NCBI RefSeq assembly: GCF_024227715.1
Contig: NZ_CP100448.1
Coordinates: forward strand, 992,001 to 1,056,000
DNA length: 64,000 nucleotides
Direction: 5' to 3'
Source: Halomarina litorea
GTDB taxonomy: Archaea; Halobacteriota; Halobacteria; Halobacteriales; Haloarculaceae
Of this stretch, positions 1-64,000 are shown piece by piece. Each line of letters begins with the position of its first letter. Positions within the stretch are counted from its first letter, which is position 1. Position numbers and translations under genes: made by a program. The notes under the pieces are model-generated. The model worked only from the letters and a program-made list of their open reading frames with translations, was not told the DNA's origin and made no database searches.

Positions 1-551
1 TCGCGGAAGGCGTCGAGGGGCACGGTCGGCGCGGCCAGCAGAGCGCTCCCGCCGCCCGTGACCGGCGCGACGACGAGCGTTCGCTCGTCACAGCGCTCCA
101 ACAGGTCCAGCACCCGCTCGGTGGCATCGACGTTCCGCTCGCTCGGGACGGGGTGGTCGCCGACGAGCGCCTCGACGCGCGGAGGGACGTTCTCCTCGTC
201 CTCCGCGTCGTCTCTAGCGCTCTCGTCGTCTCCCGTGACGTCCTCCGCGCCGTCCCCCTCCTCGTCCGTGTCGTCGCCCTCGACGGGTCGCAGTCCCTCG
301 GTGTCCCCGTCGGTGACGACCACGCCCTCGGTGATTCGCTGCCCGAGGACCGCACCGAGGCCGCGGACGACGGCGGCCGCCGCCTTCCCGCCGCCCGCGA
401 CGACGATGCGGTCGTAGTCCGCGAAGTCGAACGTCTCGCCGCCGACGTGGAGCCGCTCGGCCTCGACGTGCAGTTGCTCGCGGACCGCCCGCTCGGGGTC
501 GGCGGCGGCGACGCCCGCCTCGATACACGCCTCCGCGACGTCACGTGACAT
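1..551 (-). CDS. glycerate 2-kinase (MOFRL/DUF4147 family), N-terminal part
   Basis: The ATG lies at 549-551 and the frame stays open to the left window edge, so only about 183 N-terminal residues are visible. The segment around residues 60-80 (VVAGGGKAAAAVVRGLG) and the later GDHPVPSERN and TGGGSALLAAP stretches match glycerate 2-kinases of the MOFRL family, which phosphorylate D-glycerate. An acidic insert of roughly 30 residues (about residues 90-122, rich in D, E and G) separates the two family blocks and looks like a haloarchaeal expansion. The gene starts 3 bases after the stop of the SDR gene at 555-1376, so the two are probably co-transcribed. The C-terminal MOFRL domain is outside the window. 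The family is clear; the substrate is inferred. Confidence 0.85.
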   Translation of the reverse strand, partial: MSRDVAEACIEAGVAAADPERAVREQLHVEAERLHVGGETFDFADYDRIVVAGGGKAAAAVVRGLGAVLGQRITEGVVVTDGDTEGLRPVEGDDTDEEGDGAEDVTGDDESARDDAEDEENVPPRVEALVGDHPVPSERNVDATERVLDLLERCDERTLVVAPVTGGGSALLAAPTVPLDAFR

Positions 552-554
552 GGT

Positions 555-1376
555 TCAGAGCAGGCGGTTGAGCAGCCCGTAGGCGGTGTCCTGCAGTCGG
601 TCGGGCAGGTAGCGGGCCTTCAGTGTCAGGTCGGCGAACGCCCCGACCGGGTAGCGCGGTTCCGGATCCGGCGTGAGGCCGGCCTCGAGGATGACCTCCG
701 CCACCTGGTCGGGCGTCACCGCGACGGGGCTCTGCCCGCCGAAGACGGTGCTGTCCTCGTAGAGGCGGTAGATGGTCTCGTAGGCCCCCGAGCGGTCGAG
801 GGGGGCGAACTGGTCGTCCGTCCGGTCGGCGAACGCCGTCTCGACCGGCCCGGGTTCGACGAGGACGGCCTCCACGTCGTACGGTTCGACCTCGTTGCGG
901 AGCGCGTCGGTCAGCGCCTCCAGCGAGAACTTCGAGGCGCAGTAGACGCCCATCCCGGGCGTGGAGACACGCCCGGCGACGCTGGAGACGTTGACGATGC
1001 GCCCCGACTCGCGTTCGCGCATGTGCGGGAGGACGGCCCGGATGAGCCGGTGGGGGCCGTAGAGGTTCACGTCGAACTGTCGGTGGAGCACGTCGGTCGG
1101 GACGTCCTCGACGGGGCCGAACTGCCCGTAGCCGGCGTTGTTGACGAGGCAGTCGATGCGGCCCTGTTCCTCCACGATGCGGTCGACGACGCCCTCCACC
1201 TGCGTCGCGTCGGTCACGTCGAGCGCCGCCGTCTCACAGCCGATGTCGGCGAGGTCCTGCACGTCGGCCGTGTCGCGGGCCGTCGCGTAGACCGTCCACT
1301 CCTCCTCGCGGAACGCCCGGGCGGTCGCCCGACCGATACCGGACGAGCACCCTGTAATCAGCACGGTCTTTGCCAT
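555..1376 (-). CDS. short-chain dehydrogenase/reductase
   Basis: A 273-residue classical SDR that should oxidise or reduce an alcohol or carbonyl with NAD(P). Visible elements are the nucleotide-binding TGCSSGIG near the N terminus, NNAG, the catalytic serine in VSSVAG, the YCASK tetrad segment and the EPGPV stretch. I chose the ATG at 1376 (MAKTVLITG) rather than an upstream in-frame start because it begins right at the Rossmann fold and has a TATA element about 25 bases upstream, as expected for a leaderless haloarchaeal transcript. It is followed after 3 bases by the glycerate kinase gene. The substrate cannot be told from sequence. Confidence 0.88.
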   Translation of the reverse strand: MAKTVLITGCSSGIGRATARAFREEEWTVYATARDTADVQDLADIGCETAALDVTDATQVEGVVDRIVEEQGRIDCLVNNAGYGQFGPVEDVPTDVLHRQFDVNLYGPHRLIRAVLPHMRERESGRIVNVSSVAGRVSTPGMGVYCASKFSLEALTDALRNEVEPYDVEAVLVEPGPVETAFADRTDDQFAPLDRSGAYETIYRLYEDSTVFGGQSPVAVTPDQVAEVILEAGLTPDPEPRYPVGAFADLTLKARYLPDRLQDTAYGLLNRLL

Positions 1377-1399
1377 GTCCGCGAGTCTCGCGCCCCGCA

Positions 1400-1406
1400 C
1401 TTAAGG
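1400..1406 (-). promoter_or_regulatory. TATA element of the SDR-glycerate kinase unit
   Basis: CCTTAAG on the minus strand sits 24-30 bases upstream of the ATG at 1376, the spacing expected for a leaderless haloarchaeal promoter. Confidence 0.6.
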
Positions 1407-1549
1407 GTCGCCGGTCGAGGGGCGGCGGCGTTCGCAAGCCAAAGCAGTTCCCTCTGGAGGCCCCACTATTCGATAGACGAAATGACGGGTCCGGACCCGC
1501 GCCCGGTCGTCGGGTGCGCCGTCCCGCCCCGTCCGTTCACAGACTATCC

Positions 1550-1870
1550 ATGAGCACGAACGACTCGGACGCCCCCGACCGAATCGACCAGACCCGCCGG
1601 AGCGACGCCATCAGACGCGTCGGCGAGGAGTACGTGATGCCGAAGAGCGTCGTCGAGGGACAGCTCCACCCCTCCGAGCACCGTCTGGTCCCGGACCAGT
1701 CGCGCGCGCCGGCCAGCGACGCGCTGCTCGATGCGCTCATCGACGCCTTCAGCACGGTGGCCCCGACGACGCCGACGGATCAGATCCGGGCCGCCGAGGA
1801 GGTCGCCGACCTGCTACGGGAACTGCGCGACAGCGACCGGCCGCTGATCGTCGTCCGCGAGTCGCGCTGA
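1550..1870 (+). CDS. conserved haloarchaeal hypothetical protein
   Basis: A 106-residue soluble acidic protein with no family I recognise. The ATG at 1550 is preferred over a longer frame that starts upstream at 1370, whose extra N terminus is Arg/Pro-rich and runs antisense to the SDR promoter. The protein has a charged N terminus (residues 1-25), a central LHPSEHRLVPDQ stretch and a helical C-terminal half (ALLDALIDAF and later EEVADLLREL). It converges on the endonuclease V gene, with only 3 bases between the two stops. Function is unknown. Confidence 0.6.
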   Translation: MSTNDSDAPDRIDQTRRSDAIRRVGEEYVMPKSVVEGQLHPSEHRLVPDQSRAPASDALLDALIDAFSTVAPTTPTDQIRAAEEVADLLRELRDSDRPLIVVRESR

Positions 1871-1873
1871 CGG

Positions 1874-2707
1874 TCAGGCTCGGTCGCCGGCCACCTCGGC
1901 CTTCGCCGCGTCGGCGTACTCGTCGGCCAGCCGCGTCGGTTCGGGGAGCTTGTACCCGCCCCGGAAGCGGTCGACGAGGTCGGCGGCGGTCTCCGCGCTC
2001 AGGCGGTGGCCCGGCGAGACGTACACCGGGTTGATGCGGAAGGAGGTGTCGAACTGCCGAGTCTGGACGGCGTAGCCGATGACCGTCCCCGCGGGGGCGC
2101 TCACGTCGTCGTCCGCCTCTACGGCCACACGCTCGCCCGCGTCGAGTTCGTCCGTCGGTTCTACTGGCACGCCACAGAGGAGGTTCTTCGCGACGCCGAG
2201 CGACGGCACGTCCAGCGCCACGCCCATGTGTGTCGCCAGCCCCGCCTGTCGGTAGTGGATGCGCCCGGACCCGTCGAAGAACACGACGTCCGGTTCGGTT
2301 TCGAGCGTCTCGAAGGCGTCGAGGATGGGGCCGCCCTCGCGGAACGAGAGCAGGCCGGGGATGTAGGGGAACTCCATCGGCGAGACGGCGTAGGTGCGTT
2401 CGACCACCTCGCTCCCCCGCAGGACGACGATGGCGCTCACGACTCGTTCGTCGAGGAACGCCTGGTCGACGCCCGCGACGAGGGGCGGGTCCGATTCCCC
2501 TCCGTCGCCCTCGTGGCCGCCGAACGCGGCCGCGTCGCCGAACGAGGACTGCTCTCCGGGACCGTCGCCCCCGACGCAGACCGCCCGCGCGTCGAAGGGG
2601 AAGTCGTCCTCGAAGCGGGCGCTCGCGGCGATGTCGTCCTGCAGTGCCTCCATCTCCGCGCGACTCATCGACGGGTCGGGCCGGAACTCGGGGTGGGGTA
2701 CGTCCAT
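1874..2707 (-). CDS. nfi: endonuclease V
   Basis: A 277-residue endonuclease V (deoxyinosine 3'-endonuclease), which nicks DNA one base 3' of a deaminated adenine. The family blocks are in order: AGVDQAF with the first catalytic aspartate, FPYIPGLLSFRE with the catalytic glutamate, FFDGSGRIHYRQAG, and LGVAKN. Start chosen at the ATG at 2707 (MDVPHPEF); the upstream in-frame extension overlaps the rhomboid gene and is low complexity. A loop rich in Gly, Asp and Ser (about residues 55-75) precedes the first catalytic block and is longer than in bacterial enzymes. The gene begins 4 bases after the rhomboid stop, suggesting one transcript. Confidence 0.9.
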   Translation of the reverse strand: MDVPHPEFRPDPSMSRAEMEALQDDIAASARFEDDFPFDARAVCVGGDGPGEQSSFGDAAAFGGHEGDGGESDPPLVAGVDQAFLDERVVSAIVVLRGSEVVERTYAVSPMEFPYIPGLLSFREGGPILDAFETLETEPDVVFFDGSGRIHYRQAGLATHMGVALDVPSLGVAKNLLCGVPVEPTDELDAGERVAVEADDDVSAPAGTVIGYAVQTRQFDTSFRINPVYVSPGHRLSAETAADLVDRFRGGYKLPEPTRLADEYADAAKAEVAGDRA

Positions 2708-2711
2708 CGGC

Positions 2712-3620
2712 TCAGAAGGGCCCGCGGCCGCGTCCCGGTCCGCCAGCGCCGCCGCCCAACTGGAGGTTGCTGGGGCCGCTGACGCCCTGTCTGCGGACGT
2801 ACTCGCCATAGGCGAGACCGATGACCAGTCCGGTGAGGTGGGCCGCGTGGGCGATGTTGCCGCCGAGGACGTTCGTCGTCGGCGAGAGCATCCCGAGGAC
2901 CGAGAGGCCGGCGTAGCCGAACGTAATGACCCAGATGGGGACGGGAATGAAGAAGTAGAGCAGGACCCGCATGTCCGGGCTGAGGACGGTGAGGACGGCG
3001 AGGACGGCCATGACCGCGCCGCTGGCCCCGAGGACGGCCGAGGGGGTGTTCAACAGGAGGCTGAGGCCGATCTGTCCGAGGCCGGCGGCCATCCCGCTGA
3101 CGAAGAACAGCGCGGTGTAGGCCCGCGACCCGACGTGTCGCTCCACGATGGGGCCGAAAAAGAACAGGGCGATGCCGTTGGCGAAGATGTGACCGAACCC
3201 GCCGTGGGCGAAGATGGAGGTGACCCACGTCCAGACGTAGAGGGGATTGGCCGTCGAGAGGGTGAACAGGTCCCGCCACGCCGCCGACCCGGCGGGGATG
3301 CCGAGTGCCGGCGCGATGCCGTACTGCGCGACGAACGTCAGGAGCATCAGGCCGAGGAAGGGGTAGGTCATGTTCCCCCGGAAATAGGAGAGGGGACCGC
3401 CGGTGGACGTGACGCGGGAAGCGACGCTCTTCGCCCGCCCCTGCTGGTTCACGCTGTCGTCGAAGCCGCTGTCGAAGACGCCGCTCGGGTCACCCCAGTT
3501 CTGCAAGCCGGCGCAGTCGTGGTTCTCCGGGAGGCGGTGGTCGGAGCAGTAGGTGCCGCCGCAGTGCCGACAGCGGTACGGCATGCTCTCCTCTCGCCCA
3601 CACACGTCGCACGTTGCCAT
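2712..3620 (-). CDS. rhomboid intramembrane serine protease with AN1-type zinc finger
   Basis: A 302-residue membrane protease. Residues 4-36 form an AN1-type zinc finger (C4, C7, C17, C20, C25, H28, H34, C36). Six or so membrane segments follow from residue 85. The catalytic serine is S200 in GASG (198-201) and the histidine is H261 in the AHLTG segment. A finger fused ahead of the rhomboid core is known from Haloferax volcanii RhoII, so the arrangement is a haloarchaeal type. The start at 3620 begins exactly at the finger; the longer frame adds an Arg-rich tail and is rejected. A TATA-like CCCTTTGC lies 23-30 bases upstream. Cleavage substrates are unknown. The Gly-rich C-terminal tail may be cytoplasmic. 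Confidence 0.92.
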   Translation of the reverse strand: MATCDVCGREESMPYRCRHCGGTYCSDHRLPENHDCAGLQNWGDPSGVFDSGFDDSVNQQGRAKSVASRVTSTGGPLSYFRGNMTYPFLGLMLLTFVAQYGIAPALGIPAGSAAWRDLFTLSTANPLYVWTWVTSIFAHGGFGHIFANGIALFFFGPIVERHVGSRAYTALFFVSGMAAGLGQIGLSLLLNTPSAVLGASGAVMAVLAVLTVLSPDMRVLLYFFIPVPIWVITFGYAGLSVLGMLSPTTNVLGGNIAHAAHLTGLVIGLAYGEYVRRQGVSGPSNLQLGGGAGGPGRGRGPF

Positions 3621-3750
3621 TGCCACCGCTACGATGCTGTCAGCAAAGGGATTTGGGGTGTGGCGCGGCGGTTCCTCCCGGCTGCGGAGGCGTTCGCGGC
3701 GCTCGACGGACTCCGAACCGTTCAAGCCTCGCCGTCGACACCGTCCGTGT

Positions 3751-4089
3751 ATGCAGTCGTCGCACAGCACGAGCGACCTGACCCTGCTGGGTGGCGCGGG
3801 CGCGTTCGCGTGTTGCTCGCTTGCGGGGGCCGCACTCGACTACGGGACCGCGTGGGTCTGGGGGTTCGCCATGCCCGCCTTCGCGCTCGTCTTCCTCGCG
3901 GCCCTGCCGGGGTGTTCCTGTCGCCGGGCGCTCGGGCGGGACTCGCGGGAGACGACCGTACAGGTGGCGCTCCTCCTCTCCGGTACCCTCGTCGGGAGCG
4001 CGGGCTACCTCCTCGGGGCGTCGCTCGTCGGGGAGGCGGGGAGCGTCGTCTTCGCCGTCGGCGTCCTCGTGGGCGCCGTCTCGGCGTGA
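3751..4089 (+). CDS. small membrane protein, unknown function
   Basis: A 112-residue protein with three or four predicted hydrophobic segments (roughly residues 12-30, 34-52, 70-88 and 92-112). It has paired cysteines near residues 21-22 and a PGCSCRR motif just after the second segment. The ATG at 3751 follows a TTCAAG element about 30 bases upstream, compatible with a leaderless transcript, and the gene is divergent from the rhomboid gene. I recognise no family. The cysteines at the membrane edge could be redox or metal ligands, but that is a guess. Confidence 0.6.
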
Positions 4090-4099
4090 CTCGCCGGGG

Positions 4100-4555
4100 T
4101 CAGAGTCCTTCGAGTGCACGGAGGCGCTGTTCTATCTCGGGGGGCGCACCGCTCGGCCCGTCGCGGACGCGGTGGTCGGGGATGACGAGGGGTGCGGGGT
4201 TGGCCGCGAGCGCGGTCCGGACGGCGTCGTGGTCCTCGTCGCTGCTGGCGTCGAGGCCGGGCGTCATCCGCGTCAGCCGTTCGACGGACACCTGTTCGCC
4301 GTAGGGGACCTCCCGGGTGGTCTCCAGTACCTCCCGCTGGTCGGTGGGGACGGTCAGCGCGACGGCCACGTCGTCGAACTCCTCCCGTTCGCCCTCCAGG
4401 TACGCGTCGATGCGGTCGAGGAGGGCGTGGTCCGCGTCCTCGTCGTCGGACTCCTCGGGGAAGGAGACGGCGAGGACGCGGTCGCTCGCGAGGCCGAGCT
4501 GGACGTAGCAGTCGAGGTACTCGGACTCGCGGGTGTAGATGCCGGCGTCGTCCAT
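4100..4555 (-). CDS. MGMT/alkyltransferase-like protein lacking the acceptor cysteine
   Basis: A 151-residue member of the O6-alkylguanine-DNA alkyltransferase family, the suicide enzymes that move an alkyl group from guanine to cysteine. The C-terminal DNA-binding domain is recognisable: [14 protein letters not shown] (81-94), [13 protein letters not shown] (114-126), then [10 protein letters not shown]. The invariant PCHRV active site reads PDHRV, with Asp127 in place of the cysteine, so alkyl transfer is not possible. By analogy with bacterial and yeast ATL proteins, where tryptophan or another residue replaces the cysteine, it may recognise alkylated bases and recruit other repair. It converges on a small membrane-protein gene. 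Annotating it as an active Ogt would be wrong. Confidence 0.82.
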
Positions 4556-4621
4556 GCTACCTACAGGTCGATGCCACCTATGAAAGTTAGTCCGGCGCTA
4601 GCGGCTTCCGCCGCCGCGCCC

Positions 4622-5266
4622 TCACAGCGTCTCCGCGTACGAGTCGAAGACGTCGTGGCTGGTGACGAGTCCGATGTGTCCCGGGCCCCGCACGCGGACG
4701 TTCCGGACGTTCGACGCCGTGAACGGGAGGCGGGCGCGGTGGCCCGGCAGGACGGCCTCGTCGTCCTCGCTCCAGACGGCGGTGTAGTTCACCGCGCGCG
4801 GGAGGCGACGACCGTTGAGCGTCCGCAGGAAGTCGCTCCCGGGGAGCATCGCCCGCCCGCCGGGCGTCCACGACCCCGCGCGGGCGAGCGCCGTCCCCTG
4901 ATGGGGCGTGCCGAGGGTGACGAGGTCGTGGACGTTGGGCGCGCCGTCCTCGCGTTCGACGTACCAGCGCACGCCCAGGCCGCCCATCGAGTGGGCCACC
5001 ACGTCCACCCGGGAGTCGTGTCGGTCCCGGAGGCGTTCGACGGCCCGACCGATTCGCCGGGCGTAGCGTTCGGGGGACCCGACGGTCGTTCCGGGCAGCC
5101 ACCCGAGGCTGAGCGTCTCGACGGCGTCCCGAGTGTACCCCGAGTCGTAGAAGTGGTCGGCGAGCGTCCGCCACCACGGCGAGTGGCCGGTGTCGCCGTA
5201 CCCGTGGACGAGGAGGACCGGTTCGTCGCCGGGCGGGCCGTCCCTCCCCTCGCGGTTCGCGTCCAT
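4622..5266 (-). CDS. alpha/beta-hydrolase, lipase/esterase-like
   Basis: A 214-residue alpha/beta hydrolase. It has the oxyanion-hole region [10 protein letters not shown], the nucleophile elbow [14 protein letters not shown] as in bacterial class 2 triacylglycerol lipases, an acidic EDDEAVLP region and GPGHIGLV with the likely catalytic histidine, so a Ser-Asp-His triad is present. No signal peptide is visible, so it is probably cytoplasmic. The start at 5266 (MDANREG) is preferred; a GTG at 5311 would add 15 residues. The gene is divergent from trpC with a short shared intergenic region. The substrate is unknown; a carboxylesterase or lipase activity is the family expectation. Confidence 0.8.
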
Positions 5267-5317
5267 CACGCCCGGGAGGCCGAGCGGACGGAAAAGGGAG
5301 CGGGGGAACACACAAGT

Positions 5318-5353
5318 CTTATGTCCATTCTAGTCCATCGTAGTACAACGATG
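5318..5353 (+). promoter_or_regulatory. trpCBA promoter with inverted-repeat operator candidate
   Basis: A CTTATG TATA-like element at 5318-5323 is 28 bases before the trpC ATG. The inverted repeat CATCGT-AGTACA-ACGATG at 5336-5353 covers the expected transcription start and the start codon, a position where a bound repressor would block initiation. Confidence 0.5.
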
Positions 5354-6112
5354 AACACTAACGAGGAGCTCGCCCCGGCCGTCGCGTCGATTCTCGACGC
5401 GGCGCGCGGGCGACAGCCACCCGAGGGGCGGGTGTCGGTGTCCCCTCGGCGTCTCCCCGAGGCGCTGGCGGCGGCCGACCGCGACGGCCGCGTCCCCGTC
5501 ATCGCGGAGGTCAAGCCGACCAGTCCGACGACCGAGGGCCGCGACGACCGCGACCCGGTCGACCTCGCCCGCGAGATGGTCGCGGGGGGCGCGGCGGCGC
5601 TGTCGGTACTGACCGAACCCGAGCACTTCGGCGGATCCGTCGAGACGCTCGAACGCGTCCGCGAGGCCGTGGACGTGCCCGTCCTCCGAAAGGACTTCCT
5701 CCTGGAGGAGGCGCACCTCGACGCCGTCGAGACGGACGTCGTCCTCCTCATCGCCCGGTTCGTGGACGACCTGCCGGGGATGCTGGCGGCGGCCCGCGAC
5801 CGGGGCTTCCAGGTGCTCGTGGAGGTCCACTCCGAGGCGGAACTCCGCGAGGCGCTCGACGCGGGCGCGGACATCGTCGGAATCAACAACCGCGACCTGG
5901 CGAACCTCGTGGTCAACCTGGAGACGTTCGTGGACGTCGCGAGACACGCACCCGACAGCGTGACTCTCATTGCGGAGAGCGGCATAGCCACGCCATCGGA
6001 CGCCGCCCGGATGCGCCGGGCGGGCGCTGACGGCCTGCTGGTCGGGACGGCCATCATGCGCGGCGACAGCGTCGAAGCGAGCACCCGACGCCTCACGACA
6101 CCCCAGACATGA
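5351..6112 (+). CDS. trpC: indole-3-glycerol-phosphate synthase
   Basis: A 253-residue TIM-barrel enzyme that closes carboxyphenylamino-deoxyribulose phosphate to indole-3-glycerol phosphate in tryptophan synthesis. It shows the family motifs [11 protein letters not shown] (normally IAEvKraSPS, with the catalytic lysine), VLRKDFLL (second lysine), [16 protein letters not shown] and AESGI. Its stop overlaps the trpB ATG by four bases (ATGA), so trpC-trpB-trpA form a translationally coupled operon. The other trp genes (trpD, E, F, G) are not in this window, as in haloarchaea with split trp operons. Transcription probably starts at or next to the ATG, with an operator-like palindrome over it. 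Confidence 0.95.
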
Positions 6113-7380
6113 GTTCGAACACGAACGAGAACCCGAGTAAGTTCGGCGACTACGGCGGCCAGTACGTCCCCGAGGCCCTGATGCCGGCCATCGAGGAACT
6201 GGACGACGCCTTCCGGCGCTACGTCCTGGAGAACGAGGGCGGCTTCGTGGACGAGTTCCGCGAGCGCATCCGGGACTTCGGCGGGCGACCCACCCCGCTC
6301 CAGTACGCCGAGCAGTTGAGCGCGCGCTACGATACGGACGTCTACCTCAAGCGCGAGGACCTCCTCCACGGCGGGGCACACAAACTCAACAACGCCCTCG
6401 GGCAGGTCCTCCTCGCGAAGTACATGGGCAAGGAGCGAATCGTCGCGGAGACGGGCGCCGGCCAGCACGGCACCGCCACCGCGATGGCCGCCGCCCACCT
6501 CGACATGCCCTGCGTCGTCTACATGGGCCGGCGCGACATCAACCGGCAGCGACCCAACGTCTTCCGGATGCGCCTCAACGGTGCCGAGGTCGAACCCGTC
6601 ACCGCGGGCCGGGGCACCCTGAAGGAGGCCATCAGCGAGGCGATGCGGGACTGGGCCACCACCGTCGAGAACACCCACTACGTCATCGGGAGCGTGGTTG
6701 GTCCCCACCCGTTCCCCACGATGGTCCGGGAGTTTCAGTCGGTCATCTCGGAGGAGGCGCGCCGGCAGATGCGAGAGCAGGCCGGCGGCCTCCCCGACAG
6801 CGTCGTCGCGTGTGCGGGCGGCGGGTCGAACACGATGGGGGCCTTCGCGGAGTTCGTGTCCGACGAGGACGTCTCGCTGTTCGCCGTCGAGGCGGGCGGG
6901 TCCTCGCTCGAAGTCGACGAGGAGACGGGCGTCGCGCCCAACTCCGCCTCGCTCTCGACGGGGACGGAAGGTGTCCTCCACGGCGCGCGCACCCGTCTCC
7001 TGCAGGACGGTGACGGGCAGATCGTGGAGTCGCACAGCATCTCCTCGGGGCTGGACTACGCGGGCGTCGGGCCGGAACTCGCCCACCTCGTCGACGAGGG
7101 GCGGGTCACGCCGGTCACCGTCGACGACGACGCTGCACTCGCCGGGTTCCACCGCCTCTCGCAGGAGGAAGGCATCATCCCCGCCCTCGAAACCGCCCAC
7201 GCCGTCGCGTGGCTGGAGGACGCCACCTCCGACCAACTGGGCGACAGCGTCGTCGTCTGTGTCTCCGGGCGGGGCGACAAGGACCTCGAATCGGTCATCG
7301 AGGAGACGGAGAAGCGCGACATCGAGAACGCCCCCGACATGGACGTGTTCTCCGCGTCCGGCGCGGGTGGTTCGGAGTGA
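6109..7380 (+). CDS. trpB: tryptophan synthase beta chain
   Basis: A 423-residue PLP enzyme that condenses indole with serine. It has the PLP lysine segment [13 protein letters not shown], the ETGAGQHG substrate loop, the [10 protein letters not shown] phosphate-binding loop and the C-terminal [12 protein letters not shown] region. It is of the TrpB1 type that works in complex with TrpA, which fits its place between trpC and trpA with four-base overlaps on both sides. Length and motifs are complete, and nothing suggests loss of function. An acidic, Ser/Gly-rich tail of about 25 residues follows the conserved core. Confidence 0.97.
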
Positions 7381-8255
7381 GCCGACTCGACGAAGCCTTC
7401 GCCGACGGCCCGGCGTTCGTCCCGTACCTCGCACTGGGCGACCCGGACCTCGAATCGTCTCTCGAATACGTGAAGGCCCTCGAACGCGGCGGTGCGGACG
7501 TCATCGAACTCGGTCTGGCGTTCTCCGAACCCATCGCGGAGGGCCCCACCATTCAGTCGGCCGTCGTCCGCTCGCTCGAAGGAGGGATGACCCCCACGAA
7601 GTTCCTCGACGCGGTCGAGGACCTCGACGTGGACGTGCCCCTCGTCTGTATGACCTACTACAACCTCATCTACCAGTTCGGCGAGGAGGCGGGGCCACGG
7701 CCGTTCGTCGAACGCGCCGCCGAGGTGGGGCTGTCGGGGTTCGTCGTCCCGGACTTACCGGCCGAGGAGTCCGGGCCGCTCAGGGAGGCCTGCGACGAGT
7801 TCGGCCTCGACCTGATATTCATCGTCGCGCCGACGACCCGCGGCGAGCGCCTCGAACGCCTCATGGACCAGACCTCCGGGTACGTCTACGTGCAGGCTCG
7901 CCTCGGCGTCACGGGCGCGAAGGCGGACGTGAGCGACCAGACCGGCGAGAGCCTCGACCGACTGTCGGAGTGGGACGTCCCGAAGGCCGTCGGGTTCGGC
8001 ATCTCCTCGGGCGAGCAGGCCCGCGAAGTCGTGGCGGCGGGCGCGGACGGCGTCATCGTCGGGAGCGCCCTCGTCGACATCGTTGCCGAAGGGACTTCGG
8101 CAGCCAGCCGGACGCAGTCCGGCGACGTCGCCGAAGGACACGAGAACGGCGACAGCACCGAGGAGGTCGCCGCCCGACTGGAGGAGAAGGCGCGCGAACT
8201 GAAGGAGGGCGCACTCGCGGGAGCGCAAGCACGGACGCGACCGGAACGGACTTGA
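7377..8255 (+). CDS. trpA: tryptophan synthase alpha chain, with in-frame palindrome insertion
   Basis: A 292-residue TIM-barrel enzyme that cleaves indole-3-glycerol phosphate to indole and glyceraldehyde phosphate. It starts at a GTG at 7377 inside the trpB stop (GTGA overlap). Family motifs are ALGDPDLE, the catalytic glutamate in [11 protein letters not shown] (the usual motif has aspartate and proline here), the MTYYN region, LIFIVAPTT and [10 protein letters not shown]. After [12 protein letters not shown] (ends about residue 240) an unusual stretch [15 protein letters not shown] is encoded by two back-to-back palindromes (8084-8123). The helical ending ([16 protein letters not shown]) then resumes. 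The insertion sits at the surface loop before the last helix, so activity is probably kept. Confidence 0.94.
8084..8123. repeat. two adjacent palindromes inside trpA
   Basis: Hairpin 1 is TGCCGAAG / CTTCGGCA with loop GGA (8084-8102). Hairpin 2 is GCCGGAC / GTCCGGC with loop GCA (8107-8123). Both belong to the triloop palindrome type seen in intergenic sites across the window. They keep the trpA frame and encode a short Ala/Ser/Gly-rich stretch. Confidence 0.85.
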
Positions 8256-8283
8256 ACGGAACCTGCCACAGATTCACACATCA

Positions 8284-9078
8284 ATGAACACCGGTATCCA
8301 GGCACGACTCGACCGCATCGGGACAGACGGGAAGTTCCTCGTCGTCCCGATGGACCACGGCATCACGCTCGGTGCGGTAACAGGTCTCAAGGACATTGAA
8401 TCGACCATCGACGCGGTGACGCGCGGCGGCGCGGACTCCGTCCTCACCCAGAAGGGCATCGCCCCGCGCGTCCACGGCAACACGAACGGCGCGGGCTTCA
8501 TCGTCCACCTCAACGCCTCGACGGTCGTCGGCCCGGACGAGAACGACAAGCGCGTCACCGGCACCGTCGAGGAGGCGGTCCGCGCGGGCGCCGACGCCGT
8601 CTCCGTCCACCTCAACGTCGGCAGTAACTACGAGGGCAAACAGATGGAGGACCTCGCGCGGGTCACCGACGAGGCCGAACGCCTCGGGATGCCCGTCCTC
8701 GCGATGACGTACGCCCGCGGTCCCGGGGTGGACGAGTCCGACCCCGAGGCGCTCGGTCACGCGGCCCGTCTCGGCGAGGAACTCGGCGCACACGTCATCA
8801 AGACGGGTTACTCCGGCGACGCCGAGAGCTTCGAACACGTCGTGGAGTCGACGCGCCTGCCGGTCGTCATCGCGGGCGGCGAACCCGAGGGCGACAAGGC
8901 CACCCTCGAAGCCGTCCGCGGCGCGATGGACGCCGGCGGCGCGGGCGTCTCGATGGGCCGCTCCATCTTCCAGCACGACGACCCCGAGGCCATCACCCGC
9001 GCGGTCAGCGCCGTCGTCCACGACGACGCCAGCGCGGAGGACGCCCTCGAACGCGCGGGCTTCTCCACGCCGGTCTGA
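8284..9078 (+). CDS. 2-amino-3,7-dideoxy-D-threo-hept-6-ulosonate synthase
   Basis: A 264-residue DhnA-type class I aldolase. In archaea without DAHP synthase it joins 6-deoxy-5-ketofructose 1-phosphate with aspartate semialdehyde to start the shikimate pathway. Supporting stretches are FLVVPMDHGITLG, VHLNASTVVGPD, VSVHLNVGS, MTYARGPG, the Schiff-base lysine segment VIKTGYSGD and a phosphate-binding GGAGVSMGRSIF. It differs from the second aldolase of this family at 58636-59421, which has fructose-bisphosphate features. The location 28 bases after trpA, with the matching archaeal dehydroquinate synthase at 10707-11879, supports the shikimate assignment rather than glycolytic aldolase. Confidence 0.88.
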   Translation: MNTGIQARLDRIGTDGKFLVVPMDHGITLGAVTGLKDIESTIDAVTRGGADSVLTQKGIAPRVHGNTNGAGFIVHLNASTVVGPDENDKRVTGTVEEAVRAGADAVSVHLNVGSNYEGKQMEDLARVTDEAERLGMPVLAMTYARGPGVDESDPEALGHAARLGEELGAHVIKTGYSGDAESFEHVVESTRLPVVIAGGEPEGDKATLEAVRGAMDAGGAGVSMGRSIFQHDDPEAITRAVSAVVHDDASAEDALERAGFSTPV

Positions 9079-9154
9079 ACCGACCCCTCCTCACGACTGC
9101 CCGGGCCCGTCGGCGACGGGTACGCCTTTCCCCTCCCCTGCCCACGCACCACCC

Positions 9155-9928
9155 ATGGGAACGGTCTCGTACGACTTCGAGGGCGACACCGTCGCCGTCG
9201 CGGGCGGCGCGAGCGGCATCGGGCGGGCCGTCGCGCTGGCGTTCGCCCGCGCGGGCGCGAGCGTCGTCGTCGCCGACCTGCGCGAGCGCCCGGCCGACCA
9301 GCACGCGAGCGTGCCGACCCACCGCGTCGTCCACGAGGGCGGCGGGGACGCGGCGTTCGTCGAGACGGACGTCACCGACGTCGAGGCGGTGGACTCGCTC
9401 GTCGAGGCGACCCGCGAGTTCGGCGGCCTCGACGTCCTCGTCAACGCCGCGAGCGCGGTCGCTGGCGGGTCGTTGCTGGACGCCGACCCGGACTCGTTCG
9501 ACCTGGTCGTCGAGACGGCCACCCGGGGGACGCTCCTGGGGACGCGGGCCGCCGCCCGGGACTTCACCGAGCGAGGCGTCGAGGGTTGTGTCGTCAACGT
9601 GGTCCCGGTCGGGGCGTCGACCCCGACGAGCGACGACGTCGCCGCCGTGACAGCCGCTGGGGCGGTGCGGACGCTCACCCGCGAGTCGGCGCGCGAACTC
9701 GCCGGGGCGGGGGTCCGGGTGAACGCCGTGGTGCCGGGGCCGGGCGCGGCCTGCGTCGGCGACGGGGACGAACTATCGGAGATCGAAGAGCGCGTCCCCC
9801 TCGGGCGGCCGGGGTTCCCCGAGGATGTCGTCCCCGCGACGCTCTTTCTCGCCAGTGAGGGGGCGTCGTTCGCCACGGGCGAACTGCTGGCCGTCGACGG
9901 CGGGTGGGGCGTGCACGGCGAGGTGTGA
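9155..9928 (+). CDS. SDR-fold protein lacking the catalytic Ser-Tyr-Lys
   Basis: A 257-residue protein with a full SDR Rossmann fold: AGGASGIGRAVALAF (16-30), VVVADL, ETDVTDVEAV, and the C-terminal FPEDVVPATLFLASEGASFATGE stretch typical of fabG-like SDRs. The catalytic positions are replaced. NNAG reads NAAS (97-100), the serine after VVNV is V-P (150-151), and the YxxxK segment reads VTAAG (165-169). It may bind NAD(P) without being a normal dehydrogenase. It sits between the two archaeal shikimate-entry genes, and the HAD gene converges on it 7 bases downstream. Possible roles include a regulator or a non-catalytic partner; the sequence does not say. Confidence 0.8.
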   Translation: MGTVSYDFEGDTVAVAGGASGIGRAVALAFARAGASVVVADLRERPADQHASVPTHRVVHEGGGDAAFVETDVTDVEAVDSLVEATREFGGLDVLVNAASAVAGGSLLDADPDSFDLVVETATRGTLLGTRAAARDFTERGVEGCVVNVVPVGASTPTSDDVAAVTAAGAVRTLTRESARELAGAGVRVNAVVPGPGAACVGDGDELSEIEERVPLGRPGFPEDVVPATLFLASEGASFATGELLAVDGGWGVHGEV

Positions 9929-9935
9929 GCGCGCC

Positions 9936-10613
9936 CTACAGCAACGCGGGCAGGTCTGCGAGGGTGTCGAGCGTGTGGTCCGGCGCGGGATGCGGGTCCG
10001 GGGTGCGCTCGTCCGCGGTCGGATACCACACCGACCGGAGGCCCTCGCGGTTCGCGCCGGTCACGTCCGCCCGGAGGGAGTTGCCGACGTAGAGCGTGCG
10101 CGCCGGGTCGGCGTCGAGAGTGGCGAGCGCCCGACGGAAGGGGTAAGCGCTGGGCTTCAGTCCCCGGTCGGGCGTGGCGAACACGCGCACGTCGAAGGCG
10201 TCCTCGATGCCGAGGGCGGCGAGTTTCGCCGACTGGGTCGTCCGCCCGCCGTTCGTGACGAGACCGACGGCCACGTCTCGGTCGCGGACGGCGGCGAGTG
10301 CGTCTGTCGCGCCGGGGCGAAACCGGACCGCCGCGGGGTCGGACGCCACTCTGAAGGCGGTGGCGAGGCGCGGCGCGAGGGAGGGGTCGCCGCCGACCCG
10401 TCGCGCCGCCGCGGCGAACAGGTAGGTGTAGAACTCGTGGGCGGTGGCGGCGGTCGGCACGTCGGCGAACGCCGCGCGCACCGCGTCAGCGTCGAACGGG
10501 AGGGCGAGGTCGGCGTGGTCTGCCGCCGCGGCCAGTCGCTCGGCGAGGGTGCGGCGGTGTTCACAGAGGGTGTCGTCGAGGTCGAAGAGAACCGCAGTCG
10601 GGGGGACCGTCAC
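9936..10613 (-). CDS. HAD-superfamily hydrolase
   Basis: A 225-residue haloacid-dehalogenase phosphatase. It shows motif I VLFDLDDTL at the N terminus, motif II VGLVTNGG, motif III lysine in RGLKPSAYPF, and motif IV as VGNSLRADVTGA. A helical cap (about residues 20-90) marks subfamily IA, such as phosphoglycolate or 2-haloacid-type phosphatases. The GTG at 10613 is the start that puts motif I at residue 6. The open frame continues upstream antisense to aroB' and is not coding there. Its stop is 7 bases from the SDR stop (convergent). The substrate is unknown. Confidence 0.85.
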   Translation of the reverse strand: MTVPPTAVLFDLDDTLCEHRRTLAERLAAAADHADLALPFDADAVRAAFADVPTAATAHEFYTYLFAAAARRVGGDPSLAPRLATAFRVASDPAAVRFRPGATDALAAVRDRDVAVGLVTNGGRTTQSAKLAALGIEDAFDVRVFATPDRGLKPSAYPFRRALATLDADPARTLYVGNSLRADVTGANREGLRSVWYPTADERTPDPHPAPDHTLDTLADLPALL

Positions 10614-10674
10614 TGACGACTCTACCCGGTTCGCGACGAAAAGGGTTGCGTGTACGCCAGTACCGGTTCCACCA

Positions 10675-10683
10675 CGTTCAATA
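10675..10683 (+). promoter_or_regulatory. TATA element of 3-dehydroquinate synthase II gene
   Basis: CGTTCAATA lies 24-32 bases upstream of the ATG at 10707, consistent with leaderless transcription. Confidence 0.5.
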
Positions 10684-10706
10684 GCGCCCGTCGCAAGCCA
10701 CCGACA

Positions 10707-11879
10707 ATGACACGTGCCGTCTGGCTGAAGGCAGACGACGAGGTGGGAGACTGGGACGCGCGACGCCAGCGAATCACCGCCGGCCTCGAAGCCGGCGTGG
10801 ACTGGGTGCTCGTCGACCGGGAGGACGTGGCTCGCGTCCGGGAACTCGGGCAGGTGAACGTCGCGGCGTTCGCGGGCGACGACGTCCACGTGATGGACGC
10901 CGAACCCGACGCCGAACCAGACCACGACGCCACCCCCGACGCCCTCGTCGTCGGGAAGGGAACCGAGGGAGACGGCACGGTCGACCTGCCGAACGACCTC
11001 TCGGGGTCGGCGGACCTCACCGCCGTCCGCCGAAACGGCGCACAGGGCGTCTACGTCCGCATCCGCGACCAGCGCTACGAGACGTTCGCGGAGGAGGCGG
11101 CCCGCGACGCCGACTTCACCATCGTCGTCGGCGAGGACTGGAAGATCATCCCGCTGGAGAACCTCATCGCCCGCATCGGCGAGGAGACGGACCTCGTCGC
11201 GGGCGTCACCACCGCCGAGGAGGCCCGAACGGCCTTCGAGACGCTCGAACTCGGCGCGGACGCCGTCCTCCTCGACACGGACGACCCGGACGTCATCCGG
11301 GAGACGGTCGACCTGCGCGACGCGGCCGAACGCGAACACCTCGACCTGACGTGGGCCACTGTGACGGCCATCGAACAGACCGGGAGCGCGGACCGCGTTT
11401 GCGTTGACACCGGGAGCCTGTTCGACCACGACGAAGGGATGCTCGTCGGGTCGATGTCTCGAGGGCTGTTCTTCGTCCACGCCGAGACGGCCGAGTCGCC
11501 GTACGTCGCCTCCCGCCCCTTCCGGGTGAACGCGGGTGCCGTCCACGCCTACGTCCGCACGCCCGACGGCAAGACGAAGTACCTCGCCGAACTCACGAGC
11601 GGGGACGAGGTGCAGGTCGTCGACACCGAGGGGAACACCCGCGAGGCCATCGTCGGGCGCTCGAAGATAGAGAAACGCCCGATGTTCCGCGTGCAGGCGG
11701 AGGTCGAAGGCGACCGCATCGAGACGCTCCTCCAGAACGCCGAGACCATCAAGGTCGCCACCCGCGAGGGCCGGACGGCCGTCACCGACCTACAGGAGGG
11801 CGACGAGGTTCTCGTCCACTACGAGGACACCGCCCGCCACTTCGGCGAACAGGTCGAGGAGTCCATCATCGAGCAGTAG
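10707..11879 (+). CDS. aroB': 3-dehydroquinate synthase II (archaeal type)
   Basis: A 390-residue archaeal 3-dehydroquinate synthase. This family uses NAD to convert 2-amino-3,7-dideoxy-threo-hept-6-ulosonate to 3-dehydroquinate and is unrelated to bacterial AroB. Characteristic stretches are VWLKADDEVGDWDARR, WKIIPLENLIA, VDTGSLFDHDEGMLVGS, SRGLFFVHAE, RPFRVNAGAVHAYV and GKTKYLAELTSGDEV. The haloarchaeal protein carries a longer acidic segment around residues 68-85. Together with the ADH synthase at 8284-9078 it completes the archaeal entry to the shikimate pathway. The partners are about 1.6 kb apart, separated by a degenerate SDR and an opposite-strand HAD gene. Confidence 0.95.
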   Translation: MTRAVWLKADDEVGDWDARRQRITAGLEAGVDWVLVDREDVARVRELGQVNVAAFAGDDVHVMDAEPDAEPDHDATPDALVVGKGTEGDGTVDLPNDLSGSADLTAVRRNGAQGVYVRIRDQRYETFAEEAARDADFTIVVGEDWKIIPLENLIARIGEETDLVAGVTTAEEARTAFETLELGADAVLLDTDDPDVIRETVDLRDAAEREHLDLTWATVTAIEQTGSADRVCVDTGSLFDHDEGMLVGSMSRGLFFVHAETAESPYVASRPFRVNAGAVHAYVRTPDGKTKYLAELTSGDEVQVVDTEGNTREAIVGRSKIEKRPMFRVQAEVEGDRIETLLQNAETIKVATREGRTAVTDLQEGDEVLVHYEDTARHFGEQVEESIIEQ

Positions 11880-11937
11880 GTCCCGTTCGACGCCCCGACC
11901 ACAACGCTCTTTCTCGCCTGCCGGGTACTCCCGGGCG

Positions 11938-12723
11938 ATGACGCTCTCCAGACGCCGCCTCCTCCTCGCCGGGGGGAGCGCGGCCGCGGTCGGCCTGAGT
12001 GGCTGTCTCGGTCTCGGCGGGGACGCGCCCGACGACCCGAACGAGACGAGCGGTTCGAACGGGACCGACGCCGGTGGGAACGGGTCGGCCTCGACGACTA
12101 CGCCCGCCGAGGTCGACGGCCCCATCGCGAACGCCCCCGTCCCCAACGACCCCGGGGAGTTCACCTACGCGCGGATGGGGTCCGGCGACCTGCCGACGTT
12201 CACCTACTTCGGCAACTGGAAGTGCCCCTTCTGTGCCCGGTTCAGCGTCGACATCCTCGGTGACCTCGTGACGCAGTACGTCGCCTCGGGCCGACTCGAC
12301 ATGGAGTACCGGGGGCTGGCGTACGTCAACGGCGAGCCGTTCCTCGGGCCGGACGCGCCGCGGGCGACCCGCGCGGGACTGGCCGTCTGGGCCGTCGACC
12401 CCGAGCGCTACTGGCCGTACCACGAGTACGTCATGGCCAACCAACCGTCCGAGGCGCGGGAGTGGGCCACCGCCGACCGCCTCGTCGAGTTCGCCCGCGC
12501 CGCGGGCGTCTCGGACCCCGAGGCCGTCCGCGAGCGACTGGACGACGAGGCGTTCGAGCGGGCCGTCGAGGAGACGAGCGCCCGCGCGAGCGAGTTGGAA
12601 CTCCGCGGCACCCCGTCGCTCCTCGTCGACGGGACCGTCGTCAGCCCCTTCGCCCGGGAGAGCGGCGACATCGTCGCCAATCCGGAGATGTACGAACTGC
12701 TCGACTCGCTCGCGGAGGGATGA
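11938..12723 (+). CDS. DsbA-like thioredoxin-fold lipoprotein (Tat-exported)
   Basis: A 261-residue secreted thiol oxidoreductase. The N terminus has a twin-arginine signal (SRRRLLLAGG) followed by the lipobox LSGC (C23), so it is probably Tat-exported and lipid-anchored outside the membrane. A Ser/Thr/Gly/Asp-rich linker (30-60) leads to the thioredoxin fold with the active site C96-P-F-C99 in FGNWKCPFC, and a cis-proline segment RGTPSLLV near the C terminus. The four-base overlap with the following DsbB-like gene indicates a disulfide-forming pair. The DsbB partner carries a frameshift, so the pair may no longer cycle. Confidence 0.9.
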   Translation: MTLSRRRLLLAGGSAAAVGLSGCLGLGGDAPDDPNETSGSNGTDAGGNGSASTTTPAEVDGPIANAPVPNDPGEFTYARMGSGDLPTFTYFGNWKCPFCARFSVDILGDLVTQYVASGRLDMEYRGLAYVNGEPFLGPDAPRATRAGLAVWAVDPERYWPYHEYVMANQPSEAREWATADRLVEFARAAGVSDPEAVRERLDDEAFERAVEETSARASELELRGTPSLLVDGTVVSPFARESGDIVANPEMYELLDSLAEG

Positions 12724-13153
12724 CCCGGCCCACCCGACTCGCCGCCCGGCCAGTCCTCGCCGCGGCGACCCTCACCGCCCTCGTCTCGACGGCCGGGAGC
12801 CTCTACTTCAGCCTCGGGATGGGACTCGTCCCCTGCGAACTCTGCTGGTGCCAGCGCGTGCTGATGTACCCGCTGGTGGTCATCTTCGGCGTGGCGACGT
12901 GGGAGGAGGACCGCGTGGGCGTGTTCCGGACCGTCCTGTCCCTGTCGGCGCTAGGAGGGGCATCGCGGCCTACCACTCGTACCTGCAACTGACCGCCGAC
13001 GCGTTCTGTTCGTTCGGCGGGTCCTGTGCCGTCGTCCAGTACCGACTGCCTGTGCTGGGGCTGTCGATTCCGCACCTCTCGTTCGTGGGGTTCCTGCTGG
13101 TGACGATACTCGTGGTCGGCGCGGTTCGGAGCGACCGAGAACCACGGCGCTGA
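12720..13153 (+). pseudogene. DsbB-like disulfide oxidoreductase, single-base frameshift
   Basis: The ATG at 12720 overlaps the DsbA-like stop. The first part encodes a DsbB N terminus with membrane segments and the quinone-linked thiol motif PCELCWCQR (C39, C42, C44). At the G-run 12957-12960 the frame is lost: after LSALGG the original frame reads into a short missense tail. The rest (IAAYHSYLQLTAD, then the CSFGGSC loop cysteines and two membrane segments) continues in another frame to the stop at 13151-13153. Adding one G restores a 144-residue protein, the normal DsbB size. This is either a true pseudogene, a programmed slip, or a homopolymer sequencing error. Confidence 0.85.
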
Positions 13154-13191
13154 GTGGTGAGAGCGGCGATACCGGCGATCATCGAGGACCG

Positions 13192-14049
13192 CTACTCGGC
13201 CTCCGCGGGGTCCACGACCTCGCCCGTCTCGGGGGAGACGCCCACCTGTTCGCAGAGGTCCGCCATCGGGCAGGCCTCCGGGTCGTCCAGACACGCGGGG
13301 TTCCGCGCGGAGCAGTACTCGCGCCCGAACTGGATGGAGGCGGTGTGGCCGAAGCCGCACTTCTCGGCGGGGACCTGTGATTCGAGGACCTGCCTCACCT
13401 GTTCGTGATCGGCGTCGGCGGGCGCGATTCCCATCCGCCGGTAGATGCGGTGGACGTGGGTGTCGACGGGGAAGACGCCGCCCCGTCCGCCCGCGAACAG
13501 GAGGACGCAGTCGGCCGTCTTCGGCCCGACGCCCTTCATGTCGAGAAGGGCCTCGCGCACCGCGTCGTAGTCCTCCTCGCGGACGAACGCGTCGAACTCG
13601 GTCGCGCCGCCGTACTCCTCTTCGACCCGCCGCGCGATTCGGGTGATGGTCTCGGACTTCTGGTTGTAGAGACCCGCAGCGGAGATGGTCTCGGCGAGTT
13701 CGTCTCGGTCGGCGGTCGCGAGGGACTCCGCGAGGTCTCCACCACCATAGCGCCCTATCAACTCGTCGTGGGCCGGTTGGCTCGCCTTGTCGCTCGTGTT
13801 CTGCGAGAGGATGGTGCGGACCAGACACTCGAAGGCGTCCTGTCCATCACCAGAACGCTCTGCGTTCTGGTTAGCTCGCGAATCGCTCTGCGATTCGCGA
13901 ACCCCGTACGTCTTTTGCCAGTAGAGGTCCCCGAGTCGGTCGACGACCGTCTCCGCGCGGGAGGTTCCGTCCCCTGGCTGGAACTGGTCGAACCGCCCGC
14001 CGCCTGTCTCGCCGCCGGAGATGTTCTCCGCGGGTTCGTCCTCGCTCAT
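13192..14049 (-). CDS. nth: endonuclease III with internal palindrome-derived insertion
   Basis: A 285-residue base-excision DNA glycosylase/AP lyase acting on oxidised pyrimidines. It contains the helix-hairpin-helix with catalytic K177 in MKGVGPKTADCVLL, D196 in FPVDTHVHRIYRR, and the [4Fe-4S] ligands C246, C253, C260 and C266. Spacing is 6-6-5, against the bacterial 6-2-5. A low-complexity N terminus of about 30 residues precedes the fold. Residues 50-68 (VRESQSDSRANQNAERS and flanks) come from two consecutive palindromes and separate the N-terminal helix from DAFECLVRTILSQNTSD; this looks like an insertion. The key residues are intact, so activity is likely. Confidence 0.93.
   Translation of the reverse strand: MSEDEPAENISGGETGGGRFDQFQPGDGTSRAETVVDRLGDLYWQKTYGVRESQSDSRANQNAERSGDGQDAFECLVRTILSQNTSDKASQPAHDELIGRYGGGDLAESLATADRDELAETISAAGLYNQKSETITRIARRVEEEYGGATEFDAFVREEDYDAVREALLDMKGVGPKTADCVLLFAGGRGGVFPVDTHVHRIYRRMGIAPADADHEQVRQVLESQVPAEKCGFGHTASIQFGREYCSARNPACLDDPEACPMADLCEQVGVSPETGEVVDPAEAE
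13849..13900. repeat. two adjacent palindromes inside nth
   Basis: Palindrome 1 is ACCAGAACG / CGTTCTGGT around CTCTG (13849-13871). Palindrome 2 is TCGCGAATCG / CGATTCGCGA around CTCTG (13876-13900). Written with a triloop, both read CGC-TCT-GCG. They encode 15-18 extra residues in Nth without breaking the frame. Confidence 0.85.
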
Positions 14050-14140
14050 ACTACCCGTTCGGGGTGCGGGCGGAAACCCCCTCGCGTCGGCGTGCAGGTT
14101 GCCGGTGTCTCGTCGCTGTCGGCCGTACGCTCTCGGGGCC

Positions 14141-14160
14141 TCGCCACCCCGAGGTGGCGA
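14141..14160. repeat. hairpin between DUF371 and nth genes
   Basis: TCGCCACC / GGTGGCGA with a four-base loop, in the 139-base gap downstream of the DUF371 gene and upstream of nth (both on minus). It could act as a terminator stem or belong to the palindrome family. No T-run follows on the minus strand. Confidence 0.45.
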
Positions 14161-14188
14161 CCACCGCCGCGACGGTACGCCCGACCGC

Positions 14189-14617
14189 TCACTCCACGCG
14201 CAGGGTTACTGTCAGGTCCGCCCCGTCGGCGAGGGCGGCGACGAGGTCGCGGTCGATGTCGTCGGCGCTGGCGTCGGCCCCGACCATGACGGTGCGGTCG
14301 TCGGCGTAGTCGCTCGTGCGAAAGACCATGCTCCGGTCGTCCTCGAAGGTGAGGTCCGGGTGCCCCCGGCCCGTGACGGTCTGTTCGTGGTCCCCGGCGG
14401 TGAGCGTCGCGGTGATGGTCGCGCCGCGGTCGCGGCAGGCCGACACGAACCCCTCGTCGAGGGCCGCGGGGGTGCAGTCGGCCTCGACGCCGAGGATGCA
14501 GTCGCCGGCGGGGGTCAGCCAGTCGTCGCTCGTCACCTCGAAGGTGCTCTCGTGGGTCGCACTCACGTGTTCGTGGCCGGCGGCGTGGACCGTCACGGAC
14601 CGCTCGTCGGATGCCAT
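14189..14617 (-). CDS. DUF371 family protein
   Basis: A 142-residue archaeal protein of the DUF371 (COG2090) family, function unknown. Recognisable are AAGHEHVSATHESTFEVT, followed by LTPAGDCILGVEADC and GRGHPDLTF, the signature histidine/glycine pattern of the family. Two adjacent ATGs (14617 and 14620) can start it. A CTCAAGTG promoter-like element lies 25-35 bases upstream in the divergent intergenic region. The protein is compact, with no membrane segment and no obvious catalytic residues. Confidence 0.8.
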   Translation of the reverse strand: MASDERSVTVHAAGHEHVSATHESTFEVTSDDWLTPAGDCILGVEADCTPAALDEGFVSACRDRGATITATLTAGDHEQTVTGRGHPDLTFEDDRSMVFRTSDYADDRTVMVGADASADDIDRDLVAALADGADLTVTLRVE

Positions 14618-14923
14618 CATTGCCGCGTGGTCCTCGCCCCGCACACTTGAGGCGGTCGTTCCCGGTGCGACCTACTTATACCTCGGACGTGTACCGTGTG
14701 AACCAGTGTCGAACCGGCCGCTCGGTGGCCCTAGACGCCTCGGGTGCTGTGAACTAGGAAACCTTTAAGTGTCGCGTCCCAATACTACTACGTACCAGAA
14801 CGCCTCCGCGCGTCCCGGTGTATCGCACGGCGACCAGAATGACAGGAGACCCTGATTATCGACCGGTTGCGACACCCCCGCGAGCCCGGGCTCTCGGAGT
14901 CGGTAATGGACAGTAGCTTAACC
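14618..14923 (+). promoter_or_regulatory. 306-base control region with two TATA elements and a possible 20-residue leader ORF
   Basis: CTACTTATAC at 14672-14681 and CCTTTAAG at 14762-14769 are both strong haloarchaeal TATA-like boxes. Twenty-six bases after the first, GTG at 14706 opens a 20-codon frame ending TAA at 14768, inside the second box. The second box should give a transcript starting near 14795, leaving about 130 bases of leader before the coiled-coil gene ATG at 14924. That is long for this group. Further GGTAAT at 14903-14908 could serve as a weak proximal element. Confidence 0.45.
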
Positions 14924-15814
14924 ATGGCAGAGACTATCGACGAATCCAAGAACGTAGAACTAACCGAAGAGGACCTCGAAACCAAATCCAAAGGCGAGCT
15001 CATCAAGCGCGCCGGTCAGCTCCGTGACCGACGCAACGAGCTCAACCAGATGGCGTCCGAGCGCGCGTCCAAGCGCGACGAGCTGAACGCCAAGACTCGC
15101 GAGAAGGTCGACGAGGCCCAGGAACACCGCGAGAAGCGCGACGAGCTCAACGAGCAGGTTCAGGAGCACAAGCAGAAGCGCAACGATCTCAACGCGAAGG
15201 CCAACGAGCTGTTCTCGGAAGTCGACGACGCCAAGTCCGACCTCGACCTCGACGACGGCAAGAGCCTCGACCAGCTCAAAGAGGAGATCGAGAAGCTCGA
15301 ATTTCGACAGCAGACCGAGGTTCTGAGCTCCGAGGACGAGCGCGAACTCATCGAGAAGATCGAGAAGAAGCGCGACCAGTACCAAGAGCGCAAGTCGAAG
15401 CTCGACGACACCGACGGCATCGACGAGATCAAAGAGGAGGCCCAGGAGGTCCGCGCCGAGGCGAGCCAGCACCACCAGAAGGTCACCGAACTCGCCGACG
15501 AGGCCCAGGAACACCACAACCAGATGATCGAGGCCTACCGCGAGGCCGACGACATCCGTGACGAGGCCGACGAGTGGCACGAGAAGTTCGTCGACGCCCA
15601 GGAGGCCGCCGACCGCCACCACGAGGACTTCGTCCGCGTCCAGAAGCGCCTGCGCGAGATGGACAAGGAGGAGGAGAAAGAGCGCAAGGACGAGCGCGCC
15701 GCCAAGCGCGAGGAGGCCAAGCAGGAGGCCGAGGAGATCTATCAGAAGTTCAAGGAGGGCGAGACCCTCGACACCGAGGACCTGATGAAGCTCCAGAAGT
15801 CCGGGCTGCTCTAA
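14924..15814 (+). CDS. COG1340-like archaeal coiled-coil protein
   Basis: A 296-residue soluble protein that is almost entirely coiled coil, with heptads of Asp/Glu/Lys/Arg and repeated RDELN-type units (for example KRDELNAKTREK, KRDELNEQVQEH, KRNDLNAKANEL). It corresponds to the uncharacterised archaeal coiled-coil family COG1340, whose role is unknown; membrane or chromosome organisation has been guessed. I chose the ATG at 14924 (MAETIDES), because the frame upstream has no coding character. The C terminus ends with a short conserved tail (EDLMKLQKSGLL). Codon use is strongly biased to CGC and GAG, suggesting high expression, in line with two strong TATA boxes upstream. Confidence 0.8.
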   Translation: MAETIDESKNVELTEEDLETKSKGELIKRAGQLRDRRNELNQMASERASKRDELNAKTREKVDEAQEHREKRDELNEQVQEHKQKRNDLNAKANELFSEVDDAKSDLDLDDGKSLDQLKEEIEKLEFRQQTEVLSSEDERELIEKIEKKRDQYQERKSKLDDTDGIDEIKEEAQEVRAEASQHHQKVTELADEAQEHHNQMIEAYREADDIRDEADEWHEKFVDAQEAADRHHEDFVRVQKRLREMDKEEEKERKDERAAKREEAKQEAEEIYQKFKEGETLDTEDLMKLQKSGLL

Positions 15815-15949
15815 GCGGGACACCGGGGTCTTCCCGCGTTCTACGTTCGTTTTTCACGACGCCCGACGGGAGAGCGACCGCGCCGTTCTGACGGAATTCA
15901 CGGACCGACCAGCGACCGCTCTGCAGCGACCGCTCTGACCAGCGACGGC

Positions 15950-17224
15950 TCAGACCCGCGCGTGCGAGAGCCGTCGGATGGACTCCGTGAGGACGCTCAC
16001 GCCGATGGGCAGGGAGTCCTCGTCCACGTCGAAGGTGGCGGTGTGGTGGCCGCCGGGGTGGTCGGTGCCGACGCCGACGTAGCAGGCCTTCCCGCCGTGC
16101 TCCTGGACGCGTTGCATGAGGTAGGTGGCGTCCTCGCTCCCGCCGAGGGCGTCCCGGCGGACCAGCGAGTTCACCGCGTCGGTCCCGCGGGCGACGTCGT
16201 ACACCACGTCGACGATGGCCTCGTCGCTCGTTGCGCTGGGGGCGTCGCCGGCCGTTTCCAGTTCGACCTCGCAGTCGTGCATCCGGGCCGCCGACTCGAT
16301 GACCCGGACGGCGCGTTCGCGCATGTACTCCTTCAGTTCGGTCGTCTCGCCGCGCACCTCGCCTTCGAGGTGGGCCTCCTCGGGGATGATGTTGGTCGCG
16401 CTCCCCCCGCGGATGACGCCGGCGTTGACGCGCGTCGCGCCGTCCTGGTGGCGCGGGATGGCGTAGAGGTTCTGGACGGCCGCCGCGAGCGCCTGATTGG
16501 CGTTGCGCCCGTCGCCGGGGTTCGCGCCCGCGTGGGCGGGTTCGCCCGTGAACGTCGCCTCGAAGTGGTGGACCGCGAGGAAGCCGTCGATGCCCGCGAC
16601 CACCTCGCCCGTGGGGTGTTCGAGGCCGACGTGCGCCGCGAGGAAGTACTCGCAGTCGTCGAGCAGGCCCGACTCGGCGACGGCCTTCCCGCCGCCGATG
16701 ACCTCCTCCGCGGGCTGGAACACGACTTTCAGTGTGCCCGAGAAGTCGCTCGCTTTCACGGCTTCGAGGACGCCGATGCCGAACGTGACGTGGGCGTCGT
16801 GCCCGCAGGCGTGCATCGCGCCCGTCTCCGAGCGGAAGCCCTCCGATGCGGGAACGTGGGCCGCGTCCTCGGATTCGAGGCGGGGGAGGGCGTCGATGTC
16901 GACGCGCAGGCCGACCGTGGGTCCCTCGCCCTGCTTCACGACGGCGAGTGCGCCGGTGAGTCCGCCCTCCGTCCGTTCGAGGACGTCCTCACGCGCGCCC
17001 GCTTCGCGGGCCAGGTCGTGCCAGCGGGTCAGTTCCTCGTCGTCGGGGACGCCCATTCGCTCCTCGGGGACCAGCATCTCGCTCCCGACGTACAGTTCGT
17101 CGACGCCGATGGCTTCGAGTTCGTCCACGATGCGACTCGTCGTCCAGAACTCCCGCCAGGCGGGTTCGGGGTGGCGGTGGAGGTCACGGCGCAGTGCCAC
17201 GAGGCGGTCTCTCGAGACGCTCAT
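15950..17224 (-). CDS. M20 family metallo-amidohydrolase
   Basis: A 424-residue di-zinc amidohydrolase of the M20D group, which hydrolyses N-acyl or aminobenzoyl-glutamate-type amides. Metal ligands are seen in MHACGHDAHVT (Cys and His), VVFQPAEEV (Glu pair), the AAHVGLEHP histidine and GGHHTATFDVDE near the C terminus. The dimerisation domain lies between, with GEPAHAGANPGDGRNA. The N terminus LRRDLHRHPEPAWREFWTT is typical of the family. A 60-residue segment after VDELEAIGVDELYVG resembles AbgA/AbgB-type p-aminobenzoyl-glutamate hydrolases. No signal peptide. The gene is divergent from the PH-like membrane gene. The natural substrate is unproven. Confidence 0.85.
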   Translation of the reverse strand: MSVSRDRLVALRRDLHRHPEPAWREFWTTSRIVDELEAIGVDELYVGSEMLVPEERMGVPDDEELTRWHDLAREAGAREDVLERTEGGLTGALAVVKQGEGPTVGLRVDIDALPRLESEDAAHVPASEGFRSETGAMHACGHDAHVTFGIGVLEAVKASDFSGTLKVVFQPAEEVIGGGKAVAESGLLDDCEYFLAAHVGLEHPTGEVVAGIDGFLAVHHFEATFTGEPAHAGANPGDGRNANQALAAAVQNLYAIPRHQDGATRVNAGVIRGGSATNIIPEEAHLEGEVRGETTELKEYMRERAVRVIESAARMHDCEVELETAGDAPSATSDEAIVDVVYDVARGTDAVNSLVRRDALGGSEDATYLMQRVQEHGGKACYVGVGTDHPGGHHTATFDVDEDSLPIGVSVLTESIRRLSHARV

Positions 17225-17283
17225 GCGGGAGGATACGGGGGGAGAGGCTTAGTCCTACGTCACCGTTCTCTCTCCCTCGGAAA

Positions 17284-17318
17284 ATTTCACGAAATAATGA
17301 TTGTTCGGAGGATTTATC
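17284..17318 (+). promoter_or_regulatory. operator-like palindrome and TATA box of the 17346 gene
   Basis: ATTTC-AC-GAAAT at 17284-17295 is a perfect palindrome in an A/T-rich patch between divergent genes. TTTATC at 17313-17318 is 28 bases ahead of the ATG at 17346, and the palindrome lies just upstream of it. Confidence 0.45.
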
Positions 17319-17345
17319 AACCGGCTTTCCTTCGACCGGGACGGA

Positions 17346-17855
17346 ATGTCAGCCGACGAATCAAACGTGACCGAGTATCTCTCGCGCGACGAGACGGTCA
17401 CGTACACCCTCAGCCACCGACCGACCGGGTTCACGAACTGGGTGAAATCGCAGTTCGGCATCGGGACGACCCACTGGTATCTGACCGACCAGCGACTCAT
17501 CGAGTACGTCAACGTCACCGGCGGGTTCAACTTTCAGGACCTGCCCATCGAGAACATTACCTCCGTGGAGTACGGCCGTCAGTTGAACCTCCTCGCCATC
17601 GGCGCCGGGGCGGTCCTCATGGTCCTCGGCCTCGTCAGCTTGCTCAGTTCCCCGGGGATGGCCCTGCTGATGTTGCTCGTCGGCGCAGGGGTCGTCGCCT
17701 ACGCGTTCTACCGCCGCCAGCAGGGCCTCGTCGTCCACGCCTCGGGCGTGACTCTCTCGCTTCACATCTCGCGTGGCGAACAGGTCGACGAGTTCCTCTG
17801 GTACGTCAACGAACAGCGACAGGACGACCCGGCCGAGAACCGCCTGGTCGCCTGA
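17346..17855 (+). CDS. PH-like (bPH2) membrane protein
   Basis: A 169-residue protein with a soluble N-terminal half containing THWYLTDQRLIEYVNV and DLPIENITSVEYGRQ, the pattern of bacterial/archaeal PH-like domains. Two closely spaced hydrophobic segments follow (about residues 83-102 and 104-122), and then the second half of the PH-like sheet (QGLVVHASGVTLSLHI). Such two-membrane-segment PH proteins are of unknown function, possibly lipid- or stress-related. The start at 17346 agrees with a TATA box 28 bases upstream and discards a short alternative N terminus. It may be regulated through the ATTTC-AC-GAAAT palindrome. Confidence 0.7.
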   Translation: MSADESNVTEYLSRDETVTYTLSHRPTGFTNWVKSQFGIGTTHWYLTDQRLIEYVNVTGGFNFQDLPIENITSVEYGRQLNLLAIGAGAVLMVLGLVSLLSSPGMALLMLLVGAGVVAYAFYRRQQGLVVHASGVTLSLHISRGEQVDEFLWYVNEQRQDDPAENRLVA

Positions 17856-17915
17856 ACGGCCCGCGACCGGCGGTCCGACCTCCCCCTCACGCGCGGCTCC
17901 CGCGGGCGGCGCGCC

Positions 17916-18245
17916 CTACGTCCGGCCCGCGCCCTTGACCTGTTCGACCTCGGCTTCGACGTGGATACCGTCGGGGAAGCTTCGCTGGGCGGCGTCGCGG
18001 GCGAACTCGTCGTGGCCGACGATGCGCATGGTCCGGGTGTACACGGAGTAGTCCCACGACTCGAACTCGCCGCCGTCGGGATGGAGGCGTTTGGGCTGCG
18101 GGACGCGATACTCCGTCGGGGGCCTCGGGTGGGGACCCTTGCACTCGACGCCCTTGCGGGCGGCGCTGGTCTTGATGTCCGAGACGACCGATTCGAGGAC
18201 GTTCCGGTCGCCGCTGGTGAACGTGAGCGTCGTGACGAAGGCCAT
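17916..18245 (-). CDS. ribosomal protein uS10-like paralogue
   Basis: A 109-residue protein with the S10 fold order: an N-terminal strand (VTTLTFTSGDRNVLE), a helix (VVSDIKTSAARKGVE), a conserved KGPHPRPPTEYRVPQ loop as in uS10, the YSVYTRTMRIVGHDEFAR strand and a C-terminal EVEQVKGAG. The canonical archaeal uS10 gene is usually next to EF-1 alpha; here no translation gene is nearby, so this is the second S10-like copy found in haloarchaea. It might replace S10 in special ribosomes or have moved to another role. Convergent with the PH-like gene. Confidence 0.75.
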   Translation of the reverse strand: MAFVTTLTFTSGDRNVLESVVSDIKTSAARKGVECKGPHPRPPTEYRVPQPKRLHPDGGEFESWDYSVYTRTMRIVGHDEFARDAAQRSFPDGIHVEAEVEQVKGAGRT

Positions 18246-18305
18246 ACCCCTCTGTCCGCGGCGAACGACTAAAACGCACTCATCGCCGCCCGGATGGCGA
18301 TATTC

Positions 18306-18313
18306 TCTTAAAG
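18306..18313 (+). promoter_or_regulatory. TATA element of the Nudix-DUF5787 unit
   Basis: TCTTAAAG sits 22-29 bases upstream of the ATG at 18335, consistent with a leaderless transcript. Confidence 0.55.
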
Positions 18314-18334
18314 TCCCACACAGTAACGGAAGGC

Positions 18335-18826
18335 ATGATAGAGGCCACGAGCTCCGGAGCGATCCTGTTCCGCGATACCCGTGGCCGTCGCGAGTACCTC
18401 CTGCTCAAGTCGCGCACGGGCGACTGGGAGTTCCCCAAGGGCGGTGTGGAAGGGGAAGAAGAGCTACAGCAGACGGCCATCAGGGAAATCGCAGAGGAAG
18501 CCGGCATCGAGGACATCAGACTCGTCGACGGCTTCCGCGAGGACTACGACTACATCTTCGAGGCGAACGGGAACACCATCCACAAGACGGTCCACCTGTT
18601 CATCGCGAAGTCCTTCGAGGCGAGCGCCGAACTCTCGCGCGAGCACCGCGACCTGCAGTGGCGCGACTACGAGCAGGCCGTCAACACCATCACGCAGGAC
18701 GGCCCCCGCGAGATACTCGAACAGGCCCACGAGTTCCTCGACAACGGCGGACTGGACGAACGAAACGGGCACCACGGCGGCGGCGAGGGCGCGAGCGACG
18801 ACAACGCGACGAGCGCCGAGAACTGA
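18335..18826 (+). CDS. Nudix hydrolase, diadenosine-tetraphosphatase-like
   Basis: A 163-residue Nudix enzyme. The full Nudix box is seen in GGVEGEEELQQTAIREIAEE followed by AGI, preceded by the WEFPKG segment typical of bis(5'-nucleosyl)-tetraphosphatases (Ap4A hydrolases). These enzymes cleave Ap4A to AMP and ATP with Mg2+ bound by the box glutamates. After the fold there is a Gly/His/Asp/Asn-rich disordered tail of about 35 residues. The next gene starts immediately after its stop (TGA then ATG at 18827), so Nudix and DUF5787 proteins are made from one transcript and may work together. Confidence 0.85.
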   Translation: MIEATSSGAILFRDTRGRREYLLLKSRTGDWEFPKGGVEGEEELQQTAIREIAEEAGIEDIRLVDGFREDYDYIFEANGNTIHKTVHLFIAKSFEASAELSREHRDLQWRDYEQAVNTITQDGPREILEQAHEFLDNGGLDERNGHHGGGEGASDDNATSAEN

Positions 18827-19870
18827 ATGCCCGGGGCGGAGTCGGAGTTCACCTTCGAACTCCGCGTCTGCCAGTGGGCCGAACGCCACTGGCCCCCCGA
18901 GCGGTCGCTCCCCGACGACCGGACCGCCCTCGTCGCCCGCCAGCTCGGCACGCGCGGGCGGCGCTGGGACACCCTCGTCGTCGAGTGCGACAGCGACGCG
19001 CTCGCCGCGCGCGCCGTCTTCGGATCCGACCGACTCGACTCGGACCTCCTGCACGTCGTTCGCGACGCCCCCGGCGAGTGGGCGTTCTACCGCGACGCGC
19101 TCCCCCATCCCGGCTACCCGTGGCGCTACGTCCGCGAGGCCATCCACACGGCCGAGGAGCGTGGAATCGTCGAGACGCGCCGCGCGGGCAACCGCATCGA
19201 GATTCGCCGGAAGTGGCACTACCCCGACTGGGTTCATCGGGTAATCGCCATCGAGAACAAGCCGGACCTCGACGCCAGCGCCGCCCGCCGCCTCGCAGAC
19301 CAGATGGAACGCGACGTGGCGCTCTCGCTCGCGGACGAGGTGTGGGTCGCCACGCGCGCGACGGGCGAGTCCGTCGAACCCGCCCTGCTCGAACGCCTCC
19401 CCGTGGAGGTCGGACTGCTCGCGTTCGACTCGGAGGCGGGGACGGCGAACGTGGCGTGGCACCCCAACTCGCTCGACGTGGACGCGCCGGGGACGCGCAT
19501 CGAGGAGCGGCCCGCCGGGAACGCCCACGACGAGTCGGCCGCCCGCTTCGAGTACGTCGACGCCGAGTGGAAACGCGAGAAGCGCCTCGAAATCGCCGAG
19601 CGCGCCTACGAGCGCGGGTGGCGCGCCTACGTCGGCACGATGCGTCCGGACTGTCGGCACTTCGAACTCCGGGAGCGGGCGGGCGATACGCTCCCGTGGT
19701 GTGCGGCGAAGGGTCACAGCCCGACGGCCCGCGAGTGCTCGGGGTCCTGTCCGGAGTTCACGCCCGAACCGCCCGCGTGGCGGACCCGCGGGTGGCCAAT
19801 CGAGGGCGGGCCGGGGAAGGGGTTCAGGCGGCTGCTCGACCGCCAGCGCGACCGGACGCGCCGCCCATGA
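18827..19870 (+). CDS. DUF5787 family protein, candidate PD-(D/E)XK nuclease with C-terminal cysteine cluster
   Basis: A 347-residue protein I place in the haloarchaeal DUF5787 family, which has no known function. Reading the sequence, P133-D134, eight residues, then E143-N-K145 (YPDWVHRVIAIENKPDLD) form a PD-(D/E)XK nuclease signature. It is followed by a Q159-containing helix and the EVWVAT strand. An earlier WDTLVVE (48-53) could supply an extra acidic residue. The C terminus has four cysteines, C276, C292, C304 and C308, spaced like the iron-sulfur-ligating cysteines of Cas4/AddB-type nucleases. It is co-transcribed with a Nudix hydrolase. The nuclease reading is my inference and needs a profile search or structure. 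Confidence 0.72.
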   Translation: MPGAESEFTFELRVCQWAERHWPPERSLPDDRTALVARQLGTRGRRWDTLVVECDSDALAARAVFGSDRLDSDLLHVVRDAPGEWAFYRDALPHPGYPWRYVREAIHTAEERGIVETRRAGNRIEIRRKWHYPDWVHRVIAIENKPDLDASAARRLADQMERDVALSLADEVWVATRATGESVEPALLERLPVEVGLLAFDSEAGTANVAWHPNSLDVDAPGTRIEERPAGNAHDESAARFEYVDAEWKREKRLEIAERAYERGWRAYVGTMRPDCRHFELRERAGDTLPWCAAKGHSPTARECSGSCPEFTPEPPAWRTRGWPIEGGPGKGFRRLLDRQRDRTRRP

Positions 19871-19876
19871 GCGGGG

Positions 19877-20380
19877 TCAGTCCTCGGCTCCGGCTTCGTC
19901 CGCCGGTTCCTCGTCGAGGGCCTCGACGTTGAGGTCCTCGCGTTCGACGGCGAGTCGGAACGTGGGGACCGTCTTCTGGACCACGTCGACGAGTCCCTTG
20001 TCCTCCAGTCGCCGCAGGCCCGAACGCACCGAATCGGTGTCGCTCTCGACGCCCGCGTCCCGGAGTTTGTGGAGGACGCTCACCACGCTCTCGCTGTCCT
20101 CGTCGGGGCCGGCGAGCACCTCGGTGATGCGGACCTGCAGGGGCGGGACCTTCACCACCTCGGGGTCCATCTCGATGCCGACGACGCCCGCGGCGTCCTG
20201 TGTCGCCCGGATGAGGCTGTTCTCGTCGCGGAAGTAGTACTCTTTCAGTTCGGACTCCAGGTACTGGTGGACCTCGCTGCCGCTCTCCATCTCCCAGCGC
20301 TGCTGTAGCTCCTTGTTCTTCGTCGGCTGAAGCTCCACGATGTCCTTCAGCCGGCCTTTCGCTTCCTCTGAAAGCGTCAC
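19877..20380 (-). CDS. DUF5797 family protein, winged-helix-like
   Basis: A 167-residue haloarchaeal protein starting at a GTG (20380). The N-terminal portion (EEAKGRLKDIVELQPTKNKE) and a middle block (VVSVLHKLRDAGVESDTDSVR, then a helix SGLRRLEDKGLVDVV) look like a winged-helix domain with a recognition helix. I recognise it as the DUF5797 family. The C terminus is an acidic tail. A regulator role, possibly DNA-binding, is an inference. The promoter region (TTGTAC at 20405-20410 on minus) lies about 25 bases upstream. It converges with the DUF5787 gene, with 6 bases between the stops. Confidence 0.65.
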   Translation of the reverse strand: MTLSEEAKGRLKDIVELQPTKNKELQQRWEMESGSEVHQYLESELKEYYFRDENSLIRATQDAAGVVGIEMDPEVVKVPPLQVRITEVLAGPDEDSESVVSVLHKLRDAGVESDTDSVRSGLRRLEDKGLVDVVQKTVPTFRLAVEREDLNVEALDEEPADEAGAED

Positions 20381-20688
20381 TATCCGGGAGGTATGTAGAG
20401 GTAGTACAATTTCGTTGCGGGTCGATGGGAGGTCCGACCCGACACGCGCGAGGCACGGTGAAGCCCGTAGTCGCGTCGCTGAGCGGTGCGGTCTGCGGTA
20501 CGCCAGCGCACTCCTCCGAACCGAGCGAGCGAGGACCGACTTTCTTCGTGCAGGGTTTTACGAGGAGGGCGAGACGGCGGAGCCGTCTCGCTTCCCCACG
20601 GGCGACCCGTGAGTCGCCCGTGGTGAGTGGTGCCCGCAGCGACGGCGAAGCCGGCGCGAGGACACCCGACGAGTAAGCCGGTGCGGTT
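20381..20688. other. 308-base intergenic region holding a dispersed repeat element
   Basis: No convincing gene is present. The region has the DUF5797 promoter at its left, then the conserved GTGCAG core (20539-20565) and two strong palindromes at 20570-20623. A short ORF here on + is a chance frame. Confidence 0.6.
20539..20623. repeat. dispersed element: GTGCAG core plus two palindromes
   Basis: Core: GACTTTCTTCGTGCAGGG then TTTTACGAGGAG (20539-20566). Palindrome 1: CGAGACGGC / GCCGTCTCG with loop GGA (20570-20590). Palindrome 2: CCACGGGCGAC / GTCGCCCGTGG with loop CCGTGA (20596-20623). The core also occurs near 29031-29056 (opposite strand) and 35715-35745. Confidence 0.8.
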
Positions 20689-22059
20689 CTAGTACTTCGC
20701 GTCCGCCCCGGTTGTCTCGTAGACGTCGTCCATGATGCGGTCGCGTTTCAGCTGCCAGTTTCGGAAGAACTCGGGGCTATCGGGGTAGTTCTCGTAGTGG
20801 GCGAGCAGGCGGTCCGCGAGGCGCTTGGTCTTGAACAGGCCGTACACCGTATCCCAGTGACCGCGGGACTTCCAGAGGGTCTTCGCGGCGAGCAGGGGCG
20901 AGACGCCCGCGGTGCCGGAGTACAGCGCCTCGGAGAGTTCTTCGCCGGGCATGGCGGCGAGGAGGCTCATCAGGTCGTCGAGACCGTTCGCGGTGGCGAA
21001 GATGTTGTAGACGTCGAGGGCGGCGTAGCGCCCGCCGTAGTGGTCCATCACGCGCTCGTTGTACTCCCAGAGGGCGTCCTCGCTCACATCGCCGTTCTCG
21101 ATGGCTTCCATGGCCTGTTCGCCGGCGTACTGCCCGGAGTAGGCGGCCCCGGCGATGCCCCCGCCGGTGATGGGGTTGACGTGGGCGGCGGCGTCGCCGG
21201 CGGCGATGAACCCCGGCGCGACGGCGGAGTCGTAGGTGCGCCGCGTCGGGAGGGCCGCGCCGAGTTTGTCCTTCACGGTGGCGCCGACGAACTCCTCGCG
21301 GTTCTGGAGGTCCTCGCGGAGGTCGCCGACGAGCTTCATCGGTTCCTCGTTCATCTGGAAGCCGAGGCCGACGTTGATCTCGGTGGGCGTGCGCGGGAAG
21401 TACCAGAGGTAGCCCGCCGACCGCTTCGTGGGCTTGAGGACGAGGGCGTCCTCCCACTCGACGGGTTCCTCGACTTCGACGATTTCGCGGTACGCCGAGG
21501 AGAACTGCGAGTAGCGGACGTTCGTGTCGAACGTCGCGTCCGAGAGGTCCGCCTTGTCCTGCAGGATGGAGAGCGCGCCCGCGCCGTCGATGGTCACCTC
21601 CGCCTCGTAGGTGACGGGGTCGCCCTTGTGGACGCCGGAGACGCCCGTCACGCGGCCGTCGTCGTCCTGTTCGACGGACTTGACGACGGTGTCGTAGTGG
21701 AACTCGACGCCGACGCGTTCGGCCGTCTCGATGAGCCGTCGTCCGTACTCCCATCGGTCGATGACGGCGATTTCGCCGGGGACGGGGATGTCGAGGACGG
21801 CGTCCTCGCTCGGAATCTCGAAGCGCCCGTGGTCGACCTCGGTGTTGGTGAACGCCGGTTCGATGTCGGATTTCGGGATGGCCTCGGGGAAGTTCGCGGC
21901 TCCCTTGAGCGCGTCACCGCAGGCGATGTGGCCCGCCTCCTCCGCGGTCTTGCGCTCGACGATGACGACGCTGTAGCCCTCGCGGGCGACCGTCGCGGCG
22001 GCGTAACACCCGGCGGTGCCCGCACCGACGACACACACGTCGTACTCGTGAGTGGTCAT
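20689..22059 (-). CDS. digeranylgeranylglycerophospholipid reductase
   Basis: A 456-residue FAD enzyme of the geranylgeranyl reductase family that saturates the isoprenoid chains of archaeal membrane lipids. The N terminus carries the FAD dinucleotide motif VVGAGTAGCYAA. CGDALKG is a typical cysteine-containing motif of the archaeal enzyme, and GDAAAHVNPITGGGI is the second FAD motif. The C terminus has an extended helical part (about 120 residues) usual for the haloarchaeal protein. It is divergent from a [2Fe-2S] ferredoxin gene that could supply its electrons; that is inference. A second, more distant family member is at 31563-32837. Confidence 0.9.
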   Translation of the reverse strand: MTTHEYDVCVVGAGTAGCYAAATVAREGYSVVIVERKTAEEAGHIACGDALKGAANFPEAIPKSDIEPAFTNTEVDHGRFEIPSEDAVLDIPVPGEIAVIDRWEYGRRLIETAERVGVEFHYDTVVKSVEQDDDGRVTGVSGVHKGDPVTYEAEVTIDGAGALSILQDKADLSDATFDTNVRYSQFSSAYREIVEVEEPVEWEDALVLKPTKRSAGYLWYFPRTPTEINVGLGFQMNEEPMKLVGDLREDLQNREEFVGATVKDKLGAALPTRRTYDSAVAPGFIAAGDAAAHVNPITGGGIAGAAYSGQYAGEQAMEAIENGDVSEDALWEYNERVMDHYGGRYAALDVYNIFATANGLDDLMSLLAAMPGEELSEALYSGTAGVSPLLAAKTLWKSRGHWDTVYGLFKTKRLADRLLAHYENYPDSPEFFRNWQLKRDRIMDDVYETTGADAKY

Positions 22060-22176
22060 GACTAAAGGTGGCCCGCGCGCAGGAAAACGTTTACCGAATC
22101 CCCCGTCGCTTCCGTCGCCCGCAACGAGACGGAACCGTCGAACAAGAGTTTTGTCGCGCTTCGACCAAGCCCAGTC

Positions 22177-22503
22177 ATGACCGACTACACCGTCGAGTTC
22201 GTCGGGACCGGCGAGACCATCACCGTCTCCGACAAGCAGACCATCCTCAGCCGGTGCATCGAGGAGGGAATCGCACAGGAGTACTCCTGTCGCGTCGGGA
22301 TGTGTCTGGCCTGCTCGGCCGAAATCGTGGAGGGGGAGGTTGAACAGCAGGTGGCCGTCGCCCGCGGCATCACCGAGGAGGAAGCCGAGACGTACGCGCT
22401 GACGTGCATGGCCCGCCCCGCCTCCGACCTGAAACTCGACCGCGGGAAGTACCCCCCGAGCATCGAGGAAGACGCCAACGAACCGGCCGCCGCGGACGAC
22501 TGA
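22177..22503 (+). CDS. [2Fe-2S] ferredoxin
   Basis: A 108-residue plant-type ferredoxin. The four cluster cysteines are C38, C43, C46 (CRVGMCLAC) and C77 (LTCMARP), with the C-x4-C-x2-C-xn-C spacing of the family. The N terminus TDYTVEFVGTGETITVSD is a typical beta-grasp start. It is short and lacks the acidic N-terminal insertion of the main haloarchaeal ferredoxin, so it is probably a secondary electron carrier. The acidic C-terminal tail is a halophilic adaptation. It is divergent from the lipid reductase gene. Confidence 0.92.
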   Translation: MTDYTVEFVGTGETITVSDKQTILSRCIEEGIAQEYSCRVGMCLACSAEIVEGEVEQQVAVARGITEEEAETYALTCMARPASDLKLDRGKYPPSIEEDANEPAAADD

Positions 22504-22525
22504 TTTCTCGATACGGCTCGCACCC

Positions 22526-23971
22526 CTACGCGTCCGGGTAGCGGTCCGCCCACGGGTTCGCGTCCTCGAACGCCGCCGCGATGCCGAGTCCGGTGCGCTC
22601 GTCGAACCGCCGGGTGACGATCTGCAGGCCGACGGGCAGACCGTCGACGAGGCCCGCGGGCACCGTCACGACGGGGTGGCCCGTCAGGTTGAACGGCCAC
22701 GAGAGCGCCCAGTCCATCGGGAGGCCACCGACCGACTGGCCGTCTATCTCCGTCGGGAGCGGTTCGTCGTGCGTGAGCGGTGGCGTCGCCAGCGCCGGGC
22801 AGACCAGCGCGTCGTTCCCCTCCAGTGCGTCCTCGACGGCGTCGTACCACGCGGTCCGGGTCACGTCCCGGGTGGTGTACTCCACGGCGTCGCCGCCCTG
22901 TCCCATCCGGACCGTCTGCTCGAACGTTGGTGAGAGGTCCTCCGCGTGGTCTGCCAGCAGGTCCATCCCGCGCGCCTCGTTCATCTCGCGGACGACGGTG
23001 GCGAACAGCGTCGTCGCCGTCACGCCGTAGGCGTAGACGAGATCACCCCTCTCGGGACCGCCGACGGACACCTCCTCGACTGTCGCGCCCGCACTCGACA
23101 GCGCGTCGAGGGCGTCCCCGACCGTCTCCCGAACCGCGGGTTCGACGGGGAAGCGGTCGAGGTCCGGGCTGTAGCCGACGGTGAACTCGTCGGCCGAAGC
23201 GTCGGTCGCGTCGGCGTACTCGTCGGGTTTGGGGACGCTGTAGGGGTCGCGGTCGTCCTGCCCGGCGAGGACGTCCAGCGCGAGGGCCAGGTCGTCGACG
23301 GTGCGCGCCATCGGTCCGAGGACGCCGAAGGGGGTGTGGCCGCGGAAGGCGTCCGGGCGGGCGTCGCGCGGGACGAGGCCGAAGGTGGGCTTGACGGAGG
23401 CGACGTTACAGCAGGCGGCGGGGGTGCGAAGCGACCCACCCACGTCCGACCCCGTCGCCAGCGCACAGAGGCCGTCCGCGAGGGCGGCCGCGGACCCGCC
23501 CGAGGAGCCACCCGCGTTGTAGTCGGCGTCGAAGGGCGTCGCCGTCGGCCCGACGAGTTCGTTCAGCGTCCTGACCGTGTGGCCCAGTTCGGGCGTGTTC
23601 GTCGTCCCGACGACGATAGCTCCGGCCGCCTCCAGTCGCTCTACCCCCACCGTCGTGCGGTCGGCGACGTTGTCCGCGAGCGGTTTCATCCCGAAGGTGT
23701 GGCGGACGCCCGCCTTTGCGTCGGCGAGGTCCTTGATGGCGACGGGGACACCGTGGAGGGGGCCGAGGTACTCGCCCGCCTCGACGGCGCGTTCCGCCTC
23801 TCGGGCGCGTTCGCGCGCCGACTCCTCGACGACGGTGACGAAGGCGGTGGTGTGGTCGCCGCGCGACTCGATGCGGTCAAGGTAGCTGTCGACGAGGTCG
23901 ACCGGCGAGACGTCACCCGAACGGACGGCGGCCGCGAGGTCGCTCGCGGAGCGGAAGGGGTCGGTGGACAT
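22526..23971 (-). CDS. amidase signature family hydrolase
   Basis: A 481-residue amidase. It shows VPVAIKDLADAK (the catalytic lysine), NAGGSSGGSAAALADG with the Ser-cis-Ser motif, and ATGSDVGGSLRTPAA with the nucleophile serine, so the Ser-Ser-Lys triad is present. The family also contains GatA, but the usual GatCAB partners are absent here, and the C-terminal part (PFNLTGHPVVTVPAGLVDGLPVGLQIV) is like generic amidases. No export signal. It is likely to hydrolyse a small amide, but the substrate cannot be assigned. The gene stands alone, convergent with the ferredoxin. Confidence 0.85.
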   Translation of the reverse strand: MSTDPFRSASDLAAAVRSGDVSPVDLVDSYLDRIESRGDHTTAFVTVVEESARERAREAERAVEAGEYLGPLHGVPVAIKDLADAKAGVRHTFGMKPLADNVADRTTVGVERLEAAGAIVVGTTNTPELGHTVRTLNELVGPTATPFDADYNAGGSSGGSAAALADGLCALATGSDVGGSLRTPAACCNVASVKPTFGLVPRDARPDAFRGHTPFGVLGPMARTVDDLALALDVLAGQDDRDPYSVPKPDEYADATDASADEFTVGYSPDLDRFPVEPAVRETVGDALDALSSAGATVEEVSVGGPERGDLVYAYGVTATTLFATVVREMNEARGMDLLADHAEDLSPTFEQTVRMGQGGDAVEYTTRDVTRTAWYDAVEDALEGNDALVCPALATPPLTHDEPLPTEIDGQSVGGLPMDWALSWPFNLTGHPVVTVPAGLVDGLPVGLQIVTRRFDERTGLGIAAAFEDANPWADRYPDA

Positions 23972-24046
23972 CGACCGACCCGTCGGACGGGCGTCACAAA
24001 TAGTCGTGGGTCGCGGTACCGAGTGACGAGAAGAGCGGTGTCGCGG

Positions 24047-25072
24047 TCAGTCGTCGTCGGCGGGCGCGGGCGCCTCCACGTTGTGTTCGTGGGCGCGTTC
24101 GCGCAGGCGCTCGGAGATGCCGGGGACGTCCTCGGCGGTGACTTCGCCTTCGGCCTCGATGTCCTCCAGCGAGCGGGGAAACTCCCGGTAGTCGTAGTGG
24201 ATGCCGATGCCGCACTTCGCACCCTCGCCCATGGCGACGGGAATCTGGTTGTGACCGGGCGTCAGGTCGCCGACGGCGTAGACGCCCTCGACGCTGGTGC
24301 GCCCGTGGTCGTCGACGGCGATGGTGCCGTCGTCGTTGAGGTCACAGCCGAGGGAGTCCGCCAGTCCGTTGTTGTAGTCCGACCCGTACATCGGGAAGCC
24401 CCCGCGGTACTCCCGGCGGGTGCCGTCCTCGAAGACGAACGCTTCGAGCCAGCCGTCGTCGCCCTTCTCCAGACTCTCGATGTCCTCCTCCACGATATCG
24501 ACGGGGTGGGCGTCGAGCTGTCTCTGGGTGTCCTCGCTCCACTCGGGGTCCTCGCCGCGCGTGAGGATGTCCACGTCGGGGGTGAAGTTGAGGAGGATCA
24601 TCGCTACCTGCGCGACAGATTCGGAGACGCCCATCACGAAGACGGGTTCGTCGACGAACATGTAGGCGTCGCAGTGCAGACACCAGTGGAGGCCGCGACC
24701 CGTCCGGGGGAGTGGCGGGTCCGGGCGCACGTCGTTGAATCCCGTCGCGAGGACGACGGCGTCGGTGACGACGTCGGTATCGCCGGCCGTGACGCGAAAG
24801 CGCCCGTCGTCGGTCCGTTCGACGGACTCGACGGTCTGCTGGACGTAGTCCGCGCCGTAGCCCTCTATCTGGTCGATGGCCGTCTGCAGGAACTCGTTGC
24901 CGCTGACCTCCTCGGTGACGCCGATGACGTTGTGCGTGTCGAGCATCATCGCCGCGCGGCCGCCGCCGCGGTTGATGACGATGGTGTCGTGGCCGAGTCG
25001 TGTCGCGTAGAGCGCCGCCGTCAGTCCCGCGGGACCGCCGCCGACGACCGTTACCTGGTACTCCTCGCTCAT
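24047..25072 (-). CDS. thioredoxin-reductase-like FAD/NAD(P) oxidoreductase
   Basis: A 341-residue flavoprotein of the thioredoxin-reductase-like fold. It has the FAD motif VVGGGPAGLTAALY (9-22), the redox-active C131-L-H-C134 (WCLHCDAY), and the second FAD motif VYAVGDLTPGHNQIPVA. In true TrxR the motif is CATC; the CLHC version is a diverged form, so the partner thiol protein is uncertain. Start at the ATG at 25072; a GTG two codons earlier is less likely. Its promoter (TATA GATTATAAC at 25096-25104) is shared back-to-back with the monothiol glutaredoxin gene, suggesting a redox couple. Confidence 0.88.
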   Translation of the reverse strand: MSEEYQVTVVGGGPAGLTAALYATRLGHDTIVINRGGGRAAMMLDTHNVIGVTEEVSGNEFLQTAIDQIEGYGADYVQQTVESVERTDDGRFRVTAGDTDVVTDAVVLATGFNDVRPDPPLPRTGRGLHWCLHCDAYMFVDEPVFVMGVSESVAQVAMILLNFTPDVDILTRGEDPEWSEDTQRQLDAHPVDIVEEDIESLEKGDDGWLEAFVFEDGTRREYRGGFPMYGSDYNNGLADSLGCDLNDDGTIAVDDHGRTSVEGVYAVGDLTPGHNQIPVAMGEGAKCGIGIHYDYREFPRSLEDIEAEGEVTAEDVPGISERLRERAHEHNVEAPAPADDD

Positions 25073-25095
25073 GTGCACCCACGTTAGAGGGCCTC

Positions 25096-25104
25096 GATTA
25101 TAAC
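25096..25104 (-). promoter_or_regulatory. TATA element of the TrxR-like gene
   Basis: GTTATAATC on the minus strand, centred about 28 bases upstream of the ATG at 25072. Confidence 0.55.
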
Positions 25105-25199
25105 GGCCCGGTCGCCTGTGTGCCCCCCACGACCAGTCGCCACGGGCTACCGACCGTTACGGTCGAAAGGTGTTTTTGCGGGAAGGCGATACGAGAGGT

Positions 25200-25538
25200 A
25201 TGACGTTCGACCCTACGGCGAGTCTGAGCGAGGAGGAGGCGCGCGAACGCGTCGACGAGGCCATCGAGAACAACGAAGTGGTGCTGTTCATGAAGGGGAC
25301 GCCGCTCATGCCCCAGTGTGGCTACTCGCGACGGGCCGTCGGTCTCATCCAGCAACACCGCGAGGACGTCGAGACGGTGGACGTCCTGGAGGCCCTCGAT
25401 GCCTACCGCGCGGCGCTCAAAGAGCACAGCGGCTGGGAGACCATCCCCCAGACGTACGTGAACGGCGAGTTCGTCGGCGGGAGCGACATTCTCGCGGAAC
25501 TCGACGAACGCGGGGAACTCGCGGCGACGCTCCAGTAG
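25200..25538 (+). CDS. monothiol glutaredoxin (CGFS-like, active site CGYS)
   Basis: A 112-residue glutaredoxin. VVLFMKGTPLMPQCGYSRR has K32 and C40 in the CGFS-type motif read as C-G-Y-S, and IPQTYVNGEFVGGSDILAEL has the TVP-like cis-proline region with Gln. Monothiol glutaredoxins bind and transfer iron-sulfur clusters rather than reducing disulfides. An N-terminal helix of about 20 residues precedes the fold. The ATG is at 25200. It is divergent from the TrxR-like gene and upstream of the sulfur-related PP-loop genes, which fits a role in sulfur or iron-sulfur handling. Confidence 0.92.
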   Translation: MTFDPTASLSEEEARERVDEAIENNEVVLFMKGTPLMPQCGYSRRAVGLIQQHREDVETVDVLEALDAYRAALKEHSGWETIPQTYVNGEFVGGSDILAELDERGELAATLQ

Positions 25539-25575
25539 TATCCACCCCCTTGTTCACGGGTGACAAAAAGGGCAG

Positions 25576-25585
25576 AAAATATAAG
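25576..25585 (+). promoter_or_regulatory. TATA element upstream of the 25660 gene
   Basis: AAAATATAAG is a strong TATA box in a small A/T-rich patch. Its expected start leaves a leader of about 50 bases before the ATG at 25660, longer than the leaderless norm in this window. Confidence 0.5.
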
Positions 25586-25659
25586 CTACAAGTCCTTAGA
25601 GTGAGTCGACCAGTTCCGGTCGCGGCGAGGGACTCGCCCCGGTTAGCCCACGCTACACT

Positions 25660-26268
25660 ATGACCAGTCACGTATACACCATCCATTCGACGCTCGAACT
25701 GCCACTCGAAGACGTCCACGAGTTCTTTGAGGACGCCACACTGCCCGTCGAGATCGCCGACGTGGAGATCACGCGCCGCAACAACACGCTCATCGTGAGC
25801 GCGGTGGCGGCGGAGGACAACATCAGCAAGTACACCCCGACGGCCCAGTTGAAAGCCAGCGTCACGGAGAACCGCATCTATCTGGACGAGGAGGAAGACG
25901 ACGACGAGAGCGGCCCGTTCGGCGGCGGCGGCCCGTCCGGCGCCCCGCAGTGGGGCGCGTTCGGCCAGCAAGAAGAGGAGATGGAGCGACCGTCCGAACT
26001 CGTCGAGTACGCCTGCTTCAAGGGCGACCGGGAGACGGTGCTCCAGAACACCGCGCTCCAGTATCCGATGTTCGAGGTCCTCTGTGACCTCGCGCGCGAG
26101 TGCGAGAAGGGGTCGCTCACCGCCGTCACCGCACGCGACGGTAAACTCGAGGCGACGCGCATCGTCGACGGCGAGGACCGCGCTGCGACCCTCGAAGTCG
26201 TCGAGGACCCCCGCGAGAACGCCGCCACGAACGGCGTCAACTGGCGGGACAACAAGTTCATCAGCTGA
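25660..26268 (+). CDS. conserved haloarchaeal hypothetical protein
   Basis: A 202-residue protein with an N-terminal globular region (VYTIHSTLELPLEDVHEFFE to about residue 70). A Gly/Pro/acidic linker follows (EEEDDDESGPFGGGGPSGAP), then a C-terminal conserved region (residues 110-202) with CFKGDRETVLQNTALQYPMF and two cysteines in LCDLARECEKG. I recognise it as conserved across haloarchaea (DUF7110-type) but know no function. The C-terminal part could be a helical regulator domain. A strong TATA and possible untranslated leader precede it. It is followed by a hairpin and the CysD-like gene. Confidence 0.65.
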   Translation: MTSHVYTIHSTLELPLEDVHEFFEDATLPVEIADVEITRRNNTLIVSAVAAEDNISKYTPTAQLKASVTENRIYLDEEEDDDESGPFGGGGPSGAPQWGAFGQQEEEMERPSELVEYACFKGDRETVLQNTALQYPMFEVLCDLARECEKGSLTAVTARDGKLEATRIVDGEDRAATLEVVEDPRENAATNGVNWRDNKFIS

Positions 26269-26281
26269 TTCCCTCATCCCG

Positions 26282-26342
26282 CGCGCGACACCGCGCGTGG
26301 ACTGTGACCGGTCGCGCCGTCGGGCCTCGGGCACCCGACGGC
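26282..26342. repeat. two hairpins downstream of the 25660 gene
   Basis: CGCGCG / CGCGCG around ACAC (26282-26297) starts 14 bases after the stop codon. GCCGTCGGG / CCCGACGGC with a nine-base loop (26316-26342) follows. They could form a terminator for the upstream gene. No T-run is seen. Confidence 0.4.
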
Positions 26343-26480
26343 CCTCTCACACCGTCTGCGACGACGTCGAGCGACGCGTACCTCCCGCGTCGAGGCCCGC
26401 ACTTCCCGACGCGCCCGTCCCGCACCGTGTCGCGGCACCCCGGGACGGGGCGGACGGCAGCGTCCGTGGGATGTCGAAAA

Positions 26481-26488
26481 CGGTTTAG
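26481..26488 (+). promoter_or_regulatory. TATA element of the first CysD-like gene
   Basis: CGGTTTAG sits 27-34 bases upstream of the ATG at 26515, in an A/T-rich stretch (26475-26512). Confidence 0.45.
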
Positions 26489-26514
26489 GCCGGGTAATAA
26501 TATCTAATTACGAG

Positions 26515-27483
26515 ATGGCAGAGGACTTCCCCGACTACCTCGACGTGGACTACAGCGCCGGCGAAGGCGAGTCCCCCGAGGACTACCCGACGCTGGAGGA
26601 CAAAGTCGAGAAGGCGATCGAGGTCACCCGTCGCGGCCTCGAAGAGTACCGCAACCCCGCCATCATGTGGACGGGCGGGAAGGACTCGACGCTCGTGCTC
26701 TACTTCGTCAAGGAGGTGGCCGAGCAGTTCGACCTGGAGATGCCGCCGGCCGTCTTCATCGACCACTACCAGCACTTCGACGAACTCCACGACTTCGTCG
26801 AGCACTGGGCCGAGGCGTGGGACCTCGACGTCGTCTACGCTCGCAACGAGGACGTCGGTCAGTACGTCGACGCCAACGGCCTCACGCCCGGCGACGACAT
26901 CCCCATCGGCGACCTCAACGAGCAGAACCAGCATCACGTCCGCAACCTGCTGGAGTACGACGAGGAGACGTTCCCGTTCCTGCTCGACACCTACGTCGGC
27001 AACCACCTGCTGAAAACCGTCGCGCTCAACAACGCGCTGGAGGCCCACGACGTCGACGGCATCCTCTCGGGTATCCGCTGGGACGAACAGGAGGCGCGCG
27101 CCGACGAGACGTTCTTCTCGCCGCGCCACGACCCCGACGTCTACCCGCCCCACGACCGCATCCAGCCCATCCTCCAGTTCGACGAGCGGGCCGTCTGGGA
27201 CGCGTTCTGGAACTACGTCGTCCCCGAGACGGTCGAGGGCTACCCCGCGGGTCACGTCCCGCAGTCCTACGACGACCTGCCGAACGACCTCACCCACGAG
27301 GACATCCCCGTCTCGCCGAAGTACTTCGCCGGCTTCCGCTCGCTCGGCAGCGAAGTCTCGACGGACAAGTCCGCCGAGGAACCCGCCTGGCTGCAGGACC
27401 TCGAAGGCACCACCGAGCGCGCGGGCCGCGCCCAGGACAAAGAGGACCTGATGGAGCGCCTGCGCGACCTCGGCTACATGTAG
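26515..27483 (+). CDS. CysD/PAPS-reductase-like PP-loop protein, copy 1
   Basis: A 322-residue PP-loop ATPase. The loop is T53-G-G-K-D-S-T59 in MWTGGKDSTL. Features of sulfate adenylyltransferase subunit 2 (CysD) follow: FIDHYQHFDE, GIRWDEQEARADE, DRIQPILQFDERAVWDAFW, the FRSLGS-type motif and the C-terminal ERAGRAQDKEDLMERLRDLG. Phosphoadenylyl-sulfate reductases share the fold. CysD works with the GTPase CysN, which is not in this window, so adenylation of sulfate is doubtful. It may activate another substrate. It is a duplicate of the gene at 27920-28876, with the C2H2 microprotein between. Confidence 0.85.
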   Translation: MAEDFPDYLDVDYSAGEGESPEDYPTLEDKVEKAIEVTRRGLEEYRNPAIMWTGGKDSTLVLYFVKEVAEQFDLEMPPAVFIDHYQHFDELHDFVEHWAEAWDLDVVYARNEDVGQYVDANGLTPGDDIPIGDLNEQNQHHVRNLLEYDEETFPFLLDTYVGNHLLKTVALNNALEAHDVDGILSGIRWDEQEARADETFFSPRHDPDVYPPHDRIQPILQFDERAVWDAFWNYVVPETVEGYPAGHVPQSYDDLPNDLTHEDIPVSPKYFAGFRSLGSEVSTDKSAEEPAWLQDLEGTTERAGRAQDKEDLMERLRDLGYM

Positions 27484-27540
27484 AACTGCACGAAAAAAGG
27501 CCGCTCGCTCGTGCGCCGCTCCGCGGCGCTCTCGCTCGCG
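27484..27540. repeat. dispersed palindrome and GTGCAG-type core after copy 1
   Basis: GAACTGCACGAAAAAAGG (27484-27500) immediately follows the CysD-like stop. GCGCCGC / GCGGCGC with loop TCC (27513-27529, GGA on the other strand) follows. The same GAACTGCACG lies after the second CysD-like stop (28877), so the duplication includes the 3' flank. Confidence 0.7.
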
Positions 27541-27663
27541 GTACAGTAGGCTGGCGTGACCGCCCCAACAGCACCGAGAGAGGCAGAACCACCAGACGAG
27601 AGGTGGCTTTCCTTTCGCTTGCAACCAGCTAACTCTTGCCCGAACCGTCCACTAGTGCGACGT

Positions 27664-27846
27664 ATGTCCGACACTGGCGCGTACCAGCCACGAATCGAGT
27701 GTCTCCTCTGCAGGGCGGAGTTCGAGCGCGAGAATGGCCTGCGCCGTCACCTGAGCGCGGACCACGCCCGCGAGGACCTGGTGGACTTCGTGGTGCGGAC
27801 GTTCGAGGAGCGTGAGGAACACGGCATGCTCGTCAGCGAGGAGTGA
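27664..27846 (+). CDS. C2H2 zinc-finger microprotein
   Basis: A 60-residue protein with a single C2H2 finger: C13-x2-C16, twelve residues, H29-x4-H34, inside IECLLCRAEFERENGLRRHL. The rest is an acidic helix (EDLVDFVVRTFEEREEHG). Small C2H2 proteins are frequent in haloarchaea and usually bind DNA, RNA or another protein. It lies between the two CysD-like genes, on the same strand, with gaps of about 180 and 70 bases. The role is unknown, but its position makes a regulator or adapter for the PP-loop proteins plausible. Confidence 0.75.
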   Translation: MSDTGAYQPRIECLLCRAEFERENGLRRHLSADHAREDLVDFVVRTFEEREEHGMLVSEE

Positions 27847-27919
27847 GACGACGGCGCGTGACGGGTGCTGGCAGCGCTGCCGGAAGGTAGATGTCTCCGT
27901 GCGGTGATACTATCGTCCG

Positions 27920-28876
27920 ATGAGTACACAGTTCCCCGCCTACCTCTCGCTCGACTACGACGAGGGTCGCGGCCAGACGGCCGCAGACTACCCGACGCTG
28001 GAGGACAAACTCGGCAAGGCCGTCGAGGTGACCCGGACGGCCCTCGAACAGTACCGCAACCCCGCCGTCATGTGGACGGGCGGGAAGGACTCGACGCTCG
28101 TGCTCTACTTCGTCACGGAAGTCGCCCGCGAGTACGGCCACGAGGTGCCCCCCGTCGTTTTCATCGACCACTACCAGCACTTCGAGGCGGTGACCGACTT
28201 CGTCCACGAGTGGGCCGAGAAATGGGGCCTCGACCTCGTCGTCGCGCGCAACGACGACCCCGTCTTCGCCAGCTACACCCCCGGCGACGACGTGCCCGTC
28301 GCCTCGCTCACCGGGGAGAACCAGCGAGAACTGAAGCGCGCCGACCACGAGGGCGAGACGTTCCGCTTCGAGGCCGACAGCCTCGGCGGGAACCACCTCC
28401 TCAAGACCGTCGCGCTCAACCACGTCATCGAGGAACACGGCTTCGACGGCATCTTCTCGGGCGTCCGCTGGGACGAACAGGAGGCGCGTGCTGACGAGAC
28501 GTTCTTCTCGCCGCGCCACGACTCCGAGAAGTACCCGCCCCACGACCGAATCCACTCCATCCTCCAGTTCGACGAGCGGGCCGTCTGGGACACGATGTGG
28601 TACTACGTCGTCCCCGACACGGTCGACGGGTGGCCCGAGGACGGCCACGCCCCACAGGACTACGACGACATGCCCGAGGACTTCTCGCCGACAGACATCC
28701 CCGTCTCGCCGAAGTACTTCGAGGGCTTCCGCTCGCTCGGCACCGAGAAGGGCTCCGCGAAGTCCGCCGACCTCCCCGCGTGGCTACAGGACCTCGAAGG
28801 AACGACCGAGCGTCAGGGCCGCGCCCAGGACAAGGAGAACCTGATGGAGCGCCTGCGCGACCTCGGCTACATGTAG
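27920..28876 (+). CDS. CysD/PAPS-reductase-like PP-loop protein, copy 2
   Basis: A 318-residue paralogue of the protein at 26515-27483. Long blocks are identical or nearly so: MWTGGKDSTLVLYFV, FIDHYQHFE, RWDEQEARADETFFSPRHD, ILQFDERAVWD and ALERPEDYPTLEDK-like spacing in the N terminus. The PP-loop is at the same residues (53-59). The main differences are in the middle (residues 115-160), where copy 2 has an altered acidic loop. This is a tandem duplication with retention of both reading frames, suggesting divided substrates or dosage. It has its own A/T-rich promoter region (GATACTATCG upstream). Confidence 0.85.
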   Translation: MSTQFPAYLSLDYDEGRGQTAADYPTLEDKLGKAVEVTRTALEQYRNPAVMWTGGKDSTLVLYFVTEVAREYGHEVPPVVFIDHYQHFEAVTDFVHEWAEKWGLDLVVARNDDPVFASYTPGDDVPVASLTGENQRELKRADHEGETFRFEADSLGGNHLLKTVALNHVIEEHGFDGIFSGVRWDEQEARADETFFSPRHDSEKYPPHDRIHSILQFDERAVWDTMWYYVVPDTVDGWPEDGHAPQDYDDMPEDFSPTDIPVSPKYFEGFRSLGTEKGSAKSADLPAWLQDLEGTTERQGRAQDKENLMERLRDLGYM

Positions 28877-29056
28877 AACTGCACGGCTTTTCGCCTCGGG
28901 TGCGCCTCGCGTGGCGGCTCCGCCGTTCACGAGACACGATGCGTCTCGTGAGCGCACGAGAACGCAGTTCTCGTGAACGCCACGACATCCGGTTGCGGGC
29001 CGAAGGCCCGCAACCCGCGCACCGCTCGGTCAAAAATCCTGCACGAAAAAAGGCCG
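28877..29056. repeat. cruciform-type repeat cluster and GTGCAG core
   Basis: Starts with GAACTGCACG after the stop. CGTGGCG (28910-28916) and CGCCACG (28978-28984) enclose three hairpins: CGGC/GCCG loop TCC (28915-28925), TCACGAGAC/GTCTCGTGA loop ACGATGC (28927-28951), and CACGAGAAC/GTTCTCGTG loop GCA (28955-28975). Then come GGTTGCGGGCC/GGCCCGCAACC loop GAA (28991-29015) and the core AAAAATCCTGCACGAAAAAA (29033-29052). No gene lies in this 278-base gap. Confidence 0.85.
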
Positions 29057-29154
29057 CGCGCTCGTTTCACTCGCTCACGGCAGAACACACTGGGGAGACC
29101 GCACTGCCTCCGGTGACACACTCATACGGTCTGCGCTCGTAGACTGAACACTTC

Positions 29155-29460
29155 ATGGCGACGACCTGCCAGCTCTGTCGGCGGCGATTTCCCGACGAAC
29201 TGCTCACCGACCCGCAGGCCATCCAGCGCCACCACCTCGTCCCCGAGAACCGGAAGGAGAGTCCGACGGTGACGCTCTGTCGGCCCTGTCACGCGCAGGT
29301 CCACGCGACGTTCACCAACGAGGAGTTACGGGAGGACTACGACACCCTCGACGCCCTCCGGGACGCGAGGCCGTTGCAGGGCTACCTGAACTGGATTCGC
29401 AAGACGGCGAAACTCGACGTGCAGACGCAGACGAGCAACCGTGTCCGGGAACGTCGCTGA
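29155..29460 (+). CDS. HNH-nuclease-like zinc protein
   Basis: A 101-residue protein. It contains C5-x2-C8, the HHLVP block (H26, H27), C42-x2-C45, H46 and H50 (LCRPCHAQVH), the pattern of small HNH endonucleases with a structural zinc site. An Asn between the histidines is not obvious; the ENR and PTV region follows the first block. So it may be an HNH nuclease, or only a zinc-binding relative. It starts at the ATG at 29155 and is on the same strand as the CysD-like genes, after the repeat cluster. Function unproven. Confidence 0.75.
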   Translation: MATTCQLCRRRFPDELLTDPQAIQRHHLVPENRKESPTVTLCRPCHAQVHATFTNEELREDYDTLDALRDARPLQGYLNWIRKTAKLDVQTQTSNRVRERR

Positions 29461-29503
29461 CGCTCGGGGCGGAGGTTCGAGAGACAGAAACGCCGTCCGC
29501 CTT

Positions 29504-29698
29504 CTACCGACCCGACGCGCGGTACTCGCCGTGCTTGACGCCGAGGAACAGGAACAGCAGTCCGCCGACGACCATCGAGGGCAGGACCATCATCAGGACG
29601 GTGCTCGTCTCCATGACGCCCATCCCGAGGAGGCCGAGGGCGGCCACCGCGATGAGGACGACGAAGATGCCGATCGTCCGGGGTCCGTCGAATTCCAT
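29504..29698 (-). CDS. small two-transmembrane protein
   Basis: A 64-residue membrane protein with two hydrophobic segments (about residues 8-27 and 33-54), a short basic end (KHGEYRASGR) and the conserved MEFDGPRTIG start. It matches a haloarchaeal family of small membrane proteins with no known role (DUF7333-like). The start ATG at 29698 is chosen; the open frame upstream reads antisense Arg-rich sequence and is not coding. It converges with the HNH-like gene and follows the 29731 membrane-protein gene on the same strand. Confidence 0.65.
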   Translation of the reverse strand: MEFDGPRTIGIFVVLIAVAALGLLGMGVMETSTVLMMVLPSMVVGGLLFLFLGVKHGEYRASGR

Positions 29699-29730
29699 GC
29701 CTCCGCTACGGGCGAGAGCGGAATAAGAGT

Positions 29731-30492
29731 TCAGGAAGCGGCCGTCTCGCCGGTCTTCGGAGTGGGGCGGACGGTGTCTGCGAGGGTGACCACCGCACCG
29801 AGGAGCCACCCGAGGGGGACGGCGAGGCCGAACCACATGGCGACGTACGCCGCCCCTTCGAGGTCGAAGCGGGTGCGCAGCGCGGTGTTCAGGTCGCCGA
29901 CGACGAGGACGTTGTCGAGCAACCAGCGCGCCAGCGTGAGGCTCTCGGGGAAGACGACGCCCGCGAGCGTCGGCGAGTAGAGCGCCGCGACGACGGGCGG
30001 GAGGAACAGCGCGTTCATCGCCGACGGGTAGGCGAGCACCACCGTCGTCGCCCGCCCGCCGACGCGGGTGAACGTGACGGCGAGGCCGGCGCTCACGACG
30101 GCGACGACGCTCGCGGCGGCGACGGCGAGGAAGCCCTCCGGCGAGAAGCGATAGCGCGCGAGGAGCGTCAGTCCGCCCCAGACGACGGCGGCGAGGACGA
30201 CGGTTCCGGCGAGGCCGAGACGCGTCGTCGTCGAGTCGATGCGCCGGGAGTAAAAGCGCGTCCCGAACCCGAGGAGGAGCAGGGGGTACGCGAGGACGAG
30301 GGCGAGGGCACCCACCACGGCCCAGAGGTAGAACGCGGCGCGCTGGCCGACCCCGGAGGGTCGCCAGCGACCCATCACCGCGTGGGTCCGGCGGAGCTTC
30401 GGGAAGACGATGGCCATCCAGAAGTCGTGCAACTGCTGGACGTCCGCCCGCACCCCGGAGACGATTCCGTACTGTTCGCGCTCGACGACCAT
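29731..30492 (-). CDS. multi-pass membrane protein, unknown function
   Basis: A 253-residue protein with about six hydrophobic segments (starting near residues 50, 85, 115, 150, 185 and 220). The N terminus (MVVEREQYGIVSGVRADVQQLHDFWMAIVFPKLRRTH) is soluble and resembles nothing I know. The ATG at 30492 is preferred over an upstream start at 30573, which lies beyond the A/T-rich promoter patch (TACTATTG at 30531-30540 on minus). I recognise no transport motif. A small two-TM protein gene follows. Confidence 0.65.
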   Translation of the reverse strand: MVVEREQYGIVSGVRADVQQLHDFWMAIVFPKLRRTHAVMGRWRPSGVGQRAAFYLWAVVGALALVLAYPLLLLGFGTRFYSRRIDSTTTRLGLAGTVVLAAVVWGGLTLLARYRFSPEGFLAVAAASVVAVVSAGLAVTFTRVGGRATTVVLAYPSAMNALFLPPVVAALYSPTLAGVVFPESLTLARWLLDNVLVVGDLNTALRTRFDLEGAAYVAMWFGLAVPLGWLLGAVVTLADTVRPTPKTGETAAS

Positions 30493-30615
30493 ACACCCGA
30501 ACTGTACTCGGGCACCCTGAACGTTCGGACTACAATAGTATATGGTGGGGGTGACCGTCGGGCCGTCGGCCACTCGTCAGTTCCCCCGAGAGTCACCGCG
30601 TCGGGGTCGTCGCGC

Positions 30616-31455
30616 TTACCAGGCGTCGGGCGCGAAGTCGGGGTTGACCTTGCGGTCGGTCTCGTCGATGTCGTCGATGGCCTGGACGTCCTCCTCGTCG
30701 AGGTCGACGGCCAGCGACTCCCAGTTGTCGCGGATGTGCTCCTCGCTCGTGGCCTTCGGGATGGCGGTGACGCCCTTCTCGCGGAGCCACGCGAGGCTGA
30801 CCTGCACCGCGCTGGCGTCGTGTTTCTCGGCGACGTCGTTCAGCACGTCCACGTCCATCACGTCGCCGCGGGCCAGCGGCGAGTAGGCGACGAGTTCGAC
30901 GTCGTTCTCCTCGGCGAACTCGCGGAGCTCCTCCTGCGGGAGGAGCGGGTGCATCTCGACCTGGTTGGCGAAGATGGGGTTCTCGGCGGTCTCGATGGCC
31001 TCCTCGAGGTGGTCGGGCGTGAAGTTCGAGACGCCGATGCGCTCGATGAGGCCCTCCTCGACGAGTTCGTCGAACGCGCCGAGGGTCTCCTCGGGGTCGT
31101 AGTCGCCCGACGGCCAGTGGATGTACAGCAAGTCGAGGTAGTCGACGCCGAGTTTCTCCATCGACTCCTTCGTGGACTCGACGACGTCGTCGTGGTTCAG
31201 CTGGTCGATCCAGACCTTGGTGGCGAGGAAGACGTCCTCGCGGTCCACGTCGGCCTGCTCGATGCCCTCGCCGACGGCCTCCTCGTTGCCGTAGGCCTGC
31301 GCCGTGTCGATGTGGCGGTAGCCCATCTCGAGGGCCGTCTTCACGGACTCGGTACACTCGGAGGGATCGTCGTTCTGCCACGTGCCGAGGCCGAGCATCG
31401 GCATGCCCTGGGTGGACGGGACGTCGTCGGGGGAAAGCTGCTGCTGGTTGCTCAT
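30616..31455 (-). CDS. aldo/keto reductase
   Basis: A 279-residue NADPH-dependent reductase. The AKR tetrad is seen as Asp and Tyr in HIDTAQAYGNEE, Lys in LATKVWI and His in LLYIHWPSGDY. NADPH-binding stretches are GVSNFTPDHLEE and KATSEEHIRDNWESL. The ATG at 31455 (MSNQQQLSPDD) gives normal family length, with a CTAATCAG TATA-like element 25 bases upstream; the much longer open frame above it is antisense to the next gene. AKRs reduce sugars or xenobiotic carbonyls; the substrate is unknown. Confidence 0.9.
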   Translation of the reverse strand: MSNQQQLSPDDVPSTQGMPMLGLGTWQNDDPSECTESVKTALEMGYRHIDTAQAYGNEEAVGEGIEQADVDREDVFLATKVWIDQLNHDDVVESTKESMEKLGVDYLDLLYIHWPSGDYDPEETLGAFDELVEEGLIERIGVSNFTPDHLEEAIETAENPIFANQVEMHPLLPQEELREFAEENDVELVAYSPLARGDVMDVDVLNDVAEKHDASAVQVSLAWLREKGVTAIPKATSEEHIRDNWESLAVDLDEEDVQAIDDIDETDRKVNPDFAPDAW

Positions 31456-31543
31456 CGTGTTCCGTTCCAAGGGTGCCGACTGATTAGGCGTTGTGGAAGG
31501 GGAAGATATGGAGTCACACGGCGTCCCCGAGGGCGGAGGTGTG

Positions 31544-31555
31544 GGTAGCGCTACC
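31544..31555. repeat. 12-base perfect palindrome
   Basis: GGTAGCGCTACC, 8 bases after the geranylgeranyl-reductase-family stop (31563). It may be part of its terminator region or an operator for the AKR gene (start 31455). Confidence 0.4.
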
Positions 31556-31562
31556 GTGGCGC

Positions 31563-32837
31563 TTACGAGAGGGGGTTCCAGCGGTGGTGGGGGTCCGTGA
31601 TTCGACCCTGCAGGAGCTTCGCGACGTACCGGAGGTCTTCGAGCGAGAGGAGACGGAGGATGGAGCGGACGCTTCCCGCGTTGGCGTCCGTCAGCGTCTC
31701 GGGCGGGAGACGGGCGAGGTCCCGGACGAACTGGTCGTAGCGCTCGTTCGGGACGAGGTAGAGCAACTCCGTCATGAGGAGTCGCTTCTGCATGTTCGGC
31801 GCGACACGGTCGTGCCAGAGGTCGTCGTAGGTCGCCATCCGCTCGGCGGAGGTGTCGGACGGGTCGGGCGTCAGGCAGTGGTCGACGGTGATGGCGGCCG
31901 CGCGACCGGATTCCATCCCCTGGTTGATACCTTCGCCCCAGAGGGGGTCGATGGTCGGGACGGTGTCGCCGACGGCCATGAACCCGTCCGTGCTCAGGTC
32001 GCCGGGCATCTGGATGTGTGCCGACCCCCGGAGGACGTGACCGTCCTCGACGGGTTCGGCGTCCGCGAAGCGCGGGTCGGTGTCCATCCAGTAGTCGAGG
32101 TAGTCGTCGATGCGCATCCCGTCTCTCGCGAGTTCGTCGTGGCGCTCGTTCTGGATGTAGCAGACGCCCACCTTCGCGGTGTCGCCGCCGGTGTGAAAGA
32201 TCCACGAGTAGCCGCCGGGCGCGATGTCGTGGTCGAGACGGAGCATCATCGACTCACGGAGGTCGGCGTACCCCTCGTGGTCGAGGTCGAGTCCCTCCAG
32301 TTTGTAGTCGATGCCGATGGCCTGGTTCTTGCGGTGGAGGTTCGTCACGCCCAGTTTCTTCGCGAGCGGTGCGCTCGGGCCGGTCGCGTCCACGACGATG
32401 TCGGCGTAGACCTCCTCCGATCCGGCGTAGCGCACCCCGACGATGCGCCCCTCCTCCACGATGGGCGCGTTGACGCGCGACCCGAAGCGGACCTCGGCAC
32501 CGCGTTCGCGGGCGTCCTCGACGAGCCACCGCTTGAGCGCCGCGAAGTCGAGTACCGCCCCGGACTGGGGTTTCTTGTAGTGCTCGTTCGGCGATTCGAC
32601 GACCACGCTGTCGGTGAACTGTTCGACGAGTCGGTCGGGGACGCCGAAGCTCGTCATCATCGACGGGAACGTCCCCGCGGTGGACTTGTTGCTCTGTCGT
32701 GGGAAGCCGTCTTCGGCCTCGGTCTCGAGGACGACGACGTCGTACCCGCGCGAGGCGAGGTCACGGGCGCACTGCCCCCCGGCAGGCCCCGCCCCGGCGA
32801 TGACGACATCGAAGTGGTCGTTCTCGTCTCCGGTCAT
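31563..32837 (-). CDS. geranylgeranyl reductase family FAD protein
   Basis: A 424-residue FAD-dependent protein. It has the dinucleotide motif VVIAGAGPAGGQCARDL, VVDATGPSAPLA and FMAVGDTVPTIDPLWGEGI as the second FAD motif. It is shorter than the lipid reductase at 20689-22059 and lacks its C-terminal extension and the CGDALKG motif, so it is a paralogue, possibly a menaquinone- or carotenoid-chain saturase. The ATG at 32837 (MTGDENDHFDVV) is preferred; an upstream ATG adds ten residues. It is transcribed separately from the aldo/keto reductase (107-base gap). Confidence 0.85.
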   Translation of the reverse strand: MTGDENDHFDVVIAGAGPAGGQCARDLASRGYDVVVLETEAEDGFPRQSNKSTAGTFPSMMTSFGVPDRLVEQFTDSVVVESPNEHYKKPQSGAVLDFAALKRWLVEDARERGAEVRFGSRVNAPIVEEGRIVGVRYAGSEEVYADIVVDATGPSAPLAKKLGVTNLHRKNQAIGIDYKLEGLDLDHEGYADLRESMMLRLDHDIAPGGYSWIFHTGGDTAKVGVCYIQNERHDELARDGMRIDDYLDYWMDTDPRFADAEPVEDGHVLRGSAHIQMPGDLSTDGFMAVGDTVPTIDPLWGEGINQGMESGRAAAITVDHCLTPDPSDTSAERMATYDDLWHDRVAPNMQKRLLMTELLYLVPNERYDQFVRDLARLPPETLTDANAGSVRSILRLLSLEDLRYVAKLLQGRITDPHHRWNPLS

Positions 32838-32939
32838 ACTACTAGATGCCGTCGTCACCCCTGTCATGCGTTTCGGTTGGGTGGCCGCCGAGTATCAGTC
32901 TCCCGCTCCGCTCGCGGCGCTCTGTCGCGCTCTCACGAG

Positions 32940-33704
32940 TCAGATTGCGACCAGCACCGCCGTGTAACCGGCGGCGCCGAGGGCGAACGCGGGGAAACTG
33001 CTCGCGCGTTCCTCGGGGAGTTCCTCCTTGATGACGTTCAGGACGATGCCGCCGGCGACGAACGCGAACACCAGCGCCGCCGTCGTCTCGGTGATGGTGG
33101 TCACCAGTCCCTCCGCCGCGCCGACCAGGACGCCCCCCGCGAGTATCCAGCGACCGTACCGGTGGTAGCGGGCGGCGTGGTGGTCACGGAGGGAGTGGTC
33201 GTTGACGACGAAGTGGAGACCGAGCGCCGCGGCGAACAGCGCCAGCGTCCGGGCGTCGGGTTGGTGGACGAGCAGTCGTCCGACCAGCGCGTTGTAGACG
33301 CCGAACGACCCGACGTGAATCCAGAACAGACCCGTCGCGTCGTCCGAATCCCCGCCGTCCCCGTCCCGCTCGCTCCGCCGGCGGACCGCCTGTTCGAGGC
33401 CGTAGAAGACGACGAACCCGAGGAGCGCGACGAGGTAGACGTGGTGTTCGAAGAACACCGTGAGGACCGACCCGCCCTCCTCGACTGCTTCACGACTCGC
33501 CGACAGCTCCGGGAGCACGTGGACGAACACGTAGGCGACGCTCACCCCGCCGGCTCCGGAGAGCCACCGGCTGCGGGGGACGGCGTCGAACGCGGTGAAC
33601 CGTCCGGCGAGGACGTGGACGCCCGCGAGGACGAGCGCACCGAGGACGACGAGCGCCGCGGACGGGCCGCCGCCCGTCGCCGCGAGGGGGACTGCTCCGG
33701 ACAC
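32940..33704 (-). CDS. ZIP-like multi-pass membrane protein
   Basis: A 254-residue protein with seven or eight hydrophobic segments. A His/Asp/acidic segment (VNDHSLRDHHAARYHRYG) and a later conserved helix VAGGIVLNVIKEELPEE resemble the core metal-site helix of ZIP family transporters (Zn2+, Fe2+). The typical HxxxE/HE pair is not convincing, so transport is only a possibility. The start GTG at 33704 has a TAAACG-type promoter on minus 24 bases upstream. Annotated as hypothetical in haloarchaea, as far as I know. Confidence 0.6.
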   Translation of the reverse strand: MSGAVPLAATGGGPSAALVVLGALVLAGVHVLAGRFTAFDAVPRSRWLSGAGGVSVAYVFVHVLPELSASREAVEEGGSVLTVFFEHHVYLVALLGFVVFYGLEQAVRRRSERDGDGGDSDDATGLFWIHVGSFGVYNALVGRLLVHQPDARTLALFAAALGLHFVVNDHSLRDHHAARYHRYGRWILAGGVLVGAAEGLVTTITETTAALVFAFVAGGIVLNVIKEELPEERASSFPAFALGAAGYTAVLVAI

Positions 33705-33737
33705 GTCCGAGTGCAGTGCGGCCGGGCGGGTAAACGC

Positions 33738-34910
33738 TCACCCTGCCGTGGTCCGCGGCGCGAGGGCGATGCTGCCCACACCGACGAGCGCCAGCGCCCC
33801 ACCGAAGGCGAACGCCGCCGTCCACGAGACGCTCTCGATGAGCCACCCGGCGACGACGGGCGCGACCAGCGCCCCCGCCATCGAGAGCGTGGTGAGCACC
33901 GCGAGACTCGTCCCCTGCGTCTCGGGCGAGGAGAGTTCGTTGACGAACACGTAGAACACGCCGGTGCCCAACTGGGAGGCCAGCCCGGCGAGCAGGAGTA
34001 ACGCGCCGAACCCCGCCAGCGAGGTGACGGTGCCGATGGCGACGAACACCGGAATTGCGAGGGCGAAGGCGGCGGCGATGACCGGCCGACGGCGCCCGCC
34101 GATGCGGTCCGAGAGCCACCCGCCGCCGGGGCGGGCGAGGAAGCCCACGAGGGGGACGAGCGCCGTCATCGCTCCCGCGCTCGCGAGGTCGACGCGCATC
34201 ACCTCGGTGGCGTAGGTGGGCATCCACGAGTTGAAGAAGACGAACAGCGAGTACGCACAGAAACTGGACAGGGAGACGAGCAGGATGGCCGGGCGACGGA
34301 GCGTCCGGGCGAACGTCGAGAGGTCGAGGCTTGCCTCGTTACGGACCGGGTCTCGCAGGGCGGCGTAGAACAGCGGCGCGCCCAGCAGCGTCACGAGTGG
34401 GTAGACGACGAGGACGGACCGCCACCCGGCGGCCGCGGCGATGCGCGGCCCGGCGAACTGCGCGATGGTCGCGCCCGCCGGTGCGCTGGTGACGAACAGG
34501 CTGGTCGCGACGGCCCGCCCGGACTCGGGGAAGCGCTGGGCGACGATGTTCGCGTTCGCCGTCCAGAGGAAGACGGCGGCGATACCCCCCACGAACCGCG
34601 TGAGGAGGAACTGGTCGTAGGTGGGTACGAGGGTGCCCGCGACGGCCGCCAGCCCGAAGATGCCGACGCCGCCCCACACCAGCAGGCGGTTGTCGTAGCG
34701 GTCCATCAGCAGGCCGCCCGGAATCTGGAACAGCGTCCACGAGAGGAAGACGGCGCTGATGGCGAGGCCCGCCGCCGGCTTGTCGATGGGGAACTCCCCG
34801 ACGATGAGGGGGATGAGACTCGCCGGCCCGAGGAGGTAGGCGTTGAACCCCGTCGCCATGACGAAGCACCCGGCGAGAACGAGCCACGCGCGGCGAGGGG
34901 TGTGGGTCAC
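33738..34910 (-). CDS. MFS transporter
   Basis: A 390-residue protein with twelve predicted membrane helices. The MFS signature loop after helix 2 (GGLLMDRYDNRLLVWGG) and the repeat after helix 8 (PGGGWLSDRIGGRRRPV) are both visible. The GTG at 34910 (MTHTPRRAWLVLAG) is preferred over a longer frame whose extra sequence is Pro-rich; a GTTTTCA promoter element lies 24 bases upstream. Its closest resemblance is to nitrate/nitrite or cyanate-type MFS carriers by helix pattern, but no substrate motif can be named. It is adjacent to the ZIP-like gene. Confidence 0.85.
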   Translation of the reverse strand: MTHTPRRAWLVLAGCFVMATGFNAYLLGPASLIPLIVGEFPIDKPAAGLAISAVFLSWTLFQIPGGLLMDRYDNRLLVWGGVGIFGLAAVAGTLVPTYDQFLLTRFVGGIAAVFLWTANANIVAQRFPESGRAVATSLFVTSAPAGATIAQFAGPRIAAAAGWRSVLVVYPLVTLLGAPLFYAALRDPVRNEASLDLSTFARTLRRPAILLVSLSSFCAYSLFVFFNSWMPTYATEVMRVDLASAGAMTALVPLVGFLARPGGGWLSDRIGGRRRPVIAAAFALAIPVFVAIGTVTSLAGFGALLLLAGLASQLGTGVFYVFVNELSSPETQGTSLAVLTTLSMAGALVAPVVAGWLIESVSWTAAFAFGGALALVGVGSIALAPRTTAG

Positions 34911-35391
34911 GTGTACACACAGCGGCGCGGGCCGTGAAAACGGCGACGGTAGGGGCAGGAACGTGGGTCCCAATCTACTCTAGTGCCGGACTGTCAATCC
35001 CGCAGAAATGCTGCCGGTGGGATACCGTGCACCCCCTCACGAGCGGAGGACTGTTCACAGCGACGGACGTGTCTGTTTCACGATAGCTCTTGTGCACACC
35101 CGTCGCGACCACCAATCTGTTTAGATACAGCGTTCACTACCCCCACCGTTCTACCCGTCGGTGCGGACTGTCAGAGCGTGTTGCGTCACGGAACTGGTCT
35201 TCCGACGTCCCTCTGATTCTGCAGCGGTCGAGGAGCCGTCGATGCGCCCCGGAGAGCGGTGTGTCCCGTGGGATTGTGGTCGAAGCCGACACCGACGAGC
35301 GACCGGCACAGCTCGTCGTTTCGAGGTCACGGGACGGACCGCCTCACAGGTCGACGACACCTCTCTCCTGCCGGTGAAACAGGCGTTCGTG
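34911..35391. other. 480-base region without a recognisable gene
   Basis: The base composition is slightly less G/C-rich than neighbours. GGACTGTCA occurs at 34986-34994 and 35164-35172. No transposase, RNA gene or conserved ORF is seen. The ORFs on either strand have no recognisable domains. It may be a decayed gene or mobile remnant. Confidence 0.4.
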
Positions 35392-35523
35392 ATGCGGCTT
35401 CGCCCCTCCATCGATGGCACACTCGGAACGCTCGTGTCCATCCCGTTCCTCCTCGGGTCGGTGTTGGTCGGCCCGCCAGAGGCGATACTCGGGGTGGCAC
35501 TCTACTGGCTGGTGAGCAGTTAG
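35392..35523 (+). CDS. possible small membrane protein
   Basis: A 43-residue frame starting at ATG 35392 with a basic start (MRLRPSID), a hydrophobic segment (LVSIPFLLGSVLVG) and a second one (AILGVALYWLVSS). The longer frame upstream is Arg/Cys-rich and unlikely. No TATA box sits at the right distance. Tiny two-helix proteins are common in haloarchaea, but this one is supported only by its composition. Confidence 0.35.
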   Translation: MRLRPSIDGTLGTLVSIPFLLGSVLVGPPEAILGVALYWLVSS

Positions 35524-35617
35524 CGGGAGTCGGAAACTGACGGACGGGTCCGAACGGCCCATCGAAGTCGATAGAACTCGACTCCCACGACGGAAGTAGA
35601 GCATCCGCGCGAGCCGC

Positions 35618-35760
35618 GCGGGACCGGAGGTCCCGCTGGAAACCGGCGACTTCAGTCGCCGGTAACGAAGCGAGCGCGGTTCACCGATTCCTCGCGCTTC
35701 GCGCTCGGAATCGGTCCTTTTTGGTGCAGATTTTTCGAGGAGAGGTGCGCCGGAGGCGCA
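35618..35760. repeat. dispersed element with four hairpins and GTGCAG core
   Basis: GCGGGACC/GGTCCCGC loop GGA (35618-35636); ACCGGCGAC/GTCGCCGGT loop TTCA (35642-35663); ACCGATTCC/GGAATCGGT enclosing GCGC-TTC-GCGC (35683-35715); core GTCCTTTTTGGTGCAG then ATTTTTCGAGGAG (35714-35742); and TGCGCC/GGCGCA loop GGA (35746-35760). It fills the gap downstream of korB. Confidence 0.85.
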
Positions 35761-35781
35761 TCCGACGACGAAAAAGGTGCG

Positions 35782-36648
35782 TTAGTAGAACTCCCGCACC
35801 AGGTCCATCGCGTCCTCGGGCGCGCCCTCGGGGATGTCCGAGAGGTCCTCGGTCAGGCCCATGCGGTCGTTGTACGACCGGGAGTCCTCGTCCTGGTAGA
35901 TGACGCCCTGATACTCCTTCGACCGGTCGAGGATGGCCTCCTTGGCCTGGTCGTAGTCGTTGGGGTCGTAGTCCTCGTCGTCGCCGAGGTCCACGAGCGA
36001 GTCGCGGAAGTAGTCGTAGGTGTCGACGTCGTTGAACGTGACACACGGCGAGTAGACGTTGACGAAGCCGAAGCCGTCGTGCTCGATGGCCTGCTGGACG
36101 ATTTCCGCGTGGCGCTGTGCGTCCGAGGAGAACGACTGGGCGATGAACGTGCCGCCCGCCGCCAGTGCCAGCGCGAGGGGGTTGACGGGTTGCTGGTGGG
36201 TGCCGTCGGGGCTGGTGGAGGTCTCGAAGTCCTCGCGTGAGGTGGGCGAGAACTGGCCCTTCGTCAGCCCGTAGATGCGGTTGTCCATGACGACGTACGT
36301 CATGTCCATGTTCCGCCGGACGGCGTGGACGAAGTGGCCCGCGCCGATCGAGTAGCCGTCGCCGTCGCCGCCCGCGACCATCACTTCGAGGTTCGGGTTG
36401 GCGGCCTTGACGCCGATGCCGACGGGGAGTGCGCGCCCGTGGACGCCGTGGAGCGCGTAGCTGTGCATGTAGGTGCCGATCTTACCCGAACAGCCGATGC
36501 CGGCGACGACGAACGTGTTGTCGGGGTCGTTGCCCGTGTTCGCCAGCGCCTTCATCATGCCGTTCATCGTCCCGAAGTCACCGCACCCGGGACACCACGT
36601 GGGCTGCTTGTCGCTCTTGAAGTCTGTGAATCGAACGTCGGAACTCAT
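35782..36648 (-). CDS. korB: 2-oxoacid:ferredoxin oxidoreductase, beta subunit
   Basis: A 288-residue subunit that binds thiamine diphosphate and part of the [4Fe-4S] cluster, oxidising 2-oxoacids (2-oxoglutarate or pyruvate type) and reducing ferredoxin. Iron-sulfur ligands are probably C19, C22 (WCPGCGDFG), C53 (GIGCSGK) and the cysteine in SPCVTF. The thiamine motif GGDGDGYSIGAGH is clear. The gene follows korA with a four-base ATGA overlap (36645-36648). Haloarchaea use this enzyme instead of pyruvate and oxoglutarate dehydrogenases. Its acidic C terminus carries the haloarchaeal extension. Confidence 0.93.
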   Translation of the reverse strand: MSSDVRFTDFKSDKQPTWCPGCGDFGTMNGMMKALANTGNDPDNTFVVAGIGCSGKIGTYMHSYALHGVHGRALPVGIGVKAANPNLEVMVAGGDGDGYSIGAGHFVHAVRRNMDMTYVVMDNRIYGLTKGQFSPTSREDFETSTSPDGTHQQPVNPLALALAAGGTFIAQSFSSDAQRHAEIVQQAIEHDGFGFVNVYSPCVTFNDVDTYDYFRDSLVDLGDDEDYDPNDYDQAKEAILDRSKEYQGVIYQDEDSRSYNDRMGLTEDLSDIPEGAPEDAMDLVREFY

Positions 36649-38408
36649 GCTTCCACCTCCGTGCCCTCCGCGAGGGCGTTCTTGATCTCCTCGGCCAGTT
36701 CGTCCGCCTTGAACCGGACGCCGTTGTACTTGTTGACCCGCTTGACGCGCGTCAGCGTGTCGTGTTCGACGACGTCGGCGAACTGCCCGGTGGCGTTACA
36801 CTCGACGACGATGACGTCGTTCGCGGCCTCCACGTCCTCCGAGAGGTCGGGGCGCGGGAACATGTAGGGGACCGAGACGAGGCGGATGGAGATGTCGTCC
36901 TCTTCGAGGAACTCCATGGCCTCGCGGATGGCGCCCTCGTTGGACCCCCACGAGATGACGAGTTTGTCGGAGTCGCTGTCGCCGAACTCTCGGTAGCTCC
37001 AGTCCTCCTCGTTTTTCGCGGTCTCGACCTTGCGGTTCCGCTTGTCGACCTGTTCGAGGCGGACCTCCTCCTCCTCGGTCCGACGCCCGAGGGCGTCGTG
37101 TTCGAGGCCGGTCGTCATGTGCGCGCCGCCGGCCGTGCCGGGGAAGGTGCGCGGCGAGACGCCGTCCTCGGTGGCGAGGTGGGGTTGGAACTGTCCCTTC
37201 TCGTTCTGCCACTCGTCGATGGCCGCGTCGTCGACGACCTTGCCGCGGTCGATCTCGACCGCGTCCATGTCGAACTCCTCGGGCGGGAACGTCTGTTCGG
37301 TGACCGCCATCGCGAGGTCGGCGACGAGGTACACCGGCGTCTGATACTTCTCGGCGAAGTTGAACGCCTCGACGGTCTTGTGGAAACACTCGCTGACCGT
37401 CGTCGGCGCGACGACGAAGCGGGGAATCTCGCCGTGCCCGCCGTACAGCAGCATGTTGAGGTCGCCTTGTTCTTGCTTCGTCGGCATCCCCGTCGAGGGC
37501 CCCGAGCGCATCACGTCGACGATGACCATCGGCGTCTCGGTGGTGGCGACCAGCCCGAACGTCTCGGTCATGAGGTCGATGCCCGGCCCGGACGTGGCGG
37601 TCATGGCGCGCGCACCGGCGCGGGCGGCGCCGAGGGCCATGTTGATGGCCGACAGTTCGTCCTCGGCCTGGATGACGGTCCCGCCGTAGCGCTCGATGCG
37701 TCCGGTGAGGTACTCCATCACGTTCGTCGCGGGAGTGATGGGGTAGCCCGAGTAGAAGCGACAGCCGGCGGCGAGCGCGCCCATGCCGATGGCCTCGTCG
37801 CCGTTCAGCAGGACGTAGTCGTCGTCCGTCGTCTCGAGGTCGTAGTCGAAGTCGTGGTCGAACTCCTCTGCGACGTACTCCTGGCCGAGTCGGGCGGCCT
37901 CCTTGTTGTTCTCGACGATGGACTCGCCCTTCCCCCCGAAGCGCTTCTCGAGGGACTCGTCGAGGTTCTCGATGGGGAAGTTCGTCGCCTCACACGCCGC
38001 GCCCAGCGCGACGATGTTGCGCATGATGGCCCCGCCGGCGTCCTCTGCGAGGGACTTGAGGGGGACGTCGAGGCCGACCATCTCCTCGGGAATCTCGAGG
38101 TCCTGCATCGTCGTCCGCTCGCCGTCGTAAATGATGACGCTCCCCTCGTGGAGTTCGTCCATGTTCTCCTCGACGGTGCGCTGGGTGAGCGCGATGAGGA
38201 TGTCGAGGCGGTCGACGACGCTCTCGACGGGGTCGACGGCCGTTCGAATCTTGTAGGCGGTGTAGCCCCCGCGAATCCGCGAGGCGAAGTCCTTGGAGGT
38301 GAAGACGTGGCGACCCGCACGCGACAACGCCTGGGCAAAGATCTTCCCAGTCGAGTCGATGCCATCGCCGGCCTCCCCACCGATGGCCCAGTTGAGGTCC
38401 TCTGGCAT
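36645..38408 (-). CDS. korA: 2-oxoacid:ferredoxin oxidoreductase, alpha subunit (gamma-alpha fusion)
   Basis: A 587-residue subunit. The N-terminal domain (about 1-190) is the POR gamma domain (MPEDLNWAIGGEAGDGIDST, DFASRIRGGYTAYKIR). The rest is the alpha/pyrimidine-binding domain, with YSGYPITPATNVMEYL, AEDELSAINMALGAA, TSGPGIDLMTE, a Gly-rich loop and the C-terminal EEDWSYREFG segment before a transketolase-like C-terminal domain (LVSVPYMFPRPDLSED). The start at 38408 gives normal length and has a TATA-like CTTTTGC 25-33 bases upstream; the frame above it is not conserved. It forms the kor operon with korB. Confidence 0.93.
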   Translation of the reverse strand: MPEDLNWAIGGEAGDGIDSTGKIFAQALSRAGRHVFTSKDFASRIRGGYTAYKIRTAVDPVESVVDRLDILIALTQRTVEENMDELHEGSVIIYDGERTTMQDLEIPEEMVGLDVPLKSLAEDAGGAIMRNIVALGAACEATNFPIENLDESLEKRFGGKGESIVENNKEAARLGQEYVAEEFDHDFDYDLETTDDDYVLLNGDEAIGMGALAAGCRFYSGYPITPATNVMEYLTGRIERYGGTVIQAEDELSAINMALGAARAGARAMTATSGPGIDLMTETFGLVATTETPMVIVDVMRSGPSTGMPTKQEQGDLNMLLYGGHGEIPRFVVAPTTVSECFHKTVEAFNFAEKYQTPVYLVADLAMAVTEQTFPPEEFDMDAVEIDRGKVVDDAAIDEWQNEKGQFQPHLATEDGVSPRTFPGTAGGAHMTTGLEHDALGRRTEEEEVRLEQVDKRNRKVETAKNEEDWSYREFGDSDSDKLVISWGSNEGAIREAMEFLEEDDISIRLVSVPYMFPRPDLSEDVEAANDVIVVECNATGQFADVVEHDTLTRVKRVNKYNGVRFKADELAEEIKNALAEGTEVEA

Positions 38409-38516
38409 ACTAGTCGGGGCTACCTCTCCACACCGCAAAAGGCTTCTGAATAGTGGAGGCGTGTCCACTCGTCGGGACCGAAACGCCCTTCGAAGCGGGC
38501 GAACGTCAATTCGGGT

Positions 38517-39173
38517 ATGGACCAGACCGACGCCGCCGTCGCCGGAGTCACCGAAGTCGGACCGAACGCCGTCGCCCTCGACGTCGAGACGCCCGATGGC
38601 TTCGAGGCCCACCCCGGCCAGTTCGTCCGCCTCTCGCTCGAAATCGAGGGCGAACGCGAGTCGCGCTTCTACACCATCTCCTCGCCCGACGTGGGAGACA
38701 CCTTCGAGGTGACGCTCACCTACGACCCCAATGCCGACGAGGAAGCCCTCGGCCCCCGTCTCGCCGGGCTCTCACCGGGCGACTCGGTGGGCGTCGCTGG
38801 CCCCTTCGGGGACGCCTACTACGAGGGCGAGTCGAACACGCTCGTCCTCGCGGGCGGGCCGGGCGTCGGCCCCGCCGTCGGCATCGCCGAACGTACCCTC
38901 GCGGACGGCGGCGAGGCCGCCGTCGTCTACCTCGACGACAACCCCATCCACGAGGACCGCCTCTCGACCCTCGCCGAGGAGGGGGCGACGGTCCACCTCG
39001 TCGACGACCCCGCGAACTTCGCGGACGCGGTCACCGATGCGGCCGACGACGGCGCGCAGGCGTTCGTCTACGGCTTCGCGGGCTTCCTGGAGGACGCCCT
39101 CGACGCCCTCGCAGACAGCGGCGTGGACCCCGAGACGGTCAAGACGGAGAGCTTCGGCCCCGCACCCGAGTGA
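38517..39173 (+). CDS. ferredoxin-NAD(P) reductase-like flavoprotein
   Basis: A 218-residue protein with the FNR fold. FAD binding is shown by RFYTISS (50-56) and the following loop, and the NAD(P) site by LAGGPGVGPAVGIAERTL. It is shorter than plant-type FNR and has no fused ferredoxin domain, so it may transfer electrons between NAD(P)H and a ferredoxin, maybe linked to the kor operon encoded divergently next to it. The C-terminal region (KTESFGPAPE) is a conserved FNR-like end. No other partner lies in the operon. Confidence 0.8.
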   Translation: MDQTDAAVAGVTEVGPNAVALDVETPDGFEAHPGQFVRLSLEIEGERESRFYTISSPDVGDTFEVTLTYDPNADEEALGPRLAGLSPGDSVGVAGPFGDAYYEGESNTLVLAGGPGVGPAVGIAERTLADGGEAAVVYLDDNPIHEDRLSTLAEEGATVHLVDDPANFADAVTDAADDGAQAFVYGFAGFLEDALDALADSGVDPETVKTESFGPAPE

Positions 39174-39216
39174 CGCCGCCCCCGACGTTTTTCTCCCCCG
39201 GCCGCCACCGGGAAGC

Positions 39217-40233
39217 GTGTCACTCGCCACCCCGTTCACCGACCTGTTCGGTCTCGACCACCCGGTCGCACAGGCCCCCGTCGGGAGCGTGACCTGCCCC
39301 GCACTCGCGGGGGCCGTCTCCGAGGTGGGCGGCCTCGGCAGTCTCGCCGTCACGTGGCGACCGCCCGACGCCACCCGCCGGTCCATCCGCACGACGCGCG
39401 ACCTGACCGACGCCCCCTTCGCGGTGAACCTCGCCCTCGACGACGCCACCGTCCAGTTCCCGACCGACGACCACCTCGACGCCTGCCTCGACGCGGGCGC
39501 GCCAATCGTGGCGTTCTCGTTCGGCGACCCCGCGCCGTACGTCGACCGGGTTCACGACGCCGGCGCCCTCGCACTGGCGATGGTCGGGAGCGCGGAGGCG
39601 GCCCGCGACGCGGCCGAGGCGGGCGTCGACTGCGTCGTCGCGCAGGGCGCAGAGGCCGGCGGTCACCTCGACAGCGAGGTATCCACGGTGGCCCTCGTCC
39701 CCCGGGTCGCCGACGCGGTGGACGTGCCCGTCCTCGCGGCGGGCGGCATCACCGACGGGCGGGGACTGGCCGCCGCTCTCGCCCTCGGCGCGGACGGCGC
39801 GTACCTCGGGACGCGCTTCGTCGCCACCGAGGAGGCCCTCTCGCACCCCGAGTACCGACGACTCCTCCTGAACGCCGACGAGACGGCCACGGTCCGAACG
39901 GACTGCTTCGACGGCGGGTGGCCCGGCCGGGACCACCGCGTCCTGCGCAACTCCACGGTCGACGCGTGGGAGACGGCGGAGCGGCCCACCTCCGGCGACA
40001 GGCCGGGCGAGGGCGAGACGGTGGCGAGCATCGGGGACTACGACATCGCGCGCTACGACGACGACCCGCCCCTGTCGGTGGCCGAGGGCGACGCCGAGGC
40101 GATGGCACTCTACGCCGGGCAGGGCGTCGGCGGCGTCGGGGAGGTAGTCCCGGCCGGCGAGGTGGTCGAGGAACTCGTGGACGGGACCGAGGCGGTCGTC
40201 GACCGCCTCCACACGACACGCTCGGACCGGTGA
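39217..40233 (+). CDS. nitronate monooxygenase-like FMN protein
   Basis: A 338-residue TIM-barrel flavoprotein of the nitronate monooxygenase/2-nitropropane dioxygenase family. It starts at a GTG (39217) with LDHPVAQAPVGSVTCP, then AVTWRP and FAVNLALDDA, a VVAQGAEAGGHLD segment with the catalytic histidine and a C-terminal FMN-phosphate loop AAGGITDGRGLAAALALGAD GAYLG (split by a space here). Such enzymes oxidise nitroalkanes such as propionate-3-nitronate; some family members are enoyl-ACP reductases. The long frame upstream is antisense and not coding. It lies 43 bases after the FNR-like gene. Confidence 0.8.
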   Translation: MSLATPFTDLFGLDHPVAQAPVGSVTCPALAGAVSEVGGLGSLAVTWRPPDATRRSIRTTRDLTDAPFAVNLALDDATVQFPTDDHLDACLDAGAPIVAFSFGDPAPYVDRVHDAGALALAMVGSAEAARDAAEAGVDCVVAQGAEAGGHLDSEVSTVALVPRVADAVDVPVLAAGGITDGRGLAAALALGADGAYLGTRFVATEEALSHPEYRRLLLNADETATVRTDCFDGGWPGRDHRVLRNSTVDAWETAERPTSGDRPGEGETVASIGDYDIARYDDDPPLSVAEGDAEAMALYAGQGVGGVGEVVPAGEVVEELVDGTEAVVDRLHTTRSDR

Positions 40234-40475
40234 GCGCTCCGGTATCGTCGGTCGGCACCCGGGGGGCGAGCAGACGGCGCGGAGGGACCACGGACCGGTG
40301 CGCCGTGCGGCGTCCGGGGTGCGTCGGACGGTTCGGGTTCGGAACCCGCGGGGCGGCCCGTGGCGGCGGTCAGCGCATCGGCGAGGCTGGTCCCGCCACG
40401 GTTCTTGAACGTTCGCGCCCGGACCCCCGGCGAGCGAGCGCAAGGCGGAAGCGTGGTTCGCCCCGACCCCTTTCC

Positions 40476-41033
40476 ATGAGTGACTCCGACGCGCCCCTCG
40501 CGGTCCGCTCCCGACTCGGCGTCGAGGTCGAACTGGCCCGCCTGCGCCGGCGCTACGGCGAGTTCCCCGTCGAATCACGGACCGTCGAGAACGAGGTGGA
40601 CTACTTCCTGCACGGGATGGACGTGGCCCGTGAGGGCTGGATCGGTGCCGCCGGCGCGTGGGTCAGCGACGCCGACGACCGGGTGCTGTTCGTCCGGCAC
40701 GCCGACGCGCCCGAGGAGTGGTGTCTCCCCGGCGGCGCCCGCGAGGCCGAGGAGGGACTCGACGGGACGGCCGCCCGCGAGGTACGGGAGGAGACGGGCG
40801 TCGTCTGCGCCCTCTCGGGTGTCTGGCGCGCCGAACGCAAGCGCATCGTCCTCGGCGAGGACCCCGAACGGCGCTACTACCTGCTCGACGCGAACTTCGA
40901 GGCGCGATACGTCGACGGGTCGCTCGAACTGGCGGACGACGACGAGATTCTCGAAGCCCGCTGGTTCGACGAGCGACCCGACAGCGTGGTCGCGTTCGCC
41001 CGCGGAAAGGCGGACGACTGGTTCGAGGGCTGA
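40476..41033 (+). CDS. Nudix hydrolase
   Basis: A 185-residue Nudix enzyme with the box GGAREAEEGLDGTAAREVRE then ETGV (about residues 88-111). An N-terminal helical extension of about 60 residues precedes the fold, which is not typical of Ap4A hydrolases. This one is therefore unlike the Nudix protein at 18335 and could act on another nucleoside diphosphate derivative. The start ATG at 40476 gives the normal length. A 240-base untranslated stretch (40234-40475) lies upstream with no detected gene. Confidence 0.8.
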   Translation: MSDSDAPLAVRSRLGVEVELARLRRRYGEFPVESRTVENEVDYFLHGMDVAREGWIGAAGAWVSDADDRVLFVRHADAPEEWCLPGGAREAEEGLDGTAAREVREETGVVCALSGVWRAERKRIVLGEDPERRYYLLDANFEARYVDGSLELADDDEILEARWFDERPDSVVAFARGKADDWFEG

Positions 41034-41152
41034 CTCGCCTCGGTCGTCCCCTCGTCGCGCGCAAGTCGGCGGTCGGGACGGTCTGTCGGGTGCGAGCGTC
41101 CCGTTCGCCGTCGGGAAGGGCGATATCCGCCCCCGCCCTCCCTCTAGGTGCT

Positions 41153-42556
41153 ATGGCAGTAGCCGAACGGTTCCCGAAGGACGCGGTAGAATCGCTGCGG
41201 GAACGCCTCTCGGGCGAGGTCGTCACACCCGGCGATGCGGCCTACGGGGAGGCGCGGGCGGTCTGGAACGGGACGGTCGACCGCCACCCCGCGGTCGTCG
41301 TCCGGTGTCAGATCACGGAGGACGTGGTGGTCACCCTCGCGACCGCCCGCGAGTACGACCTGCCCGTCGCGGTCCGGGGCGGGGGACACAACGTCGCGGG
41401 GACCGCCGTCTGCGACGACGGCCTCGTCGTGGACCTCTCCGGGATGACCGCGGTGGTCGTCGACCCCGAGGCGCGGACCGCGCGGGTCGCGGGTGGCGCG
41501 ACGTGGGCCGAGGTGGACGCCGCCACGCAGCGTCACGGACTGGCGACGCCCGGCGGCCTCGTCTCCGACACCGGGGTCGGGGGCCTGACGCTCGGGGGCG
41601 GCCTCGGGCACCTCCGGCGGAAGTACGGGCTGAGCTGTGACAACGTCGTCTCGATGGAGGTGGTCCTCGCCGACGGGTCCGTGGTCACCGCGAGCGCGGA
41701 CGACCACCCGGAGCTCTACTGGGCGCTCCGAGGCGGGGGCGGGAACTTCGGCGTCGTCACCGAGTTCACCTTCGACCTGCACCCGGTCGGTCCCGAGGTG
41801 TTCGGCCTGCTCGTCTTCCACCCCTTCGACCGGGCGGTCGACCTGTTCCGGCAATTCCGCGCGTACGCCGAGGACGCCCCCGACGAGGCGAGCGTCGTCG
41901 CCTTCTGTGCGTGGGTGCCCGACGCCGAGGAGTTCCCCGAGGCGGTTCGAGGGCGTCCCGCCGTCGCCTTCCTCGGGTGTCACTCGGGGAGCGTCGAGGA
42001 GGGCGAACGCGCCCTCGCGCCGGTTCGGGCGTTCGCGGACTCGCTGGTCGATCTGAGCGGCCCCTACCAGTACACCGAGTTCCAGCAATTCCTCGACGCC
42101 GACTACCCCGACGGGATGCGCTACTACTGGAAGTCGCTCAACCTCGACGGCCTCTCCGACGGGGCGATCGAGACACTCGTCGCCGCCGCCGAACGCGCCC
42201 CCTCGCACCGCTCGACGGTCGACGTCTGGCACCTCGGGGGTGCTATCGCGCGGATTCCGGCCGACGAGACGGCGTACGCCCACCGGGACGTCGAGTTCCT
42301 GTTCTGTCCGGAGGCGAACTGGGAGGCGGAGAGCGAGGACGACGTGAATGTCGCGTGGGCGCGCGAGACCATCGAGGCGATGCGGCCGTACGGTGCGGAG
42401 GGTGGCTACGTCAACTTCCCCGGCCTCGGCGAGGAGGGGACGGCGGGCGTCCGCGCCACCTACGGCGGGAACTACGAGCGACTCGCGCGCGTGAAGGCCC
42501 GCTACGACCCCGAGAACCTGTTCCGGTCGAACCAGAACGTGAGACCCGCCGCGTAG
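41153..42556 (+). CDS. berberine-bridge-type FAD oxidoreductase
   Basis: A 467-residue FAD-linked oxidase. The PP-loop-like FAD domain has VRGGGHNVAGTA with the histidine that usually attaches FAD covalently, and GGLTLGGGLGHLRRKYGL. The second cysteine link (GxC in the TGVGG loop) is not present, so attachment is at most single. The C-terminal BBE domain includes AHRDVEFLFCPEANWEAES and the final YNPENLFR-like YDPENLFRSNQN. Family members oxidise sugars, alcohols or alkaloids with oxygen; the haloarchaeal substrate is unknown. Confidence 0.85.
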   Translation: MAVAERFPKDAVESLRERLSGEVVTPGDAAYGEARAVWNGTVDRHPAVVVRCQITEDVVVTLATAREYDLPVAVRGGGHNVAGTAVCDDGLVVDLSGMTAVVVDPEARTARVAGGATWAEVDAATQRHGLATPGGLVSDTGVGGLTLGGGLGHLRRKYGLSCDNVVSMEVVLADGSVVTASADDHPELYWALRGGGGNFGVVTEFTFDLHPVGPEVFGLLVFHPFDRAVDLFRQFRAYAEDAPDEASVVAFCAWVPDAEEFPEAVRGRPAVAFLGCHSGSVEEGERALAPVRAFADSLVDLSGPYQYTEFQQFLDADYPDGMRYYWKSLNLDGLSDGAIETLVAAAERAPSHRSTVDVWHLGGAIARIPADETAYAHRDVEFLFCPEANWEAESEDDVNVAWARETIEAMRPYGAEGGYVNFPGLGEEGTAGVRATYGGNYERLARVKARYDPENLFRSNQNVRPAA

Positions 42557-42605
42557 TGTCACGGGGGAAAGACCCGTACCGGCGTGCGCGCAATTCCGAG
42601 ACGAG

Positions 42606-42875
42606 ATGTCCCTGACATCACGGCTCGCGGGACTGCTCGGTCTCGCCTTTCTCGCCCTCGCCGTCGTCGGTCCGCTCTACGCCCTCTGGATGGTCGGCGA
42701 GATGGTCCTGTACGGCCCGACGGCCCCTCGCGCGATGGGAGTCCTCTTCGGCGTCGGCCTGTTCGTCACCTGCGGGCTGACGGGTTACTTCGTCCGGAAG
42801 GCCGTCGCGGGACAGGTCGTCCCGGTCGATTTCGACAGGTCGGTCGTCCATCGCGGTGGACAGGGCGGGATGTGA
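42606..42875 (+). CDS. small membrane protein, unknown function
   Basis: An 89-residue protein with two strong hydrophobic segments (about 6-30 and 40-62), followed by a basic/Gly tail (RKAVAGQVVPVDFDRSVVHRGGQGGM). No recognised family. It starts at the ATG at 42606, 50 bases after the BBE oxidase stop, and could be in the same transcript. Confidence 0.5.
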   Translation: MSLTSRLAGLLGLAFLALAVVGPLYALWMVGEMVLYGPTAPRAMGVLFGVGLFVTCGLTGYFVRKAVAGQVVPVDFDRSVVHRGGQGGM

Positions 42876-43025
42876 CGGTTTCGAGAATCACCCTCCTGCT
42901 GTGGCCGGGAGCGCGTGTCCGAACGAAGTGAGGGCCGCGCGACTCGGGGAAGGGTAGGCTGATGCCTGTGTACTGTACCGCGAGTGAGTGAACGAAGTGA
43001 ACGAACGAGCGGCACTCCGAGCGTG

Positions 43026-43136
43026 TCGCGCCGACCGGCGCGACCGCGCACGCGTGCCTGGCGGACATGAAAAGGGCGAGGAACCGATGGCAATCGCTCG
43101 GCGGCGAAGCCGCCGAGTGCGCGCCGGAGGCGCGCA
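43026..43136. repeat. dispersed palindromes downstream of the 42606 gene
   Basis: TCGCGCC/GGCGCGA loop GACC (43026-43043); CTCGGCGGC/GCCGCCGAG loop GAA (43097-43117); TGCGCGCC/GGCGCGCA loop GGA (43118-43136). The 279-base gap 42876-43154 contains no gene. Confidence 0.75.
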
Positions 43137-43154
43137 GTTCCGAGGGCTTTCGGG

Positions 43155-43538
43155 TTAGTGTTCGACGAACTCGATGAGGATGCCCCCCGTCGACTTCGGG
43201 TGCAGGAAGGCCACGTCGTGACCCCACGCGCCGGGGCGGGGTTCCTCGTCGATGAGTTCCGCCCCGCTGGTCTTCGCGCGCGCCAGCGACGCCTCGATGT
43301 CGTCGGTGCCGAGTGCGAGGTGGTGGATGCCGGGGCCGTTGTCGTCGAGGTAGCGCTGGACGGTTCCGCCGTCGGTGGGTTCGAGCAGTTCGAAGTAGCT
43401 CTCGCCGAACGGGAGGAAGACGACGCGAAGGTCGCCGAACTGCTCCTCGTGGGCGACGCGCGTGTTGAACAGGTCGGCGTACAGGGAGGCGAGGGCGTCG
43501 GCGTCCTCGGTGGCGATTCCGGCGTGGTCGAAGTACAT
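43155..43538 (-). CDS. mce: methylmalonyl-CoA epimerase
   Basis: A 127-residue glyoxalase-fold epimerase that interconverts the S and R forms of methylmalonyl-CoA. The metal ligands and helices are in FDHAGIATEDA (first His), FELLEPTDG and GIHHLALGTDDI (second His), with FLHPKSTGGILIEFVEH ending in the family motif (Glu). The ATG at 43538 is chosen over the longer frame because the conserved strand begins there and a GTTTATG TATA lies 25 bases upstream. It follows the mutase gene on the same strand, so both may be induced together for propionyl-CoA metabolism. Confidence 0.93.
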   Translation of the reverse strand: MYFDHAGIATEDADALASLYADLFNTRVAHEEQFGDLRVVFLPFGESYFELLEPTDGGTVQRYLDDNGPGIHHLALGTDDIEASLARAKTSGAELIDEEPRPGAWGHDVAFLHPKSTGGILIEFVEH

Positions 43539-43562
43539 AGTCGAGCGTGCGACCGTGCGGGG

Positions 43563-43569
43563 CATAAAC
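43563..43569 (-). promoter_or_regulatory. TATA element of the epimerase gene
   Basis: GTTTATG on the minus strand 25-31 bases upstream of the ATG at 43538. Confidence 0.5.
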
Positions 43570-43627
43570 ACCGGCCCCGGTTCGCGGTGGTCCGTCGGTG
43601 GGTCGGTGGGGCGGTAGCGGTCCCGAC

Positions 43628-45304
43628 TCAGTAGCCGGGGTTGTACTCGCCGAAGACCTCGCGCATGGCGTCGCAGATTTCGCCCGTCGTGGCGTAAGCC
43701 TTCACCGCGTCGATGATGTAGGGCATGACGTTCTCGTCGCCCTCGGCGGCCTCGCGGAGGGCGTCGAGGGTCGCTTCGACCTCGGACTCGTCACGACGTT
43801 CGCGCACGCCCGCGAGGCGCTCCTGCTGGCGCTTCTCGTCGTCCTCGTCGACCTCCTGGACGTCTTCCTCCGGTTCTTCGTCGGTGGTGAACTCGTTGAC
43901 GCCGACGATGACGCGTTCGCCGTTCTCGATCTCCTCCTGCCGGTCGTAGGCGGTGTCCTGAATCTGGCGCTGGACCCACTGCTCCTCGATGGCCCGGAGC
44001 ATCCCGCCCTGGTCGTCCACCTCGTCGATGAGCGAGAACGCTTCCTCCTCCAGTTCGTCGGTGAGCGACTCGATGTAGTAGCTCCCGGCGAGGGGGTCGA
44101 TGGTGTCCGCCGCGCCCGACTCGTGGGCGAGAATCTGCTGGGTGCGCAGGGCGGTGCGGACGGACTGCTCGGTGGGCAGCGAGAGCGCCTCGTCCTTCCC
44201 GTTGGTGTGCAGCGACTGCGTCCCGCCGAGGACGGCCGCGAGCGCCTGGTAGGCGACTCGGACGACGTTGTTCTCGATCTGCTGGGCGGTCAGGGTGGAG
44301 CCGGCGGTCTGGGTGTGGAACTTCAGTTGCTTCGACTTGGGGTTCTCCGCGCCGAAGCGCTCTTCCATGATCTTCGCCCACATGCGGCGGGCCGCGCGGA
44401 ACTTCGCCACCTCCTCCAGGACGTTGTTGTACGAGGCGAAGAAGAAGGACAGTTGCGGCGCGAAGTCGTCGACGTCCAGTCCGGCGTCGACGGCCGCCTC
44501 GACGTACTCGATGCCGTCGGCGAGCGTGAACGCGATCTCCTGTGCCGCCGTCGACCCGGCCTCGCGGATGTGGTAGCCCGAGATGGAGATGGTGTTGAAA
44601 CTCGGCACCTCCTCGGCGCAGAACTCGAAGATGTCCGTGATGATTCGCATGGACGGTTCGGGCGGGTAGATGTAGGTGTTGCGCGCGATGTACTCCTTCA
44701 GCACGTCGTTCTGGATGGTCCCGCGCAGTTCCTCCCGGTCGACGCCCTGCAGGTCGCCGACGGCGATGTACATGGCGAGCAGGACCGAGGCGGGCGCGTT
44801 GATGGTCATGGAGGTCGACACTTCGTCCAGCGGGATGCCGTCGAACACCGTCTCCATGTCGTGCAGGGAGTCGATGGCGACGCCCGACTTCCCCACCTCG
44901 CCGGCGGCCATCGCGTCGTCGGAGTCGTAGCCCATCTGCGTCGGCAGGTCGAACGCCATCGAGAGGCCCGTCTGCCCGTTGTCGAGCAGGTAGTGGTAGC
45001 GCTCGTTGGTCTCCTCCGAGGTCCCGAACCCGGCGTACTGGCGCATCGTCCACAGCCGCCCCCGGTACATCGTGGGGTACACCCCGCGCGTGAAGGGGTC
45101 CTCGCCGGGGAACCCGAGGTCCTCGTCGTAGTCCTTCGGCGCGATGTCGTTCGGCGTGTAGAGCGGTTTCACCTCCCGGCCGCCCGTGTCGGTGGTGAAC
45201 GACTCCTTTCGCTCGCCGAAGCGCTCCACCGTGGGCCCGAGCGACTCTTCCTCCCACTCCTCGCGGCCCTCGCGGATCTCGCGAAGGTCCTCGTCGTCGA
45301 ACAT
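43628..45304 (-). CDS. methylmalonyl-CoA mutase, large (catalytic) subunit
   Basis: A 558-residue N-terminal catalytic subunit of the B12-dependent mutase. It has [69 protein letters not shown] and [16 protein letters not shown], all standard for MutA/McmA. The cobalamin-binding small domain is not attached, so a separate McmB is needed; it is not in the window. The ATG at 45304 is preceded by a CCATTAAGC TATA about 25 bases upstream. An acidic helical stretch near the C terminus ([20 protein letters not shown]) is longer than in bacterial enzymes. Isomerises R-methylmalonyl-CoA to succinyl-CoA. Confidence 0.93.
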
Positions 45305-45327
45305 GCTTCGACGGTGGCCGCCCGGGT

Positions 45328-45336
45328 GCTTAATGG
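45328..45336 (-). promoter_or_regulatory. TATA element of the mutase gene
   Basis: CCATTAAGC on the minus strand, 24-32 bases ahead of the ATG at 45304. Confidence 0.5.
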
Positions 45337-45406
45337 TTAACGGGTCGCACGTCACGCACCCCTCGGCATGCCGACATCCCCGCAGATGGTTCTCGGCGCT
45401 TCTCAC

Positions 45407-45600
45407 CTCCGAACCCCCCCTACTCCGTTGCCTCGCGGGTCTCTGACGCGGTACGTCAGACCCCCGCGCCGCTCACGGTTCGTTGCATTCGCCGTTCGCG
45501 TTCGGAGGTTCTCGCTCGCTTCGCTCGTCACCGGCGACGGGTCGCCGGTTTCCAGTGGAACGGCAGAGTCGTCCCACTCGGCTCCAAACCTCCCTACTCC
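45407..45600. repeat. palindrome-rich element flanked by a 19-20 base direct repeat
   Basis: CTCCGAACCCCCCCTACTCC (45407-45426) and CTCCAAACCTCCCTACTCC (45582-45600) bracket about 155 bases. Inside are TCTGACG/CGTCAGA with loop CGGTA (45442-45460), GTTCGGAGG (45499-45507; inverse of CCTCCGAAC in the left repeat) and ACCGGCGAC/GTCGCCGGT loop GG (45530-45549). The right repeat ends inside the stop region of the Lrp gene. Confidence 0.75.
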
Positions 45601-46076
45601 ACGAACTCCGCCAGCAGCGTCTCCAGGTCGTAGCTCTGGAGCGACCGGGCGCTGTCCTTGAGCGTCGAGATGACGAACGTGGAGTTGGTCCGTTCGACCT
45701 CGGGGATGGCCTCGAAGTCGCTGATGAGGCGCTCGACGGCGTCGCTGTGAGGCAACCGGGCGAGGACGACGAAGTCCGTTTCGCCCATCGTGAAGAACGC
45801 CTGCGTCACCCCCTCGATAGCGGTTATCTTCTCTCCCACCTCCTCGTGGGAGCCGCTGTAGTCCGCGAGCACCTCCACGATGACCGTCACGCCGAGACCG
45901 AACGCCTCTAGGTCAACGTCGTAGAGGTCGTTCGTGACGATGCCGGCCTCCCGCAGGTTGTTCAGCCGGTAGTGGATGGTCGAGACGGGGATGTCCGTCG
46001 CCTCGTGGAGCTTCTCCGGACTGCCGGTCCCGAGGTCCGAGATGGCCTTCAGGAGCCGAATGTCGCGTTCGTCCAT
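45594..46076 (-). CDS. Lrp/AsnC family transcription regulator
   Basis: A 160-residue regulator. The N-terminal winged helix (MDERDIRLLKAISDLGTGSP, then VSTIHYRLNNLREAGIV) is followed by an AsnC-type ligand/oligomer domain (VIVEVLADYSGSHEEVGEKI, FFTMGETDFVVLARL). This is the standard architecture of archaeal feast/famine proteins that sense amino acids. It is divergent from the EamA permease, and the gap holds a palindrome, so it is likely autoregulated and controls the permease; that is inference. The C-terminal tail overlaps the right copy of the repeat element. Confidence 0.88.
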   Translation of the reverse strand: MDERDIRLLKAISDLGTGSPEKLHEATDIPVSTIHYRLNNLREAGIVTNDLYDVDLEAFGLGVTVIVEVLADYSGSHEEVGEKITAIEGVTQAFFTMGETDFVVLARLPHSDAVERLISDFEAIPEVERTNSTFVISTLKDSARSLQSYDLETLLAEFVE

Positions 46077-46195
46077 GTGCGTGCCACTCTCGGGCGGACC
46101 GTCAGTAAACTACCGGTGAGGCCGACCATCCGGGACGACCGGAATCGATGAGACGTTACTCCGAATCTGTCTCGAACTATTGTATAGAATTCGTC

Positions 46196-46227
46196 CAACA
46201 GCTACAGCTGTTGTAGAAGAATTTAAC
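46196..46227 (+). promoter_or_regulatory. palindromic operator candidate and TATA of eamA
   Basis: CAACAGCT-AC-AGCTGTTG (46196-46213) is a perfect palindrome just upstream of ATTTAACT (46220-46227), 33 bases before the ATG at 46260. It lies between the Lrp gene and the permease. TTGTATAGAATT (46180-46191) and TTGTAGAAGAATT (46211-46223) are additional imperfect repeats. Confidence 0.6.
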
Positions 46228-46259
46228 TACGGCACGTTCTGAACCTTGAACTGAGAACA

Positions 46260-47201
46260 ATGGTCCACGCACGAGTTTGGAGAAAGCTCCCACTCGTCCC
46301 CGTGCTCTTCGTGTTGCTCGCGGCGATGTGGGGGACCTCCTTCGTCTTCATCAAGATCGGACTGGAACACTTCCCGCCCGTGCTGTTCGCGGCGGTGCGC
46401 TACGACGTGGCCGGACTGGTGATGCTCGCGTACGCCGTCTTCACGGTCGACCGCTGGCGACCGAAGGGCCGCCACGAGTGGCTCTCGGTCCTCATCGCGG
46501 GCGCGTTCGTCATCGCGGGCTACCACGCCCTGCTCTACCTCGGCGAACAGCACGTCTCGGGGGCCGTCGCGGCCATCGTCGTCAGCCTCGCGCCCGTCCT
46601 CACCGCCGTCTTCGCCAGCGTCGCCCTCTCGGAGGAACGCATCCGCGGACTGGGCGTCGTCGGCCTCCTCTTCGGCTTCATCGGCGTCGTGGTCGTCGCG
46701 GACGTCGACCCGTCGAGCCTCGCGGGCGCGAACCTCGCCGGTGTGGGTCTCGTCTTCGCCGGCGCGACGTGTTTCGCCCTCGGGTCGGTCCTCTCGCGGC
46801 CCCTCAAGACGACGCTCCCGGCGCGAACCACGCAGGCGTGGGCGATGCTCCTCGGCGCGGGGATGCTTCACGTCGCCGGGACCGCCCGCGGCGAGACGTT
46901 CGCGGCCGTCGAGTGGACGGTCCCGACGATCGTCTCGCTGGTCTACCTCACGTTCGTCTCGGGCGTGGTGGCGTTCATGCTGTACTTCCACCTGCTGGAC
47001 GAGATCGGGCCGACGGAACTGAACCTCATCGGCTACCTCGAACCGGTCGTGGCGACGCTGATGAGTTGGCTCCTCCTCGGCGAACTCGTCGAATCCTCCA
47101 CGGTGGTCGGCTTCGCGGCCATCTTCCTCGGGTTCGCCCTCCTCAAGCGCGAGTTGCTACTGGACGTCGCGCTCTCGGTGCGGACGGGGACGCGGTCCTG
47201 A
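46260..47201 (+). CDS. EamA/DMT family transporter
   Basis: A 313-residue protein with ten membrane helices arranged as two EamA repeats (residues about 12-140 and 155-295). The N-terminal start has a basic cytoplasmic piece (MVHARVWRKLPLVPV) and AAMWGTSFVFIKIGLEHFPP, a standard EamA opening. DMT carriers usually export amino acids or metabolites. It is next to an Lrp-type regulator, supporting an amino-acid or related exporter. The start ATG at 46260 is fixed by the TATA position. No substrate can be derived. Confidence 0.85.
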   Translation: MVHARVWRKLPLVPVLFVLLAAMWGTSFVFIKIGLEHFPPVLFAAVRYDVAGLVMLAYAVFTVDRWRPKGRHEWLSVLIAGAFVIAGYHALLYLGEQHVSGAVAAIVVSLAPVLTAVFASVALSEERIRGLGVVGLLFGFIGVVVVADVDPSSLAGANLAGVGLVFAGATCFALGSVLSRPLKTTLPARTTQAWAMLLGAGMLHVAGTARGETFAAVEWTVPTIVSLVYLTFVSGVVAFMLYFHLLDEIGPTELNLIGYLEPVVATLMSWLLLGELVESSTVVGFAAIFLGFALLKRELLLDVALSVRTGTRS

Positions 47202-47210
47202 GAGGGCGAG

Positions 47211-47789
47211 TCAGCCACCCGTGTCGTACTTGTAGGTCGCCGTCTCGCTGTCGATGCCGAAATCCTCGGGCGACTCCTCGGGTTCCGGTTCGCTCCGCTC
47301 CGCCGCCACCTTGAACCGTTCGCGCAGTTCCTCGGGCATCCGGAAGCGCTCGACCTGCAGACGTAGCGGGATGGCGTCGGGCGTCGTCGTCTCGCGCTTC
47401 TCGTCGAGGCGCTTCCGGAGCACCTCGGGGAGTCGGTCGCGTTCAATCGCCTCGAAGCCGAACTGCGTCAGGTAGTTCGGCTGGTCGGCGAGGGCGTACA
47501 CTAGGTCGAACCCCTGTGCGCCTGCCGTGGTGACGAGGCGTTCGATGACGTGTGCGCCGACGCCCTGGCCCCGCCAGCCGTCGAGGACGCCGATGCTCGT
47601 CAGTTCGCAGACCTCGCCGTCGTCGGTGGTGTGGACGCGGTAGCGCCCGAACCCCGCCTTCGCGTTCGACTCCTCGTCGATGGCGATGACGTAGTCGCGG
47701 GACCGGAACGCCTGTCCGTCGAGACTCATCGCCTCGATGTGGTCCAAGAGCCAGACCTCCTCGCGGTTCTTCGCGTCCCGGACGTACAT
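47211..47789 (-). CDS. GNAT N-acetyltransferase
   Basis: A 192-residue GNAT. Motif A is IGVLDGWRGQGVGAHVIERL, preceded by VCELTS, and the fold continues with FDLVYALADQPNYLTQFGFE. After residue 125 there is a family-atypical C-terminal extension (about 65 residues, with many Arg, Glu and Pro) ending in YKYDTGG, which might be a regulatory or partner-binding tail. It converges with the EamA gene. The acceptor is unknown. Confidence 0.8.
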   Translation of the reverse strand: MYVRDAKNREEVWLLDHIEAMSLDGQAFRSRDYVIAIDEESNAKAGFGRYRVHTTDDGEVCELTSIGVLDGWRGQGVGAHVIERLVTTAGAQGFDLVYALADQPNYLTQFGFEAIERDRLPEVLRKRLDEKRETTTPDAIPLRLQVERFRMPEELRERFKVAAERSEPEPEESPEDFGIDSETATYKYDTGG

Positions 47790-47884
47790 ACCCCGGCTTG
47801 GCCGTGCGGCGGGAAAAGCGTTTACCGGTCCCGGCGCGCCCTCTCGCGAAAAACTACTTGCCGGAGGGGGTGTGACTCAGGGGC

Positions 47885-49852
47885 ATGAGCGGCCTTCCCG
47901 ACCTCGACGAAGTCGTCTACGAACCCGACGAGGAGTTCGCCCGGTCTACGAACGTCCGCGCGTTCATGGACGAACACGGCATCGACACGTACGACGAACT
48001 CGTCGAACGCTCGCAGGACGTCGAGTGGTTCTGGGACGAACTGCCCGACTACCTCGGCGTCGAGTGGTTCGAGGACTACGACAGCGTCCGAGACGACACG
48101 GACGGCCCGCAGTTCACCGAGTGGTACCCCGGCGGGCGCATCAACGTCGCGCACAACACCGTCGACCGCCACGCCGCCCCTGACAACGAACGCCGGAACT
48201 CGGTCGCCACCATCTGGGAGGGCGAGGACGGCGAGGTCCGGGAGATAACGTACCACGAACTCCAGCGCCAGACGAACAAGGTCGCCAACTACCTCGAGTC
48301 GGTCGGCGTCGGAGTGGGCGACACGGTGGGGCTCTACATGCCGATGGTCCCCGAGGTCGTCTCCATCCTCTACGGCTGTTTCAAGGTCGGCGCAATCGCC
48401 GTCCCCATCTTCTCCGGGTTCGGCGTCGACGCCACCGCCACCCGCATCGCCGACTCCGAGTGTTCCGTGCTGTTCACCGGCGACGGCTTCCTCCGTCGGG
48501 GCAAGGAGATTCTCCTGAAGGAGGCCGCCGACGAGGCCATCGAGGAGGCCGGCCACGTCGAACACACCGTCGTCTTCGACAGGTTGGGGGCGGACGTGCC
48601 CTTCGACGACTCGCGGGACGCGTGGTGGGGCGAGGCCGTCGAGGCGCGGGACGACGACTACCAGACGGCGGAACTCGACGCGAACCAGGAGTCCATGTTG
48701 CTCTACTCGTCGGGGACGACGGGGAAGCCGAAGGGCATCGTCCACACTCACGCGGGCGTCCAGATGCAGACCGCCAAGGAGATTCACTTCGGGTTCGACC
48801 ACAGGGACTCCGACCGCTTCTTCTGGGTGTCCGACATCGGCTGGATGATGGGGCCGTGGTCGCTCATCGGGAACCACACCTTCGGCGGGACGGTGTTCAT
48901 GTACGAGGGCGCGCCCGACTACCCCGAACCGGACCGCTTCTGGGAGATGATCGACCGCCACTCGCTGTCGGTGTTCGGCATCTCGCCGACCGCGATTCGC
49001 GCCCTCCGCAAGCAGGGCGACGACTGGTTGGAGGGCCACGACCTCTCTTCGCTCCGACTGCTCGGCTCGACGGGCGAACCGTGGGACCCCGAGTCGTGGA
49101 TGTGGTTCTACGAGCACGTCGGGGGCGGCGACACGCCCATCATCAACATCTCCGGCGGGACCGAGATATGCGGCTGTTTCCTCATGCCCCTCCCCGGGAT
49201 GCCCCTCAAGCCGTGTACGCTCGGCAAGCCTGGCCTCGGGATGTCCGTCGACATCGTGAACAGCGAGGGCGAGTCCGTCGCGGACGAGGGCGAACGCGGG
49301 TTCCTCGTCGCGCGCGACTCCAACCCCTCGATGACCAAGTCGCTCTGGTCGGGCGACGAGCGCTATCTGGAGGAGTACTGGTCCACCTTCACCGAGCCAC
49401 CGATGTGGGACCACGGCGACTGGGCACAACAGGACGACGAGGGCTTCTGGTTCCTCCACGGGCGGGCGGACGACGCCCTCAACGTGGCCGGTCGGAAGGT
49501 CGGTCCCGCCGAGGTGGAGGGCGCACTCATCGACCACGAGGCGGTCAACCAGGCCGCCGCCGTCGGCGCGCCCGACGACACCACGGGGACGGCCGTCGTC
49601 GCCTACGTCATCCTCGAAGACGGCGTCGAGGAGTCCGACGACCTGCGGGCGGAACTGCGCGAACAGGTCGGCGAGGAACTGGGCAAGCCGTTTCGCCCCC
49701 GCGAGGTGCTGTTCGTCGACGAGTTCCCCAAGACCCAGTCGGGGAAGATCATCCGGCGGGCCATCGCCTCCATCTACCGCGGGGAGGACCTCGGGGACAT
49801 GAGTTCCATCGAGAACCCCGACGCGTTGGAGGACATCGAGGACGCGCGGTGA
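47885..49852 (+). CDS. AMP-forming acyl-CoA/acetyl-CoA synthetase
   Basis: A 655-residue ANL enzyme. It has the phosphate-binding YSSGTTGKPKGIVHTH motif, SPTAIRALRKQG, the ISGGTEICGCF region (adenine site), YWSTF, and the A10 segment DEFPKTQSGKIIRR with the catalytic lysine. The N-terminal 90 residues (a WFW-type segment) and length are those of acetyl-CoA synthetases, but the substrate could be a longer acid. It activates carboxylates with ATP and CoA. A TATA-like AAAAACTACTTG lies about 30 bases upstream of the ATG at 47885. It works with the beta-oxidation genes at 56976-63325 by inference. Confidence 0.88.
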   Translation: MSGLPDLDEVVYEPDEEFARSTNVRAFMDEHGIDTYDELVERSQDVEWFWDELPDYLGVEWFEDYDSVRDDTDGPQFTEWYPGGRINVAHNTVDRHAAPDNERRNSVATIWEGEDGEVREITYHELQRQTNKVANYLESVGVGVGDTVGLYMPMVPEVVSILYGCFKVGAIAVPIFSGFGVDATATRIADSECSVLFTGDGFLRRGKEILLKEAADEAIEEAGHVEHTVVFDRLGADVPFDDSRDAWWGEAVEARDDDYQTAELDANQESMLLYSSGTTGKPKGIVHTHAGVQMQTAKEIHFGFDHRDSDRFFWVSDIGWMMGPWSLIGNHTFGGTVFMYEGAPDYPEPDRFWEMIDRHSLSVFGISPTAIRALRKQGDDWLEGHDLSSLRLLGSTGEPWDPESWMWFYEHVGGGDTPIINISGGTEICGCFLMPLPGMPLKPCTLGKPGLGMSVDIVNSEGESVADEGERGFLVARDSNPSMTKSLWSGDERYLEEYWSTFTEPPMWDHGDWAQQDDEGFWFLHGRADDALNVAGRKVGPAEVEGALIDHEAVNQAAAVGAPDDTTGTAVVAYVILEDGVEESDDLRAELREQVGEELGKPFRPREVLFVDEFPKTQSGKIIRRAIASIYRGEDLGDMSSIENPDALEDIEDAR

Positions 49853-49859
49853 CGCCGGC

Positions 49860-51323
49860 CTACAGGTAGCCCAGTCGCTGGAGCTGTTCTTCCATCTCCG
49901 GCGAGAGTTCGACGCGCCCCGCGCTGGGAAGGTCGGCATCGACGTCGGCGAATCGCTGCACCAGATGCGAGCGGAAGCGCTCGCAGACCGCCGGGAACTG
50001 GTCGCTGACGTCCTCGCCCTCCACGGGGAAGACGTACAGCTCCTCGCGTTCGTCGCTGACGACGTACTTGAAGTGGTCCGTCCGCAGCGCCGTGATCGGT
50101 TCGCGGTGGTAGGGGGACACGTCGAACCGGTAGTTGTGTTCGAGGTAGTTGTCGAAGTGGGCGATGCCGCGCTGGCTGATGGCGTGGTCGAGCGAGCGTT
50201 CGGTGAGGTTCGTCCCCTGGAACTGCGGGTCGCTCACCCCCAGGTGGTCGGCGAGCGTCCTCGTGACGTCGATGTGCTGGGCGAACCCGTCGCGGGCCCG
50301 CTCGATGCCGGGAAGGCCGCTGACGACCAGTGGGACGTTCGTCAGTCCGTCGTGGAGCACGAGGTTGTGGCCGATGACCCCCTGTTCGCCGAAGAGGTCG
50401 CCGTGGTCGCCGGTGACGACGACGATGACGTCCTCGTCGAGCGCCCTGACGTGGTCGAACAGTCGGCCGACCGTCTCGTCGACGTAGAGCAGTTCGGCGT
50501 CGTAGAGGGCGCGCAGCGCCTCGCGTTCGGCGTCGTCGAGGGGTGTCCCGTTGCCAGTGGCGATGCGCCGTTTCATCTGTGCCGAACTGCCGAAGAGGTC
50601 GTACGAGAGGCGGAGCGCCTCCGCCGTCGAGTACTCGATGTCGTCGGTGAAGCGGTCGATGAACTTCCGCGGGGGGTTGTAGGGGTGGTGCGGGTTCGGG
50701 AGGTGGATGTAGCTGAAGAAGGGGTCGTCCCCGGCGGCGAGTTCGGTGAGCCACCCCTCGAACACGTCCGCGAGGGTGAACGTCGAGACGCCGTAGAACA
50801 GGACCCGCTGGAGCGCCTGGTAGAACCGGTTCCCCTCCTCGTAGTACCGCCGGTGGATGGCGGGGGGACCGTACGACCGGATGTTGGCAAAGTACTTCAG
50901 CCACGGGCCGAGCGAGTCGCGCTCGAACAGTTTCCGGTAGTCGAACCACTCGAAGCGCTCGAACCCGCGGTCCAGCCCGGTCGCACCGCTGATGTAGGCG
51001 TTCGGGGAGATGGCCGTGGTCCGGTAGCCGGCCGCCGAGAGCAGTTCGGGGAGCGTCCGGACCGACTCCGGCAGTGGCTCCTTCGCGAGGCCGTCCATCC
51101 CGACCCGGTGGACCACCGGGTAGGTCCCCGTGAGGATGGAGGCGGTACACGCCGGCGTCCAGAGCGACTGGGCGAAGCCCTTCTCGAAGGAGACGCCGTC
51201 GGGCGCGTTCGCGATGCGGCGCAGGTTGGGCGTCGTGTCCCGGTGGTAGCCGGAGAGAGACGTGGCGTCGTACCGAACGCTCTCCAGAGTCAGCCATACT
51301 ACGCTCGGGGGCGTCTCCGTCAT
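49860..51323 (-). CDS. sulfatase-superfamily hydrolase/transferase
   Basis: A 487-residue alkaline-phosphatase superfamily member. Metal and active-site regions are VVWLTLESVRYDATS, LWTPACTASILTGTYP (core), VVVTGDHGDLFGEQGVIGHN and ALRTDHFKYV. In the core the position of the classic formylglycine cysteine (CxPxR) is threonine, so it is not a classical FGly sulfatase; it may be a phosphatase, phospho-transferase or phosphodiesterase of the superfamily. The ATG at 51323 is set by a strong TATA (CATATAAGTA). It has no signal peptide, so may be cytoplasmic. Convergent with the acyl-CoA synthetase. Confidence 0.82.
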   Translation of the reverse strand: MTETPPSVVWLTLESVRYDATSLSGYHRDTTPNLRRIANAPDGVSFEKGFAQSLWTPACTASILTGTYPVVHRVGMDGLAKEPLPESVRTLPELLSAAGYRTTAISPNAYISGATGLDRGFERFEWFDYRKLFERDSLGPWLKYFANIRSYGPPAIHRRYYEEGNRFYQALQRVLFYGVSTFTLADVFEGWLTELAAGDDPFFSYIHLPNPHHPYNPPRKFIDRFTDDIEYSTAEALRLSYDLFGSSAQMKRRIATGNGTPLDDAEREALRALYDAELLYVDETVGRLFDHVRALDEDVIVVVTGDHGDLFGEQGVIGHNLVLHDGLTNVPLVVSGLPGIERARDGFAQHIDVTRTLADHLGVSDPQFQGTNLTERSLDHAISQRGIAHFDNYLEHNYRFDVSPYHREPITALRTDHFKYVVSDEREELYVFPVEGEDVSDQFPAVCERFRSHLVQRFADVDADLPSAGRVELSPEMEEQLQRLGYL

Positions 51324-51345
51324 AGAGCAGGTATTCTCACACGCG

Positions 51346-51355
51346 TACTTATATG
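51346..51355 (-). promoter_or_regulatory. TATA element of the sulfatase-like gene
   Basis: CATATAAGTA on the minus strand, 23-32 bases upstream of the ATG at 51323. Confidence 0.6.
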
Positions 51356-51525
51356 TTGCTGAGAAATAGTTATTAGACCGATACGTCTGCTTCATCCAAG
51401 AAATTTTCACCTGAATGCTGCTACGGGGAACGGCTTCGACGAGTGGACGGGTGGTGATCGGGTGCGATCCGGACTCCCCGAGAACCGGCACACTCGGCCG
51501 ACCGCCGGAGACGAACTCCGGGCGC

Positions 51526-52242
51526 CTAGAGCACGGCACCGGGGGCGAGAGTCGTCGGTTCGGGCGACTCCCCGTCCCCGACCGCGAACTCGCCGACCGT
51601 GTCGTCGTCGGGGAAGACCACCACGCCGCCCGAGAGGACGGGCGCGACGAGTCCCGCGGCGACGGTGCCCGGACGGGTCAGCGGTGCCCGGACGACGACC
51701 CGGTCGCCGGGGCCGAGCGACCAGCCCTCGGCGACCCGCGAGGCCGCCGCCAGGACGGTCCGGTGATCGTGGGTTCCCGACGCCGACCGGAGGAGCGTCC
51801 GGTCGGGCGTCACGCGGTCCGGTGGCTCTGTGGGGTTCTCGCTCCAGACGTCGCGCTCGAAGTGGGCCACGTCGGGGTCGTCGGGAGCGTCGCCGTACCC
51901 CACGCGCTTCCGTCCAGGGACTGTCGCCAGTCCCTCGGCGGCACCGGTCGGGACCACGACCGCCCGCGCGTCGTCGGGCGGGTCCCCCTCGAAGAACTCG
52001 ACGGGCGCGCCCAGCAGGGCCGCGCCGTAGCACGTGAGGACGGGTTCCGGGGCCGGGTCGGCGGCGACGGCGACGGGTCGGCCCGCCCGGACGCCGAGGT
52101 GCGCCAGGAAGTGCGCCACCTTCCACGTCGTGGTACAGAACCGCCGGTAGTCGTACTCCCGGCCCGATCCGGGAACGGAGAGCGCCGGTGTCCCGCCGCG
52201 TCGCTCCCGCGCGACCAGGTCCCCGAGGACGGTGAACTCCAT
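51526..52242 (-). CDS. reduced AMP-binding (ANL-like) protein
   Basis: A 238-residue protein with the N-terminal half of an acyl-CoA synthetase fold: TVLGDLVARERRGGTPALSV, YDYRRFCTTTWKVAHFLAHL (the YxEL helix), CYGAALLGAPVEFFEGD. It ends just after a degraded motif LLRSASGTHDHRTVL, where YTSGTTGxPKG would be, with the lysine lost. The C-terminal domain with the A10 lysine is absent. It cannot be a normal adenylating enzyme, so it may regulate or scaffold such an enzyme. It starts at the ATG at 52242 and is 202 bases upstream of the sulfatase-like gene. Confidence 0.7.
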   Translation of the reverse strand: MEFTVLGDLVARERRGGTPALSVPGSGREYDYRRFCTTTWKVAHFLAHLGVRAGRPVAVAADPAPEPVLTCYGAALLGAPVEFFEGDPPDDARAVVVPTGAAEGLATVPGRKRVGYGDAPDDPDVAHFERDVWSENPTEPPDRVTPDRTLLRSASGTHDHRTVLAAASRVAEGWSLGPGDRVVVRAPLTRPGTVAAGLVAPVLSGGVVVFPDDDTVGEFAVGDGESPEPTTLAPGAVL

Positions 52243-52330
52243 GCGACTGGTTCGGACGCCCCGGCCAAAACCGATGTGGAGCACGCCTCGACGCGCGCTC
52301 GCCGCCGACCATTACTGCCTCCTAGGAAAG

Positions 52331-52363
52331 TTTTTTATTATAGTAATTCTCGAATATTAATAT
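52331..52363 (+). promoter_or_regulatory. A/T-rich promoter of the 52364 gene
   Basis: TTTTTTATTATAG (52331-52343) and further A/T sequence up to the ATG form the most A/T-rich stretch in the window, a strong TATA 21-33 bases before the start. Confidence 0.6.
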
Positions 52364-52927
52364 ATGTCCCGGAGTGACAAGGTCGAGTGGTCCGACGGGG
52401 AGTCCCGCCCTGCGGTCGTGGAGCGTGCCGCGTCGGTCGCCGCCGACTCGGGGGCAGCCCTCCGAATCGAACCGCGGTCGCTCGCCGCGAGCGACGTCCG
52501 CGTCGACGTCACCGACGGTCGACCGGACGCACTCAGGGTCCGCCCGTCGGCGGAGTGCGCGTGGGCCGGCCTCCGACGGTCCCCCGTCGAGGTCGGCGCG
52601 ACGCTCCTCGCCGCCCTCCCGACGGAGGAGGTGGGTTTCGACCCGGTGGCGACCGAGGTCCTCCCGCTGGAGTCGCCCGGGATGGAGGGGTACGCCCGCT
52701 TCGCGTTCGCGTCCCCGCACTGCGTCCTCACGAACACCACCCTCGGGCCGGTCGACTTCGCCTCGTTCGGCGCGGACCACCCGCCACGGGAGCGTGCGCT
52801 GCGTCTCCGACTGGTCGTGGACCTCGTCGACGGGGAGGGCCTACCGATGGAGGGCGACGCCGTGACGACGGACTGGGTGATTCGCGTCGGCGAGGACGAC
52901 GGGTCGGCCACGTTCCTCGACTGCTGA
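52364..52927 (+). CDS. hypothetical protein
   Basis: A 187-residue soluble protein of even acidic composition with no family I know. It has an N-terminal VEWSDGESRPAVVERAASVAAD and a middle part with ATLLAALPTEEVGFD and GMEGYARFAFASPHCVLTN; two cysteines (C64 and the last residue C187) are the only notable points. Its ATG lies within an extremely A/T-rich promoter, hinting at strong expression. It stands alone between the reduced AMP-binding gene (divergent) and MazG-like gene. Confidence 0.6.
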   Translation: MSRSDKVEWSDGESRPAVVERAASVAADSGAALRIEPRSLAASDVRVDVTDGRPDALRVRPSAECAWAGLRRSPVEVGATLLAALPTEEVGFDPVATEVLPLESPGMEGYARFAFASPHCVLTNTTLGPVDFASFGADHPPRERALRLRLVVDLVDGEGLPMEGDAVTTDWVIRVGEDDGSATFLDC

Positions 52928-52974
52928 CGCCCCCGTACCGGTGGACTGAGGTGCCTCCGCCAGCCTGCCCGACC

Positions 52975-53280
52975 ATGGACGCACAGGACCGCGTCGCGCA
53001 GTTCGTCGAGTCGAACGACCTCCACGCCCCGCCCGCCTACCGACTGCTGGACCTCACCTCCGAACTCGGCGAGGTGGCCAAGGAGGTGACCACCTCGACG
53101 GGCTACGGCGCGTCGCCCGACGAGGTCAGCGTGGCCGAGGACGAACTCGGGGACGCCCTGTTCGCCCTGCTGGCCCTCTGCGAGGAGACGGACACGGACG
53201 CGAGCGAGGCGCTGGAGACCGCACTGGAGAAGTACGAGACGCGACTGGCGGAGACGGGCGACGCCGGAAGCGGGGAGTGA
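52975..53280 (+). CDS. MazG-like nucleotide pyrophosphohydrolase
   Basis: A 101-residue all-alpha protein. The conserved metal-binding glutamates/aspartates are in LTSELGEVAKEVT (E-x2-E) and VAEDELGDALFALLALCEE (E-x3-D), the MazG pattern. MazG enzymes hydrolyse nucleoside triphosphates, clearing aberrant dNTPs. It is short, a single MazG domain as in archaeal dUTPase-like relatives. The ATG at 52975 gives the conserved start MDAQDRVAQFV. It ends one base before the dnaJ stop (convergent). Confidence 0.8.
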   Translation: MDAQDRVAQFVESNDLHAPPAYRLLDLTSELGEVAKEVTTSTGYGASPDEVSVAEDELGDALFALLALCEETDTDASEALETALEKYETRLAETGDAGSGE

Positions 53281-53281
53281 G

Positions 53282-54424
53282 TCAGAACGAGTTGCGAATC
53301 TTCTCGAAGAACCCCTCCTCGACGTCGATGTCCTCGCCGCCGGCCTCGGCGAACGCCTCGAGGGCCTCGCGCTGTTCCTCGTTGAGGTCCTCGGGGGTGA
53401 CGACCTGCACGCGCACGAAGAGGTCGCCGTGTCCCCGACGCTGGAGGCGGGGCATCCCCTTGCCCTTCAGGCGGAACGTCTCGCCGCTCTGGGTGCCCTT
53501 GGGGACGTCCATCGAGACGGTGCCGTCGAGGGTCTCGACTTCCACCTCGTCGCCGAAGACGGCCTGCGGGAAGGAGACGGGCATCCGGTAGAGCAGGTCG
53601 TCGCCGTCGCGTTCGAAGTCCGGGTGGGCGTCGATGGTTATCTCGATGAGCAGGTCGCCGTCGCGCGCGCCCGGCTCGCCCGGCGCACCCTCGCCGTTCA
53701 TGCGGAGGGTCTGGCCGTCGCGGATGCCCTCCGGGATGTCCACGTTGAGCGTCGTCTCCTCGTTGACGACGCCGTCGCCGTCGCAGGTGTCGCACGTCTC
53801 GCTGTAGAGGGTGCCGTCGCCGCCACAGCGCTGGCAGGTCTGGGTCTGCTGGACGCGCCCGAGGGGCGTCTGCTGGACGTGCGTCTGCTGGCCCTGCCCG
53901 TTGCAGGCGGGACAGGTCTCGGCGTCGGCTTCCGGGGGGTGGCCCTCGCCGTCGCAGTCGGAACAGCGCTCCGGGCGGGTGAGCGTCATCTGCTGTTGCT
54001 TGCCGAAGTAGGCGTCCTCGAGGTCGATGGTGAGGGCGGTCCGGAGGTCACGGCCGGGCCGGGGGCCGCGCTGGCCCTGCCCGCCGCCGCCGAAGAACTG
54101 CTCGAAGATGTCGTCGAAGGGACTGCCCTGTCCCCCGCCCATGCCACCGAAGGGGTTGCCCTGCCCCCCGTTCTGGCTGGCGTCGAAGCCGCGCTTCTCG
54201 GCCTGTTCGAACCGGTCGTGGCCCATCTGGTCGTAGGCCTGCCGGGCGTCCTCGTCCGTGAGGACCTCCTTCGCCTTCTTGACCTGCTTGAACTTCTCCT
54301 CGGCGTTCGGGTCGTCGCTCACGTCGGGGTGGTACTCGGCGGCCTTCTTCCGGTAGGCCTGTTTGACCTCGTCCTCGTCGGCGTCGCGGGAGACGCCGAG
54401 GACCTCGTAGAAGTCCTGGCTCAT
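53282..54424 (-). CDS. dnaJ: chaperone DnaJ
   Basis: A 380-residue type I DnaJ (Hsp40). The J-domain (DFYEVLGVSRDA, HPD in AAEYHPDVS) is followed by a Gly/Phe-rich region (GGGGQGQRGPRPG), the four zinc-binding CxxCxGxG repeats (CSDCDGEG, CPACNGQG, CQRCGGDG, CDTCDGDG) and two C-terminal substrate-binding domains. dnaK and grpE, usually next to dnaJ in haloarchaea, are not adjacent here. The ATG at 54424 (MSQDFYEVL) fixes the J-domain start; the short upstream frame is rejected. Stimulates DnaK ATPase. Confidence 0.97.
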   Translation of the reverse strand: MSQDFYEVLGVSRDADEDEVKQAYRKKAAEYHPDVSDDPNAEEKFKQVKKAKEVLTDEDARQAYDQMGHDRFEQAEKRGFDASQNGGQGNPFGGMGGGQGSPFDDIFEQFFGGGGQGQRGPRPGRDLRTALTIDLEDAYFGKQQQMTLTRPERCSDCDGEGHPPEADAETCPACNGQGQQTHVQQTPLGRVQQTQTCQRCGGDGTLYSETCDTCDGDGVVNEETTLNVDIPEGIRDGQTLRMNGEGAPGEPGARDGDLLIEITIDAHPDFERDGDDLLYRMPVSFPQAVFGDEVEVETLDGTVSMDVPKGTQSGETFRLKGKGMPRLQRRGHGDLFVRVQVVTPEDLNEEQREALEAFAEAGGEDIDVEEGFFEKIRNSF

Positions 54425-54543
54425 TCGTTGGCCATTCGTTGTCCGTTGAACCACTTGAACAGACCGCCTCCGCATCCTGTCAGCACACGGGCAAAAATCG
54501 GCTTCAGCGAACCGTTTTGTGGGTGCCTCTCACACCATCAGGT

Positions 54544-56313
54544 ATGGCAACCGACGCCGACACGGACGGGCGGTTCGTCCGCGTCACGGACCTCGCGACC
54601 CTCGAATCGCAGGGTCAGCAGGTCGTCAGCGAGGACGGCCAGGCCATCGCCCTCTTCCACCACGACGGCCGGGTGTTCGCCGTCGACAACCGCTGTCCGC
54701 ACATGGGGTTCCCGCTGACGCGGGGGTCCGTCGAGGACGGCATCCTCACCTGTCACTGGCACCACGCCCGCTTCGAACTCGAGGAGGGCGACACCTTCGA
54801 CATCTGGGCCGACGACGTCCAGACGTTCCCCGTCGAGGTGCGCGACGGCGCGGTGTTCCTCGACCCGAACCCCGACCCGGACGTCCCGCCCGAGGTCCAC
54901 TGGCGCAACCGCCTCGCCGACGGCCTCCAGGAGAACCTCTCGCTCGTGATGGCGAAGGCGATCATCGGGTTGGACGAGGGGGGAGAGGGCTTCCACACGC
55001 CCATCGAGACGGCCGTGAACTTCGGGACGAAGTACCGGGACATGGGCTGGGGCCGCGGGCTGACCACCCTCGGCTGTATGGCGAACCTCCACGGTGAGGT
55101 CGGCGGGCGCGACAAGCGCCGCGCGATGTTCCTCGGCGTCCGCGAGGTGGCCGACGAGTGCGCAGGCGAACCGCCGCGCTTCCAGCAGTACGCCTTCGAC
55201 AATCGCGAGGTCCCCAAGGAACGCCTCAAAAGCTGGTTCCGGGACAACTGCGAGGTGCGCGACGGCGACGGCGCGGAACGGGTCCTGCTGACGGCCATCG
55301 CCAACCTCCCGCGCGAGGACGTCGCCGAACTCCTGTTCGCGGCCGCGACGGACCACCGCTACATGAGCGCCGGGCACACGCTCGATTTCATCAACACGGC
55401 GTTCGAGACGCTGGACCAACTCGGGTGGGAGGAACACGCCGACAACGTCCTCGCCTCGACGGTGAACCAGATAACCGACGCCGCGCGCTCGGAGGAGCGT
55501 TCCTCGTGGCGCACGCCCGTCGATATCGCGGGACTGTGCGCCGACGCGAACGACCTGCTCCCGGACCTCGTCGCCGCGGGAGCGGGCGAGGAGTGGGAGC
55601 GCCCGGAGGGGTTCGTCGAGACGCTCCTCGGCGAGGACCCCGAGGCGAGCATCGACGCCCTGACCGACGCGATTCGGGAGGGGGCGACCACGACGCAACT
55701 GGCCGACGCCGTCGCCCGCGCCGCCACCCGCCGGGTGATGTACTTCGCGACGAACAACGAGTTCTCTGATTGGGACACCGTCCACCACACGTTCACCTAC
55801 GCGAACGCCGTCCACCGCGCCACCCGACGGACGGACGCCACGGAACTGTATCGCGCCTGCTTCGACGGCGCGATGTCCGTCTACCTCGACCGCTTTCTCA
55901 ACGCGCCGCGCGCGCCGATGCCCGACCCCGGTGAGTCGGACCGCGACCCGACCGCGATACGCGAGGACCTCCTCGCCTGCTTCGACGAACAGGGGCAGGT
56001 CAACCGCGCCGCCAGCCTCGTCAGCGAGCACTTCGACGCGGGCGGCGACCCCGCCGACCTGAAGCGGACGCTCGGTCGCGGCCTCCTGCGCGAGGACGCC
56101 GGCTTCCACACGCTCCAGAACGTCACCGCGGGCTTCCAGCGCTTCGACGCGGTGAGCGACGGCGGTCCCGACGAGGGCTTCGAGCGACGGGTCGCGCTGA
56201 TGGCCCCCACCCGCTACATGGCCGCGCACTTCCCCACCCGGCGGGAGGCGGAGGGGACGTTCTCCATCGCCACCCGCCTCCATCAGGGCGAACGGCTCCA
56301 CGAGGTGGAGTGA
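54544..56313 (+). CDS. Rieske [2Fe-2S] protein with large unknown C-terminal domain
   Basis: A 589-residue fusion. The N-terminal Rieske domain (residues 10-110) has the ligand boxes C51-P-H53 (RCPHMGFPLTRG) and C70-H-W-H73 (TCHWHHARFEL). The remaining 470 residues are helical and rich in conserved Asp, His and Glu (for example FATNNEFSDWDTVHHTFTYA, then YRACFDGAMSVYLDRFL), with no family I can name. The Rieske domain could hand electrons to a metal or other site in the C-terminal part, so an oxygenase or reductase is possible. No membrane anchor, so it is not a bc1-type Rieske. It stands alone. Confidence 0.82.
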   Translation: MATDADTDGRFVRVTDLATLESQGQQVVSEDGQAIALFHHDGRVFAVDNRCPHMGFPLTRGSVEDGILTCHWHHARFELEEGDTFDIWADDVQTFPVEVRDGAVFLDPNPDPDVPPEVHWRNRLADGLQENLSLVMAKAIIGLDEGGEGFHTPIETAVNFGTKYRDMGWGRGLTTLGCMANLHGEVGGRDKRRAMFLGVREVADECAGEPPRFQQYAFDNREVPKERLKSWFRDNCEVRDGDGAERVLLTAIANLPREDVAELLFAAATDHRYMSAGHTLDFINTAFETLDQLGWEEHADNVLASTVNQITDAARSEERSSWRTPVDIAGLCADANDLLPDLVAAGAGEEWERPEGFVETLLGEDPEASIDALTDAIREGATTTQLADAVARAATRRVMYFATNNEFSDWDTVHHTFTYANAVHRATRRTDATELYRACFDGAMSVYLDRFLNAPRAPMPDPGESDRDPTAIREDLLACFDEQGQVNRAASLVSEHFDAGGDPADLKRTLGRGLLREDAGFHTLQNVTAGFQRFDAVSDGGPDEGFERRVALMAPTRYMAAHFPTRREAEGTFSIATRLHQGERLHEVE

Positions 56314-56314
56314 G

Positions 56315-56872
56315 TCAGCGGTAGTTCTTGAACAGAACCGCCCGCACGTCGTCTTTCGTCTGGACCACTTCGAGTTCGCCGTCGGGCAGTTTCACCTCGT
56401 AGCGTCCCTGCTCGGAGGGCGTCTCGCCCCACTTCTCGGTGTGCGTATCGAGCAGGTTCATCATCGCTGAGAGGCGGTCCCCGTCGTCGCCCTCGCCGTC
56501 CTCGCTCTCGTCGTCGGCGTCTTCGCCCTCTCTGCCGTCGTCGTCGGCGTCTCCGTCCTCGCCGTCTTTCGTCTCGTCCACCTCGCCCGATTCGTCGCCC
56601 TCGTCCTCTCCGTCCGCCTCGCTCGACGCCCCCGACCCCCCGGCCACCTCCGGGTCCGCCGCATCGAGCGCGTCCCGTTCCGGGTCGGCGTCGATGCGAC
56701 CGACCGGCGGGTCCTCGCCATCGTCGGCCACGGGCGCGTGCGTGTCCACGAGGTACTGGAGGGCGTCCTGCATCCGGACGTGGCCGTACCGACCCACCCG
56801 CTCCGTCTTCAGCGCCTCGCGGAGGCCGTCGATGTACGCGTACTGCTCGTCGGTGACCGCGATTTCCTTCAT
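56315..56872 (-). CDS. haloarchaeal hypothetical protein with 80-residue acidic linker
   Basis: A 185-residue protein of two short conserved ends joined by a disordered acidic linker. The N-terminal part (MKEIAVTDEQYAYIDGLREA, then LKTERVGRYGHVRMQDALQY) and the C-terminal part (RLSAMMNLLDTHTEKWGE and YEVKLPDGELEVVQTKDDVR) are the conserved regions. The linker between residues 55 and 130 is almost all Asp, Glu, Gly, Ser. The start ATG at 56872 gives MKEIAV and excludes an upstream extension with a Cys/Arg composition. Function unknown. Confidence 0.65.
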   Translation of the reverse strand: MKEIAVTDEQYAYIDGLREALKTERVGRYGHVRMQDALQYLVDTHAPVADDGEDPPVGRIDADPERDALDAADPEVAGGSGASSEADGEDEGDESGEVDETKDGEDGDADDDGREGEDADDESEDGEGDDGDRLSAMMNLLDTHTEKWGETPSEQGRYEVKLPDGELEVVQTKDDVRAVLFKNYR

Positions 56873-56975
56873 GGAACCGTGTCTGTCACGAGGAATATAA
56901 ACTCGCGGGCAATCCTCGTTGCCCGCCCGACACGACTCCACTTGTTTTATCTCAGATGCGCTTTAACGCCGAGCC

Positions 56976-57764
56976 ATGGCCGACTACGAGAACCTCAGGC
57001 TGGACCAGGACGGCGGCGTCGCGCACGTCACTATCGACAGCACGAGCAACTTCAACTCGCTCAACTCGACGATGGGCGAGGAACTCGTCCACGTCGCGAC
57101 CGAACTGAACGAGGACGACTCGGTGCGCTGTATCACGCTCACCGGCACCGACGGCGTCTTCTGTGCCGGCGCGGACCTCGCCAGTCTGGACGGCGACGAA
57201 CGCGACGCGCCCGAACTGCGCCGTCTCGCCTCCAGCCTGCACGACGCTATCCTCCAGTTGCACCAGGCGGAGACGCCCCTCGTCGTGGGCGTCAACGGCG
57301 TCGCCGCCGGCGCGGGCTTCAGCATGGCGCTGGCGGGCGACGTGGTCGTGATGAGCGACGAGGCGCGACTGGAGTACGCCTACGGGCGCATCGGCCTGAC
57401 CGGCGACGGCGGGTCGACGTTCTGGCTCCCCCGCCTCGTGGGACTCCGCCGCGCGAAGGAGATCGCCCTCCTCGACGAACCCATCGACGCCGACTACGCC
57501 GTCTCGCTCGGCCTCGTCACCGAGAGCGTCCCCGCCGGCGAGTTCGAGGAGCGCTTCCACGACGTGGCCGACCGACTCGCACAGGGGCCGACGAGCGCAC
57601 TCGGCGCGACCAAGCGCCTCATGACCGAGAGCTTCGAGCGCTCGCTCGCCGACCAGATGGCCGCCGAGACGGACGTCATCGCGGGCGCGACGTACAGCGA
57701 GGACTACGAACGCGGCTACGAGGCGTTCTTCGAGAAGGGCGACCCGGAGTTCACCGGGAAGTAA
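56976..57764 (+). CDS. enoyl-CoA hydratase/isomerase family protein
   Basis: A 262-residue crotonase. VFCAGADLASLDG is the first oxyanion-hole strand, and GVAAGAGFSMALAGDVV the second. The catalytic glutamates are shifted: position one (usually Glu after CELA) is Ser/Met and position two is D in GLTGDGGSTFWLPRLVG, the pattern of PaaG-type isomerases and hydratases. So it can be a ring-1,2-epoxyphenylacetyl-CoA isomerase-like or a generic enoyl-CoA isomerase. A TATA-like TGTTTTATC lies 28 bases upstream. Part of acyl-CoA catabolism with the genes downstream. Confidence 0.85.
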   Translation: MADYENLRLDQDGGVAHVTIDSTSNFNSLNSTMGEELVHVATELNEDDSVRCITLTGTDGVFCAGADLASLDGDERDAPELRRLASSLHDAILQLHQAETPLVVGVNGVAAGAGFSMALAGDVVVMSDEARLEYAYGRIGLTGDGGSTFWLPRLVGLRRAKEIALLDEPIDADYAVSLGLVTESVPAGEFEERFHDVADRLAQGPTSALGATKRLMTESFERSLADQMAAETDVIAGATYSEDYERGYEAFFEKGDPEFTGK

Positions 57765-57775
57765 GGGGGCCGAAG

Positions 57776-58639
57776 TCAGTCCAGCGCTGGTTCGAGTCGC
57801 TCGACGTACTCGGCGTTCCCGACGAACACCGGCGTTCGCTCGTGGAGTTCTGCGGGTTCTCGCTCCGTGAGCGACCCCGACCCGTCCGAGGATGCGCCAC
57901 CCGCGGCCTCCACGATGGCCGCGATGGGGATGCCCTCGAACTGCAGGCGGAGTTTCCCCTCCGGGCGGTCCCGGAGGCCGGGGTAGCCGAAGATACCCCC
58001 GTAGGTGAGCACCTGGTTGACGTCACCGATCATCGCGCCGCCGTAGCGCAACTTCAGTTCCTGTTCGACCGACTCGACGTAGCCGGCGAACTCGTCGGTC
58101 CACTCGGGGACACGCCCGCCGAACCCGTAGACCGTGGGGTCGTCGGGCAGGGTCAGGTCGCTGTCCCCGACGTGACGCTCGCCGTCGTCGACGACCGACT
58201 CCTCGACCTGCCCGTCGCGGGCGACCATCATCGTCGTCAGGGGGCCGTAGAGGACGTACCCGGCGGCGACGAGCGACTCGCCCCCCGCGGGGAGCGGTTC
58301 GTCGAAGACGCCGACGATGGTTCCCATCGCGTTGTTCGACTTGACGTTCGAGGAGCCGTCGAGGGGGTCCAGCGCGAGGTGGTACTCCCCCTCTCCGCCC
58401 TCGATGACGTCCTCTCGCTCCTCGCTGGCGTAGCTCCCGACGCCGTCGATGGCGAGCAGTCGCTCCTCGAACAACTCGTCGGCGTACACGTCGGCCGCCA
58501 GCTGCTGTTCGCCGGAGGGGTTCTCCTCGCTCTCGTACTGGCGACGGCCGACGAGGCTCTCGCGTATCTCGGGAGCGGTGCGGGCGACCGTCTCGAATAT
58601 CTCGTCGACGGCGTCCGCGGAGTCCGAGCGTCCGCTCAT
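57776..58639 (-). CDS. fbp: fructose-1,6-bisphosphatase, class I
   Basis: A 287-residue FBPase with the metal-binding LALDPLDGSSNVKSN motif, the GGEGEYHLA strand before it, GYVLYGPLTTMM, and KLRYGGAMIGDVNQVLTYGGIFGYPG from the substrate site. It removes the C1 phosphate of fructose 1,6-bisphosphate in gluconeogenesis. It overlaps the aldolase gene by four bases (TCAT at 58636-58639), with aldolase first, so fba and fbp form one gluconeogenic operon. Length and motifs are normal. Confidence 0.93.
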   Translation of the reverse strand: MSGRSDSADAVDEIFETVARTAPEIRESLVGRRQYESEENPSGEQQLAADVYADELFEERLLAIDGVGSYASEEREDVIEGGEGEYHLALDPLDGSSNVKSNNAMGTIVGVFDEPLPAGGESLVAAGYVLYGPLTTMMVARDGQVEESVVDDGERHVGDSDLTLPDDPTVYGFGGRVPEWTDEFAGYVESVEQELKLRYGGAMIGDVNQVLTYGGIFGYPGLRDRPEGKLRLQFEGIPIAAIVEAAGGASSDGSGSLTEREPAELHERTPVFVGNAEYVERLEPALD

Positions 58640-59421
58640 TCGAGGGCGCTGTCGACGGACGCGCCCTCGAAGATGACCCGTTCGAGCGCGTCGAGGATGC
58701 CCTCGGGGTTCTCGCGCTGCCAGACGTTGCGGCCCACGGCGAGACCCTTCGCCCCGGCGTCCATCGTGGCCTTGACCGACTCGAGGAAGTCGCGGTCGGA
58801 GGTCTTCGACCCGCCGGACATGACCACCTTCGTCTTACCGGCCATGCGGACGGCGTGTTCCATCGCCTCCTTGCTGCCGGGGTACTTCACCTTCGCCACG
58901 TCCGCGCCGAGTTCGAGGGCGAGGCGGGCGGCGTAGGCGATGGTCTCCTCGCTGGTGTCGTTCTTGAGGCCCTGCCCGCGCGGGTAGGACCACATGACGG
59001 TGGGGAGTTCGTACTCGCGGGCCGTCTCGTGGGCCTGCCGGAACTCCTCGACCATCTCGATCTCGTTGTTCGACCCGCCGTAGACGGTGAAGCCGACGGA
59101 GGAGGCGCCGACGTCGTAGGCGTACTCGACCGAGCAGTTGACCGCCGAGTCGGGTTCGCCCATCCAGAGGTTGGACGTGCCGTTGAGCTTCATCAGCAGG
59201 TCGACGTCGTCCTCGTAGGAGGGGTAGTACGCCTCCGCGATGCCCTTCTGGACCGCGATGGAGGTGACGGCGGAGTGGGTCGCCGCCTCGAACGTCCGCT
59301 CGGGGTCGGCGCTCTCGGGCAGGCCCGTGAAGTCGGCGGGGCCGTGTTCCAGCCCGTGGTCGTACGCGAGGATGAGCACCTTCCCGTCCCGCGTGAGCGG
59401 GGAGTCGTCGATGTCGAGCAT
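58636..59421 (-). CDS. fructose-bisphosphate aldolase, class I (DhnA type)
   Basis: A 261-residue archaeal class I aldolase that joins dihydroxyacetone phosphate and glyceraldehyde phosphate. ILAYDHGLEHGP, the Schiff-base lysine in VAKVKYPGSKEA, VVMSGGSKTSD and the phosphate-binding GAKGLAVGRNVWQ are all visible. Its best start is the ATG at 59421, with the strong TATA GTATAATATT (59445-59454) 24-33 bases upstream. It is upstream of and overlaps fbp. The related ADH synthase at 8284-9078 differs in its substrate residues. The divergent region carries a palindrome that might regulate glycolysis/gluconeogenesis. Confidence 0.9.
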   Translation of the reverse strand: MLDIDDSPLTRDGKVLILAYDHGLEHGPADFTGLPESADPERTFEAATHSAVTSIAVQKGIAEAYYPSYEDDVDLLMKLNGTSNLWMGEPDSAVNCSVEYAYDVGASSVGFTVYGGSNNEIEMVEEFRQAHETAREYELPTVMWSYPRGQGLKNDTSEETIAYAARLALELGADVAKVKYPGSKEAMEHAVRMAGKTKVVMSGGSKTSDRDFLESVKATMDAGAKGLAVGRNVWQRENPEGILDALERVIFEGASVDSALE

Positions 59422-59444
59422 ACGCGTGGGTGTTCGGTAACTGG

Positions 59445-59503
59445 GTATAATATTGTTCTTGCATCGATGCTCGTATCGTTTCGGACAGATTGATATCTCC
59501 GAA
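59445..59503 (-). promoter_or_regulatory. fba-fbp promoter and inverted repeats
   Basis: AATATTATAC (59445-59454, minus) is the TATA. GCATCGATGC (59461-59470) is a perfect palindrome just upstream, and TTCGGA / TCCGAA arms (about 59480-59503) follow. The TrmB site known from Halobacterium (TACT, 7-8 bases, GAGTA) is not seen. Confidence 0.5.
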
Positions 59504-59564
59504 CGGCGACGGACCCGAACAGAGCAATGACACGGGGTTGGCGACATCGGGGGTGGGGGCGGCC

Positions 59565-60206
59565 GTGACCTACGAGGCGGTCCTGCTGGACAACGACGGC
59601 GTGCTGACGGAACTGCCCGGACGCGAGGCGCTGCGCCGGGCCGCGGAGCGGACGTTCAGCGCGTTCGACCTGCGCCGCCCGACGCGCGAGGAGGTCCACG
59701 CCCTCGTCGCGGGCAACGTCGAGCGCATCCGACAGCTCTGTCGCGAGGGGCGCGTCGACCCGGGCGCGTTCTGTCTGGAGGCGGCGAGCCAGGCCGTCCG
59801 CGAGCAGAAACGCGAGTTCCGCGAAGGCGTCCGAACCCTGTACGACGACGTGAGCGTCCTCTGGTCGCTCGACCGCTCGCTCGGCCTCGTGAGCAACAAC
59901 CAGCACGAGGCGGTCACCTTCGTCGTCGAGCACTTCGGACTGGAAGAGCGCTTCGACGCGGTGTACGGCTGTCCGTTCACGCCCGAGGGGCTCCGTCGGA
60001 TGAAACCCGACCCCTACTACCTCGACCGGGCAATTGCCGACCTCGGCACGCGGGACGCGGTGTACGTCGGCGACAGCGCCGTCGACGTGGAGGCCGCCGA
60101 CCGCGCGGGTATCGACTCCGTCCTCATCGCGCGGGGCGCGGACGCCCCCGAGTGTACGCCCACCCACCGCATCGAGAGCCTCGGCGAACTCCCGGCGCTG
60201 GTCTGA
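59565..60206 (+). CDS. HAD-superfamily hydrolase
   Basis: A 213-residue phosphatase-type protein. Motif I is VLLDNDGVLT, motif II LGLVSNNQHE, motif III K in RMKPDPYYLD and motif IV VYVGDSAVDVEAADRAG. The cap domain (about residues 20-95) is helical, as in phosphoglycolate phosphatase-like HADs. The start GTG at 59565 puts motif I near residue 6. An upstream in-frame start would add 25 residues across the fba promoter, so is less likely. Substrate unknown. Confidence 0.8.
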   Translation: MTYEAVLLDNDGVLTELPGREALRRAAERTFSAFDLRRPTREEVHALVAGNVERIRQLCREGRVDPGAFCLEAASQAVREQKREFREGVRTLYDDVSVLWSLDRSLGLVSNNQHEAVTFVVEHFGLEERFDAVYGCPFTPEGLRRMKPDPYYLDRAIADLGTRDAVYVGDSAVDVEAADRAGIDSVLIARGADAPECTPTHRIESLGELPALV

Positions 60207-60263
60207 GGAGCGGTACGCGAACCGAGCGGCACGCTTTACTCCCCCCGAGGGACACGGACGGGT

Positions 60264-61124
60264 ATGCGTGGATTCGACTCCATCGACCGTATCGGCGTCG
60301 TCGGCGCGGGCACCATGGGCGGCGGTATCGCGCAGGTGGCGGCGACGAACGGCTACGACGTCGTCGTGCGCGACATCGAACAGGAGTTCCTCGACGAGGG
60401 CTTCTCGGCCATCGAGGACAGTCTCTCGCGGTTCGTCCGCAAGGAGTCGTTGACGCAGGACGAAGCCGACGAGGCGATGGACCGCATCGAGGGCACCACC
60501 GACCTCGCGGACCTCGCGGACTGCGACCTCGTCGTGGAGGCCGCACTCGAGAACATGGAGGTCAAACAGGACATCTTCGCGGACCTCGACGAGGTCTGTC
60601 CCGACGACGTCGTCCTCGCGACGAACACCTCGACGCTCTCCATCACGACCATCGCGAGCGTCACCGACCGCCCCGAACAGGTCGTTGGCCTGCACTTCAT
60701 GAACCCCGTCCCGGTCATGACGGGCGTCGAAGTCGTCGTCGGCGAGAAGACCGACCCCGACGTGGTCGAACTGGCCCACCAGTTCTCGGAGGCGCTGGGA
60801 AAGGAGACGTGGGAGTCCGACGACAAGCCCGGCTTCGTCACCAACCGCATCCTCATGCCGTGGATCAACGAGGGCATCCGCGCGTTCGACGAGGGCGTCG
60901 CCTCGAAGGAGGACATCGACCGCGGGATGACCCTCGGGACGAACGTCCCGATGGGACCGTTGACGCTCGCCGACCACATCGGCCTCGACATCTGTCTGGA
61001 CGCCAGTCGGACCCTCTTCGAGGAACTGGGCGACCGCTACAAGCCGGCCTACCTCCTCAAGCGGAAGGTCGACGCCGGTGACCTCGGCAAGAAGACCGGT
61101 CGCGGGTTCTACGACTACGAGTAG
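60264..61124 (+). CDS. 3-hydroxyacyl-CoA dehydrogenase
   Basis: A 286-residue NAD-dependent dehydrogenase (FadB-like or Hbd). The dinucleotide motif [18 protein letters not shown] is at the N terminus. [16 protein letters not shown] and [16 protein letters not shown] carry the catalytic region (His/Glu pair, with HFMNPVP). The C-terminal domain has [16 protein letters not shown]. Length and motifs fit single-domain 3-hydroxybutyryl-CoA dehydrogenases. A CTTTAC element is about 28 bases before the ATG. It belongs to the acyl-CoA catabolic genes in this part of the window. Confidence 0.92.
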
Positions 61125-61170
61125 GCGATCACTCGAAAGTATTATCAATCTATAAGTCACGAGCATAGAC

Positions 61171-61686
61171 GTGTTTCCAGAATTTCACGTACGTCGGTAC
61201 CGGCCGACCGACGCCGGGGCGGTGTGGGCCGTCCACGAGGCGGCGGTCCGCGACGCCCTCCCGGCGTTCGACCCGGTGGCCGACGCCGACCTGCACCACG
61301 TCGAAGAGACGTACTTCCCCGAGGGGGAGTTCCTCGTCGGCGAGGTGCCCGCGGGCCTGTGGACCGCGAGGGGGCCGAGTCCGAGCGACCAGCAGGGGAG
61401 CACCCGCATCGTCGCCACGGGGGGCGTCCTCCCCGTCGGGGGGTGGACTGCCGAACTCACCGGCCTGCGGGTCGACCCGTCGTACCAGTGCCGGGGGTTC
61501 GGCCGTCGCCTGACCGAGGCGCTCGAACGGGCCGCCCGCCGGCGCGGGTTCCGGCGCGTCGTCATCGACACGAGCGAACCGCTCGCCGCCCGTCGGCTGT
61601 GCGAGTCGCTGGACTACGAGGAGTACCGGCAGGGGCCCCTCCGGCCGGGTGCCGCGCCGGTCCGCTGCTACACCAAGGCGCTCTGA
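61171..61686 (+). CDS. GNAT N-acetyltransferase
   Basis: A 171-residue GNAT with FHVRRYRPTDAGAVWAVHE as an opening motif and the acetyl-CoA loop LRVDPSYQCRGFGRRLTEAL. The end (CYTKAL) is common in this family. It starts with a GTG at 61171, and a strong TATA-like ATCTATAAGTC (61148-61158) lies about 20 bases upstream, supporting a leaderless GTG. Acceptor unknown. Confidence 0.8.
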   Translation: MFPEFHVRRYRPTDAGAVWAVHEAAVRDALPAFDPVADADLHHVEETYFPEGEFLVGEVPAGLWTARGPSPSDQQGSTRIVATGGVLPVGGWTAELTGLRVDPSYQCRGFGRRLTEALERAARRRGFRRVVIDTSEPLAARRLCESLDYEEYRQGPLRPGAAPVRCYTKAL

Positions 61687-61747
61687 GTCGCGGGCGGGGG
61701 CACCTGCGGGCTGCGACCTTTTGTCCTCGGGGACCAGACCGGACTGT

Positions 61748-61951
61748 ATGGGACTCTCAGAGATCCTCTCGTCGAAGAACACGCGGACGCTGAGCGCGCT
61801 GTCGACGCTCGTGCAGGCCGGTCTCGCGCTGTACCGGGGGAACACGAAGGTCGCGGCACTCCTCGTCGGCGCGGCGGTGCTCTCCTACCGGACGTCGTGG
61901 GTCGGGATGGTCGCGCAGGTGGCCATCCAGCTCTACCAGCGGATGCGGTGA
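61748..61951 (+). CDS. small hydrophobic protein, unknown function
   Basis: A 67-residue protein with an amphipathic N terminus (MGLSEILSSKNTRTLSALST) and one or two hydrophobic segments (AALLVGAAVLSYRT, MVAQVAIQLYQ). A CCTTTTGTC promoter-like element about 30 bases before the ATG at 61748 supports expression. I recognise no family. Too small for transport. Confidence 0.55.
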   Translation: MGLSEILSSKNTRTLSALSTLVQAGLALYRGNTKVAALLVGAAVLSYRTSWVGMVAQVAIQLYQRMR

Positions 61952-62182
61952 ACCAGCAAACAGTCACACCCTTTTCGGTGTCTCTGGCGGGTTCACGTGA
62001 TTCGAACGAGAAATACCTCGACGAGGAGGAGGAAAGCGGGAGCAGAATCGACCCGGCGAGTCGGGAGAGAATATCGATGCCACAGATCGGTTTGTGCCAT
62101 CATGGGACACGATTCGGCGTAGGGAGGATAAGCCTCGGGGCGCGGTGATAACAGTCAAGTCCGCACCGCCCCGACGCCGGGT

Positions 62183-63325
62183 ATGGACTTCAGCCTCTCG
62201 CCAGAACAGAAACAGATCGAGGACATGGTGTCCGACTTCGTCGACGAGGAGGTCGTTCCGGTCGCGGCCGACATCGACGAGAACGACGAGTTCCCCGCGG
62301 ACCTCGTCGGCGAGATGGCCGACCTCGGCCTCATGGGGATGCCGTTCCCCGAGGAGTACGGCGGCGCGGGTCTGGACTACCACTCCTACGCCATCGGCCT
62401 CTCCGAGATCGCCCGGGGGTCGGGCGGTCTGGGCACCATCGTCGCCGCCCACATCTCGCTGGCGGGCAACATGGTCTACGAGTTCGGGGACGAAGCGCAG
62501 AAACAGGAGTACCTCACACCCCTCGCGGAGGGGTCCGACATCGGGGCGTTCGCGCTCTCGGAACCGCAGGCCGGCAGCGACGTGCCCGCGATGGGCACCA
62601 CCGCCGAGAAGGAGGGAGACGAGTACGTCATCAACGGGAACAAGCTCTGGATCTCTAACGGGAGCGTCGCGGACACCGTCACGCTGTTCGCCAAGACGGA
62701 CCCCGACGCGGGCAACAAGGGCATCTCCTCCTTCATCGTCCGCCCCGAGGAGGACGACGGCTTCTTCGTGGAGGGGACGGAGCACAAGATGGGCGACAAG
62801 GGCTGTCCGACCGCCGAACTCCGCTTCGACGACCTGCGCATCCCCGAAGAGCGCCGGCTGGGCGAGGAGGGCCGCGGGTTCGTCCACGCCCTGAAGACGC
62901 TCAACGGCGGGCGCATCACCATCGCCGCCCGCGGCGTCGGCATCGCGCAGGCCGCCCTCGACGAGGCCCTGCGCTACAGCCAGGACAGAGAGCAGTTCGG
63001 CCAGCCCATCAGCGAGTTTCAGGCCATCCAGCACAAACTCGCCGACATGGACACGAAACTGCAGGCCGCCCGCCTGCTCATGCACCAGGCCGCCGACAGG
63101 AAGATTCGCGGCGAGAACTTCGTCAAGGAGGCCGCACAGGCGAAGCTCTACGCCTCCGAGATATCCCGCGAGGTCGCAAACGAGGGCATCCAGATCCACG
63201 GCGGCTACGGCTACACGAAGGACTTCCCCGCAGAACGGTTCTACCGCGACGCGAAGCTCAACGAGATTTACGAGGGGACCAGCGAGGTCCTGCGCAACAC
63301 TATCGCCGCCCAGTTGCTGAACTGA
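62183..63325 (+). CDS. acyl-CoA dehydrogenase
   Basis: A 380-residue FAD enzyme that introduces the first double bond into acyl-CoAs. MDFSLSPEQKQIEDMVSDFV, FALSEPQAGSDVPAM, GNKLWISNGSVAD, then the C-terminal RDREQFGQPISEFQAIQHKL-like QDREQFGQPISEFQ, IHGGYGYTKDFPAERFYRDA and the final YEGTSEVLRNTIA (with the catalytic glutamate, E in IYEGTSE) are all standard. The start ATG at 62183 is clear. The upstream 230 bases (61952-62182) contain no gene but have a TATA-like GGATAAGCC. Completes the beta-oxidation set here. Confidence 0.95.
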   Translation: MDFSLSPEQKQIEDMVSDFVDEEVVPVAADIDENDEFPADLVGEMADLGLMGMPFPEEYGGAGLDYHSYAIGLSEIARGSGGLGTIVAAHISLAGNMVYEFGDEAQKQEYLTPLAEGSDIGAFALSEPQAGSDVPAMGTTAEKEGDEYVINGNKLWISNGSVADTVTLFAKTDPDAGNKGISSFIVRPEEDDGFFVEGTEHKMGDKGCPTAELRFDDLRIPEERRLGEEGRGFVHALKTLNGGRITIAARGVGIAQAALDEALRYSQDREQFGQPISEFQAIQHKLADMDTKLQAARLLMHQAADRKIRGENFVKEAAQAKLYASEISREVANEGIQIHGGYGYTKDFPAERFYRDAKLNEIYEGTSEVLRNTIAAQLLN

Positions 63326-63329
63326 GCGG

Positions 63330-63449
63330 GTGAGCCTCCTCGACGCCTCCCTCCAGTACAAGGTCGGTCTGCTCACCGCGACGGCCCTCGCCGTCGTCGG
63401 GGGACTGCCCGTCGCACTCGTCGCCCTGCGGGTCGCGCGCACGGGCTGA
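63330..63449 (+). CDS. 39-residue membrane microprotein
   Basis: A frame of 40 codons from GTG at 63330 encoding MSLLDASLQYKVGLLTATAL followed by a hydrophobic helix (AVVGGLPVALVALRV) and a short end. It starts 4 bases after the acyl-CoA dehydrogenase stop. Composition and position are those of a real haloarchaeal microprotein, but no family is known. Confidence 0.45.
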   Translation: MSLLDASLQYKVGLLTATALAVVGGLPVALVALRVARTG

Positions 63450-63486
63450 AACCGCGTCTGCTCCGTCTGTTTCCCGTCTCGCGCAC

Positions 63487-63801
63487 TCAGTCGTCAGCTA
63501 TCGTGTAGAGCAGGTCCGAGAGCCGTCGGTCTGTGAACCGAAGCCAGACGAGCGTGCTACACACCCCGCCGACGAGGAAGGTGACGTCGGCCACCGCCTC
63601 GACGGCCTCACGCACGAGCAACTGGGTCGCCAGCGGCGGTCCTCCCCCGGCGCGCCCGAGGCGGGCGAGCAGTGCGTCCAGCAGCAGTGCGTCGAATACG
63701 GCGACGGCTCCCGCGACCACCGCGACCACCCAGAGCAGGAGGGTGACGCCGGTTCCGCCCGCCTCCACGATGTCGTCCAGTCGTCGGAGCGTCTCTCGCA
63801 T
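63487..63801 (-). CDS. small membrane protein, unknown function
   Basis: A 104-residue protein with two hydrophobic segments (about residues 18-40 and 70-90) and charged ends, MRETLRRLDDIVEAG at the N terminus and RFTDRRLSDLLYTIADD at the C terminus. The ATG at 63801 is chosen; the longer frame adds an Arg/Cys-rich part. No recognised family. Confidence 0.6.
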   Translation of the reverse strand: MRETLRRLDDIVEAGGTGVTLLLWVVAVVAGAVAVFDALLLDALLARLGRAGGGPPLATQLLVREAVEAVADVTFLVGGVCSTLVWLRFTDRRLSDLLYTIADD

Positions 63802-63878
63802 GGGGCGTCTGGTCCCGACTCCCCACTTGAACCCTCGCCCCGTACGTTGCCGGACCGCGCACACCGGGAGCCTGAACG

Positions 63879-64000
63879 CTACTCGTCGGCGTCGGAGTCG
63901 TTCCTCCGTTCCCTGCCGTCGTCGTCGTCACTATCACCATCCCCCTTCCCCGCCTCGACGCACCCCGAGAGCCACTCGTGGTGGTCGAGTAGTCGCCGCT
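63879..64000 (-). CDS. unidentified protein, C-terminal end only
   Basis: The minus-strand frame ending at the TAG at 63879 continues over the right window edge. The visible 39 or so residues contain LLDHHEWLSGCVEAGK and then an acidic, disordered tail (GDSDDDDGRERRNDSDADE), typical of haloarchaeal C termini. No function can be suggested. Confidence 0.5.
   Translation of the reverse strand, partial: RRLLDHHEWLSGCVEAGKGDGDSDDDDGRERRNDSDADE

Follow-up and report, generated by a model that had tools for sequence, protein, structure and literature searches.

DUF5787, a two-gene family of haloarchaea with a predicted PD-(D/E)XK nuclease fold and a PIP box in one of its paralogues

The gene at positions 18827–19870 of the window, as we call the whole 64,000-nucleotide stretch of DNA analysed here, encodes one of two paralogues (A and B) of the family DUF5787, which are probably a pair of metal-dependent PD-(D/E)XK nucleases acting in replication-coupled repair or the processing of DNA intermediates, with B tethered to the PCNA clamp. 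We describe the conservation, predicted fold, paralogy and PIP motif of the family, and infer its nuclease activity, DNA substrate, PCNA binding, type of metal and pathway. The window stems from a 3.9-Mb haloarchaeal genome, for which Halomarina species are the nearest named relatives at this locus, and its DUF5787 reading frame (347 aa) runs from an ATG at 18827 to a stop inside 19870. This frame matched the full PF19100 (DUF5787) profile with 408 bits (E = 3e-122), against a curated cut-off of 25 bits, confirming the family identity given by a first-pass annotation of the sequence. The residues highlighted there, P133-D134, E143-x-K145, Q159 and the cysteines 276, 292, 304 and 308, were all found at the positions given; to these we add C15, E7 and E11, the second paralogue and the winged-helix insert, none of which that annotation mentioned (Table 1).

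DUF5787 is a haloarchaea-specific family. Searching 393 genomes drawn evenly from the phylum, together with 14 control genomes, yielded PF19100 matches above the cut-off in 80 of the 81 genomes of the same order and in no others of the phylum sample, with Haloferax volcanii as the only carrier among the controls. The positive genomes held two or three matches apiece, where a third can represent one gene split in two, and both paralogues were present in 80/81 sampled genomes of the order. The tree of the family consisted of two clades, A and B, separated by a long branch, and on the simple reading of these sequences the pair would have descended vertically from an old duplication. The B copy of the genome carrying the window lies on the minus strand at L038:3016-3978 (about 2941015-2941977 of G000:C1); its product ends in RQSGLDRFR and has the final pair of cysteines displaced (CSC) relative to other B proteins. 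In most genomes the B gene is flanked by an MBL-fold gene on one side and by aIF2-gamma and PIN genes on the other. In H. volcanii, where HVO_1900 is the FCF1-like PIN gene (PMC12175516), the conserved hypothetical HVO_1902, which its numbering puts beside aIF2-gamma, is possibly the B gene, a guess from synteny; HVO_1902 was among the proteins strongly decreased in abundance in a quorum-sensing study (PMC12240190). Weak PF19100 matches outside the order (G233, G008 and G139; E = 3e-4 to 0.14) stayed under the cut-off, covered in G233 and G008 only the C-terminal stretch in frames that were not gene-like, and do not look homologous.

In the PD-(D/E)XK superfamily an acid opens strand 2, an E-x-K motif closes strand 3 and a glutamine resides in the next helix. 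We ran AF2 on the full-length protein (49 sequences) as well as on residues 1–215 (73 sequences). The full-length model was poor (pLDDT 50.5), its VIA-align list still comprising mostly restriction-endonuclease-like structures. For residues 1–215 one good model of five was obtained, with a mean pLDDT of 73.1 and a pTM of 0.61, the other four reaching a pLDDT of 41–57. This model contained the alpha-beta-beta-beta-alpha-beta core in the right order with an inserted wHTH (H4-21, E32-38, E49-55, wHTH, E136-144, H150-165, E171-177), and its best VIA-align match was PaqCI (Z 11.3, 134 residues, 3.3 Å). Structure prediction, which the first-pass annotation had named as a check on its nuclease reading, thus recovered the core (pLDDT 73; PaqCI Z 11.3). 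Further matches spanning about residues 1–215 were XisH (Z 9.5 and 9.3), AF2093 (9.1), AF1548 (8.6) and CdiA-CT (8.4), followed by Card1 (7.5), NucS (7.4), EndoMS (7.2) and Bse634I (7.1), with SPO1766 and YaeQ also listed. The long-range rows were filled by one superfamily, and the top Z score lies above the values of 7–8 that are usual for models lacking a clear match, whereas residues 67–132 separately matched winged-helix regulators. Foldseek returned nothing below E 0.05 for the 1–215 model and likewise only non-significant best matches for the full-length model, and a sequence search against solved structures gave no match for DUF5787. Because of the non-significant Foldseek scores and the four poorer models, we regard the modelled PD-(D/E)XK fold as very likely, not as proven.

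We next compared 175 homologues, comprising 118 A and 57 B sequences after one mis-sorted A protein (L223) had been moved. Residues E7, E11, E19, R38, Q39, R45, D48, R62, Y132, W135, E143, N144, K145, P146, Q159, D163, E258, G264, W265 and R266 as well as C276, C292 and C304 were invariant in 175/175, and C15 and C308 were each retained in 172. In the AF2 model D48 stands at the start of strand 2, E143-x-K145 at the end of strand 3 and Q159 within helix 2, so that a conserved D...(D/E)xK set with its residues in strands 2 and 3 is present as D48, E143 and K145. The first-pass annotation had instead taken P133-D134 as motif I. This assignment was not borne out: position 134 is D in only 139 of the 175 sequences (79%), with E, A, N, G, Q or S in the rest, and in the model D134 sits directly before strand 136–144, the bearer of E143, too close for the two strands that usually lie between motifs I and II in the superfamily. 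As D134 is not conserved and D48 is invariant, the first catalytic (motif I) acid is most likely D48. The other two parts of the proposed motif, E143-x-K145 and the glutamine-containing helix, agree with the invariance of E143, K145 and Q159, the last located in core helix 2. The nuclease reading is largely supported, by the predicted fold and by these three residues, with D48 taking the place of D134 as first acid. The superfamily includes PD-(D/E)XK-fold proteins without catalytic activity; that DUF5787 is an idle DNA-binding protein of this kind and no nuclease is nevertheless very improbable, given that D48, E143, K145 and Q159 are invariant across two old paralogue clades.

Table 1 Features of the DUF5787 A gene and its neighbours, in window positions.
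Feature	Position	Strand	Basis
DUF5787 paralogue A, predicted PD-(D/E)XK nuclease, 347 aa	18827..19870	+	PF19100 408 bits; fold
Upstream Nudix hydrolase, abutting the DUF5787 A gene	18335..18826	+	PF00293; PDB 3i7u E 3e-14; synteny
Convergent DUF5797 gene	19877..20380	-	PF19110 231 bits; neighbour in 72/80 A loci
uS10-like protein, neighbour kept in 61/80 A loci	17916..18245	-	PF00338 60 bits
Predicted core helix 1, residues 4-21; invariant E7, E11, E19, near-invariant C15	18836..18889	+	AF2 model; conservation
Predicted core strands 1 and 2, residues 32-38 and 49-55; invariant R38-Q39, R45, D48 (codon 18968-18970)	18920..18991	+	AF2; conservation
Predicted inserted winged-helix domain, residues 67-132	19025..19222	+	MarR/BlaI/ArsR-type matches Z 6.4-7.6
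Predicted core strand 3 and motif II E143-N144-K145	19232..19261	+	strand 136-144; invariant 175/175
Predicted core helix 2 (150-165; invariant Q159, D163) and strand 4 (171-177)	19274..19357	+	AF2; conservation
Helix motif AERAYxxGWR, residues 257-266, preceding the cysteine region	19595..19624	+	near-invariant in A and B
Four-cysteine region C276, C292, C304, C308, putative Zn or Fe-S site	19652..19750	+	conservation; spacing

With the PaqCI nuclease domain, its best structural match, and the PD-(D/E)XK superfamily, DUF5787 shares the core order, the strand-2 acid, the strand-3 E-x-K and the helix glutamine, but it carries a winged helix between strands 2 and 3 and has no detectable sequence similarity to them. 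It is a new family-level assignment inside a known superfamily, set apart by this unusual winged-helix insert, by a cysteine site of its own and by a sister protein with a PIP box. The likeness to NucS/EndoMS comprises the nuclease-core fold (Z 7.2–7.4) and, in B only, a C-terminal PIP box. The N-terminal OB/Sm-like domain of NucS is missing from DUF5787, whose nuclease core starts at residue 4, while the inserted winged helix and the cysteine region go beyond NucS. An hhalign comparison of DUF5787 with PF01939 proteins gave 0.4–0.7%, the same as for controls. NucS is also patchier than DUF5787, a PF01939 match being missing in 2 of 7 genomes sampled from the order, the one carrying the window being among the seven. 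The NucS/EndoMS of that genome (L141) lies on the minus strand of contig C4 (G000:C4:81467-81796), which is not the contig of the window.

Based on their conservation, the four C-terminal cysteines likely form a metal site. The first-pass annotation had likened them to the clusters of Cas4, AddB and Dna2, proteins that share with DUF5787 the nuclease core, conserved cysteines in the C-terminal part and a single near-invariant cysteine in the N-terminal part; the conservation agrees with this proposal, but the spacing does not. DUF5787 shows C-x14-16-C-x11-12-C-x3-C, whereas the Cas4 pattern C...CX2CX5C was present in 31/31 Cas4 sequences, and even a loose CX2C-x3-9-C was found in 0 of 117 A-type and 7 of 58 B-labelled DUF5787 sequences. 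An extra cysteine at position 279 occurs in 26 of the 58 B-labelled sequences. Given the absence of the Cas4 signature, the DUF5787 site may hold either iron-sulfur or zinc. As C15 lies on core helix 1, a Cas4-like staple from this helix to the C-terminal cysteines is possible, and DUF5787 could be an iron-sulfur nuclease of the Cas4/AddB/Dna2 kind, its cluster joining the C15 helix to the C-terminal part. The near-invariance of C15 alongside three invariant C-terminal cysteines is consistent with such an arrangement, as in Cas4, too, a single N-terminal cysteine goes together with three at the C-terminal end (sequence set, n=31). We nonetheless consider it doubtful, since the four C-terminal cysteines suffice for one metal site, the CX2CX5C signature is missing, hhalign scored DUF5787 against Cas4 no better than unrelated controls (with a shallow profile, Neff 2.6) and the C-terminal part was modelled at low confidence in the full-length AF2 run. 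Cas4 did not rank among the leading structural matches, although a structural likeness to it is still conceivable.

All 57 B proteins end in a PIP box of the form Q-x-x-L-x-x-[FWY], one further fetched sequence having turned out to be A; the consensus in H. volcanii is QxxLxxFx (PMC7776575). Of 1978 conserved ORFs located around the A genes, 0 had this pattern near the C-terminus, and the A tails inspected, including that of the gene in the window, carried no PIP box. Known clamp clients of the same genome have comparable tails, QTGLDDWL in FEN1 and STTLDTFVDRK in NucS. Judged by this motif, B should be tethered to PCNA. Among the archaeal repair proteins with a PIP box described so far, NucS and NreA come closest; NreA is reported to have no known biochemical activity, and some Nre proteins possess a Cys4 site (PMC4929162).

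The PIP box of B provides a link to DNA maintenance, while the Nudix gene next to A gives none. It could also serve localisation only, with A and B using their PD-(D/E)XK fold to cut RNA or nicked or foreign DNA in housekeeping or defence. The fold serves many substrates, and a restriction enzyme tops the structural matches; in addition, the neighbours of B include aIF2-gamma and an FCF1-like PIN gene, those of A a uS10-like gene. Against this, DUF5787 is near-universal and chromosomal: no copy was found in the viral contigs and phages searched, the plasmid search returned a single record on an 828-kb Natronorubrum megareplicon, and the PADLOC defence library gave no match. A PIP-box protein encoded by a near-invariant core gene does not resemble a defence system, which renders this alternative quite unlikely.

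The A gene is flanked on one side by genes for M20 amidohydrolase, a uS10-like protein and Nudix and on the other by a convergent DUF5797 gene. The uS10-like ORF beside the Nudix gene (17916-18245, minus strand) encodes a separate short uS10-domain protein, and the C-terminal helix-turn-helix region of DUF5797 bears a faint, non-significant likeness to the DUF5787 winged helix (hhalign 5%). The Nudix ORF 18335-18826, whose closest solved relatives are Ap4A hydrolases (PDB 3i7u, E = 3e-14), stops directly before the DUF5787 ATG; its protein shows 79–90% identity, versus 64–78% for the adjoining nuclease. The first-pass annotation had taken the two genes for an operon that suggests a nucleic-acid or nucleotide maintenance pair. 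The zero gap in this genome would fit such a pair, in which cleaning of the nucleotide pool could be coupled to the nuclease. A same-strand Nudix gene indeed occurs within 6 kb upstream in 66 of 80 A loci, but the close spacing is largely confined to a few genomes: the gap is at most 60 bases in only 7 loci, 61–400 in 33 and above 400 in 26 (59 loci with more than 60 bases), and 14 loci have no same-strand Nudix at all. As the zero-gap layout is uncommon, a functional pair is weakly supported, and since the M20, uS10-like and DUF5797 genes are retained about equally often, the Nudix neighbourhood reflects general synteny. We therefore judge a functional coupling improbable.

For the favoured reading of a PD-(D/E)XK nuclease pair we propose the following mechanism. 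The core, with the order helix-strand-strand-[winged helix]-strand-helix-strand, would carry out catalysis by D48, E143 and K145, aided by a helix-1 acid (E11 or E7) and Q159, while the winged helix between core strands 2 and 3 may grip duplex DNA. A metal site of Cys276, Cys292, Cys304 and Cys308, perhaps together with Cys15, would stabilise the C-terminal part. B would be tethered to PCNA through its PIP box, and A, which has no clamp motif, may act alone or with B in the same pathway of replication-coupled repair or DNA-intermediate processing. More speculatively, and rather unlikely in our estimation, A and B could be the halves of a haloarchaea-specific PCNA-guided repair or mismatch nuclease, possibly a heteromer with a redox-responsive metal site, that persists also in genomes lacking NucS/EndoMS.

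Proteins found only in haloarchaea have been surveyed (PMC3287961). Our literature searches on haloarchaeal nucleases and PCNA partners, which covered open papers so that other reports are possible, found neither DUF5787 by name nor activity, metal or genetic data on it. Haloarchaea show high resistance to DNA damage, and archaeal replication and repair are studied with Haloferax volcanii as a model. In nearly all of these organisms DUF5787 is present as a two-gene family that is still only a "domain of unknown function"; its predicted nuclease core and predicted duplex-binding insert, together with the clamp tag of the sister protein, make it a concrete candidate repair enzyme.
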